Below the pieces are notes generated by a model. That model searched no databases and was not told the origin of the DNA. It was given only the letters and a program-made list of their open reading frames with translations. 35,369 bases of DNA from Bacteroidales bacterium (lineage in GTDB: Bacteria > Bacteroidota > Bacteroidia > Bacteroidales > P3), in the NCBI GenBank assembly GCA_016281475.1, contig JAEEIS010000226.1:1-35369 (forward strand), written 5' to 3'. A program made the position numbers and the translations under genes. Below, one piece after another: positions 1 to 35,369 of the stretch; position 1 is the first letter of the stretch, and each line of letters opens with the position of its first letter.

Positions 1-798
1 GAACCTTACGCACGGCTGTCGCCCTACGCGGGTGTGGCATACACAAAGGGGAACCTCACGCTGCGGTATTTTTTTAAAGAGAATTACAGAGTGCCGAACT
101 TCAACGAGTTGTACTATTTCACCGTGGGTCGAAACCTGCAGCCTGAGAAGGCACGGCAGCACAATGTGGGGGTGAGCTATAGCAATAGCCGCATATTGGA
201 CAGCACCTACTTCTGGGACAATGGCATATCGATGGATGGCTACTACAACCGTGTGAGTGATAAGATTATCGCGGTGCCGATGCAGAATATGTTCCTGTGG
301 TCGATGCAGAACTTGGGTGAGGTGGAGGTGAGAGGATTGGACATATCGGCTACGAGCAGGTTCCGGGGTGGTGCGTCGAGTATCTTTATTACGGATGACT
401 GGCGAAGGATGCTGGATATTAGCCTGACGTTGGGCTATTCATACCAGTATGCTGTGGACCGTACTGACGCAGCGAGCAAGGTGTATGGGCATCAGATACC
501 CTACACCCCACGTCATAGTGGCAGCATAGCCCTGACCGCCTCCACCAAGTGGGTGGACGTGGGATATAGCGCGACATTGGTGGGCAGGCGTTACCGCATG
601 AGCCAGAATACGGATGCTAATGTGGTGAGGGGCTATGTGGATCAGGGCATTAAGGTGAGCCGCCAGTTTTGGCTGAAGCACGGCAAACTGGATGTGAAGG
701 CACAGGTACTGAACCTCTTTAATGTGCAGTACGAGGTGGTGAAGAACTACCCCATGATGGGGAGGAACTATAGGGTAGGGGTAGGGTATGTGTTTTAG
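1..798 (+). CDS. TonB-dependent receptor, C-terminal part (BtuB-like), 5' end outside window
   Basis: The reading frame is open from base 1 and ends at TAG 796-798, so this is the last ~265 residues of a longer outer-membrane receptor. It shows alternating beta-strand patterning. A segment resembling the conserved region of BtuB/CirA-type receptors (ENYRVPNFNELYY, then LQPEKARQHNVGV) lies near the N-terminal side of the fragment. It ends in an aromatic-terminated final strand (RNYRVGVGYVF), the usual barrel assembly signal. The plug and TonB box would lie upstream of the window. The next gene is a BtuG-like lipoprotein, which points to corrinoid (vitamin B12) uptake, but the substrate is inferred from that neighbour. 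An iron or haem receptor remains possible. Confidence 0.85.
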   Translation, partial: EPYARLSPYAGVAYTKGNLTLRYFFKENYRVPNFNELYYFTVGRNLQPEKARQHNVGVSYSNSRILDSTYFWDNGISMDGYYNRVSDKIIAVPMQNMFLWSMQNLGEVEVRGLDISATSRFRGGASSIFITDDWRRMLDISLTLGYSYQYAVDRTDAASKVYGHQIPYTPRHSGSIALTASTKWVDVGYSATLVGRRYRMSQNTDANVVRGYVDQGIKVSRQFWLKHGKLDVKAQVLNLFNVQYEVVKNYPMMGRNYRVGVGYVF

Positions 799-813
799 AG
801 AGAATAGAATAGA

Positions 814-858
814 CTAGTATCGCTAGTACAACTAGTATTACTAGGAAAACTAGAAATA
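814..858. repeat. Five 9-bp tandem units beginning with CTAG
   Basis: CTAG tetramers start at 814, 823, 832, 841 and 850, an exact 9 bp period. The units are CTAGTATCG, CTAGTACAA, CTAGTATTA, CTAGGAAAA and CTAGAAATA. The array fills most of the 79 bp gap between the TonB receptor stop and the BtuG-like start. CTAG is self-complementary, so the array can fold back on itself. See the finding on period-phased elements between genes. Confidence 0.8.
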
Positions 859-877
859 ATTTAAAATCAACAATACT

Positions 878-1975
878 ATGAAGAGAACATTCCTATTTCT
901 GGCAGCCTGTGCGCTGCTGCTGACGGTGGGCTGTGAAAAAGACCCCACCACCAACAACTCAACTAACGACGGCACCTACGCCTACGTGCTAAACGAAGGC
1001 GCATGGGGCGGCAACGATGCCGGCATCAGCCGACTGAACATCAAGGACGGCACTATCGAGGTTGACTGGTTTGCGAAGGCGAACGGTCGCGGTCTTGGCG
1101 ACTTGGCACAAGACTTAATCTACTACGGATCTCGCCTTTATGCTTCAGTTAATGGCTCAAACACCATAGAGGTTATAGACCCCGTGACGGGCAAGAGTCT
1201 AAAGCAAATTGACATGGGTAACCGTGGTCCGCGCTATCTGTTGGCTTGTGGTGGAAAAATCTATGTGACCTGTTATGACAAAACGGTGGTGCGCATTGAC
1301 ACTGCCACCCGTGCCATCGATGGCGTTTGTCATTTGAGTGGTATGCAGCCCGAACAGATGTGCATGCTGGGCGGTTCGCTGTATGTATGCAATAGTTGGG
1401 AGTATGACGCCAACGGAAATGCTGTGTACGACAGCACCCTGTCGTGGGTGGATATCGCCTCGTTCAGTGAAATGATGAAACTTGATATTCTCACCGATGC
1501 CGCCACGCAGACCTATGCACTCAACCCCGGTAGAATCAAGTGCAACAGCGATGGAGAGATGTTCATTGCTTGTGCAGGCGACTATGATAAGAAGCCAGCG
1601 CAGACAGTGAAATTCACCATGGGCAGTGGTCCGAAGTTCACCCCCTGTCCCATAACCGTTACCAACTTTGACTTCAATGGCAACGATATGTATTCTTACG
1701 CAACCTCCTATGACGATAATTGGAATCCGACGGCTACATTTTATTGCAACGAGACCCCCATACTCACCAACTACAGCAGCGTCCTTAACAATGCCTATGG
1801 CATCAACATCAATCCCGAGAATGGCGACATATACATCTGCAACAGCCCCTACGGTGTGAACGGCGATGTGTATTGTTTTACGAAAGACGGCACGGAACGT
1901 TGGCATGTAGAGGCAGGCATCTTCGCCTCGAAGGTGGTGTTCGTGAATAATGATGGAAATTGGGATGGGGATTGA
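878..1975 (+). CDS. BtuG-like surface lipoprotein (DUF5074/YncE-type beta-propeller)
   Basis: This is a 365-residue predicted lipoprotein. The signal peptide runs from MKRTFLFLAACALLL to a lipobox-like TVGC, with Cys19 as the lipidated residue. The mature protein starts with the pattern YAYVLNEGAWGGNDAGISRL, which I recognise from the DUF5074 beta-propeller family that includes BtuG. Repeated blade motifs follow (LYASVNGSNTIEVID, KIYVTCYDKTVVRID, GDIYICNSPYG). BtuG proteins sit on the outer face of BtuB and capture B12 with very high affinity. The gene lies 79 bp after a TonB receptor and is followed by a terminator, which fits a BtuB-BtuG pair. Other DUF5074 proteins accompany receptors of unknown substrate, so B12 is likely but not proven. 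Confidence 0.75.
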   Translation: MKRTFLFLAACALLLTVGCEKDPTTNNSTNDGTYAYVLNEGAWGGNDAGISRLNIKDGTIEVDWFAKANGRGLGDLAQDLIYYGSRLYASVNGSNTIEVIDPVTGKSLKQIDMGNRGPRYLLACGGKIYVTCYDKTVVRIDTATRAIDGVCHLSGMQPEQMCMLGGSLYVCNSWEYDANGNAVYDSTLSWVDIASFSEMMKLDILTDAATQTYALNPGRIKCNSDGEMFIACAGDYDKKPAQTVKFTMGSGPKFTPCPITVTNFDFNGNDMYSYATSYDDNWNPTATFYCNETPILTNYSSVLNNAYGININPENGDIYICNSPYGVNGDVYCFTKDGTERWHVEAGIFASKVVFVNNDGNWDGD

Positions 1976-2040
1976 TTTTCATCTCCAGTAATTTTATTTT
2001 AGGGGCAATACAATAAAGTAGCGGTTGCTCCGTTAAATAA

Positions 2041-2069
2041 ACTCCAGCTTAGAAAGGGCTGGGGTTTTT
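2041..2069 (+). terminator. Rho-independent terminator after the BtuG-like gene
   Basis: The arms ACTCCAGCT (2041-2049) and GGCTGGGGT (2057-2065) pair over nine positions with two G-T wobbles around a short loop. A run of five T (2065-2069) follows. It closes the TonB receptor/BtuG unit 20 bp before the antiporter gene. Confidence 0.75.
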
Positions 2070-2089
2070 CTATTTAACAAGATACCGTT

Positions 2090-4345
2090 ATGTCGTCACT
2101 GCCTCCCATATTCCTAGACCTTGCCATCATCCTGATAACGGCGGGGGTTATCACTGTTATCTTTAAGTGGTTGAAGCAGCCGTTGGTGTTGGGATATATA
2201 GTGGCGGGGTTCTTCATCGGGCCGTACTTCCCGTGGTTTCCTGCCATCACTGACGACACCAACATACATGTGTGGAGCGACATCGGTATCGTGTTCCTGA
2301 TGTTCGCCCTTGGCCTTGAATTCAGCATCAAGAAACTGAAGAAGGTGGGTGCCACAGGTGCCATCACTGCCTTGACCGAGTTGGCTATCATGTTTGTGCT
2401 GGGCAATATGGTGGGGCATATATTGGGCATGGGGCACATGGACTGCATCTTCCTCGGCTGTATGCTCTCCATCTCGTCCACCACGATTATTATCAAATCG
2501 TTCGACGACTTGAAACTGAAACAGCAGAAGTTCACCGGCACGGTGACAGCCGTGTTGGTGGTAGAGGACTTGGTGGCGGTGCTGCTGTTGGTGATATTGT
2601 CCACGCTGAGCGTCAGCAAGAGCTTCAATGGTGGCGAACTGGCGTTGAGCATGGTGAAGCTGGGATTCTTTCTTATTGTATGGTTCACCTTCGGCATCTT
2701 CCTTATCCCCACCTTCCTGCGTTGGATGCGGAGGTGGATGACGGAAGAAACCTTATGCATTGTGGCGGTGGGATTGTGCTTCGGGATGGTGGTGCTGGCA
2801 GACTTTGCAGGATTCTCGACCGCTTTGGGTGCCTTTGTGATGGGTGCCATATTGGCGGAAACCATCGAGGCGGACGTGATACACCGCATCATCACCCCCA
2901 TCAAGAATCTGTTTGGAGCCGTGTTCTTCGTGTCGGTGGGCATGTTGGTCGACCCAGGGGTGTTGGTGAAATATTTTGTGCCCATATTGGTGATTGCTGG
3001 CACGGTGGTGCTGTTTAAGTCGAGTGCCGCCACGCTGGGCATCGTGCTCAGTGGCAAGCCGCTGAAGACAGCCATGCAAGGCGGATTCTGCTTCTGTCAG
3101 ATAGGTGAGTTTTCCTTTATTATTGCCGGATTGGGATTGAGCTTCGGAGTCATCGATGCCAACTTGTACCCGATTATTGTGTCGGTCTCAATTATTACAA
3201 CCTTTGTGACGCCCTATATGATAAAGGCCGGACTGCCAGCCTACGAGAAGCTCTATCCCAAGCTGCCCGCGCGGGTGAAGAAGGCGATGGAGCAGTATAG
3301 CACCTCGTCGCGTGTGACGACCCACGAGAAGAAGCTGACCGACTTTGTCAAGAAACAGTTGGTGACAATCCTGCTCTACGGAGTCATCCTGCTGGCGTTA
3401 GCGTTCTTGAGTTTCAGGCTGCTAAAACCAGCGTTGGACGGATTGTTCTCAGGCTGGGGCGCCGCGCCGATATGGGGCAACCTGCTGGGGATGCTGATAA
3501 CGCTGTTTATTATGGCACCGTTCCTGTGGGCATTGGCGGTGAAGAATGTGAACCGCGACCGTGTGCGCAAGATGCTGCACACCTACAACCACAGCCAGGT
3601 GGCTGTGATACCGTTGCTGGCGTTGCGCTATTTCCTGTCGCTCTTCTTTGTGGGTTGGGTGGTGTCGAAATACGTACACTTGGCGGTGGGTCTGCTGTTT
3701 GTCATAGCCATCGTGGTGGTACTGGCCGTGCTGCTCAGCCGCCGAGCCACCGACTTCTACAACCGGATAGAAGACCATTTTGTCACCAACTTCAACCAGC
3801 GGCAGGCACAACATTCGTTCCAGATACCCGAGTCGCTGGAGAAGAACTTCCTGATGGAGCGGATGTTGGTGACACCCTATTCACCGCTGGCGGGACAGAC
3901 GCTGAGCAACTCGCGTCTGCGACAGGACTACCATGTGAATGTGGTCACGGTGGAGCGTGCCGGCAAGGTGTACGACCTGCCCGACAAGGATATGCTCATC
4001 ATGCCGTCGGACCGTTTGACCCTACTGGGCAACGAAGACCAGTTGGCGCGGGCACGAACCGTTGTCGAGGTGGAGCCCGACATGCTCATCCACGACCATT
4101 CCGACCACGAGATAAATACCTACCGCCTAGAGGTGTCGGCAGACAGTCCGTTGGTGGGTATCAGCATACTCAACTCGGGCTTTATGACCAAATACAACGC
4201 TATGGTCATTGGCATCGAGCGTGCGGGCAGCTATATGATCAACCCCATGGCCGATTTCCGTTTCCAGATGGGCGACGTGGTGTGGTTTGTCTCGCCCAAA
4301 GAACTAAAGATTAAAGAATTTCAAGTGCTAAATAACAATTCATGA
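2090..4345 (+). CDS. CPA2-family cation:proton antiporter with two C-terminal TrkA-C domains
   Basis: This is a 751-residue inner-membrane protein. Residues ~5-390 are a chain of hydrophobic segments typical of the Na+/H+ exchanger domain of the KefB/KefC/GerN group, including GIVFLMFALGLEFS and VVEDLVAVLLLV. A further membrane block lies at ~425-560. The C-terminal ~150 residues hold two RCK-C/TrkA-C-like domains, starting near YSPLAGQTLSNSRL and ADSPLVGISILNSG. No complete NAD-binding TrkA-N domain is evident between the membrane part and these, unlike E. coli KefC. A role in K+ or Na+ efflux coupled to H+ and gated by a ligand on TrkA-C is expected from the family. The stop overlaps the next start by 4 nt (ATGA), so it is translationally coupled to the S41 protease. 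Confidence 0.85.
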   Translation: MSSLPPIFLDLAIILITAGVITVIFKWLKQPLVLGYIVAGFFIGPYFPWFPAITDDTNIHVWSDIGIVFLMFALGLEFSIKKLKKVGATGAITALTELAIMFVLGNMVGHILGMGHMDCIFLGCMLSISSTTIIIKSFDDLKLKQQKFTGTVTAVLVVEDLVAVLLLVILSTLSVSKSFNGGELALSMVKLGFFLIVWFTFGIFLIPTFLRWMRRWMTEETLCIVAVGLCFGMVVLADFAGFSTALGAFVMGAILAETIEADVIHRIITPIKNLFGAVFFVSVGMLVDPGVLVKYFVPILVIAGTVVLFKSSAATLGIVLSGKPLKTAMQGGFCFCQIGEFSFIIAGLGLSFGVIDANLYPIIVSVSIITTFVTPYMIKAGLPAYEKLYPKLPARVKKAMEQYSTSSRVTTHEKKLTDFVKKQLVTILLYGVILLALAFLSFRLLKPALDGLFSGWGAAPIWGNLLGMLITLFIMAPFLWALAVKNVNRDRVRKMLHTYNHSQVAVIPLLALRYFLSLFFVGWVVSKYVHLAVGLLFVIAIVVVLAVLLSRRATDFYNRIEDHFVTNFNQRQAQHSFQIPESLEKNFLMERMLVTPYSPLAGQTLSNSRLRQDYHVNVVTVERAGKVYDLPDKDMLIMPSDRLTLLGNEDQLARARTVVEVEPDMLIHDHSDHEINTYRLEVSADSPLVGISILNSGFMTKYNAMVIGIERAGSYMINPMADFRFQMGDVVWFVSPKELKIKEFQVLNNNS

Positions 4346-5979
4346 AACAACGATTTCTAACGCTGGCACTGCTGACGGCCTTCTGCGTCACTGCCCATGC
4401 ACAAAATGACAAGGGTTTTGAAATCTCCAAGAACTTGGAGATATTCGCCAATGTATACCGTAACCTCCACCAGAACTATGTGGACGACGTAGACCCCGGC
4501 AAGACGATGAAGGTGGCCATCGATGCCATGCTTGCTTCGATGGACCCCTACACCAACTATTTCGCCGAGAGCGACATGGAGGACGTGAAGATGCAGGTGC
4601 TCGGACAGTATGGCGGCATTGGGTCGCTCATACACCAGGAGGGCGGCAACATCTATGTGGCTGAGCCTTACAAAGACCTTCCGGCCGACAAGGCGGGACT
4701 GAAGATTGGCGACCGCATACTGGCCGTCAACGGCGAGAGCACAGAGGGTAGAAGCAATGCCGACGTGAGTGCCGCCATGCGCGGTCAGGCAGGCACCGAC
4801 GTGACGCTACGCCTGGAGCGTGACGGCAAAGAATTCGAAGTCACCATCACCCGTGCCGAGATACGTCTGCCCAACCTCTCTTATAGCGGCATGGTGGCGG
4901 GCAATATCGGCTATATACGTCTCGATGAGTTCACTCAGAATGCCGCCAAGAACGTGCGCGATGCCTTCCGTCAGCTCAAACGCGACCACCCCGACATGAA
5001 GGGCATTATCCTCGACCTCCGTGGCAATGGTGGCGGCCTGATGGGTGAGGCAGTGGACATCGTCAATATCTGGGTCAAGGCTGGTGAGTTGGTGGTGGAG
5101 ACTAAGGGCAAGGTGGCATCCAAGAACATCAAGAGTCGCACCCGCATGGCTCCCGAAGACCTCGAAATACCGCTGGTGGTGCTTATCAACGGCAGCAGCG
5201 CGTCGGCAAGCGAGATTGTCAGTGGCAGCCTGCAGGACTTGGACCGTGCCGTCATCATCGGCAGCCGCTCGTTCGGCAAGGGGCTGGTGCAGAACATTGT
5301 GCCTATGCCTTACAACAGCCAGATGAAAGTCACCGTGTCGAAATACTTCATCCCTAGCGGACGCTGCATCCAGGCCATCGACTACAAGCACCGCGACGAG
5401 AATGGCCGTGCCGTCAAGGTGCCCGACTCGTTGAAGACAGCCTTCTCCACCCGCAACGGGCGCACCGTCTACGACGGTTTTGGCATTGAGCCCGACGTGG
5501 AGGTGGAACACGAGGCCTCCTCGCTGCTGTCGGTGGCATTGTACAACCGATTCCACTTCTTCAACTATGCTGTCAAATTCGCCAAGGAGCATCCCTCCAT
5601 TGCCCCCGCTGGCGAGTTCCAAATCACCGACGAGATTTGGCAGGATTTTGTGAACTATCTGTCCGACAAGACCTACGAGTACACTACCTACACCGAGAAC
5701 ATCATCGCCGACCTGCGCAAGGTGGCGGAAGAGGAGAACTATATGGACAACCTCAAGCAGCAGATTGACCAACTGGAGAAGACCTACAAGGATGCCAAGA
5801 AAGAGGACTTGAACCGCAATCGCGAAGAGATAAGCCAGCTGCTGAAAGATGCCATTCTGGTGCACTACTACTATCGCCGTGGCTGCATAGAAGGCGCATT
5901 GGCGGACGACCCCGACGTGAAGAAAGCTGTCGAAATCCTCTCATCGCCTGCCGAATACAACAAGATACTAGGAAAGTAA
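4342..5979 (+). CDS. C-terminal processing peptidase, S41 family, with PDZ domain
   Basis: This is a 545-residue secreted or periplasmic protease. The signal peptide MKQRFLTLALLTAFCVTAHA is followed by an N-terminal helical region and a PDZ domain (~90-170, with GGIGSLI and ADKAGLKIGDRILAVNG). The S41 core is at ~180-390. The catalytic pair is clear: Ser288 in GSSASASEI and Lys313 in FGKGLVQ, 25 residues apart as in CtpA/CtpB/Prc. A ~150-residue C-terminal helical extension follows, rich in charged residues (KQQIDQLEKTYKDAKKEDL). Such proteases trim or degrade envelope proteins with nonpolar C-termini. The gene overlaps the antiporter gene upstream by 4 nt. The downstream ligase-type gene starts 22 bp later. 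Confidence 0.9.
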   Translation: MKQRFLTLALLTAFCVTAHAQNDKGFEISKNLEIFANVYRNLHQNYVDDVDPGKTMKVAIDAMLASMDPYTNYFAESDMEDVKMQVLGQYGGIGSLIHQEGGNIYVAEPYKDLPADKAGLKIGDRILAVNGESTEGRSNADVSAAMRGQAGTDVTLRLERDGKEFEVTITRAEIRLPNLSYSGMVAGNIGYIRLDEFTQNAAKNVRDAFRQLKRDHPDMKGIILDLRGNGGGLMGEAVDIVNIWVKAGELVVETKGKVASKNIKSRTRMAPEDLEIPLVVLINGSSASASEIVSGSLQDLDRAVIIGSRSFGKGLVQNIVPMPYNSQMKVTVSKYFIPSGRCIQAIDYKHRDENGRAVKVPDSLKTAFSTRNGRTVYDGFGIEPDVEVEHEASSLLSVALYNRFHFFNYAVKFAKEHPSIAPAGEFQITDEIWQDFVNYLSDKTYEYTTYTENIIADLRKVAEEENYMDNLKQQIDQLEKTYKDAKKEDLNRNREEISQLLKDAILVHYYYRRGCIEGALADDPDVKKAVEILSSPAEYNKILGK

Positions 5980-5980
5980 G

Positions 5981-6001
5981 TTTCACCTTTCAATTATAAA
6001 A
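5981..6001. repeat. Three 7-bp units abutting the ligase start codon
   Basis: TTTCACC (5981-5987), TTTCAAT (5988-5994) and TATAAAA (5995-6001) run in 7 bp phase directly into ATG 6002. The unit resembles the TTTCAAC arms of the in-gene elements at 7434-7454 and 8344-8371. Confidence 0.5.
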
Positions 6002-7618
6002 ATGAGATTATCAATCCATCGTAAGATATATGTCGTACTGCTCTGCCTGCTGGCGGCTTCGATGACCACTTCGGTTTTTGCCGCCAATCTGGTGTGGACA
6101 CTCCTGTTGGTCAACTGGGTGGCGGAGTGGAACTGGAAAGAGAAGTTTGCCGACTTCCGTCACAACCATCTCCTGCAGGCATTCCTAATGCTGTTGGGAG
6201 TCCATCTGCTGTGGCTTATCGGCACCAGCAATATGGATTACGCCCTCTTCGACCTGCAGAAGAAGCTTCCTCTCTTTGCCATACCCCTCGTGGTGCTGAC
6301 CAGCCGACCACTGGAGCAGCTGGAGCGGCTGAACGTGGGCATAGCCTACACCGCTGCCGTGATGGTGGTTTCCATCATTGGCGTAGTGCGCTACTTCACC
6401 ATGCCCGACCTCCCTTACCGCGACATCATCCCCTACATCTCCCACATCCGCTATGGCCTCAACGTCTGCATGACGCTTGTGCTGCTGGCCTATGCCGCCT
6501 TCCGCTATCGCTACGTGTGGCTCTATATCGTCAACCTTTTGTTGGCAGTGTGGTTCTGTGTGGTGTTGATGATACTCCACGCCTACACCGCCTTCATCAT
6601 CCTGCTCGTCATTCCGCTGGTGCTGTTGGTGGGCTATGGCTGTAGGCTGTCGCGCAAGCCGCGCATTGGTTTCACCATTGGCTATTGCGCCATCGTGTTG
6701 GCACTGGCTGCCTTAGTGGGCAGATATGCTGATGGCTACTACCGCCTGCGCCCCCTTTCCACTGAGCCGCTAAAGACCTGCACCGCCAATGGCAATCCCT
6801 ATCTTCACCGTCAGGACGGCCTTATTGAGAATGGCAACTACATTCACCAATACGTCTGCGAGAAGGAGATGCGCCAGCAGTGGGCCCAACTCAGCGACTA
6901 TCCCATTGACTCGCTCACTCCCATCGGCTACACCGTCTATCCCGCCCTGCTGCGATATCTCAACGGCATGGGCGTCACCAAAGACAGCGTGGGCATGACT
7001 CATCTCACTCCTGCCGATGTGGAGGCTATCGAGAAGGGCATCGCCAATCCCGTATATCTGAAGCCGGGGCCGCGCAAGATGCTCTATGTCCTCTTCTACG
7101 AATATGAGAATTACCGCTGCTACCACAGCGTGAACAACTTCTCCGTCCTGCAGCGACTCGACCTATGGGCCAGTGGCTGGCGTGTATTCCTCCAGCATCC
7201 ACTGCTGGGTGTGGGCACTGGCGACGTGGTAGATGCCTGCCACCAGCAATTGCGCCTAGACGGCTCGCCCCTGGCCGACACAGAGTTGCACACCCACAAC
7301 CAGTATCTCAACTTCCTGTTGGCCTTCGGTCTGCTGGGTTTCGGCCTCATCGCCTTCTTCTTCATCCGAGCCATAGTCAGGGGGGTGGAATGTGGAAAGA
7401 GGAAAGTGGAAACTTCAGCCGTCGCGACAAACAACTCTCAACTGTCAATTCTCTACGTTGCCTTCCTCTGCATCCTGCTCATCTCCTTCATCAGCGAGGA
7501 CACACTCGAGACCCTGGCGGGCATCACCTTCTCCGTCATGGGCTTCTCCCTCCTCAGCCCACGTAAGGGCGTACCCCCGTGCACGTCCAATGATGGCGAC
7601 CATCCTATACGTTCATAG
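6002..7618 (+). CDS. O-antigen ligase/polymerase-like (Wzy_C) membrane protein with an in-frame repeat insertion
   Basis: This is a 538-residue polytopic membrane protein with about ten hydrophobic segments and a large extracytoplasmic loop at ~250-400. The Wzy_C signature is visible: LLGVGTGDVV, then LHTHNQYLNFLLAFGLLGFG, with the His-Asn of the O-antigen ligase/polymerase group. It probably transfers or polymerises a lipid-linked glycan on the periplasmic side; the substrate is unknown. Residues 462-484 (from VECGKRKVETS to QLSIL) are encoded by a repeat element at 7385-7454, placed in the loop between two C-terminal membrane segments. The last ~17 residues (RKGVPPCTSNDGDHPIRS) are encoded by another repeat (7563-7588), so the original C-terminus has probably been replaced. 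The protein may still be functional because both insertions avoid membrane helices. Confidence 0.75.
   Translation: MRLSIHRKIYVVLLCLLAASMTTSVFAANLVWTLLLVNWVAEWNWKEKFADFRHNHLLQAFLMLLGVHLLWLIGTSNMDYALFDLQKKLPLFAIPLVVLTSRPLEQLERLNVGIAYTAAVMVVSIIGVVRYFTMPDLPYRDIIPYISHIRYGLNVCMTLVLLAYAAFRYRYVWLYIVNLLLAVWFCVVLMILHAYTAFIILLVIPLVLLVGYGCRLSRKPRIGFTIGYCAIVLALAALVGRYADGYYRLRPLSTEPLKTCTANGNPYLHRQDGLIENGNYIHQYVCEKEMRQQWAQLSDYPIDSLTPIGYTVYPALLRYLNGMGVTKDSVGMTHLTPADVEAIEKGIANPVYLKPGPRKMLYVLFYEYENYRCYHSVNNFSVLQRLDLWASGWRVFLQHPLLGVGTGDVVDACHQQLRLDGSPLADTELHTHNQYLNFLLAFGLLGFGLIAFFFIRAIVRGVECGKRKVETSAVATNNSQLSILYVAFLCILLISFISEDTLETLAGITFSVMGFSLLSPRKGVPPCTSNDGDHPIRS
7385..7454. repeat. In-frame period-7 inverted-repeat element, copy A
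   Basis: The left arm has four 7-bp units: GTGGAAT, GTGGAAA, GAGGAAA, GTGGAAA (7385-7412). An 8 bp spacer leads to the palindromic core GTCGCGAC (7421-7428). The right arm has three 7-bp units: ACTCTCA, ACTGTCA, ATTCTCT (7434-7454). The element lies inside the ligase gene and is read as VECGKRKVETSAVATNNSQL without breaking the frame. It is the same kind of element as copy B at 8293-8373, with the same arm-to-core distance. Confidence 0.85.
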
Positions 7619-7656
7619 CAACTAATATTCGGGCGTACACGGGGATACGCCCCTAC
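7563..7656. repeat. Inverted repeat pair spanning the ligase 3' end and the M16 leader
   Basis: The 26-mer at 7563-7588 (GTAAGGGCGTACCCCCGTGC...) matches the reverse complement of 7631-7656 at 22 of 26 positions. They are separated by 42 bp. Each arm also contains a short internal palindrome (GGGCGTA with TACGCCC at 7631-7652). The left arm supplies the last residues of the ligase ORF; its stop is at 7616-7618. The right arm lies in the leader of the M16 gene. It looks like a small mobile palindromic repeat. Confidence 0.75.
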
Positions 7657-7677
7657 ATTTCAACTTTCGATTCACCA

Positions 7678-8904
7678 TTGTACTACTACCACACTCTCGA
7701 CAACGGCATCCGCATCATCTTCCGCCCCACACAGTCCATCGTCACCCATGCTGGTGTCTACATCGGCGTGGGCTCTCGCAACGAGCAGGGGGCCGAAGAG
7801 GGCATAGCCCATTTCATCGAGCATTCCATCTTCAAGGGCACCGAACACCGCCGTTCCTACCATATCCGCAACCGCATTGACGGCGTGGGTGGCGAGCTGG
7901 ACGCCTTCACCACCAAGGAGGAAACCTGTGTCTACGCCTCCGCCCTTTCCGAGCATCTCGAACGCTGTCTCGAGCTCTTTGCCGACATCCTCTTCCATTC
8001 CACCTTCCCAGAGCATGAGATTGAGAAGGAAAAGGATGTCGTCATCGAGGAAATCAACCTCTATCGCGACAGCCCCGCCGAGCTGATATACGACGAGTTC
8101 GAAGAGCGGTTCTTCGGCTCCCACCCCTTGGCGCACAACATTCTCGGCACCAAGCGCAACGTCCGTCGTTTCACCTCCGACAAACTCTCCGCCTATATGC
8201 GCCGCCACTATACCCCCGACCGCATGGTCATCTCCGTGGTCGGCAACGTCGAGTTCAAACGGCTCGTCCACCTCTGCGAGCGATATTTTGGAGTGGAAAG
8301 TGGAGAGAGGAAGGTGGAAACTTCGTCTGTCGCGACAGATAATTTTCAACTTTCAACTTTCAACTTTCAACTTAACAAGCACACCCATCAGGTACACATG
8401 CTCATAGGCGGAGCGGCACCCACCCTCTTCGAAACGCAGAAGACAGCCTTCACCCTCCTCAACAACATCCTAGGCGGTCCTGCCATGAATTCTCGACTCA
8501 ACGTCGCCGTGCGCGAGAAAGAAGGCTTCTGCTACACTGTCGAGTCGCAATACGTCCCCTTCACCGATGCGGGCCTCTTCTACATCTATGCCGGTGTCGA
8601 CAGCGGAGCCGCCGACCGTGCCACCCAGCTCATCCTCGCCCAGCTGCGCCAGTTGCGCGACGTGCCTCTCACCCCACAGCAGCTCCACGCCGCCCAGACC
8701 CAGTTCATCGGCCAGATGGCCATCACCAACGACTCCGGCCTCAACGAGATGCAGAGCATCGGCAAGGCATACCTCAATTTCGACCATGTCGACACCCTCG
8801 AGGAGATGAACCGCGACATCCTCGCCCTCACCCCTGCCGACATCCAGTCCGCCGCTCAGCAATACCTCGGCGAAGACCGTCTCAGCTACCTCTATTACAA
8901 GTAG
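7678..8904 (+). CDS. M16 family zinc metalloprotease (PqqL/MPP-type), TTG start, in-frame repeat insertion
   Basis: This is a 408-residue insulinase-family peptidase. The N-terminus YYYHTLDNGIRIIF is the normal start of the family. The zinc site is HFIEH (His45, Glu48, His49), with the third ligand Glu124 or Glu125 in VVIEEINLYRDSP. The second half (from ~240) carries the M16_C domain. The only usual start codon between the upstream in-frame stop (7591) and the motif-bearing region is TTG 7678. Units TTTCAAC and TTTCGAT (7658-7671) precede it, so an original ATG may have been displaced. Residues ~206-232 are encoded by a repeat element (copy B) in the linker between the two M16 halves, a tolerant position. 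It probably degrades peptides in the cytoplasm, since no signal peptide is visible. Confidence 0.85.
   Translation: MYYYHTLDNGIRIIFRPTQSIVTHAGVYIGVGSRNEQGAEEGIAHFIEHSIFKGTEHRRSYHIRNRIDGVGGELDAFTTKEETCVYASALSEHLERCLELFADILFHSTFPEHEIEKEKDVVIEEINLYRDSPAELIYDEFEERFFGSHPLAHNILGTKRNVRRFTSDKLSAYMRRHYTPDRMVISVVGNVEFKRLVHLCERYFGVESGERKVETSSVATDNFQLSTFNFQLNKHTHQVHMLIGGAAPTLFETQKTAFTLLNNILGGPAMNSRLNVAVREKEGFCYTVESQYVPFTDAGLFYIYAGVDSGAADRATQLILAQLRQLRDVPLTPQQLHAAQTQFIGQMAITNDSGLNEMQSIGKAYLNFDHVDTLEEMNRDILALTPADIQSAAQQYLGEDRLSYLYYK
8293..8373. repeat. In-frame period-7 inverted-repeat element, copy B
   Basis: The left arm has four 7-bp units: GTGGAAA, GTGGAGA, GAGGAAG, GTGGAAA (8293-8320). An 8 bp stretch to the conserved GTCGCGAC follows, which here lies in the perfect 12-bp palindrome CTGTCGCGACAG (8327-8338). 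The right arm is four copies of TTTCAAC (8344-8371). It is translated as VESGERKVETSSVATDNFQL and then a 7-residue periodic FQLSTFN tail. Frame and peptide pattern match copy A in the neighbouring gene. Confidence 0.9.
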
Positions 8905-9084
8905 CCTCCCCCCCAAAAAAGATACCCCTTTTCCTTCTCAGAAGGAAAGAAAATTCAAAACTTTTCCTTTGTGCTGAATGTCAAGAATCTTAACGGCCTG
9001 AAAGACCAACATCTGTCAGCCTAGGGCAACGCCCTAGTAATTTGGCAACCATTCATAACGCCCAGAAAGGGCAAAAGCATCAAA
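8905..9084. repeat. Intergenic stretch of palindromic repeats, no gene seen
   Basis: 8931-8970 begins with the palindrome TTCCTTCT/AGAAGGAA and is repeated directly at 9686-9725 (35 of 40 identical). 8990-9007 (TTAACGGCCTGAAAGACC) recurs inverted at 9642-9659 (17 of 18). Two more hairpins follow: CTAGGGC-AAC-GCCCTAG (near 9021-9037) and GCCC-AGAAA-GGGC (near 9060-9072). I recognise sequences of the type 'GGCCTGAAAGGCC ... GGGCAACGCCC' as dispersed non-coding repeats in Bacteroidales. The hairpins could end transcription of the M16 gene and of the convergent small gene. Confidence 0.6.
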
Positions 9085-9324
9085 TCAAATGTTGTTTTGT
9101 CGGTATGGAGTGCGCATGTGTTCGTTCTCCCACTCTTTCAGCGTCTCCTCATTGATGGTTCCGTTGTCCCACAGGCGTTCCAACTCCCGGTCTGCGCGCT
9201 CGGCAAAGAAACGTGCCAAAGCCTGTTTCAGCTCAATCAGGTCTGCATCAGAGGTGAGGCTCGACATGGTACTCAACAACTCTATTTGAGCTGCGTTGAA
9301 TGGTTGTCTGACAGTTGCTTCCAT
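9085..9324 (-). CDS. Small acidic helical protein, antitoxin-like, orphan
   Basis: This is a 79-residue protein starting MEATVRQPFNAAQIELL and ending EHMRTPYRQNNI. The longer frame back to 9381 is rejected because a good promoter (9352-9382) lies inside the extra part. The pattern 'NAAQIELL...LIELKQALARFFAERADRELERLWDNGTINEETL...H.RTPYR' is familiar from a family of small Bacteroidales proteins, often encoded just before a PIN-domain or other toxin gene. That makes an antitoxin role plausible. No toxin gene follows here: downstream lie only repeats and the convergent M16 gene. It may be a remnant or a stand-alone gene. The family link is from memory. Confidence 0.75.
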   Translation of the reverse strand: MEATVRQPFNAAQIELLSTMSSLTSDADLIELKQALARFFAERADRELERLWDNGTINEETLKEWENEHMRTPYRQNNI

Positions 9325-9351
9325 ATATACGTTGTCGTTTATAATTGATTG

Positions 9352-9382
9352 CAAAAGTACGACAAATATCCGAAATGACAAA
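9352..9382 (-). promoter_or_regulatory. Bacteroidota-type promoter for the 79-residue gene
   Basis: Read on the minus strand, TTTG (9379-9382) is followed after exactly 19 bp by TACTTTTG (9352-9359). This is a full match to the Bacteroidota primary-sigma consensus TTTG-N19-TAnnTTTG. Transcription would start about 20 nt before ATG 9324. Confidence 0.75.
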
Positions 9383-9620
9383 ATTATTTCGCTCTAGTAA
9401 AACATATGACTGATTTTTGCCATATAGTCTCATTTTCGTTTAATTCTCCACTTCGCTTTACTCCGTTATCGAAGAGCCACTGGCTCTTCTTCATCTTCAG
9501 GACGCTAGGAGTGAGTTTTTTCTGTCACCGCACTGCGCTACGCTTGTACGGTATTATTGAGATTCAGCCTCTTCGAGGCTGTAAAAAATCAGTCATATAT
9601 CAAACTAGAGCCAATTATTT
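9382..9620. mobile_element. MITE-like element with ~28 bp terminal inverted repeats and possible 8-bp target duplication
   Basis: The ends GCTCTAGTAAAACATATGAC... (9391-9418) and the reverse complement of 9583-9610 match at 24 of 28 positions. The sequence AATTATTT occurs on both outer sides, at 9382-9389 and 9613-9620, and could be an 8-bp target-site duplication one to two bases from the ends. The ~165 bp interior holds hairpins (GAAGAGCC/GGCTCTTC near 9470-9490; AGCCTCTTCGAGGCT near 9566-9581) and no convincing gene. Size, ends and flanks fit a non-autonomous miniature transposable element; the parent transposon is not identifiable here. Confidence 0.65.
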
Positions 9621-9641
9621 TTAAGATTCTCCTCGAATAAT

Positions 9642-9725
9642 GGCCTTTCAGGCCGTTAAACCATCTTTGATTATATTGCCATATTTTCCTTCTTAGAAGG
9701 AGATAAAATTCAAAACTCTTCCTTC
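9642..9725. repeat. Second copies of the 8931/8990 intergenic repeats, in the ATPase leader
   Basis: 9642-9659 (GGCCTTTCAGGCCGTTAA) is the inverted copy of 8990-9007. 9686-9725 (TTCCTTCTTAGAAGGAGATA...) is a direct copy of 8931-8970. Together they bracket the small gene and the MITE-like element. A further CCTTCTAAAAAGGAAAAG stretch (9721-9738) leads into the promoter of the ATPase gene. Confidence 0.6.
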
Positions 9726-9743
9726 TAAAAAGGAAAAGTTTTG

Positions 9744-9751
9744 TATCTTTG
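9744..9751 (+). promoter_or_regulatory. Likely -7 box of the ATPase promoter
   Basis: TATCTTTG followed by C matches the Bacteroidota -7 consensus TAnnTTTG and lies 22 bp before TTG 9774. A clear TTTG -33 box is not seen at the right distance, so this is a partial match only. Confidence 0.45.
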
Positions 9752-9773
9752 CATCTTGTAAATAATACATGAA

Positions 9774-11129
9774 TTGTACGAAGTGACGGATAAAGAGTTT
9801 GTAAAACAGATAATTGTAAATAATCAAGAACGTTTTGCAACCAATAGGTTGGTGCAGCGAGACGAAGAACTACCCATATCCAGTGGCAAAATAATTACAG
9901 TCTCAGGTGTTCGCCGATGTGGAAAATCTGCGCTCCTAATGCTGACTATTGAAAAAATACTTGCTACGGGCATCGACAAAAGAAAGATACTCTTCTTCAA
10001 CTTCGACGACGAGCGTATCCGTTTCAATGGTGAAAACTTAGATATGATAATCACCGCCTACCGAGAGCTGTATCCCGATATACCTCTGCGTGATGCATAT
10101 TTGTTCTTTGACGAAATACAGCTTGCCGAAGGCTGGCATAGCTTTGTCCGTCGTCTATATGAGGAGGTGTGTCCGAATATCTTCATAACAGGTAGCAACT
10201 CGCAAATGCTTTCCTCTGAGATAGCCTCCTCGCTGCGAGGGCGTTCGTTGCAATACGAAGAATACCCTTTGTCGTTCAACGAGATATGCCGCTTCCTTGG
10301 TGTCGAAACCAACATTTATAGCGACTCTTCGCGTGGAAGACTTGCCTCCCTTTTCGACGAATACCTCACATGGGGTGGTTTTCCCGAAGTGGTGATGGCG
10401 GAGCCACAGTTGAAAGACCGCATTTTGAGTGATTACTTCTATGTTATGCTCTATCGCGACTTAGTCGAGCATTTCAACATCAACCCTGCCACAACGGCTC
10501 GCTACTTCATCCGCCGCGTAATGGAGAACATCACCAAACCCACTTCGGTAAATAAGATATACAACGAATTGAAATCGCAAGGCTTGGCTGTGAGCAAAGA
10601 TAAGGCCTACTCCCTTTCCGAGCAGTGCAATGCCATATACCTCTTCATGCCATTATACCGCTACACGGGTAGTATGCAGCGGTCTATGACATCCGACACA
10701 AAGTTCTATTGTATCGACATGGGATTGAGAAAGCAGACCCTCAAGCCGCAGAACGACGACAACGGCAAGATGCTCGAAAATGCCGTATTCCTCCACTTGA
10801 AACGAATGCTCGGCCCCACTCAAAATCTCACTTATTACAAAGGACAAGGCGAGTGCGATATGGTCGTCAGTCGATACGAAGAAGTCGAGCAGCTTATTCA
10901 GGTGTCGTGGGACATTAGTGATTACGATACTCTCCAGCGTGAAATAGCTGGCCTAGCCGAGGCATCAAAGAACACAGGCTGTAAGTATCTGACTTTAGTC
11001 ACACACGACGAAGAACGCGACATCGAGACCCCGTCAGGAACAATACACGTCCTACCCGCATGGAAATGGGCGTTGACCTGGCATAAAAAGAGGCTCCGCC
11101 GCAACGCCAGAGACTCTTGTGTGGTCTGA
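9774..11129 (+). CDS. AAA-family ATPase with DUF4143-type C-terminus
   Basis: This is a 451-residue cytoplasmic protein of the AAA_14/DUF4143 type, which is abundant in Bacteroidota. The Walker A motif is GVRRCGKS (45-52) and the Walker B motif is LFFDEIQ (Asp113, Glu114). The sensor segment NIFITGSNSQML follows. The C-terminal part includes an RNase/nuclease-like fold segment around GQGECDMVV. The biological role of the family is not established. The frame opens with TTG 9774, since a stop lies at 9759. An ATG at 9769 is out of frame and would be in frame only if one base were added between it and 9774, so a one-base deletion next to the start codon is possible. No partner gene overlaps it. 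Confidence 0.85.
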   Translation: MYEVTDKEFVKQIIVNNQERFATNRLVQRDEELPISSGKIITVSGVRRCGKSALLMLTIEKILATGIDKRKILFFNFDDERIRFNGENLDMIITAYRELYPDIPLRDAYLFFDEIQLAEGWHSFVRRLYEEVCPNIFITGSNSQMLSSEIASSLRGRSLQYEEYPLSFNEICRFLGVETNIYSDSSRGRLASLFDEYLTWGGFPEVVMAEPQLKDRILSDYFYVMLYRDLVEHFNINPATTARYFIRRVMENITKPTSVNKIYNELKSQGLAVSKDKAYSLSEQCNAIYLFMPLYRYTGSMQRSMTSDTKFYCIDMGLRKQTLKPQNDDNGKMLENAVFLHLKRMLGPTQNLTYYKGQGECDMVVSRYEEVEQLIQVSWDISDYDTLQREIAGLAEASKNTGCKYLTLVTHDEERDIETPSGTIHVLPAWKWALTWHKKRLRRNARDSCVV

Positions 11130-11483
11130 AAAACATTCGGCTATAGTATCTCCGATAGGATTGCCGTTTTGTTAGCGCGCTCGTTCCATATGTTGAGTAC
11201 GGCTCGACTGTGTTTTTATTGTCTCCATGGGCAACTTTCATAGCCATTGATAAATAACGTGTTCGTGCCGTGCCTAACCCCCTCGAATGTTCGCTCCTTC
11301 ATCAATAGTTATTGGATTCTTAGTTGCTGTAGGGAGCGAAGAACGGGGTTTATTCTATTGATTGAAAGTGCGTTGATGGTGGGAGTGAGGATGGGGTGAG
11401 GTGGGGTGCAATTAAAATAGTGTGGGCATACAATATTATTGGCGGAAGCGCGTTATCATGGCTACAATAAAATATTGTGCATT
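11130..11483. other. Intergenic region, no gene recognised; G-rich tract 11378-11407
   Basis: I find no convincing coding frame or RNA gene in these 354 bp. The plus strand at 11378-11407 carries five or more G runs (GGTGGGAGTGAGGATGGGGT...) that could form a two- or three-tier G-quadruplex. An inverted pair ACAATATT (11430-11437) and AATATTGT (~11471-11478) lies just before the next gene. No clear TAnnTTTG box is seen for that gene. Confidence 0.4.
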
Positions 11484-12920
11484 ATGATCCGAAAGAAATC
11501 ATATCTTTTAAAAATCTCTGCCTGTTTCGTGATGGCGATGCTGCTGGCGTTGCCGGCGCAGGCCCGCAAGAAACCGACCTACGAGATTACGCTGAAAATC
11601 AATGGCGGTGTGGACTCGGTGATGTACATGGGCTATTATTATGCCAAGGGCAACCAGCCGATAGACACGGCCTACGTTAACAAAAAAGGCCAGTTTGTGT
11701 TCACCAGCACCACCGACACGCTCGCTCCGGGACTCTACTTTTTTGCCAACCCTGTGGGAAAGTATGTCGAGTTTGTAGTCTATCACGAGAAGCCTTTCTT
11801 CACCTTCGAGACCGACCAGAAGGATTGGACGTCGAACATGCGGGTGAGGGGTAGCGCGGAGAACGAGTTCTTCTTCGACTTCCACCGCGTGGATACGGAG
11901 ATTGACAAGGATTTGGCGGTGCAGCAGATGAAGCTCGACTCGGCCGACTATGTCAAATACAGACGGAAGCAGCTGCTCAAGTTGGATAGCATCAAGATAA
12001 GCTATATCAAGAGCAATCCCGACCGTTTCTTGTCGAAGATGATGATGGCCACCAAGGACGAGGAGCCGCCGCTGGTGGACGAGAAGGGCGACTCGTTGAC
12101 CCTCGACCAGCGGAAGATGTATTACGTCGACCACTATTTCGACAATATCCCGCTGGACGACAACGCCATCATCCGCACTCCCAAGGCTGTGTTCTACGAC
12201 AGGGTGATGGATTTCTTCGACAAAATCTTGAAGTATGCGCCCCCACAGACGGTTATCAGCTACTTGGACCCCGTGTTGGACCGCGCCAAGGCCGCGCCTG
12301 ACGTGTTCAGCTACCTGGTTATGGCCATGATGCAGAAGTATCTGCAGAGCCCAGTGGCGGTGTACGACGAGGTGTATGTCCACATTGCCAAGAAGTATTA
12401 CGACAGCGACGACAACTTTTGGTCGACACCCAGCAATATCGACAAGGAGATGCAGCGCGTCAACAAATGGGACCGACTACTGGTGGGGCGGGAGGCTCCG
12501 GAGCTGATACTCTACGACACCCTGCGTGTGCCCCATTCGCTGCATTCGTTGCCCAACAAGTGGAAACTGCTGATATTCTGGTCGCCCAGCTGCAGCCACT
12601 GCCAGCACATCATCCCCAAGGTGTACGAAATCTTCGAGCAGTACCGTGAGCAGTACGACATCGGGTCCTTCACCATCCTCAGCGACCCCGACGACAAGAC
12701 GCGCAAGGAGTGGCGTGAGTTTATGGCCAAGCACGGCATGAACAGCGCGGCGTGGCTGAGTCTCGACGGTGGCGAGGCCAATGTGGACTGGCACGCGGTG
12801 TACGACATCCAGACCACGCCCCAAATCTATCTGATAGACGAAAACAACATCATTCAGGCAAAGAAGCTGGGCGAGAACTCGCTGGAGGGCATTATCAAGG
12901 CCATCTGCGGGAAAGAGTAG
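11484..12920 (+). CDS. Thioredoxin-fold exported protein (DUF4369/DUF5106-like N-terminus)
   Basis: This is a 478-residue protein. The signal peptide is MIRKKSYLLKISACFVMAMLLALPAQA, which is why ATG 11484 is chosen over the in-frame upstream codon at 11439. The N-terminal beta-rich part (YEITLKINGGVDSVMYMGYY) resembles DUF4369. A middle helical part resembles DUF5106. The C-terminal ~130 residues are a TlpA/AhpC-like thioredoxin fold with the redox motif CSHC (Cys370, Cys373) in FWSPSCSHCQHIIP and the cis-Pro segment TTPQIYLID. It is expected to be a periplasmic disulfide oxidoreductase; the partner is unknown. It is followed by a period-9 repeat array and the Dcp-type peptidase gene. Confidence 0.8.
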   Translation: MIRKKSYLLKISACFVMAMLLALPAQARKKPTYEITLKINGGVDSVMYMGYYYAKGNQPIDTAYVNKKGQFVFTSTTDTLAPGLYFFANPVGKYVEFVVYHEKPFFTFETDQKDWTSNMRVRGSAENEFFFDFHRVDTEIDKDLAVQQMKLDSADYVKYRRKQLLKLDSIKISYIKSNPDRFLSKMMMATKDEEPPLVDEKGDSLTLDQRKMYYVDHYFDNIPLDDNAIIRTPKAVFYDRVMDFFDKILKYAPPQTVISYLDPVLDRAKAAPDVFSYLVMAMMQKYLQSPVAVYDEVYVHIAKKYYDSDDNFWSTPSNIDKEMQRVNKWDRLLVGREAPELILYDTLRVPHSLHSLPNKWKLLIFWSPSCSHCQHIIPKVYEIFEQYREQYDIGSFTILSDPDDKTRKEWREFMAKHGMNSAAWLSLDGGEANVDWHAVYDIQTTPQIYLIDENNIIQAKKLGENSLEGIIKAICGKE

Positions 12921-12942
12921 GGAGGAGGAGCGGAGTTGGCAG

Positions 12943-12987
12943 AATAGTCTGAATGGTCGGATTAATCCGAATCGTAAGATCTCTCAG
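12943..12987. repeat. Five degenerate 9-bp units between the thioredoxin-fold gene and dcp
   Basis: AATAGTCTG, AATGGTCGG, ATTAATCCG, AATCGTAAG and ATCTCTCAG lie head to tail with an exact 9 bp period. Units two and three contain the perfect 14-bp palindrome TCGGATTAATCCGA (12957-12970). The unit is related to that of the array at 15126-15188 on the other side of dcp. Confidence 0.7.
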
Positions 12988-13021
12988 ATAAAAAGCGACA
13001 AATGACAAAATTAATTATATC

Positions 13022-15121
13022 ATGAAAAAAACTACAATTTTGGCCGTTGGCATTGCCGCAGTGGCGGTGCTGGCTGGCGGATGCAAGAAAACTATGGACA
13101 ACCCATTCTTCGCCCCATGGGGCACACCCTACGAAATCCCCGATTTCGCGAAAATTAAGACCGAGCATTACATGCCCGCCTTCCAAGAGGGCATGAAGCA
13201 GCAGATGGAAGAAATCGATGCCATCGTCAACAACAGCGAGGCTCCGACTTTCGAGAACACCATTGAGGCCTTTGAGTACAGCGGCGAGCTGCTCGACAAG
13301 GTGTCGGGCGTATTCTTCAACCTCAGCGAGTGTGAGAACAGCGACGAGATGGAAGCCATTGCGGAGGAGGTGACACCCCTGCTGTCGGCTCATGGCGACA
13401 ACATCGCCCTTAATGCCAAGCTCTTCGAGCGAATCAAGGCGGTCTACGACCAGAAGGACAACCTCGGTCTGAACCCCGAACAGATGCGCCTGCTCGACGA
13501 GACCTACAAGGGCTTTGTGCGCAGCGGTGCCAATGTGCCTGAAGAGCAGCAGGCCCGTTTCCGTGAGTTGAACGAGCAGATAGCCTCCCTGACGCTCCGT
13601 TTCGCACAGAATGTGCTGAAAGCCACTAACGACTATCAGCTGGTGCTCGACGAGGCTCCCGCCGGCATCACGGCCGACCAGATTGCATCCGCCAAGGAGG
13701 CAGCCGATGCCGACTCCGCCACCAAGGGCAAGCTGGTGTTCCGTCTCAACCTGCCCAGCTGGGAACCCTTCATGCAGAACTGCGCCGACCGCGACCTGCG
13801 CAAGCAGATGTGGGAAGCCTACAGCACCCGTTGCGATGGTGGCAAGTACGACAACACTAAAATTATCGACACGCTGGTGAACCTCCGTCTGGAGCGTGCC
13901 AACATCCTGGGTTTCCCCACCCATGCCGACTATGTGCTCGACGACTGCTTGGCCAAGACTCCCCAGGCTGTGTACGACTGCCTGATGCAGATTTGGCGTC
14001 CGGCTTTGAACAAGGCTAAGGCGGAGTGTGCCGAGTATCAGAAGATGATTAAGGCCGACGACCCCACCGCCAAGCTGGAACCTTGGGATTGGCGCTACTA
14101 TAGTGAGAAGCTGCGCAAGGAGAAATATGCCCTCGACGACGAGGTGGTGCGCCCCTACTTCTCGCTTGACAATGTGCGCGAGGGTGCCTTTGCCACTGCC
14201 ACCAAGCTCTACGGTATCACTTTCCGCGAGAACCCCGACCTGCCCACCTACAACAAGGAGGCCCACGCCTACGAGGTGATGGACGGCGGCAACGTTATCG
14301 GTATCCTGTATATGGACTTCTTCCCCCGCGCCAGCAAGCGCAGCGGTGCGTGGATGACTGAGTTCCGTGGACAGAAGGTGAATCAGAAGGGAGAGAACGT
14401 CATCCCCATCATCCAGGTGGTGTGCAACTTCACCAAGCCCACGGGCGACAAGCCTTCGCTGCTGAACTTCGACGAGAGCGAGACACTCTTCCACGAGTTC
14501 GGTCATGCCCTGCACGGCCTGTTGAGCAAGTGCCACTATCCCTCGCTGGCTGGCACCAATGTGCCGCGCGACTTTGTGGAGCTGCCTTCGCAGATTATGG
14601 AGAACTGGTGCCGCAACCCGCAGGTGATGAAGACCTACGCCAAGCATTATCAGACTGGCGAGGCCATCCCCGACGAGCTGATTGCCAAGATTGCCGCTGC
14701 ACAGACCTACGGACAGGGCTTCATCAACACCGAGCTGTTGGCAGCCTCGCTGCTCGACATGGACTACCACAGCCTTGCCGTCAAGCAGGCCATCAATGCC
14801 GACGAGTTTGAGAAGATGCACCTCAATGCCATCGGTCTTATCCCCGAGATTATCAGCCGCTACAAGAGCCCCTACTTCCAGCACATCTTCACCACTGGTT
14901 ACGATGCTGGCTACTACAGCTATACTTGGACGGCCATCCTCGACCACGATGCCTTTGCCGCCTTTGTGGAGAGTGGCGACCTGTACAACCCCGAGTTGGC
15001 GAAGAAGTTCCGCCATATCCTTGAGAGCGGCAACACCGAAGACCCGATGCAGATGTACATCAACTTCCGTGGCAAGGAACCCAGCGTCACCCCGCTGCTG
15101 AAAGACCGTGGACTGATTTAA
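13022..15121 (+). CDS. dcp: M3 family peptidyl-dipeptidase (Dcp-like), lipoprotein
   Basis: This is a 699-residue zinc peptidase of the thimet oligopeptidase/Dcp family at its usual length. The signal peptide ends in a lipobox LAGGC (Cys21), so it is probably anchored in the envelope. The zinc motif is HEFGH (His491-His495) in ETLFHEFGHALHGLLS. The C-terminal YTWTAILDHDAFAAF and GNTEDPMQMYINFRG segments are typical of Dcp. It removes dipeptides from the C-termini of peptides. A long antisense ORF on the minus strand (12962-15016) is a shadow of this gene. Period-9 arrays lie immediately on both sides. Confidence 0.9.
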   Translation: MKKTTILAVGIAAVAVLAGGCKKTMDNPFFAPWGTPYEIPDFAKIKTEHYMPAFQEGMKQQMEEIDAIVNNSEAPTFENTIEAFEYSGELLDKVSGVFFNLSECENSDEMEAIAEEVTPLLSAHGDNIALNAKLFERIKAVYDQKDNLGLNPEQMRLLDETYKGFVRSGANVPEEQQARFRELNEQIASLTLRFAQNVLKATNDYQLVLDEAPAGITADQIASAKEAADADSATKGKLVFRLNLPSWEPFMQNCADRDLRKQMWEAYSTRCDGGKYDNTKIIDTLVNLRLERANILGFPTHADYVLDDCLAKTPQAVYDCLMQIWRPALNKAKAECAEYQKMIKADDPTAKLEPWDWRYYSEKLRKEKYALDDEVVRPYFSLDNVREGAFATATKLYGITFRENPDLPTYNKEAHAYEVMDGGNVIGILYMDFFPRASKRSGAWMTEFRGQKVNQKGENVIPIIQVVCNFTKPTGDKPSLLNFDESETLFHEFGHALHGLLSKCHYPSLAGTNVPRDFVELPSQIMENWCRNPQVMKTYAKHYQTGEAIPDELIAKIAAAQTYGQGFINTELLAASLLDMDYHSLAVKQAINADEFEKMHLNAIGLIPEIISRYKSPYFQHIFTTGYDAGYYSYTWTAILDHDAFAAFVESGDLYNPELAKKFRHILESGNTEDPMQMYINFRGKEPSVTPLLKDRGLI

Positions 15122-15125
15122 TTGA

Positions 15126-15188
15126 TAATCGGAATAATCGGAATGGTCGGAAGATTAAGAATAATCCGACCATTCCGACTTCTCCGAT
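15126..15188. repeat. Period-9 inverted-repeat element between dcp and the PspC gene
   Basis: The left arm has 9-bp units (ATCGGAATA, ATCGGAATG, GTCGGAAGA). The right arm has the complementary units (TAATCCGAC, CATTCCGAC, TTCTCCGAT). A perfect 14-bp inverted repeat is formed by TCGGAATGGTCGGA (15138-15151) and its complement at 15165-15178. It could act as a terminator-like hairpin or as a processing site between dcp and the next gene, although no T run follows. Confidence 0.8.
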
Positions 15189-15203
15189 AAAAAAGTTAAT
15201 AAT

Positions 15204-15398
15204 ATGTCAGACGAAGTAAGAAAACTCTATCGCAACCCTCGTGACAAGAAAATCGCAGGGGTTTGCAGCGGCATCGCTGAGTACCTCAGTGTCGATGTCA
15301 CCGTGGTGCGTATACTCTTTCTGATTGCCTTGGTGTGTGGGGGATTCGGCCTGTGGATATACTTGATTGTTTGGCTTGTTGCCCCCGAAAGAGCCTGA
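15204..15398 (+). CDS. PspC-domain small membrane protein
   Basis: This is a 64-residue protein that is one PspC domain. A basic N-terminus (KLYRNPRDKKIAGVCSGIAEYL) is followed by VDVTVVRILFLIALVCGGFGLWIYLIVWLVAP, one long hydrophobic segment. PspC proteins take part in envelope-stress responses in proteobacteria. In Bacteroidota, stand-alone domains of this length are common and their role is unknown. It ends one base before the start of the next gene, so the two are probably co-transcribed. Confidence 0.9.
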   Translation: MSDEVRKLYRNPRDKKIAGVCSGIAEYLSVDVTVVRILFLIALVCGGFGLWIYLIVWLVAPERA

Positions 15399-15399
15399 T

Positions 15400-16548
15400 A
15401 TGAAACGATTGATATTGTTGTTGGTCGTTACATTCATTTGGAATGTGGCGAAGGCGCAGGACAGCTCTGCTGTCGAGATTGTGGGCTACACCACGCCCAA
15501 CTACGAACAGATAAAGAAGGACTGCAACGATAAGAAAAGCCCTCGTTACTACCCCACGCTCGTCAAGCGTTTTGCTGCGGTTGACACCACCCTCCAATTG
15601 GAGGATATGCAGACGTTCTATTATGGGCAGGCAATCCTTGATGGATTTTGGCCATATAGTCATTATGATGAGTTTGACGAAATCCGCGCCATCATGCGCA
15701 AGGACGAGGCTCCCACCATCGAAGACACCCGAAAGATAGTCAAGCTTGCCGACGCTGTGATTGCAAAGTACCCTGCCGAACCGATGGCGTATTACTATAA
15801 GTTTGTCGGGCAGAGCATGGAATGTGAATACTTCGGAGGAGATACGGCTGAAATGCAGCGGACGCAGTTGCAGTTTCAGATGCTGTTCTACACCATTGCC
15901 GGCACTGGCAATGGCCTCACGCCCGAGTTGGCGATGCATGTGGTGAACGTAGCGCACGAGTACATGATGATGAACATGTATGGTTTCCGTTCATCGAAGC
16001 AGGCATTGATGAGTATCGACGGCCACAGTTACGACATGTTCCTGATTGACACAAACGAGTACGGTGTGGACACCCTCTATTTCAACATCGACCGCATTCT
16101 TGGAGCATGGGGCGATGCCTTGTCCAAAGCCGCGTCGGAACCTACCACAACGATAGACTTGGAATTGGGTGTAAAGTTCGTATTGGAGCTGGAAAAGCCC
16201 AAGCGGAAGAACAGCAAGTTTGTGCTGGTATCGAAAGAATATGTGTCGGATACGCTGATTAGCGACCGCGACAGCCTATTCCGTGAGCCTGTGCTGGAAA
16301 ACCAGATAGTGGGCTATTTCTGCCCAATGCGCCTGTACGAGGGCAGCGAAAGTGTATACAACTGTCTCGTGTTCATCAGCAACTGCGGCAAGGACCAGCT
16401 CTATTATGATGTTTTCATTGCAGCCGGAGACCACAAGGAGTACTTCCAATCTTCGAATAGTGGCATGCCGCGTGGCGTGATGATGAACGAGATGTGGCAG
16501 ACCGACGTGCAAGGCCTTCGCATCAGCAACATTCGGACGAAAGAGTGA
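15400..16548 (+). CDS. Exported DUF4919-like protein
   Basis: This is a 382-residue protein with signal peptide MKRLILLLVVTFIWNVAKA. The start at 15400 is preferred because it sits one base after the PspC stop and gives a clean signal peptide. The first half (YEQIKKDCNDKKSPRYYPTLVKRFAAVDTTL..EDMQTFYYGQ) matches my memory of DUF4919, a helical family of Bacteroidota with unknown role. The C-terminal part (after ~270) is beta-rich with no recognised motif. It is the last gene before the sigma-barrel fusion, 51 bp upstream of it. Whether it belongs to that system is not known. Confidence 0.65.
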   Translation: MKRLILLLVVTFIWNVAKAQDSSAVEIVGYTTPNYEQIKKDCNDKKSPRYYPTLVKRFAAVDTTLQLEDMQTFYYGQAILDGFWPYSHYDEFDEIRAIMRKDEAPTIEDTRKIVKLADAVIAKYPAEPMAYYYKFVGQSMECEYFGGDTAEMQRTQLQFQMLFYTIAGTGNGLTPELAMHVVNVAHEYMMMNMYGFRSSKQALMSIDGHSYDMFLIDTNEYGVDTLYFNIDRILGAWGDALSKAASEPTTTIDLELGVKFVLELEKPKRKNSKFVLVSKEYVSDTLISDRDSLFREPVLENQIVGYFCPMRLYEGSESVYNCLVFISNCGKDQLYYDVFIAAGDHKEYFQSSNSGMPRGVMMNEMWQTDVQGLRISNIRTKE

Positions 16549-16563
16549 TTTTTTTCATTTCCA

Positions 16564-16600
16564 TGCAGTCTTTCTTAGAGAAAATGTCTCTAAAGAGACA
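16564..16600 (+). promoter_or_regulatory. Bipartite motif and palindrome before the sigma-barrel gene
   Basis: TGCAGTCTTT (16564-16573), 12 bp, then GTCTCTAAAGAG (16586-16597). The second half belongs to the inverted repeat TGTCTCT-AA-AGAGACA (16585-16600), whose end touches the ATG at 16600. The same two half-sites with the same 12 bp gap occur at 18231-18264. The layout (two blocks whose starts are 21-22 bp apart) would fit -35 and -10 boxes of an ECF promoter, with transcription starting at or just before 16600. A repressor or activator operator is the alternative. Confidence 0.55.
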
Positions 16601-18219
16601 TGACGGACATGGAACGATTGGTAGAACAGGCGAAGACTGGCGACAGGCAGTCGCTAAACACGTTATACCACCGCTATAGGCAGCGTGCGTTTGCCATTTG
16701 TCGCCATATCACGCACGACAAGGAAATCTCCGAAGAGCTTGTTGACGACGCTTTCCTCATTGCTTTTAGCAAGTTGGACCATCTCAACGACCCAGAGAAG
16801 TTCGAGCATTGGCTGTCGGCTATTTCGACGAGGCTGGCATTGCGCCATGTGAAACGTCGGCCTGAAAGCAGAACTATTCCAATCTCTCATATAGAAGGTT
16901 TCGATGTACCCGTTGAAGCATATGATCCCCCGTTCGCGCCAGAGGAGTTGCAGGCAGCCATAGATCGGCTGCCTACTGGATATCGACAGGTGCTCACCAT
17001 GGCGGTGATTGAGGGCAAACCTCACAAGGAGATTGCGCAGGCACTGAGTATTGAGCCCCATTCCTCCTCATCGCAGTTGTATCATGCCCGTGTGATGTTG
17101 CGACGTATTCTTGGACCGCTGCTGTGTGCCATGCTGTTGGTCGTGCCTCTCATTATGACTCAAGACCAAGGAGGCGACAACCCTCAGTTGTCGGCCCGTG
17201 TACCTGCAATGCCAACGGTTGGGGAGCCAACGGTGTTGCCCGAGACGATTACTAACATTCCTACAATGACGGTTTGTAATACTCACACTGCATTGGACGA
17301 GCAGCCTATTGCGATGCGGCAGAACGACACTGCATTTACTATACATACCTCCCCATGCAATGAGAATACTGTCTATACCTTTGCGCCCAATAAGGTGTAT
17401 GGTAACATGAAGTCGAATCTAGTAACGGCTCATGCAATAAGTGGATGGTCGGTGGCGGTGGCGATGACGCGTTCGCTATCGGGAGTGGAAATAACGCAGC
17501 GACCGCATGCATTGTTGCTGCCCACGGTATCAGCTACTAGCAACCATGGCCAGAGCGTGTCAATAGCCAATTGGCGCGACTGCAAACGGTATGTGTTGGA
17601 GAATAGTAGTCTATTCTCGGACGAGGTGGCGGCAGCACTGATACGAATAGCTCAAAGCAATGAATTAGACAATGATGGCGAGATAATCCGCACGGAATCT
17701 CACGAGCCACCGTCTACCATGGCAGTTGTGCTCCATTATGCAATAGACAGTGTGTTCGCCCTATACGCGGGCATGGCTCACGGAGAATACCGCTCTTATT
17801 TCCAGACTGGAGTCGGTCGTGACAGAATTGATGAACGGCAGAGCGTTACTTACCTTGAGGTTCCCATCGGAGTGACCTATAATGTGTGTATGACATCTCG
17901 ATTCGGTTGTCACCTATCTGCCGACCTCTCGCTACAGTTGCCTTTGTCTCTTCAGAGAAACACCAGTTTTGTAGTCGGAGGGCAGACAAACGATGGGGTG
18001 GCAGAACTACCCATTTTCGAGCAGTCGGAACAAATAAAGTCACCCAACATTATGGCAGGGGTGAAAGTTGGCGTGCATTATCGTCTGACAGAGCACATTG
18101 GTTTCTTTGTAGAGGGTGGCATTAGTTATACAATTATTGGTGGGCAGTCCATTGTCACCTATGCCACGGTTCACCCCTTAGTCATTTCTGCCCAGACAGG
18201 ACTACGTTATACATTATAG
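16600..18219 (+). CDS. ECF sigma factor fused to membrane helix and outer-membrane-type beta barrel
   Basis: This is a 539-residue single uninterrupted frame. Residues ~10-88 are sigma region 2 (from GDRQSLNTLYHRYRQRAFAI to FEHWLSAISTRLALRHVKRR). Residues ~114-170 are sigma region 4 with its helix-turn-helix (HKEIAQALSIEPHSSSSQL). A hydrophobic helix follows at ~170-187 (ILGPLLCAMLLVVPLIM). A low-complexity Thr/Pro-rich stretch and unknown region lie at ~188-370. The C-terminal ~165 residues have alternating strands typical of PorT-like or small outer-membrane barrels (TYLEVPIGVTYNV, HIGFFVEGGISYTII, SAQTGLRYTL). Membrane-tethered OMP-like proteins encoded beside ECF sigma genes are known in Bacteroidales; here both are one chain. 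An anti-sigma gene is absent. Release by proteolysis is an inference. Met4 (16609) is an alternative start if transcription begins near 16600. Confidence 0.85.
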   Translation: MTDMERLVEQAKTGDRQSLNTLYHRYRQRAFAICRHITHDKEISEELVDDAFLIAFSKLDHLNDPEKFEHWLSAISTRLALRHVKRRPESRTIPISHIEGFDVPVEAYDPPFAPEELQAAIDRLPTGYRQVLTMAVIEGKPHKEIAQALSIEPHSSSSQLYHARVMLRRILGPLLCAMLLVVPLIMTQDQGGDNPQLSARVPAMPTVGEPTVLPETITNIPTMTVCNTHTALDEQPIAMRQNDTAFTIHTSPCNENTVYTFAPNKVYGNMKSNLVTAHAISGWSVAVAMTRSLSGVEITQRPHALLLPTVSATSNHGQSVSIANWRDCKRYVLENSSLFSDEVAAALIRIAQSNELDNDGEIIRTESHEPPSTMAVVLHYAIDSVFALYAGMAHGEYRSYFQTGVGRDRIDERQSVTYLEVPIGVTYNVCMTSRFGCHLSADLSLQLPLSLQRNTSFVVGGQTNDGVAELPIFEQSEQIKSPNIMAGVKVGVHYRLTEHIGFFVEGGISYTIIGGQSIVTYATVHPLVISAQTGLRYTL

Positions 18220-18230
18220 TTGTCGGAGCG

Positions 18231-18264
18231 TGCAGTCTTTTGTACGCAGTTGGTCTCTATAGAG
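18231..18264 (+). promoter_or_regulatory. Second copy of the bipartite motif, before the radical SAM gene
   Basis: TGCAGTCTTT (18231-18240), 12 bp, then GTCTCTATAGAG (18253-18264), which contains the perfect palindrome CTCTATAGAG. It agrees with the copy at 16564-16597 in 21 of 22 motif positions and in spacing, while the 12 bp in between differ. It ends 19 bp before the radical SAM start. This is a likely shared promoter or operator of the sigma-barrel cassette. Confidence 0.6.
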
Positions 18265-18283
18265 GAAAAACCTAAAGACCAAT

Positions 18284-19345
18284 ATGTACAAAGTAACTGA
18301 TTACCTGACTAGCGGACTGCTCTATGCCAACAACAGCCTGCATCCGCACCACAAGCAACTAAGCCAACTGATGATTTATGCCACCACGGCATGTCAGTCG
18401 CGCTGCCAGCATTGTTCTATTTGGAAGAAGCCTCATGAGAATCTGTCGTTCGACGATATTGTGCGGGTGATGCAAAGCAACTGCGTGAAACCTTGTACTA
18501 CGGTGGGACTCGAAGGTGGCGAGTTTATACTTCACCCACAGACAGAACAAATTCTCGACTGGTTTATGCACCACCATCCCAACTACACATTGCTCTCCAA
18601 CTGTCTTGCTCCCGACAGGCTGATTGACCTCACGCGGCGATATTGGCCGAAACATCTTTACCTCTCCTTGGATGGTAACCGCCAGACGTATATCCACATG
18701 CGGGGATGCGACGGCTATCCAAAGGTGATGAGAGTGATTGAAGCCTTATCTGACGAGGTGCCTATCTCGTTGATGTTCTGTCTGTCGCCGTGGAATAGCT
18801 TTGGTGATATGGAATATGTCATCCGTTTGGCCCAGCAGCACCACATCGATGTGCGGGTTGGCATCTATGGCACCATGGCATTCTTTGATACGACAAGCGA
18901 CCTTCTCGTAGCAACAGACTTCGCTTCCCAGATACCCCATGCTGTTCATGAGACAAGCGAGAATTACGACTATGTGGCACTCTACGACCAATGGCGCAAT
19001 GGTCATCTTCGTCTTCCTTGCCTTAGCATAGGCAACCAAGCTGTGATTCATGCCAATGGCAACGTCCCCATCTGTCAGAACCTCGACTGTATACTCGGCA
19101 ACATTCACAATCAGTCGTTCGACGATATTTGGAATAGCCATACATCTTGTAGTCTTCAACGTCAATATGGTATGACATGCAATGGGTGTTGGATTAATTT
19201 CCATCGCAAGTACGACATCATCCTGCTTCGCACACTCGAGCGTATTCTCCCCAAGCGGATGCTGGAGAAACTGTATGGTCCCTACTGGTGGTGCGAAGAC
19301 CATAGTGTTACTTACCGCCAGTATTTTAAGAGCTGCCAATTATGA
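18284..19345 (+). CDS. Radical SAM enzyme with SPASM-like C-terminus
   Basis: This is a 353-residue protein with the radical SAM cluster motif CQSRCQHC (Cys37, Cys41, Cys44) after LMIYATTA, and the GGE-type motif GLEGGEF (~75-81). The C-terminal third carries further cysteines at 246, 264, 269, 289, 299 and 302, in the context NGNVPICQNLDCILGNI..FDDIW then CNGCW. This is the arrangement of a SPASM or twitch domain with auxiliary Fe-S clusters. Such enzymes modify peptides, sugars or other small molecules; no precursor-peptide gene is visible nearby, so the substrate is open. The gene overlaps the following oxidoreductase by 4 nt (ATGA). It follows the sigma-barrel gene by 64 bp, with the shared bipartite motif in between. 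Confidence 0.85.
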   Translation: MYKVTDYLTSGLLYANNSLHPHHKQLSQLMIYATTACQSRCQHCSIWKKPHENLSFDDIVRVMQSNCVKPCTTVGLEGGEFILHPQTEQILDWFMHHHPNYTLLSNCLAPDRLIDLTRRYWPKHLYLSLDGNRQTYIHMRGCDGYPKVMRVIEALSDEVPISLMFCLSPWNSFGDMEYVIRLAQQHHIDVRVGIYGTMAFFDTTSDLLVATDFASQIPHAVHETSENYDYVALYDQWRNGHLRLPCLSIGNQAVIHANGNVPICQNLDCILGNIHNQSFDDIWNSHTSCSLQRQYGMTCNGCWINFHRKYDIILLRTLERILPKRMLEKLYGPYWWCEDHSVTYRQYFKSCQL

Positions 19346-20400
19346 TGAGAAGACTTATCAATCAGGCTCGCCGATTGAGAACAGAGGCTGCGTTGGCGCG
19401 TTCCTGCAATCGACATTATGCCTTTGTGGGCATAGGCGGTCACAGCATGGCGAATCTTTATCCTGTTCTGAATCTTTTGCACGTGCCGTTAAAATACATT
19501 TGTGTCACATCCTCTCGTAAAGTCAAACTTATTGATTCAAATCCTGGTTTCAAACATGTTGTTGCGACAACCTCCCTTGACATGGTTTTGGACGATCCAG
19601 AGGTGGCGGCAGTCTTCGTGTCGGCAACGCCTGCTGCCCATTATCGTATTGCTACGGCCGTCTTGCAGCATGGTAAAGCTTTATTCATTGAGAAACCGCC
19701 ATGCCAAAACTTGCTTCAGCTCGAGTCTCTAATCAATCTTCAAAAACAGGTGTGTTCTTATGTGCAAGTGGGAATGCAGAAACGATATGCACCTGCCATA
19801 CGTAGGCTAAAGACACGATTAAAAGGCGACACGGTTTATAACTACACAATGCGCTATTGTGTGGGGCATTATCCAGAGGGTGATGCCTTCACGGATCTTT
19901 TTATCCATCCGATAGATCTGGTCATACATCTTTTTGGCGCAGCCGAGGTTGTGTCGATGCATTTCGTGGCAGAACATACTGTGGTGCTGATGCTTGCTCA
20001 TGGTGATGCGGTGGGAACGGTAGAATTATCCACTGGCTATTCATGGGCAGCACCTGTTGAGAGTATGACTGTTCACACTCGTTTAGGTGTCTACGCCCTC
20101 CCCAGCATAGATGTACTCACGTTTCAACCAGTGGAAGTGTCATTAGCGGGCATTCCGTGGGAGAAGATAAGACATTACAACGGCTCAGTGGAGTACCTTT
20201 GTCGTCACGATAGTTTCTCCCCAATATTGGAATCGTCTACATGGGTCGAACATGGTTTCTATCACGAATTGAAAGACTTTGTGGATAAGGTTGAGGACCG
20301 TGTGTCTGTATGGCATCGAATTCCTCTTAATACCTGCCCTACCCTTCAGTCTCTGTTGCCAGTGTATCAAATAATAGACACCTGCCTACAGCAATTGTAA
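19342..20400 (+). CDS. Gfo/Idh/MocA-family NAD(P)-dependent oxidoreductase
   Basis: This is a 352-residue protein. After a basic leader, the Rossmann motif is YAFVGIGGHSMANLYPVL (~28-45). AAVFVSATPAAHYRIATAVLQHGKALFIEKPPC contains the family motif EKP. The second half has the mixed-sheet dimerisation domain (FTDLFIHPIDLVIHLFG). Members oxidise or reduce sugars, inositols and similar polyols. The glycine pattern GIGGHS differs from the usual GxGxxG, so cofactor binding should not be assumed. It is translationally coupled to the radical SAM gene, suggesting that both act on one substrate, perhaps a surface sugar. The stop codon lies in the loop of the terminator hairpin. Confidence 0.85.
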   Translation: MMRRLINQARRLRTEAALARSCNRHYAFVGIGGHSMANLYPVLNLLHVPLKYICVTSSRKVKLIDSNPGFKHVVATTSLDMVLDDPEVAAVFVSATPAAHYRIATAVLQHGKALFIEKPPCQNLLQLESLINLQKQVCSYVQVGMQKRYAPAIRRLKTRLKGDTVYNYTMRYCVGHYPEGDAFTDLFIHPIDLVIHLFGAAEVVSMHFVAEHTVVLMLAHGDAVGTVELSTGYSWAAPVESMTVHTRLGVYALPSIDVLTFQPVEVSLAGIPWEKIRHYNGSVEYLCRHDSFSPILESSTWVEHGFYHELKDFVDKVEDRVSVWHRIPLNTCPTLQSLLPVYQIIDTCLQQL

Positions 20401-20416
20401 GTGTGTAGGCAGGTGT
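20378..20416. terminator. 13-bp perfect hairpin between convergent genes
   Basis: ACACCTGCCTACA (20378-20390) and TGTAGGCAGGTGT (20404-20416) pair perfectly around a 13-nt loop that contains the stop codon of the oxidoreductase. There is no strong T tract on either side. It lies between the convergent oxidoreductase and glmM genes and could end transcription from both directions. The left arm encodes the last residues of the oxidoreductase. Confidence 0.65.
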
Positions 20417-20441
20417 TGTATAATAAAGGAGATGATCTGTC

Positions 20442-21827
20442 TTATAGCATCTGTTTCACCATCTCGGCTAGCTCGTTGGCGCGGACTTCGGTGTGGGCCT
20501 CACTGTAGATGCGGATGATGGGCTCGGTGTTGCTCTTGCGCAGGTGGACCCAGCCGTCTTCAAAGTCAATCTTCACACCGTCGATGGTGCTCACCTGGCA
20601 GTCGGCTTTGGCACTATAGAGGGCAGCCACCTTCTTGAGCAGTGCGTCCACGTCCATGTCAGGAGTGAGGTCTTTGCGGTTCTTGGAGATGATGTAGTCG
20701 GGGTAGGTCTTGCGCAGTTCGCTGACCTTCATGCCTTTCTTGGCAAGCAGGGTGAGGAAGAGTGCCACGCCTACCAGTGCATCGCGACCGTAGTGCAGTT
20801 CGGGGTAGATGACACCTCCGTTGCCCTCACCACCGATGATGGCTCCCGTTTGGCGCATCAGGGTGGTGACGTTCACCTCGCCCACGGCAGAAGCGTTGTA
20901 TTCACAGCCGGCATACTTGCGGGTGACATCGCGCAGGGCACGCGACGACGACATGTTTGACACGGTGTTGCCAGGCGTATGGCTCAGCACATAGTCCGCC
21001 ACGCTCACCAACGTGTATTCCTCGCCAAACATCTCGCCGGTTTCGCATACCAGTGCCAAACGGTCCACGTCGGGGTCGACGACGATGCCGAGGTCGCAAT
21101 GCTCATTGCGCACGGCATCGGATATTTGGGTCAGGTTCTGTGGTATGGGTTCGGGATTGTGGGCAAAGTGGCCTGTGGGCTCGCAGTTGAGCTCCACCAC
21201 GTCGTTCACGCCCAAGGCGCGAAGCAGGCGCGGTATGGCGATGCCGCCAGTGGAATTGACCGCATCCACGCAGACGCGGAAATTGGCCTTGGCAATGGCT
21301 GCCTTATCTACCAAAGGCAGTGCCAGCACACGCTCAATGTGGTGGTCGATGGTGTCGAAGTCCTCCGTCACCTGTCCCAGCGTGTCGACATCGCAAAAGT
21401 CGAATTCTTCAGCGTCGGCAATGCGGATTACCTCGTTGCCCTCGGCAGCGTCGATAAATTCGCCACGGCTGTTGAGCAGTTTTAGCGCGTTCCAATGCTT
21501 GGGGTTGTGCGATGCGGTGATGATGATACCGCCGTCGGCATGTTTGTCTATCACGGTCATCTCGGTGGTTGGTGTGGTGGAAAGACCTGTCTCAATCACA
21601 TCGATGCCCATGCCTTGCAGTGTGCCAACCACCAAGCGGTCGACCATCGCGCCACTCAGTCGTGCGTCGCGGCCGACTACAAGGGTGAGACGTTTGCCAT
21701 TGGCATTACGTTGTAAGAAAGTGGCGAAAGCCGATGTAAATTTCACCACGTCGATAGGACTGAGGCCGTCGCCGGGCTTGCCGCCGATGGTGCCTCTAAT
21801 GCCAGAAATAGATTTTATTAAGCTCAT
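20442..21827 (-). CDS. glmM: Phosphoglucosamine mutase (phosphohexomutase family)
   Basis: This is a 461-residue enzyme with all four signatures of the alpha-D-phosphohexomutase family. The catalytic phosphoserine is Ser106 in TASHNP. The metal loop is DPDVDR (Asp251, Asp253, Asp255). The sugar-binding loop is GGEGNGGVI. The phosphate-binding loop is RKSNTEPIIRIY. GGEGNGG and SNTEP fit GlmM, which converts glucosamine-6-phosphate to glucosamine-1-phosphate for UDP-GlcNAc synthesis. A phosphomannomutase or phosphoglucomutase cannot be excluded by eye. It follows GH3 on the same strand, separated by a period-7 AT-rich element that touches its start codon. Confidence 0.85.
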   Translation of the reverse strand: MSLIKSISGIRGTIGGKPGDGLSPIDVVKFTSAFATFLQRNANGKRLTLVVGRDARLSGAMVDRLVVGTLQGMGIDVIETGLSTTPTTEMTVIDKHADGGIIITASHNPKHWNALKLLNSRGEFIDAAEGNEVIRIADAEEFDFCDVDTLGQVTEDFDTIDHHIERVLALPLVDKAAIAKANFRVCVDAVNSTGGIAIPRLLRALGVNDVVELNCEPTGHFAHNPEPIPQNLTQISDAVRNEHCDLGIVVDPDVDRLALVCETGEMFGEEYTLVSVADYVLSHTPGNTVSNMSSSRALRDVTRKYAGCEYNASAVGEVNVTTLMRQTGAIIGGEGNGGVIYPELHYGRDALVGVALFLTLLAKKGMKVSELRKTYPDYIISKNRKDLTPDMDVDALLKKVAALYSAKADCQVSTIDGVKIDFEDGWVHLRKSNTEPIIRIYSEAHTEVRANELAEMVKQML

Positions 21828-21943
21828 ATTGAAAATTAAAAATTAAGAATTAAAATTATTTAGAATCAAAAATTAAGAATTAATATTATTAGAGATTAAG
21901 ACTGGATGCGTCAGCTAAAATATTAATTTTTAATTTTTAATTT
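21828..21943. repeat. AT-rich period-7 inverted-repeat element between GH3 and glmM
   Basis: One arm has units ATTGAAA, ATTAAAA, ATTAAGA and ATTAAAA (21828-21855), with more degenerate units to ~21898. The other arm has three copies of TTAATTT (21923-21943). The centre holds ACTGGATGCGTCAGC. On the minus strand the element starts inside the end of GH3, providing its last codons and stop, and ends one base before the glmM start codon. Confidence 0.75.
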
Positions 21944-23482
21944 CTCAAGGTATTCTTTCCAAGCCTCGTAGCGTTCGCCTTTGAGCACACGGGGGAATTT
22001 GCTGGCACCGCCCGCCTTGCCCAGCCGCTCGCGCATGAAGTCGTAGAACACTTGCGTGGGTAGCACATCGATGAAAAGCTGCTTGACTGCCTCCTGTCGC
22101 TCCACGCGATAGTCGTCGTTCAACTCACAAAGGTAGCCGTCGATCTTTTTGATGGCCTCCTGTGCGTCCAGCGGATTGTCGGTACCTAGGTACCAGTGGT
22201 GGGCAAACATCGAATCGTGTCGTATGCCTGCCACCGTAAACTCGCAGATGTCCACGCCCATTTCTTCTGCCAGCATCTCCACTGCGCGGTTCATATTATC
22301 TTGCGACAGGTGCTCGCCGGCCAAACTGAGGAACTGCTTGGTGCGTCCTGTCACCATCATGTCGCCGTGCTTGATGTTGGAGAATTTCACCGTGTCGCCA
22401 ATCAAGTAACGCCATGCACCGGCGCAGGTGGAGAGCAGTATCGCGTAGTCGCGTCCTGCCTTCACTTCCTTCAGCGTTAGCGTCTGGCAGTCGGGGCGAA
22501 TGTTTCCTTCTTCGTCGAAATTGTCCTCGTTGAAAGGGACAAACTCGAAATAGATACCATTGTCCACCAGCAGTTGCATCTTGCGCCGCTTGAGGTTCAC
22601 TTGATAGGCTATGTAGCCTTCTGATGCAAGGTAGCTCTCCACAAACAATACCTCCTTGCCAAACAGCCGCTCAAAACTCTTCTCGTATGGCGCAAAGGCC
22701 ACACCGCTATGCACATATACCAGCAGGTTTGGCCACATCTCGTGGATGTTCTTCAACTTGTATTCCTTGACGATGCGTTCCAGCAGTATCTGCACCCATG
22801 CCGGCACTCCCACCAGCACTCCGATGTCCCACGTGGGGGCAGCTTTAACCATCTTGTCGAGTTTCTCGTTCCAGTCTTTCATCTGCGAGATTTCTTGCCC
22901 TGGTTTGTAGAAAAACTCAAACCACTTGGGGATTCTTCCCGCCGAGATGCCCGAGAGGTCGCCAGCATAGTATTTTCCTTCGGGGTAATATTGCAGGTCG
23001 GTGCTGCCTGCGATGCAGAGGATGCCGGAATCGTAGAATGAGGCGGGGAAGTTGTATTGCGAAGTGGAGAGGAACTGTCGGGTGCCCGCCCGGGTGATGC
23101 TGTTGAGCATGGCCCGCGTGATGGGGACAAACTTGCTGGAGGCTTCCGAGGTGCCCGAGCTGAGGGCGAAGTATTTCACCTTGCCCCTCCACGCCACGTT
23201 GCGCTCGCCTTTCAGGTTTCGGTACCACCATTCGCGGTGCATCTTGTTGTAGTCGAACACCGGCACCCGCTTGCGGAATTCTTCGGTGATGTTGCCAGAT
23301 CGCAATATCTCGGAGAATCCGTATTTTTCGCCAAAAGCGGTGTGTTGGGCACGACGTAGCAGCTTGCGCAACTCGCGTTGCTGGGCGCGAATGGGGTTGG
23401 TATGTCTCTTCTTCGTCTCTGTTGGGATGCTGTTTATCTCTGCAACCGACTTGATGAGTGCTCCTACAATGGGTACCTGCAT
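21923..23482 (-). CDS. GH3 family acyl-adenylate-forming protein
   Basis: This is a 519-residue protein of the GH3 family (plant auxin-responsive GH3 and bacterial homologues), ANL-like acyl-acid amido synthetases. The ATP/phosphate loop is ALSSGTSEASSKFVP (~110-124). Other family segments include SYLASEGYIAYQV, WRYLIGDTVKF and GRTKQFLSLAGEHL. Bacterial GH3 proteins are presumed to adenylate a carboxylic acid and join it to an amine; substrates in Bacteroidota are unknown. The last residues, EKLKIKN and the stop, are encoded by the AT-rich repeat (21923-21943), so the native C-terminus seems to have been overwritten. Confidence 0.85.
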   Translation of the reverse strand: MQVPIVGALIKSVAEINSIPTETKKRHTNPIRAQQRELRKLLRRAQHTAFGEKYGFSEILRSGNITEEFRKRVPVFDYNKMHREWWYRNLKGERNVAWRGKVKYFALSSGTSEASSKFVPITRAMLNSITRAGTRQFLSTSQYNFPASFYDSGILCIAGSTDLQYYPEGKYYAGDLSGISAGRIPKWFEFFYKPGQEISQMKDWNEKLDKMVKAAPTWDIGVLVGVPAWVQILLERIVKEYKLKNIHEMWPNLLVYVHSGVAFAPYEKSFERLFGKEVLFVESYLASEGYIAYQVNLKRRKMQLLVDNGIYFEFVPFNEDNFDEEGNIRPDCQTLTLKEVKAGRDYAILLSTCAGAWRYLIGDTVKFSNIKHGDMMVTGRTKQFLSLAGEHLSQDNMNRAVEMLAEEMGVDICEFTVAGIRHDSMFAHHWYLGTDNPLDAQEAIKKIDGYLCELNDDYRVERQEAVKQLFIDVLPTQVFYDFMRERLGKAGGASKFPRVLKGERYEAWKEYLEKLKIKN

Positions 23483-23570
23483 ATCATTAACTATTTATAT
23501 GGTTTTGATTTCTATTAATTGCCAATAAATCAACTTTTCGCATGATATTTGTCATGGCAAAAAGCAAATG

Positions 23571-23578
23571 CAAAGTTA
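23571..23578 (-). promoter_or_regulatory. Likely -7 box for GH3
   Basis: On the minus strand this reads TAACTTTG followed by C, matching TAnnTTTG, 88 bp before the GH3 start at 23482. A TTTG -33 box is not clear. Confidence 0.45.
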
Positions 23579-23609
23579 CAAAAAAAAATGAAAACTTGTT
23601 TTTTTTTCG

Positions 23610-23617
23610 TACTTTTG
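23610..23617 (+). promoter_or_regulatory. Likely -7 box for the U32 gene
   Basis: TACTTTTG followed by C matches TAnnTTTG, 24 bp before ATG 23642. It lies back to back with the GH3 box at 23571-23578, with an A/T homopolymer-rich stretch between them. Confidence 0.5.
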
Positions 23618-23641
23618 CATCTTCAATCATAATAAAAACGA

Positions 23642-24910
23642 ATGTTGATGAATAGTGCAGAAAGAATTGAGATAATGGCTCCTGTGGGATCATACGAGAG
23701 TCTGCGTGCCGCCTTGCAGGCGGGTGCCGACGCGGTCTATTTTGGGGTGGGCAACTTGAATATGCGGTCGCGGTCGGCTGCCAATTTCAGGCTGGAGGAC
23801 TTGCGGCGCATCGCCGACATCTGTCGCGAGGCAGGCGTGCGCACCTACCTGACGGTGAATACCATCATCTATAACCACGAGCTGGAGGAGATGCGCATGC
23901 TGGTGCAGGCAGCCAAGGATGCTGGCATCAGTGCCATCATTGCCAGCGACATGGCAGTGATAATCTACGCCCATAGTATCGGGGTGGAGGTGCATATCTC
24001 CACGCAGTGCAACATCTCGAATGTGGAGGCGGTTAGGTTTTTCGCCCAATGGGCAGATGTGGTGGTGACGGCACGCGAGCTGCCCTTGCGGCAGGTGGCG
24101 GAGATTACCCAGTTTATCCGCGACAACGACATCTGTGGTCCCAAGGGCGAGTTGGTGCAGGTGGAGGTGTTTGCTCATGGGGCGTTGTGCATGAGCGTAA
24201 GTGGCAAATGCTATCTGAGTCTCGACGAGTACAACTATAGTGCCAACCGCGGTGCATGCCTGCAGCTGTGCCGCCGCGAGTATCTGGTGAAGGATTTGGA
24301 GAGCGATACCGAGTTGGTGGTGTCGGGCAAGTACATCATGTCGCCCAAGGATTTGTGCACCATCGGCTTCTTGGACAAGATAGTCCATGCCGGCGTGCGA
24401 GTGTTGAAGATTGAGGGGCGTGGTCGTAGTGCGGACTACGTGAAGACAGTAGTGGAGTGCTATCGAGAGGCGTTGGACTCCATTGCGGAGGGCAGCTACA
24501 CGCAGGAGAAGATAGCAGGATGGACCGAACGGCTTGCCACCGTGTTCAACCGCGGCTTTTGGGACGGCTACTATCTCGGCCGCAAGATGGGCGAGTGGAG
24601 CGAACGCTACGGCTCGCAGGCGACTGAGAACAAGGTCTATCTCGGCAAGGTGACCAACTACTACACCCGCCCGCAGGTGGCGGAGATGAAGATTGAGACA
24701 TCCGAGCACCTAAAGGTAGGAGAAGACTTGATGGTGATAGGGCAGACCACAGGTGTCTATCGCGCCACGGTAGAGGAACTTAGGCTTGGCGACAGCGCAC
24801 AGCCGGTGTCGGAAGTGAAGCAGGGCGATGTCTTCAGCGTGAAGACCACCGAACCCCTGCACCGTGGCGACAAGCTGTATCGGGTGGACAAGGTGGTTGA
24901 CGAGTTTTGA
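23642..24910 (+). CDS. Peptidase U32 family protein (TrhP/YegQ-like)
   Basis: This is a 422-residue protein. The N-terminal TIM-barrel begins EIMAPVGSYESLRAALQAGADAVYFGVG. The U32 signature is exact: E175-V-F-x-x-G-A-L-C183-x4-G-x-C190-x-x-S (EVFAHGALCMSVSGKCYLS). The cysteine-rich segment ANRGACLQLCRREY follows. The C-terminal small beta domain is EVKQGDVFSVKT. Relatives include TrhP, which supports prephenate-dependent hydroxylation of uridine 34 in tRNA, and RlhA. At this length and domain order, TrhP is the best guess. Calling it a peptidase rests only on the historical family name. The fimbrillin-like gene starts 44 bp downstream on the same strand. Confidence 0.85.
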   Translation: MLMNSAERIEIMAPVGSYESLRAALQAGADAVYFGVGNLNMRSRSAANFRLEDLRRIADICREAGVRTYLTVNTIIYNHELEEMRMLVQAAKDAGISAIIASDMAVIIYAHSIGVEVHISTQCNISNVEAVRFFAQWADVVVTARELPLRQVAEITQFIRDNDICGPKGELVQVEVFAHGALCMSVSGKCYLSLDEYNYSANRGACLQLCRREYLVKDLESDTELVVSGKYIMSPKDLCTIGFLDKIVHAGVRVLKIEGRGRSADYVKTVVECYREALDSIAEGSYTQEKIAGWTERLATVFNRGFWDGYYLGRKMGEWSERYGSQATENKVYLGKVTNYYTRPQVAEMKIETSEHLKVGEDLMVIGQTTGVYRATVEELRLGDSAQPVSEVKQGDVFSVKTTEPLHRGDKLYRVDKVVDEF

Positions 24911-24954
24911 TTGGATAGAGCGTATGAACACTACACCCTAAAAATAAATATAAT

Positions 24955-26559
24955 ATGAAGGGTATGTATAAAATAGTGATAGTTGGCCTTATGATAGGAG
25001 TGGTTGTGCTGGCGGGCTGCAAGAAGGACTACGAGCCCGGTACATTGCTTGTTCAGATTGACAATGGTTGGAACAATATCGACGATGTGGCACTCCCTTG
25101 GCATAACAATGACTTGGTTTGGGTGAACAATCAGTCCTGCACCACCAGTGCGGCACATGGCTTATCGGCAAAGATAACCGACGTGGTGGAAGCCGACAAT
25201 TACCGAGCTATATACCCCGCCGACATTCTGGGGAAAAAAGTAGATATATCTGGCGTAAGCAACATTTATTTTGTCAAGCTGCCTCGTGAACAGCAGTATG
25301 AGGTGGACGACCTTGGTGAACAAAAGGTGAAGGTTCCGATGGGAGCGTTCTCGTCGAACAAGAGCCTGAAGTTCCATAATCTCTGCTCGCTCATCAAGGT
25401 GGTGATTACCAACAGAAGGGATGAAGACGTCGCACTTGGTCGCATCACCGTTACTGCTGGAACCGCCTACATTAGCGGTCAGAGCCGTGCCAGCGTGACG
25501 GGAAGTCAGAATGACTATATTTATGTAGTATCGCCTATTGTGGCTACAGCTGTATGGCACGATGTGTCGTTGGTGTTTCCTACCGCAAATAGACCTATTA
25601 TAGGCAATGGGAGTGATAATTCATACGTCTACTACATTGTGGTACCAAAATTTGATGAAGACGATGTGACCATTACCCTCTTTTCCACAAATGGTCGGAG
25701 TGCAACGTTTGAGAAACGGATGTCGGTCCAGTTGGGCAGAATAGAAACGGTGAGCCTGACGGTGGATAAGTGGGATGGGGAAGACCCACCAGATCCGCCA
25801 TCAGTTGATGGTGTGCTGTCAGGCGCATTCTCGGTGAGCAAAATCCAAAGGGTGTTCTTCTCGCAAGGCAACTTACAGTATCAGGCAAGCACCGACACAT
25901 GGCGTTTTGCCGAACACCAGTATGACTATGTTGGTAATAATAACAGCAATATCAGTCCCACCTACAGCGGCTGGATAGACCTCTTTGGATGGGGAACGGG
26001 CAATAATCCTACTTTGGCATCAGAAGACCCCTCCTACTATCCCATATTTGCCGACTGGGGCAACAATGCCATCATCAATGGGGGCAACACCGCTGGCAGT
26101 GGCTGGCGCACTTTGACTAGCGCAGAGTGGGAATATCTTCTCAACACCCGCATTAGTGCTACTTCCAAACGTGGCACGGGTAACATCAACGGAGTGGGTG
26201 GGTTAATTATCCTGCCCGACTGGTGGACTCTGCCCGCAGGATGTACATTCACCCCAGGGTTCTCCGAGTACGAAGTATATAGACCTTTTCCTGATTGGAC
26301 GCGTAACAGCTACACGCTCACTCAGTGGGCAGCGATGGAGGCTGCGGGTGCGGTGTTTCTGCCTGCGGCAGACAATCGATCCGGAACGAGTGTAATGGAT
26401 TGCAACCAGACTGGAAACTATTGGTCGTCCACAAAAGACGACTATTATGAGTCCGCCGCGCTCGGTTTAATTTTCTACGACTACTATATATTATGGAGAT
26501 TTGATGAATGCCCAGCAATCAATCGCAGGGCAGGGTGTTCTGTACGCCTTGTTCGTTAA
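24955..26559 (+). CDS. Fimbrillin-like lipoprotein with C-terminal lectin-fold-like domain
   Basis: This is a 534-residue lipoprotein with lipobox VLAGC (Cys22). Residues ~30-270 resemble fimbrillin or Mfa-like proteins, with strand-rich paired domains and KIVITNRRDEDVALGRI-type segments around 130-160. A PPDPPSV linker leads to a ~250-residue domain: FSVSKIQRVFFSQGNLQY, WIDLFGWGTGNN, WRTLTSAEWEYLLNTR, LPDWWTLPAG, then GNYWSST and a final GCSVRLVR. I know this domain as a multi-copy family in Bacteroidales, with a formylglycine-enzyme/C-type-lectin look and a variable YWSS-to-SVRLVR end. It is probably surface-exposed and ligand-binding. The variable end recalls targets of diversity-generating retroelements, but no reverse transcriptase is in the window. 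Confidence 0.7.
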   Translation: MKGMYKIVIVGLMIGVVVLAGCKKDYEPGTLLVQIDNGWNNIDDVALPWHNNDLVWVNNQSCTTSAAHGLSAKITDVVEADNYRAIYPADILGKKVDISGVSNIYFVKLPREQQYEVDDLGEQKVKVPMGAFSSNKSLKFHNLCSLIKVVITNRRDEDVALGRITVTAGTAYISGQSRASVTGSQNDYIYVVSPIVATAVWHDVSLVFPTANRPIIGNGSDNSYVYYIVVPKFDEDDVTITLFSTNGRSATFEKRMSVQLGRIETVSLTVDKWDGEDPPDPPSVDGVLSGAFSVSKIQRVFFSQGNLQYQASTDTWRFAEHQYDYVGNNNSNISPTYSGWIDLFGWGTGNNPTLASEDPSYYPIFADWGNNAIINGGNTAGSGWRTLTSAEWEYLLNTRISATSKRGTGNINGVGGLIILPDWWTLPAGCTFTPGFSEYEVYRPFPDWTRNSYTLTQWAAMEAAGAVFLPAADNRSGTSVMDCNQTGNYWSSTKDDYYESAALGLIFYDYYILWRFDECPAINRRAGCSVRLVR

Positions 26560-26630
26560 CATAGACAGGGTTTCATCGTGATAATGGAAGAGGATGGATA
26601 TTAAATATAGATACCTATTAACACAATAAT

Positions 26631-26648
26631 TAACGCTATAGGGCGTTA
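26631..26648 (+). terminator. Short hairpin after the fimbrillin-like gene
   Basis: TAACGC (26631-26636) and GCGTTA (26643-26648) form a 6-bp stem with a 6-nt loop, followed by TTGTTAGTG. It is a weak terminator candidate and lies 9 bp before ATG 26658, so it could equally affect translation of that gene. Confidence 0.35.
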
Positions 26649-26657
26649 TTGTTAGTG

Positions 26658-27218
26658 ATGACTACTGCTTATTGCAACACTACTAACGAGGTTAGAATAT
26701 ACCATACCCCATGGGGAGGCAACGCTTGGTGGGCAATATTGGTGTCGCTGGGATTCGTGGGACTGTTTGCGTGGCTTATTATTGGTGACCCCGCTTTGAG
26801 AGGGAATTGGATTTTTTGGTTTGGTATGATTTTCTTTGGGGTATTGGGTTTGTTCTTCCCTTTGTTGGCATTGTGGGAGAGACTGTCAGGCCGACCGGCG
26901 ATAGTGGTAATGGTCGACAAGGTTGTGTGTACATCATTGTGGAGGCGGTCGAAATACCGATTTGATGAGGTGAAGAAATTTAAATTGGTCGAATTGTGTG
27001 GACAGGAGCTAATTGCTGTGCATCTCAACAAGCGAGAGGAACGCCGTAGATTGCAGGGTACCTCAAGGACGGAACGTTCTGCGCGACGCTTGAATATAGG
27101 GCTGACAGGTGCGCAGGAGAACATCGCGGCTTCGGCACTGACTATGAAGCCGCAGGCGTTGTGCGACCTGCTGAACGAGAGATTAGATAATTATAAACAG
27201 AATTATGGCAAAATCTAG
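26658..27218 (+). CDS. Membrane protein, STM3941-like
   Basis: This is a 186-residue protein with two hydrophobic segments, AWWAILVSLGFVGLFAWLII and WIFWFGMIFFGVLGLFFPLL. A cytoplasmic PH-like part follows (AIVVMVDKVVCTSLWRRSKYRFDEVKKF) and a basic tail. The layout, a short N-terminus, two helices and then a sheet domain ending in a helix (PQALCDLLNERLDNY), resembles the STM3941 family of unknown role. ATG 26658 is chosen over TTG 26649. The 3' end overlaps the radA start by 14 nt, so radA is probably translationally coupled to it. Confidence 0.6.
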   Translation: MTTAYCNTTNEVRIYHTPWGGNAWWAILVSLGFVGLFAWLIIGDPALRGNWIFWFGMIFFGVLGLFFPLLALWERLSGRPAIVVMVDKVVCTSLWRRSKYRFDEVKKFKLVELCGQELIAVHLNKREERRRLQGTSRTERSARRLNIGLTGAQENIAASALTMKPQALCDLLNERLDNYKQNYGKI

Positions 27219-28569
27219 AACATATTTTTACTGTCGCGAGTGCGGTTATCAGTCGAGCAGTTGGCTGGGCAAATGTCCTGCCTGCGGCAAGTGGAACACC
27301 TTTGACGAGGAGGTGGTGTACCGCGACAAGCCAGCCAAGACTAAGGGCAAGGCAGGCGCAAAGGCCAGCGAGCCCAAGTTGATACAGCATGTGGTGTATA
27401 GCGAAACTCAGCGTATGCCGACCCGCTGTGCGGAGTTCGACCGGGTGCTGGGCGGTGGCATAGTACCAGGCAGTTTGTTGCTTCTGGGTGGCGAGCCGGG
27501 CATCGGCAAGAGTACGCTGCTACTGCAGACGGCGATGGCTGCCGTCGACCGAAAGATATTGTACGTCAGCGGCGAGGAAAGCGAGGAGCAGATCAAGATG
27601 CGTGCCGATAGGATAGGGGAGGCGAAGGGAGAACTGTATGTGGTGAGCGAGACTTCGATGGAGCGTATCTTTGAACATGTGGCAGGGGTGGAGCCCGACC
27701 TGCTGATAGTGGACTCGATACAGACCGTCAGCACCGAGGCTATCGAATCGGGTGCGGGCAGTTTGTCGCAGATAAGGGAGTGTACCACTCAGTTTCAACG
27801 TTATGCCAAGGAGAACGGGGTGCCGGTGCTGCTCGTTGGCCATATCACCAAGGACGGCACGCTGGCAGGTCCCAAGGTGATGGAGCATATCGTGGACGCG
27901 GTACTCCAGTTCGAGGGCGACCGCAACTACGGCTTCCGCATCCTCCGCGTGCTGAAGAACCGCTTTGGCTCCACCGCCGAACTGGGCATCTTCGAGATGC
28001 GTGGCAATGGACTGAAAGAGGTGGCAAACCCATCGGAACTGTTATTGGCGCATCGCGACGAAGAGCTCAGCGGTGCTGCGGTGGCGGCCACATTGGAGGG
28101 AGCCAGACCCATGTTCATCGAGGTGCAGTCGCTCGTGAGCACCGCCGTCTATGGCACTCCCCAGCGCAACGCCAACGGCTTCGACATGAGGAGGATGAAT
28201 ATGCTGTTGGCAGTGCTGGAAAAACGATGTGGATTCAAACTGGGTGCCAAGGATGTCTTTCTCAATGTGGCAGGCGGTGTGCGCGTCAACGACCCTGCCA
28301 TGGACCTCGCGGTAGCTTGCAGCATCCTCAGCAGCAATGTCGACATGCCCATATCTCCGCGCTACTGCTTTGCCGCCGAACTAGGGCTGAGTGGCGAGGT
28401 GCGTCCCGTCAGCCGTGTCGAGCAGCGCATCGGCGAGGCGGCCCGTCTAGGCTTCGAGAAGATATTTGTATCCAAATACGACGCCAAAGGCATCGACGCT
28501 TCCCGCTATCCCATCAAGATAGTGGCAGTCAGCGTCATCGAAGAAGCTTTCAGAGAACTATTCAGTTAA
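27205..28569 (+). CDS. radA: DNA repair protein RadA
   Basis: This is a 454-residue protein of normal RadA length. A four-cysteine zinc finger is at the N-terminus (Cys10, Cys13, Cys24, Cys27; CRECGYQSSSWLGKCPAC). The Walker A motif is GEPGIGKST (96-104). The RadA-specific KNRFG motif is at 251-255. A Lon-like C-terminal domain follows (NVAGGVRVNDPAMDLAVACSILSS). RadA is a DnaB-like helicase that drives branch migration in recombinational repair. It starts inside the 3' end of the preceding membrane-protein gene. Confidence 0.95.
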   Translation: MAKSRTYFYCRECGYQSSSWLGKCPACGKWNTFDEEVVYRDKPAKTKGKAGAKASEPKLIQHVVYSETQRMPTRCAEFDRVLGGGIVPGSLLLLGGEPGIGKSTLLLQTAMAAVDRKILYVSGEESEEQIKMRADRIGEAKGELYVVSETSMERIFEHVAGVEPDLLIVDSIQTVSTEAIESGAGSLSQIRECTTQFQRYAKENGVPVLLVGHITKDGTLAGPKVMEHIVDAVLQFEGDRNYGFRILRVLKNRFGSTAELGIFEMRGNGLKEVANPSELLLAHRDEELSGAAVAATLEGARPMFIEVQSLVSTAVYGTPQRNANGFDMRRMNMLLAVLEKRCGFKLGAKDVFLNVAGGVRVNDPAMDLAVACSILSSNVDMPISPRYCFAAELGLSGEVRPVSRVEQRIGEAARLGFEKIFVSKYDAKGIDASRYPIKIVAVSVIEEAFRELFS

Positions 28570-28571
28570 CA

Positions 28572-28607
28572 AACCCCTATAACCCCTATTCTCTTTATTA
28601 TCTCTAT
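28572..28607. repeat. Four 9-bp units between radA and the TSCPD gene
   Basis: AACCCCTAT, AACCCCTAT, TCTCTTTAT and TATCTCTAT follow each other with a 9 bp period and end 5 bp before ATG 28613. Only one arm is seen; no complementary units are present. Confidence 0.65.
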
Positions 28608-28612
28608 CCAAA

Positions 28613-28867
28613 ATGAAACATTTCTACAAAACCCATGAAACCTGCAGCGAAGCCATCGAGTTCGAGATTGTAGATGGACGTCTCCATAATGTCCAATTCA
28701 TAGGCGGTTGCGACGGCAACACGCAAGGCGTAGGTCGTTTGGTGGAGGGAATGAAAGTGGAGGATGTGCTGGACCGCTTGGAAGGCATCCGTTGTGGATG
28801 GAAGACAACCTCCTGCCCCGACCAACTTTGCAAAGCCATCCGTGATAAATTGAAAATTGAAAAATAA
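28613..28867 (+). CDS. TSCPD domain-containing small protein
   Basis: This is an 84-residue protein. It matches the stand-alone TSCPD family (the domain also found in some ribonucleotide reductases): THETCSEAIEFEI near the start, FIGGCDGNTQGVGRLVEGM in the middle, and the naming motif TSCPDQLCKAI near the end. The conserved cysteines suggest metal binding; the role is unknown. The last codons (KLKIEK and stop) are encoded by a 7-bp repeat arm (28847-28867). Confidence 0.85.
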   Translation: MKHFYKTHETCSEAIEFEIVDGRLHNVQFIGGCDGNTQGVGRLVEGMKVEDVLDRLEGIRCGWKTTSCPDQLCKAIRDKLKIEK

Positions 28868-28907
28868 TTGTCACACCCTTCATTTTTCAATTTATAATTT
28901 TTAATTC
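28847..28907. repeat. Period-7 inverted-repeat element between TSCPD and vsr
   Basis: The left arm is AAATTGA, AAATTGA, AAAATAA (28847-28867), inside the TSCPD gene up to its stop. The right arm is TCAATTT, ATAATTT, TTAATTC (28887-28907), running directly into ATG 28908 of vsr. AAATTGAAAAAT (28854-28865) pairs perfectly with 28882-28893. It spans from stop to start of the two genes. Confidence 0.8.
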
Positions 28908-29414
28908 ATGTCCGACCGCCTCACTCCCGAGCAACGCCGACGTTGCATGCAGGGCAACCGCAGTAGCGGCACCAAGCCCGAGCGGATACTTGCCCGCGAG
29001 TTGTGGCGTCGTGGCTACCGCTATCGCAAGAACCTTCGCACTGTGCCCGGCAGTCCCGACATCTGTTTCAAGAATCGCAAGGTGGCGGTGTTTGTCGACG
29101 GCGAGTTTTGGCATGGCCGCAACTGGCAGACCGAGCGTCAGCGCATCAAGAGCAACCGCGACTTCTGGTATGCCAAGATTGAGCGCAACATGGCTCGCGA
29201 CCACCGTGTCAATCTGCGTCTCCGCACCATGGGATGGACAGTCCTCCGCTTTTGGGAAAGCGAGGTGCGCAAGCATCTCACCGATTGCGCCGACCGTGTG
29301 GAGGAGGCGCTAAGGCAAAAACAATTGCAACACTTGCATCGTGTGTACGAATACGACACGCAATACGACAGCCTTGATGTCGCTGCCGAAGATGGTCTTG
29401 AATACGGCGAGTGA
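28908..29414 (+). CDS. vsr: Very short patch repair endonuclease (Vsr family), zinc-ligand-poor variant
   Basis: This is a 168-residue protein. The core runs RSSGTKPERILARELWRRGYRYR, then GSPDICF with the catalytic Asp51, and VFVDGEFWHG with Phe67, Trp68 and His69 at the same numbers as in E. coli Vsr. E. coli Thr63 and His64 are Val63 and Asp64 here; an Asp at 64 is common in the family. The structural zinc cysteines of E. coli (66, 73, 117) are not conserved: residue 66 is Glu and the later segment reads RFWES. Vsr nicks at T:G mismatches arising from 5-methylcytosine deamination. No cytosine methyltransferase gene lies in the window. The gene is convergent with the HMA gene, with stops 2 bp apart. 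Confidence 0.85.
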   Translation: MSDRLTPEQRRRCMQGNRSSGTKPERILARELWRRGYRYRKNLRTVPGSPDICFKNRKVAVFVDGEFWHGRNWQTERQRIKSNRDFWYAKIERNMARDHRVNLRLRTMGWTVLRFWESEVRKHLTDCADRVEEALRQKQLQHLHRVYEYDTQYDSLDVAAEDGLEYGE

Positions 29415-29416
29415 CT

Positions 29417-29734
29417 CTATGCCCTTTTCTTGCCTTTGCGTTTAGCAGGTGCGGCTTCGTCGCTGATAATTTTAATTTTGTAGCCAATCTTCGCAAATGC
29501 CTCTGTCAGCTGCTTCGCGTCGGTCTTGGCGGGGTCGTAGGTGATGACAACCAGCTGTTTCTCCAAGTTGGTCTCAATCTTCTTCACGCCCGCTTCGAAG
29601 CGGATGTTCTCCTTGATTTTCTTTTCGCAGCTTTGGCAGTGCATCTCGGGAGTGGTGGTCACTGTCAGCACACGCAGTTCCTTGCCTCCGAAGGCAATCA
29701 TCAATGCGGTTAAAATAACAAGTATTTGTTTCAT
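29417..29734 (-). CDS. Exported heavy-metal-associated (HMA) domain protein
   Basis: This is a 105-residue protein with signal peptide MKQILVILTALMIAFGG, then one HMA domain with the metal-binding motif MHCQSC (Cys33, Cys36), and a Lys/Ala-rich tail (APAKRKGKKRA). It is expected to bind Cu(I) or a similar ion in the periplasm. It is the last gene of a minus-strand set: Cys-rich protein, TonB receptor, HMA protein. This order is familiar from copper-related loci in Bacteroidota. Confidence 0.85.
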   Translation of the reverse strand: MKQILVILTALMIAFGGKELRVLTVTTTPEMHCQSCEKKIKENIRFEAGVKKIETNLEKQLVVITYDPAKTDAKQLTEAFAKIGYKIKIISDEAAPAKRKGKKRA

Positions 29735-29752
29735 TTTTTTTTGTGTTTATTC

Positions 29753-29845
29753 GTTGATATGTTGATATGTTGTGCGTCAGCGTCCCCTCTTCAGAGGGGT
29801 GGCCGTAAGGCCGGGGTATGTATGTTTTCAATTTTCACTTTTCAA
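29753..29845. repeat. Composite intergenic repeat between TonB receptor and HMA gene
   Basis: GTTGATAT is repeated with an 8 bp period (29753, 29761, then GTTGTGCG at 29769). Two hairpins follow: CCCCTCT-TC-AGAGGGG (29784-29799) and GGCC-GTAA-GGCC (29801-29812). Then 7-bp units TTTTCAA, TTTTCAC, TTTTCAA (29825-29845) run into the 3' end of the receptor gene, encoding its last residues (IEK). Sequences of the 'AGAGGGGTGGCCGTAAGGCCGGGG' type are, from memory, dispersed repeats in this order. Confidence 0.6.
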
Positions 29846-31832
29846 TTCGTATTCCCGCGTACGCCATAATCCCGTGCACAGGTCCCCAAATCACCGTCGG
29901 CTCGAAAGTGTCGCTCCACGGGTCGGCGGCATTGATGATGGGATGCGGCTGGCGGTAGTTGGTCAAGTTCTCGCCACCCACATAGATGGAAAAGTGTCTG
30001 AACGTGCGTGTCACTTGCAGGTTCAGCTGTGGGTAGGCGGGGAAGGTCTCGTCCCACGAGGGGGTGCCGTCTTCGAGCAGATAGGGGGTAGGCATCCGTC
30101 CGCCACCGTTCAGCTGCAGCGTGGCATCCACACGCCACAGTCCCATGTAGGGCTTCCATGCCACGGTCAGCAGTCCCTTGTAGCGCGAGGTCAGCGGCTT
30201 CTCCATCAGCACCCCGCCGTAGGTGCATTTCACGTCGTTCAGGCGCAGTGCCGCCATCACCTCCCACAATTCTTCGTCGAAATCCATCGACGCGTCCACC
30301 TGCACCGTGTTGGAGTAGGAGGGACCCTCCAAATTCACAAGCCTAATACGGGAAGGGTCGCTGTCGTAGTCCACCACCAATTGGTTGATAAAGTAGGTGT
30401 AATAGTACTCCGCGTTCAGTTTCAGCGTCTGCTCGCCCACAGGCACGTAGAACGCTGCCGAAATACCGCTATTCCAAGCCTCTTCCATTTGTTGCTCCTG
30501 GCTTAGTTCGAGGCTGCGTCCCGATGCCAAAAGATAATGGTGCTCTGCCAGTGCGTGGGGCATACGGTACCCCTTGCCTGCCGACAGGCGCAGCGTCACC
30601 CAGTCCGTCGCCATCCATTTCACATGCAGGCGTGGGGTATAGAACATCCCGTAGCGGTTGCTGTGGTCCGCCCGCAGCCCTGCCATCATCGTCAGGCGGT
30701 ACGAAGGCTTGAACGTATATTCCGCATAGGCTCCCGGAATCCAGTCTGTCATGGCTTCCGACCATAATCCCTCGTCACGGCTCTGCATCCATAGGCTCAG
30801 CCCTGTCGACAGCTGGTGCTTGTCCGAAAATTCGTGTTCGAAAATCAGCTTTGTGTGCAAGTCCTTGTGCTCCACATCATATTGTTTGCTTCCGAAAGTC
30901 CCCGCAAGGTCATACAGGCTCCCGTTCGCCATCAGGGCAATGTTGGTGTTATGCTCCTTGTCCAGCAGCAGCGCGTGCTTCATATACGCCTCGTAGCGGT
31001 TCGCGTCCAGCAGCACACGGTAGGGATTCTCCGTAAAAGTCACCAGCTGGCCTCCGTCGCGGTTCTCCCTCACCATACCTATTCCTCCGTGGAAGATATA
31101 ACGTCCTCGACGGTATTTCCATCGGTTCTGTACATGCAGCTGACTGATGCCAGGATAGTCGTGCCAGCCGTCATTGTCGGCATCGTGGTGCATCCAGTCC
31201 TTCTCGCCGTGCAGTAGCAGCTCGGTGCTCAGATACTTGTTCAGGTGTGCCCTTGCCACCACGTTTCCTTCTGTCTTCAATCGGCTGTCGGTGTATAAGT
31301 TAATATCTATACCCATGCCCTTCGATTTTAATGTCTGCCCAGACACCGGGTCTTTATCCGGCTTGATATATTCCACGTCAATCTGACCCGTTATGCTTTG
31401 GAAACCGCTCTTCACCGACGCGGCCCCCTTGCTCACCGAGATGCTCTGCATCCATGCCCCTGGCACATAGCCCAGTTCGTAGGGCGTTGCCGCTCCTGCG
31501 AAGGTCGGCAGCCCCTCGACGAGCATCTGCACGTATTCGCCGCTCAGTCCCAGCAGCTTGATTTGCCGTGCCCCTACGGCGGCATCGCTGTAGTTCACGT
31601 CCACGCTCGGGTTCGCCACAAAGCTCTCCCCCAGGTTGCAGCAGGCTGCGCGAAACAGCTCCTCCTGCCCCACCACGATGCCGTTCTCCGCCCCGCCAAG
31701 CCGTGACACGCCTGCGGCGGCGCTCTTCACCTGCACTTCATTGAGCGTCTTTCGTGTGAGTGTATCGGTTTTCTGTGCCTGTAGTACCATACTGGCACAA
31801 AGTAAAAAAATAATGCTAACGATTTGTTTCAT
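29835..31832 (-). CDS. TonB-dependent receptor, probable copper type
   Basis: This is a 665-residue outer-membrane receptor with signal peptide MKQIVSIIFLLCASMVLQAQ. The plug domain (~45-150) contains LFRAACCNLGESFVANPSVDVNYSDA and ARQIKLLGLSGEYVQMLVEG, which I recognise from receptors encoded beside HMA proteins. The barrel follows, with a receptor-type segment LRLSAGKGYRMPHALAEHHY (~425-445). The adjacent Cys pair and the neighbours suggest copper or another soft metal; transport of a chelate is possible. The C-terminus ends AYAGIRIEK, where IEK comes from a 7-bp repeat rather than an aromatic-terminated strand, so the last strand may have been altered. Confidence 0.85.
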   Translation of the reverse strand: MKQIVSIIFLLCASMVLQAQKTDTLTRKTLNEVQVKSAAAGVSRLGGAENGIVVGQEELFRAACCNLGESFVANPSVDVNYSDAAVGARQIKLLGLSGEYVQMLVEGLPTFAGAATPYELGYVPGAWMQSISVSKGAASVKSGFQSITGQIDVEYIKPDKDPVSGQTLKSKGMGIDINLYTDSRLKTEGNVVARAHLNKYLSTELLLHGEKDWMHHDADNDGWHDYPGISQLHVQNRWKYRRGRYIFHGGIGMVRENRDGGQLVTFTENPYRVLLDANRYEAYMKHALLLDKEHNTNIALMANGSLYDLAGTFGSKQYDVEHKDLHTKLIFEHEFSDKHQLSTGLSLWMQSRDEGLWSEAMTDWIPGAYAEYTFKPSYRLTMMAGLRADHSNRYGMFYTPRLHVKWMATDWVTLRLSAGKGYRMPHALAEHHYLLASGRSLELSQEQQMEEAWNSGISAAFYVPVGEQTLKLNAEYYYTYFINQLVVDYDSDPSRIRLVNLEGPSYSNTVQVDASMDFDEELWEVMAALRLNDVKCTYGGVLMEKPLTSRYKGLLTVAWKPYMGLWRVDATLQLNGGGRMPTPYLLEDGTPSWDETFPAYPQLNLQVTRTFRHFSIYVGGENLTNYRQPHPIINAADPWSDTFEPTVIWGPVHGIMAYAGIRIEK

Positions 31833-31868
31833 TGAAAATAAGGTTTGACAGTTAGTTTCTTTGAATGT

Positions 31869-31940
31869 GTTAATGTGGGAATATGTTAATGTGTCAATCT
31901 TTTAGACTAACGAATTAACACGTTAACGAATTAACGCATT
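31869..31940. repeat. Period-8 inverted-repeat element between Cys-rich protein and TonB receptor
   Basis: The left arm has 8-bp units GTTAATGT, GGGAATAT, GTTAATGT, GTCAATCT (31869-31900). The centre is TTTAGACT. The right arm has AACGAATT, AACACGTT, AACGAATT, AACGCATT (31909-31940). In the shared phase, both arms reduce to ATTAACAC-like units in opposite orientation. It fills most of the 120 bp gap between the two genes. Confidence 0.8.
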
Positions 31941-31952
31941 TGCAGAATTGTG

Positions 31953-32324
31953 TCAAACCCTCATCACCATATTTCTACTATCCGTCCATCCAGGTGGGGA
32001 ACAATAAATGTGCCCTGTAGGTAGGGCAAAGAATTGTGAGATAGGAGTTGGGTGTTGAGTATTGGGAATAGCAAAAAGATTTCCAAACAAGTCGGACGTT
32101 TGGGCTGTGGGTGTTGAAGTCTCTTGTTGCAGGTCGGCAGTTGATAGGTGTGTTATCGTCACCGTCATACATTTGCTGCCTCTTTTGCAACAGTCGTGCT
32201 GAGTAGGCAGCACCAGACTCACCTTTCCTGTGCAGGCACAACGTTGCCAACCAATACCACCGCTGCCAAACAGCAACAGTATCAGCGTGGAGAGGGCAAT
32301 CATTATGTGCGAAACAGTTTTCAT
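31953..32324 (-). CDS. Small Cys-rich exported protein of the copper locus (HYC_CC_PP-like)
   Basis: This is a 123-residue protein with a hydrophobic N-terminal segment (MIALSTLILLLFGSGGIGW), then CACTGKVSLVLPTQHDCCKRGSKC, five cysteines with a CC pair, and a Pro/Thr-rich tail. Small proteins with this layout precede TonB receptor/HMA pairs in Bacteroidota and have been named HYC_CC_PP; I assign it from memory of that pattern. It probably binds copper or a similar metal at the membrane or in the periplasm. Confidence 0.7.
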   Translation of the reverse strand: MKTVSHIMIALSTLILLLFGSGGIGWQRCACTGKVSLVLPTQHDCCKRGSKCMTVTITHLSTADLQQETSTPTAQTSDLFGNLFAIPNTQHPTPISQFFALPTGHIYCSPPGWTDSRNMVMRV

Positions 32325-32388
32325 CGCTTTAAAAGTATCGGTTGGATAACGTCCTTATGGAAATAATATTGCAGACAGTCACAAAAAA

Positions 32389-32559
32389 TCATTTCTTTTT
32401 GCCTTTTGGTACTTTTGGCTTCGGCTCGGGCAATGAAGCACAGGTGACTTTCACCAAGTTGGCAAGATACTCGTGGTCGTCAACCTCCTCGATATAGAAG
32501 TAGGGTTTGGCCTCCTCGTAGGAAATGTGTCCAATCTGTGGGAAATACTCTTTGCTCAT
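32389..32559 (-). CDS. Small ORF, 56 residues, acidic with Lys/Pro-rich tail
   Basis: ATG 32557-32559 opens a 56-residue frame: MSKEYFPQIGHISYEEAKPY to VPKGKKK, ending at TGA 32389-32391. It starts 16 nt after the stop of the T9SS-sorted protein on the same strand, so it may be the third gene of that unit. The core is acidic (YIEEVDDHEYL) and the tail is basic (PEPKPKVPKGKKK). No signal peptide and no recognised family. Codon choice looks like that of its neighbours; this is the main support. Confidence 0.55.
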   Translation of the reverse strand: MSKEYFPQIGHISYEEAKPYFYIEEVDDHEYLANLVKVTCASLPEPKPKVPKGKKK

Positions 32560-32575
32560 ATATTTGTTTCAAAAG

Positions 32576-33619
32576 TCACTGCAACAGCAACCGTTTCACG
32601 GTACGGCCAGCGGAGGTGTGTATGACCACGTTGTAGCACCCTTTGGCAAATCCGGCAAGACTTATCTGAATGGAAGTGTCATCTACCTTCCGCCGCATGA
32701 CACAACGTCCTGCGGGGTCAAATATTGCCACGCTCCGTATGGGGAAGGAGGAATATATCACGGTGTGGTCAGTGGTGGGATTGGGTATAAGGTAGGAGTA
32801 CTGGTCTGCCAACGGATTTATTCTCGTTGTGTTCCCTCCATGTCCCGTGTCTGGGTCATGAAAGCTCATACTTGTCGTATCGATAATGGGAAAGAGACCG
32901 CAAAAGAAAAGCTTCTTTGGAAAAAATTCCCAGCTAGTGTCTCCGGGATGCGGAGTATGCAACATCCGTTGGCTAATTGAATCTCTTTCGTAATATCCAA
33001 ACGGTGTTGAATGCATAACGTATTTTCCCGTCTGAACCGGGATTGGGGATACGGGAGCGTTAGTCCAAAGGTTGTTGTAATGGGTATTTCCGATACAGAA
33101 AGAGTCATATACGGTAATCGTGTCGTCGAAATAAACCTCGTACAGCCCTGGATATTGCCATACGTCGAAAGAGCGGTATTGGTCATACATTGTCGTAAGG
33201 AGTTTTATTCTGCACTTAGGGTCCCGGTCAGTATAGCATACCTTCTTTTTCAGTATCATGGTGTCTGGTCTTGGTTGGTATAGGCACAGGTATTCTGGCA
33301 CACGTGCATCCATATTAGTTGAGTCAGGGGGGTATTGGATGTAACTATACCATAACGTGTCAAGAATACCAGCCAACCCCACTATCCGCAACGAGTCGCC
33401 AGGTTTCTCTAGAGTAAATTCATAGGCATCTACAACAACGAATTCATGCTCTGGTTTACTTATTACTAAATGGCTTGCCGAAGGGTCGTCAGCCATCCAG
33501 AGTGTGCTTGAAGGGTAGTAATCTGGCGGAGGTGTCATGGGCAACTCAACCGTGTCTATCTGTGCCGTGGCAGGCGGTATGGCCATCACGGTCAGTAGAG
33601 TTAAAACTATTTTTTTCAT
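32576..33619 (-). CDS. Exported protein with type IX secretion (type A) sorting domain
   Basis: This is a 347-residue protein with signal peptide MKKIVLTLLTVMAIPPATA. The last ~75 residues are a T9SS type A sorting domain: YLIPNPTTDHTVIYSS, VAIFDPAGRCVMRR, ISLAGFAKGCYNVVIHTSAGRTVKRLLLQ. The middle (~25-270) is unrecognised, rich in Tyr, Asp and Pro. The protein should be exported across the outer membrane by the type IX system, with the sorting domain cleaved. It follows an exported protein gene by 15 nt and probably shares its mRNA. Confidence 0.85.
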   Translation of the reverse strand: MKKIVLTLLTVMAIPPATAQIDTVELPMTPPPDYYPSSTLWMADDPSASHLVISKPEHEFVVVDAYEFTLEKPGDSLRIVGLAGILDTLWYSYIQYPPDSTNMDARVPEYLCLYQPRPDTMILKKKVCYTDRDPKCRIKLLTTMYDQYRSFDVWQYPGLYEVYFDDTITVYDSFCIGNTHYNNLWTNAPVSPIPVQTGKYVMHSTPFGYYERDSISQRMLHTPHPGDTSWEFFPKKLFFCGLFPIIDTTSMSFHDPDTGHGGNTTRINPLADQYSYLIPNPTTDHTVIYSSFPIRSVAIFDPAGRCVMRRKVDDTSIQISLAGFAKGCYNVVIHTSAGRTVKRLLLQ

Positions 33620-33634
33620 GGTATTGTCAGTTTT

Positions 33635-35041
33635 CTAATTTTCAATGCAATCTTTTATGAGAGGGAGTTCATATATGCTTAATGGGACATGGTCGTCAAA
33701 ACTAAAAATGTCGGAGTAACAAGTTAATGGGGATTTATTGTTCTTTAGGTAGAAAGCCCCATCTATTGTGGGAACACTTATTCCGACCCCGCAAACTGAA
33801 TTATTTGTTGAAGAAAGGTGTCGGGCGATTATCGCCAGTTCGGATAGTGTCGACTCGTTTCTACCGAATGCAATGTATCCTGACGGACTAAAGAAGTTGT
33901 CGTGGTGGTAGAAATAGTATCCTATTCTAGAGAAATAGTCTTTTGAAGCAATGAAGGGATATGCCTGCTCTCCCATCATCGAGGTTGTGCCCGTAAGGGG
34001 GTTATTGCTCCATGCCAGACCTCTCAAAATGTTGTTTGTATTGCTATATGTAAGTCTATTAACAGCATAGGAGCCATAAGGATTATATTCTATTCGGCTA
34101 CTAGCGCATGGCGATCCATCTGGATCGTATGCGGTGCCAGAGGCATTGATGATATGCGTGACAAACCCGTCGCTATTTAGGTAGGAGGCATCGTAAAATA
34201 AGGATAATGTGGCTACGGTGTCTCCGTTTGTGTGTGTCATCTTGAAACCGTTGTAATTGTTCGTAGGATAGCTACATGGCTGGGACGAGGATGCAAGGTA
34301 TCTGTGCATTATATCGCCCAATATCGGATAGGATGTGAACATGGCTGTCTTATGGAATATTCTCAGCGGCATGCTCATACCATCGGGCATGGCTCCGGCA
34401 GCCACGATGTAATTGTCAGTTGCTACAATTTGGTCCAATGTCCCGTCGGAGACATCGGACGCTCCCGTTGTATACGCCCAGTTGCTGGTACCGAAGAAAC
34501 CTTTTAATTCAGCCACACACGGTCTCCATTTGGCATCTCTTCCAACAAGGGCTATATGTACCCGACCCAATTGGTCTTCTATGTTCTCAAATATTGTCAA
34601 GTCATTGAAAGCAGTCACATGCGAATGGGTATAGATGTCTGGAGATTGGATTAATGTCAAAAATGAAGTACTGAATATATGATAGTTGTCAGTGCCCCCA
34701 AATAGATGGGGGATGGAAAACCATCCGACAAATCCATACATATTAGGTCCATAATCGTATGCTCCACAGAAACATACGATATCTCCCGATATCTCGAAAT
34801 CGGTTACTTTGTAGCTGGAATCAATCCCTACAAGTATTATGCTAGTCTGGTTGTCTGACCATGCAAAATAGTGACCTTTAGTAGTTTGAATGTGACTAAT
34901 GGAGTAGTCTGCCTGATACCGTCTGACAATAGTTTCTCTTATGTCTCCTGGCAATCGTGTTGTAGAAATCCACCCCGACTGGGCAAGGGCGGTTAGGCTT
35001 GCAATTAGGCATAGCAAAAATGTTAATGATTTTTTTTTCAT
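33635..35041 (-). CDS. Exported protein of unknown function
   Basis: This is a 468-residue protein starting at ATG 35041 with signal peptide MKKKSLTFLLCLIASLTALAQ. A longer frame back to 35131 is rejected because the promoter -7 box is at 35134-35141, which puts that codon at or before the transcription start. The mature part is rich in Ser, Tyr, Asn and aromatic residues, with repeated short strand-like segments (IILVGIDSSYKVTDF, VHIALVGRDAKWRPC, IVAAGAMPDG), consistent with a beta-propeller-like surface protein. I do not recognise the family. No T9SS domain is visible at its C-terminus (LSIYELPLIKDCIEN). Confidence 0.75.
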   Translation of the reverse strand: MKKKSLTFLLCLIASLTALAQSGWISTTRLPGDIRETIVRRYQADYSISHIQTTKGHYFAWSDNQTSIILVGIDSSYKVTDFEISGDIVCFCGAYDYGPNMYGFVGWFSIPHLFGGTDNYHIFSTSFLTLIQSPDIYTHSHVTAFNDLTIFENIEDQLGRVHIALVGRDAKWRPCVAELKGFFGTSNWAYTTGASDVSDGTLDQIVATDNYIVAAGAMPDGMSMPLRIFHKTAMFTSYPILGDIMHRYLASSSQPCSYPTNNYNGFKMTHTNGDTVATLSLFYDASYLNSDGFVTHIINASGTAYDPDGSPCASSRIEYNPYGSYAVNRLTYSNTNNILRGLAWSNNPLTGTTSMMGEQAYPFIASKDYFSRIGYYFYHHDNFFSPSGYIAFGRNESTLSELAIIARHLSSTNNSVCGVGISVPTIDGAFYLKNNKSPLTCYSDIFSFDDHVPLSIYELPLIKDCIEN

Positions 35042-35369
35042 TTTTACTTCTTTTTTTCTGTTTGGCACAGATAGTTGATATATATATATATTACGAGCGT
35101 TTCTTGAGTAAAAAAGTAAACTAACTGACAATGCAAAGATAATTATTTTTTTTTTATCTCAAAAAAATCGTTTCTTATAGGACAGGGCAAACGCATGAAA
35201 ATTTTGAAAAATAGTACGGAATGAACAATTTGGCCGGAGTTATTAACAGGCCACCGTGCGAGCCGCGTGGAAATTGTGCGAAATGAACAAATTCGCCCAC
35301 AGTTTGTTGATAAATATTTGTGACACAACACATAACATATTCTCGACATTCTCGTTATCCTTGCATAAC
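35042..35369. other. Leader and upstream region of the minus-strand exported-protein operon
   Basis: No gene is seen in these 328 bp up to the window end. They hold an ~85-nt leader with a (TA)n run near 35079-35091, the promoter at 35134-35163, and an imperfect direct repeat: GTACGGAATGAACAATTTGG (35214-35233) and GTGCGAAATGAACAAATTCG (35276-35295), 16 of 20 identical, 62 bp apart. These could be regulator sites upstream of the promoter. Confidence 0.4.
35134..35163 (-). promoter_or_regulatory. Bacteroidota-type promoter of the exported-protein operon
   Basis: On the minus strand, TTTG (35160-35163) is followed after 18 bp by TATCTTTG (35134-35141) and C. This matches TTTG-N18-20-TAnnTTTG. 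It gives a leader of about 85 nt before ATG 35041. Confidence 0.6.

What the first reader, a model, noticed from the sequence alone, without database searches (positions are those of the whole stretch)
16600..18219. Sigma factor, membrane helix and outer-membrane-type barrel in one polypeptide
Seen: one intact 539-codon frame with ECF sigma regions 2 and 4 (~10-170), a hydrophobic helix (~170-187), a ~180-residue linker and ~165 residues of barrel-like strands ending in TGLRYTL. Known: ECF factors normally act with a separate anti-sigma, and Bacteroidales often encode a tethered OMP-like protein beside the sigma gene. Inference: this chain could sense the envelope or outer membrane directly and release its sigma part by intramembrane proteolysis. 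That would be a one-protein trans-envelope signalling device with no anti-sigma. How a cytoplasmic N-terminus and a barrel could share one chain is itself an open problem.
Basis: partly seen in the sequence, partly recalled or inferred. Interest (0 to 1): 0.9.

Follow-up and report, generated by a model that had tools for sequence, protein, structure and literature searches.

The report
Outer-membrane-tethered sigma factor and promoter
One protein joins a gene-switching sigma factor to an outer-membrane barrel by a long tether; this layout was already known (Dma3), but the locus also shows a likely private promoter and the enzymes it probably switches on.

Summary
Window 16600-18219 is an intact 539-codon frame: ECF sigma regions 2 and 4, a membrane helix continuing the last sigma-4 helix, a disordered tether of ~100 residues and an 8-stranded OmpA/OprF-like barrel of ~255 residues. 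It is no sequencing join: 79 of 80 genome loci hold one open frame. The layout is published as Dma3 (BT_2778) of Bacteroides thetaiotaomicron (PMC13088901), so this is a new member of a known kind. All 18 fused representatives form one clade beside sigmas paired with separate Dma genes; the anti-sigma segment is absent. Not found in print: a promoter-like element (TGCAGTCTTTT, ~11 nt, GGACTATATA; TCTCTA here) before the fused gene in 94 and after its stop in 90 of 100 loci, ahead of a radical SAM/SPASM-Gfo/Idh pair. Radical SAM carries it in 68 of 71 fused loci, in 0 of 8 genes elsewhere, and in a ninth whose genome has the fused gene. Best reading: a tethered sigma without anti-sigma, freed by proteolysis, driving itself and a small local operon. 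Release, signal and product are untested.

The parts
16600..18219 (+). fused sigma-TM-tether-barrel gene (Dma3-type), 539 codons; the start may be the ATG at 16609 (residue 4), which aligns with the start of many relatives
16663..16860 (+). sigma-70 region 2 (residues 22-87)
   Evidence: Pfam PF04542 E 4.2e-10
16942..17097 (+). sigma-70 region 4 (residues 115-166) with the fused-family signature PHSSSSQL (residues 153-160)
   Evidence: Pfam PF08281 E 3.7e-12; PHSSSSQL in 333 of 339 fused, 0 of 45 unfused sigmas
17107..17163 (+). membrane helix (residues 170-188), continuing the last sigma-4 helix
17164..17439 (+). disordered tether (residues ~189-280)
   Evidence: pLDDT < 50 for 175-280; 0.71 bits mean conservation; length 80-142 in 339 relatives
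17446..18216 (+). 8-stranded outer-membrane-type barrel (residues 283-539), helical insert 325-360 between strands 1 and 2
16549..16555 (+). T-run upstream of the first promoter-like element (an A- or T-run stands there in many relatives)
16564..16574 (+). promoter-like element, -35-like part TGCAGTCTTTC before the fused gene
   Evidence: GCAGTC form before the gene in 94 of 100 loci
16587..16592 (+). -10-like TCTCTA, 16 nt after GCAGTC
18231..18241 (+). second copy of the element, TGCAGTCTTTT, 12 nt after the stop codon
   Evidence: GCAGTC form within 160 nt after the stop in 90 of 100 loci
18254..18259 (+). -10-like TCTCTA of the second copy, 16 nt after GCAGTC
18284..19345 (+). radical SAM/SPASM protein, predicted target of the second element
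   Evidence: Pfam PF04055 and PF13186; conserved next to the fused gene
19342..20400 (+). Gfo/Idh/MocA-type oxidoreductase overlapping the radical SAM gene, presumably the same operon
   Evidence: Pfam PF01408

Best explanation
The gene encodes a Dma3-type protein: an ECF sigma factor whose sigma-4 domain runs straight into an inner-membrane helix, then a disordered tether long enough to cross the periplasm, then an 8-stranded barrel in the outer membrane. With no anti-sigma domain, the sigma is probably kept silent by being pinned at the inner membrane. When the barrel senses or suffers a change in the outer membrane, the tether and then the membrane helix are probably cut (RseP-type protease), freeing the sigma. 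The freed sigma then recognises a private promoter (TGCAGTCTTTT, ~11 nt, GGACTATATA; TCTCTA as the -10-like part in the window), which stands before its own gene and before the next gene. That gives positive autoregulation plus induction of a small local operon: the radical SAM/SPASM and Gfo/Idh pair here, often with a small lipoprotein-like gene in Prevotella-type loci. Shown by computation: architecture, single origin, absence of the anti-sigma segment, element, gene neighbourhood, co-occurrence. Inferred: topology in the cell, silencing by tethering, proteolytic release, recognition of the element by this sigma. Signal and enzyme product are unknown; an envelope modification is a guess.
For: Architecture. 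Known kind: Dma3 carries the sigma domain at its N-terminus. Single origin: 18 of 18 fused representatives in one clade, 100/100; the only 'unfused' row inside is L058, a fused gene whose frame is split; the sister group (82/93) is 9 rows, 7 of them distinct, next to separate Dma-like genes. Anti-sigma segment absent. Tether 80-142 residues, median 110, 94 here, in 339 fused proteins. Element: 94 of 100 loci before and 90 of 100 after the gene; the composite form gives 79 and 83 of 100, 0 on the minus strand of 970 kb and 1 in 181 kb of 44 control loci. In 329 genomes only 4 of 38 composite sites lie away from a fused match; 25 of 28 genomes with the element have a fused match, against 81 of 329 overall. 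In five related genomes only 1 of 11 sites lies away from the fused gene. Radical SAM: 41 of 47 genomes holding it have a fused match, 39 of 49 places lie directly downstream. The element stands within 160 nt before radical SAM in 68 of 71 fused loci, in 0 of 8 radical SAM genes elsewhere, and in 1 of 1 on a separate contig of a genome that has the fused gene.
Against: No experiment shows that this sigma uses the element, or that the chain is cut; another regulator's site or an RNA leader element would also be strand-specific. The patterns were drawn from these very loci, so only the scarcity of sites elsewhere is informative. The short form without the -10-like part is less specific: YATGCAGTCYTT hit 16 places in 7 genomes, 9 of them away from the fused gene, control 5; TGCAGTC[TC]TT also had 6 minus-strand sites in 970 kb, where about 3.7 are expected on both strands. 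An A-run pattern hit 21 of 101 genomes, 8 of them without a fused match. 40 of 81 genomes with a fused match gave no radical SAM match at 1e-40, and 9 of 60 loci with at least 2.5 kb downstream lack it, so the target set varies. Three of 71 fused loci lack the element before radical SAM. In the published work dma3 was not needed for the hypervesiculation of dma1 and dma2 mutants, so its role is open. BT_2778 itself could not be compared by sequence. Loci and genomes are related, and some loci are near-copies, so counts and Fisher values overstate independence. pTM is 0.48: domain placement is not modelled reliably.
Confidence: 0.65

Rival explanations
1. The sigma acts while still anchored (as CadC/ToxR-type membrane-bound regulators do, recalled), the barrel changing its activity mechanically, with no proteolysis.
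For: No cleavage site can be read from the sequence; the tether is unconserved. Membrane-bound transcription regulators exist (recalled).
Against: The membrane helix follows sigma-4 within about 2-5 residues, leaving no linker for binding RNA polymerase and promoter DNA. The fused sigma IutY of Pseudomonas putida is freed by Prc and RseP (PMC8999054 passages).
Confidence: 0.13
2. The TGCAGTCTTTT element is not this sigma's promoter but a site for another regulator or an RNA leader/processing element that merely travels with the locus.
For: The second copy sits 4-5 nt after the stop in many Prevotella-type loci; a further copy before radical SAM often overlaps a long dyad.
Against: Bipartite with 16 nt between GCAGTC and TCTCTA here, strand-specific in its composite form, tied to presence of the fused gene, together with a family-specific, nearly invariant sigma-4 segment.
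Confidence: 0.22
3. The chain is always cut after synthesis into a free sigma and an independent outer-membrane protein, so the fusion co-produces two proteins and is not a sensor.
For: A long unconserved tether could be cut anywhere.
Against: Tether length is bounded (80-142 residues, 5th percentile 97, n 339) although its sequence is free, as expected of a spacer that must reach the outer membrane; 15 separate Dma-like proteins keep the same layout with 123-162 residues.
Confidence: 0.09
4. Two separate genes joined by a sequencing or assembly error, or a chance reading frame.
For: One unfused arrangement has sigma and Dma in the same frame with a stop and four codons between them (L119).
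Against: 79 of 80 genome loci open through the fusion; one clade of fused sigmas.
Confidence: 0.01

Closest known systems
Dma3 (BT_2778), Bacteroides thetaiotaomicron
   Same: sigma domain at the N-terminus of a Dma protein, no adjacent ECF21 sigma gene (PMC13088901, Discussion section read); the dma3 locus is given as bt_2778-2779 and is upregulated in dma1 and dma2 mutants (passages)
Das1-Dma1, Das2-Dma2 and EcfO-Reo sigma/anti-sigma pairs of Bacteroides/Phocaeicola
   Same: described with membrane helix, tether and C-terminal outer-membrane barrel; two-gene sigma/Dma-like loci are the nearest sigma relatives on the tree
   Different: two genes; membrane helix of the Dma-like protein starts at residue 46-56, after an anti-sigma segment (13 of 13); a NigD-like neighbour in L124; composite element in 1 place of 44 control loci
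IutY of Pseudomonas putida (ECF243)
   Same: sigma fused to a membrane-bound regulatory part, freed by Prc and RseP (PMC8999054 passages)
   Different: works with a separate TonB-dependent receptor (recalled); no barrel in the same chain (recalled)
SCO4117-type ECF52 of Streptomyces coelicolor
   Same: sigma with membrane helices and an extracytoplasmic region in one chain (PMC8999054 passages)
   Different: actinobacterial, zinc-finger and carbohydrate-binding parts, no outer-membrane barrel

Membership tests
Dma family | inner-membrane helix | tested here: met
   residues 170-188
Dma family | long intrinsically disordered tether | tested here: met
   175-280 pLDDT < 50
Dma family | C-terminal beta-barrel | tested here: met
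Dma family | N-terminal anti-sigma domain | tested here: not met
   no room between sigma-4 and the helix; Dma3 is described as the exception with a sigma domain there
Dma3-type (sigma-Dma fusion) | sigma domain at the N-terminus of the same chain | tested here: met
Dma3-type (sigma-Dma fusion) | no adjacent separate sigma gene | tested here: met
   flanking genes are DUF4919 (15367-16548), radical SAM and Gfo/Idh
Dma3-type (sigma-Dma fusion) | sequence kinship with BT_2778 | not testable with these tools
   BT_2778 was not shown under a name among the 120 rows of each; relatives named Bacteroides sp. were (P0165, P0212, P0220)
ECF21 sigma group | group profile match | not tested
   no ECF-group profiles on hand; kinship with Dma-linked sigmas on the tree
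ECF sigma factor | regions 2 and 4 present and conserved | tested here: met
   2.66 and 3.25 bits mean over 108 representatives

The most novel reading that the evidence does not exclude
A complete one-protein circuit from outer membrane to promoter: barrel sensor, tether and sigma in one chain with no anti-sigma, dedicated through a private promoter to its own gene and a small local operon led by a radical SAM/SPASM enzyme and a Gfo/Idh oxidoreductase that would remodel something in the envelope.
Probability: 0.5. Interest if true: 0.78.

Novelty: new member of a known kind. Interest (0 to 1): 0.57.

Why it matters
[quoted passage not shown] This locus family supplies what was missing for a direct test: a candidate promoter kept in Prevotella, Muribaculaceae and other Bacteroidales loci, a compact candidate regulon, and a signalling chain with few parts. 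It would make the question of how an outer-membrane state reaches transcription testable with one gene and one reporter, and it points to a radical SAM/Gfo-Idh pathway of unknown product.

Tried and rejected
Sequencing join or chance frame: rejected.

Barrel by Pfam alone: below cut-off for this protein; accepted only after the structure model and relatives.

First reading of the element as -35 = A/T-run and -10 = GTCT: dropped once the second copy, which mostly has no A/T-run before it, aligned from TGCAGTC onward.

First element searches: with the A-run required, 21 of 101 genomes matched, 8 of these without a fused match (control 5); the short form YATGCAGTCYTT gave 16 places in 7 genomes, 9 away from the fused gene (control 5). 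Both superseded by the composite patterns, which were drawn from the loci themselves.

Finding B. theta Dma3 by name: the 120 rows shown by each of three protein searches hold no record so named; the single genome-contig scan kept the best 80 of 220 relatives, none from B. theta. 'BT_2779' in papers: only a chemistry paper listed. A listing for Dma and radical SAM together showed no paper on the link (20 of 43 listed, two of three terms enough).

Defence-system match: none for the sigma protein; a weak viperin-like hit for the radical SAM protein, E 4.6e-5, taken as general radical SAM similarity. No NCBIfam model over its cut-off for the radical SAM or Gfo/Idh proteins.

Full report

Not an artefact. 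Each of three protein searches scored about 8000 candidates and found 335, 2043 and 1653 homologs at E <= 0.001 (not every one need be fused). Of 80 loci from genome contigs, 79 carry one open fused frame. In 339 fused proteins the tryptophan at the barrel start is kept in 335, the last residue is W in 306 and F in 25, and the tether is 80-142 residues long (median 110; 94 here) although its sequence is hardly conserved. At ~0.36 nm per residue (recalled) even the shortest could span a ~20-25 nm periplasm (recalled).

Known kind. A 2026 paper (PMC13088901; abstract, passages, Discussion and part of the reference list seen) describes Dma proteins (anti-sigma domain, membrane helix, disordered tether, barrel) and says that Dma3 instead encodes its sigma at its own N-terminus. 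The founding PNAS 2024 paper is not held. Related pairs respond to envelope-active toxins and gut conditions in Phocaeicola vulgatus (passages of PMC9308784 and PMC13114119). BT_2778 is listed with a value of 2.3 in a table of iron-dependent genes (PMC10434189 passages). A B. thetaiotaomicron network paper does not mention BT_2778 in its text (PMC12596196, word search). So the architecture is not new.

Distribution and origin. Matches at E <= 1e-60, some of them partial, occur in 81 of 329 genomes of one family, 6 of 101 genomes of the family of a close relative and 2 of 149 genomes drawn from the order, one of the two split. A tree of 64 sigma domains puts 18 of 18 fused representatives (under 45% identical) in one clade with 100/100 support; the one 'unfused' row inside, L058, is a fused gene whose frame is split. 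The sister group (82/93) is 9 rows, 7 of them distinct, each next to a separate Dma-like gene (unfused rows were chosen by similarity to the fused profile). In 13 of 13 unfused Dma-like proteins the membrane helix starts at residue 46-56, after a segment like the described anti-sigma domain; fused chains have none. PHSSSSQL in sigma-4 is in 333 of 339 fused and 0 of 45 unfused sigmas. One fusion with loss of the anti-sigma segment and a change of promoter specificity explains this; that is inference.

A promoter-like element. Comparing 98 regions upstream of fused genes showed shared word pairs in up to 60 of them, against at most 5 in one letter-shuffled set. The shared element is TGCAGTCTTTT, ~11 nt, GGACTATATA, often with an A/T-run in front. 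A second copy follows the stop codon, usually by 4-20 nt, on the same strand. Using GCAGTC[TCA][TC] it is found before the gene in 94 and within 160 nt after it in 90 of 100 loci; the stricter composite gives 79 and 83 of 100, none on the minus strand of 970 kb, 3 other plus-strand sites, and 1 hit in 44 control loci of 181 kb. The short form is less specific: 6 minus-strand sites in the same 970 kb (about 3.7 expected on both strands), and 9 of 16 sites in seven genomes away from the fused gene (control 5). In the window the element stands at 16564-16574 with TCTCTA at 16587-16592, and at 18231-18241 with TCTCTA at 18254-18259, both with 16 nt between GCAGTC and TCTCTA. In 329 genomes a composite pattern, drawn from these loci, hit 38 places in 28 genomes (control pattern: 2 places); 34 of 38 lie beside a fused match and 25 of the 28 genomes have one. 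Of the 4 others one precedes a fused-gene remnant (L247). In five related genomes a pattern for the window's form gave 11 places, 10 of them flanking the fused gene (control 2). What these two searches add is how few sites lie elsewhere.

What it precedes. Behind the fused gene there is, in 56 of 100 loci, a small ~187-residue protein that begins like a lipoprotein (two of them tested, no Pfam match), and in many loci a radical SAM/SPASM protein and a Gfo/Idh/MocA oxidoreductase. In the window radical SAM follows directly. Among 60 loci with at least 2.5 kb downstream, radical SAM is found in 51 and Gfo/Idh in 49. In 329 genomes, 41 of the 47 with this radical SAM protein have a fused match, and 39 of 49 radical SAM places lie directly downstream; 40 of the 81 genomes with a fused match have no such radical SAM match. 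The telling contrast: the element is within 160 nt upstream of radical SAM in 68 of 71 fused loci, and in 0 of 8 radical SAM genes elsewhere (six genomes without a fused match and two second copies with identical upstream sequence), while a ninth, on a short contig of a genome that has fused genes, carries it.

Mechanism. The sigma, pinned at the membrane without linker, is probably inactive until cut; RseP-type proteases are present in 7 of 7 related genomes, as in the 14 control genomes. The precedent for release of a fused sigma is IutY, cut by Prc and RseP (PMC8999054 passages). The freed sigma would switch on its own gene and the small local operon. What the barrel senses and what the enzymes make is not known; damage to or misassembly in the outer membrane is the natural guess.

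Verdict. A real, conserved, already described kind of protein, here with a candidate promoter and regulon that I did not find in print (paper searches; the founding paper could not be read, so priority is not claimed).

Noticed in passing
L120:305-2887, L121:1357-3787, L122:489-2827: Other Bacteroidales have a sigma with a C-terminal extension that seems to hold an anti-sigma-like segment and a hydrophobic helix, followed by a separate barrel-like gene: a different division of the same parts (read by eye).
   Followed up: partly
L119:1612-3387: Separate sigma and Dma-like genes in the same reading frame with one stop and four codons between them, the arrangement from which a fusion could arise.
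   Followed up: no
L010 and others, ~640 nt after the fused stop: The copy of the element before radical SAM in many Prevotella-type loci (GCAGTCATT form) overlaps a long dyad that spans the -10-like part.
   Followed up: no
L007:7744-8289: Small lipoprotein-like protein between fused gene and radical SAM in 56 of 100 loci; no Pfam match in the two tested. Possibly a counterpart of NigD in the Dma1 regulon.
   Followed up: partly
L058, L090/L123, L144/L150, L146, L247: Split, short or remnant copies of the fused gene in several genomes, the element still in place in front of one remnant (L247).
   Followed up: partly
P0075, L141, L143: Some predicted fused proteins begin MQSF, which is the element ATGCAGTCTTT read as codons: probably start codons called inside the promoter-like element.
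   Followed up: no
G165, G207, G215, G287, G336, G375, G457: Genomes with two full-length or nearly full-length fused genes on different contigs.
   Followed up: no
G001:C5:20063-20090 (L229): One element-like site away from the fused gene; the gene behind it was not examined.
   Followed up: no
window 15367-16548: DUF4919 protein (PF16266) directly upstream of the fused gene, and an M3 peptidase before it; no link found.
   Followed up: no
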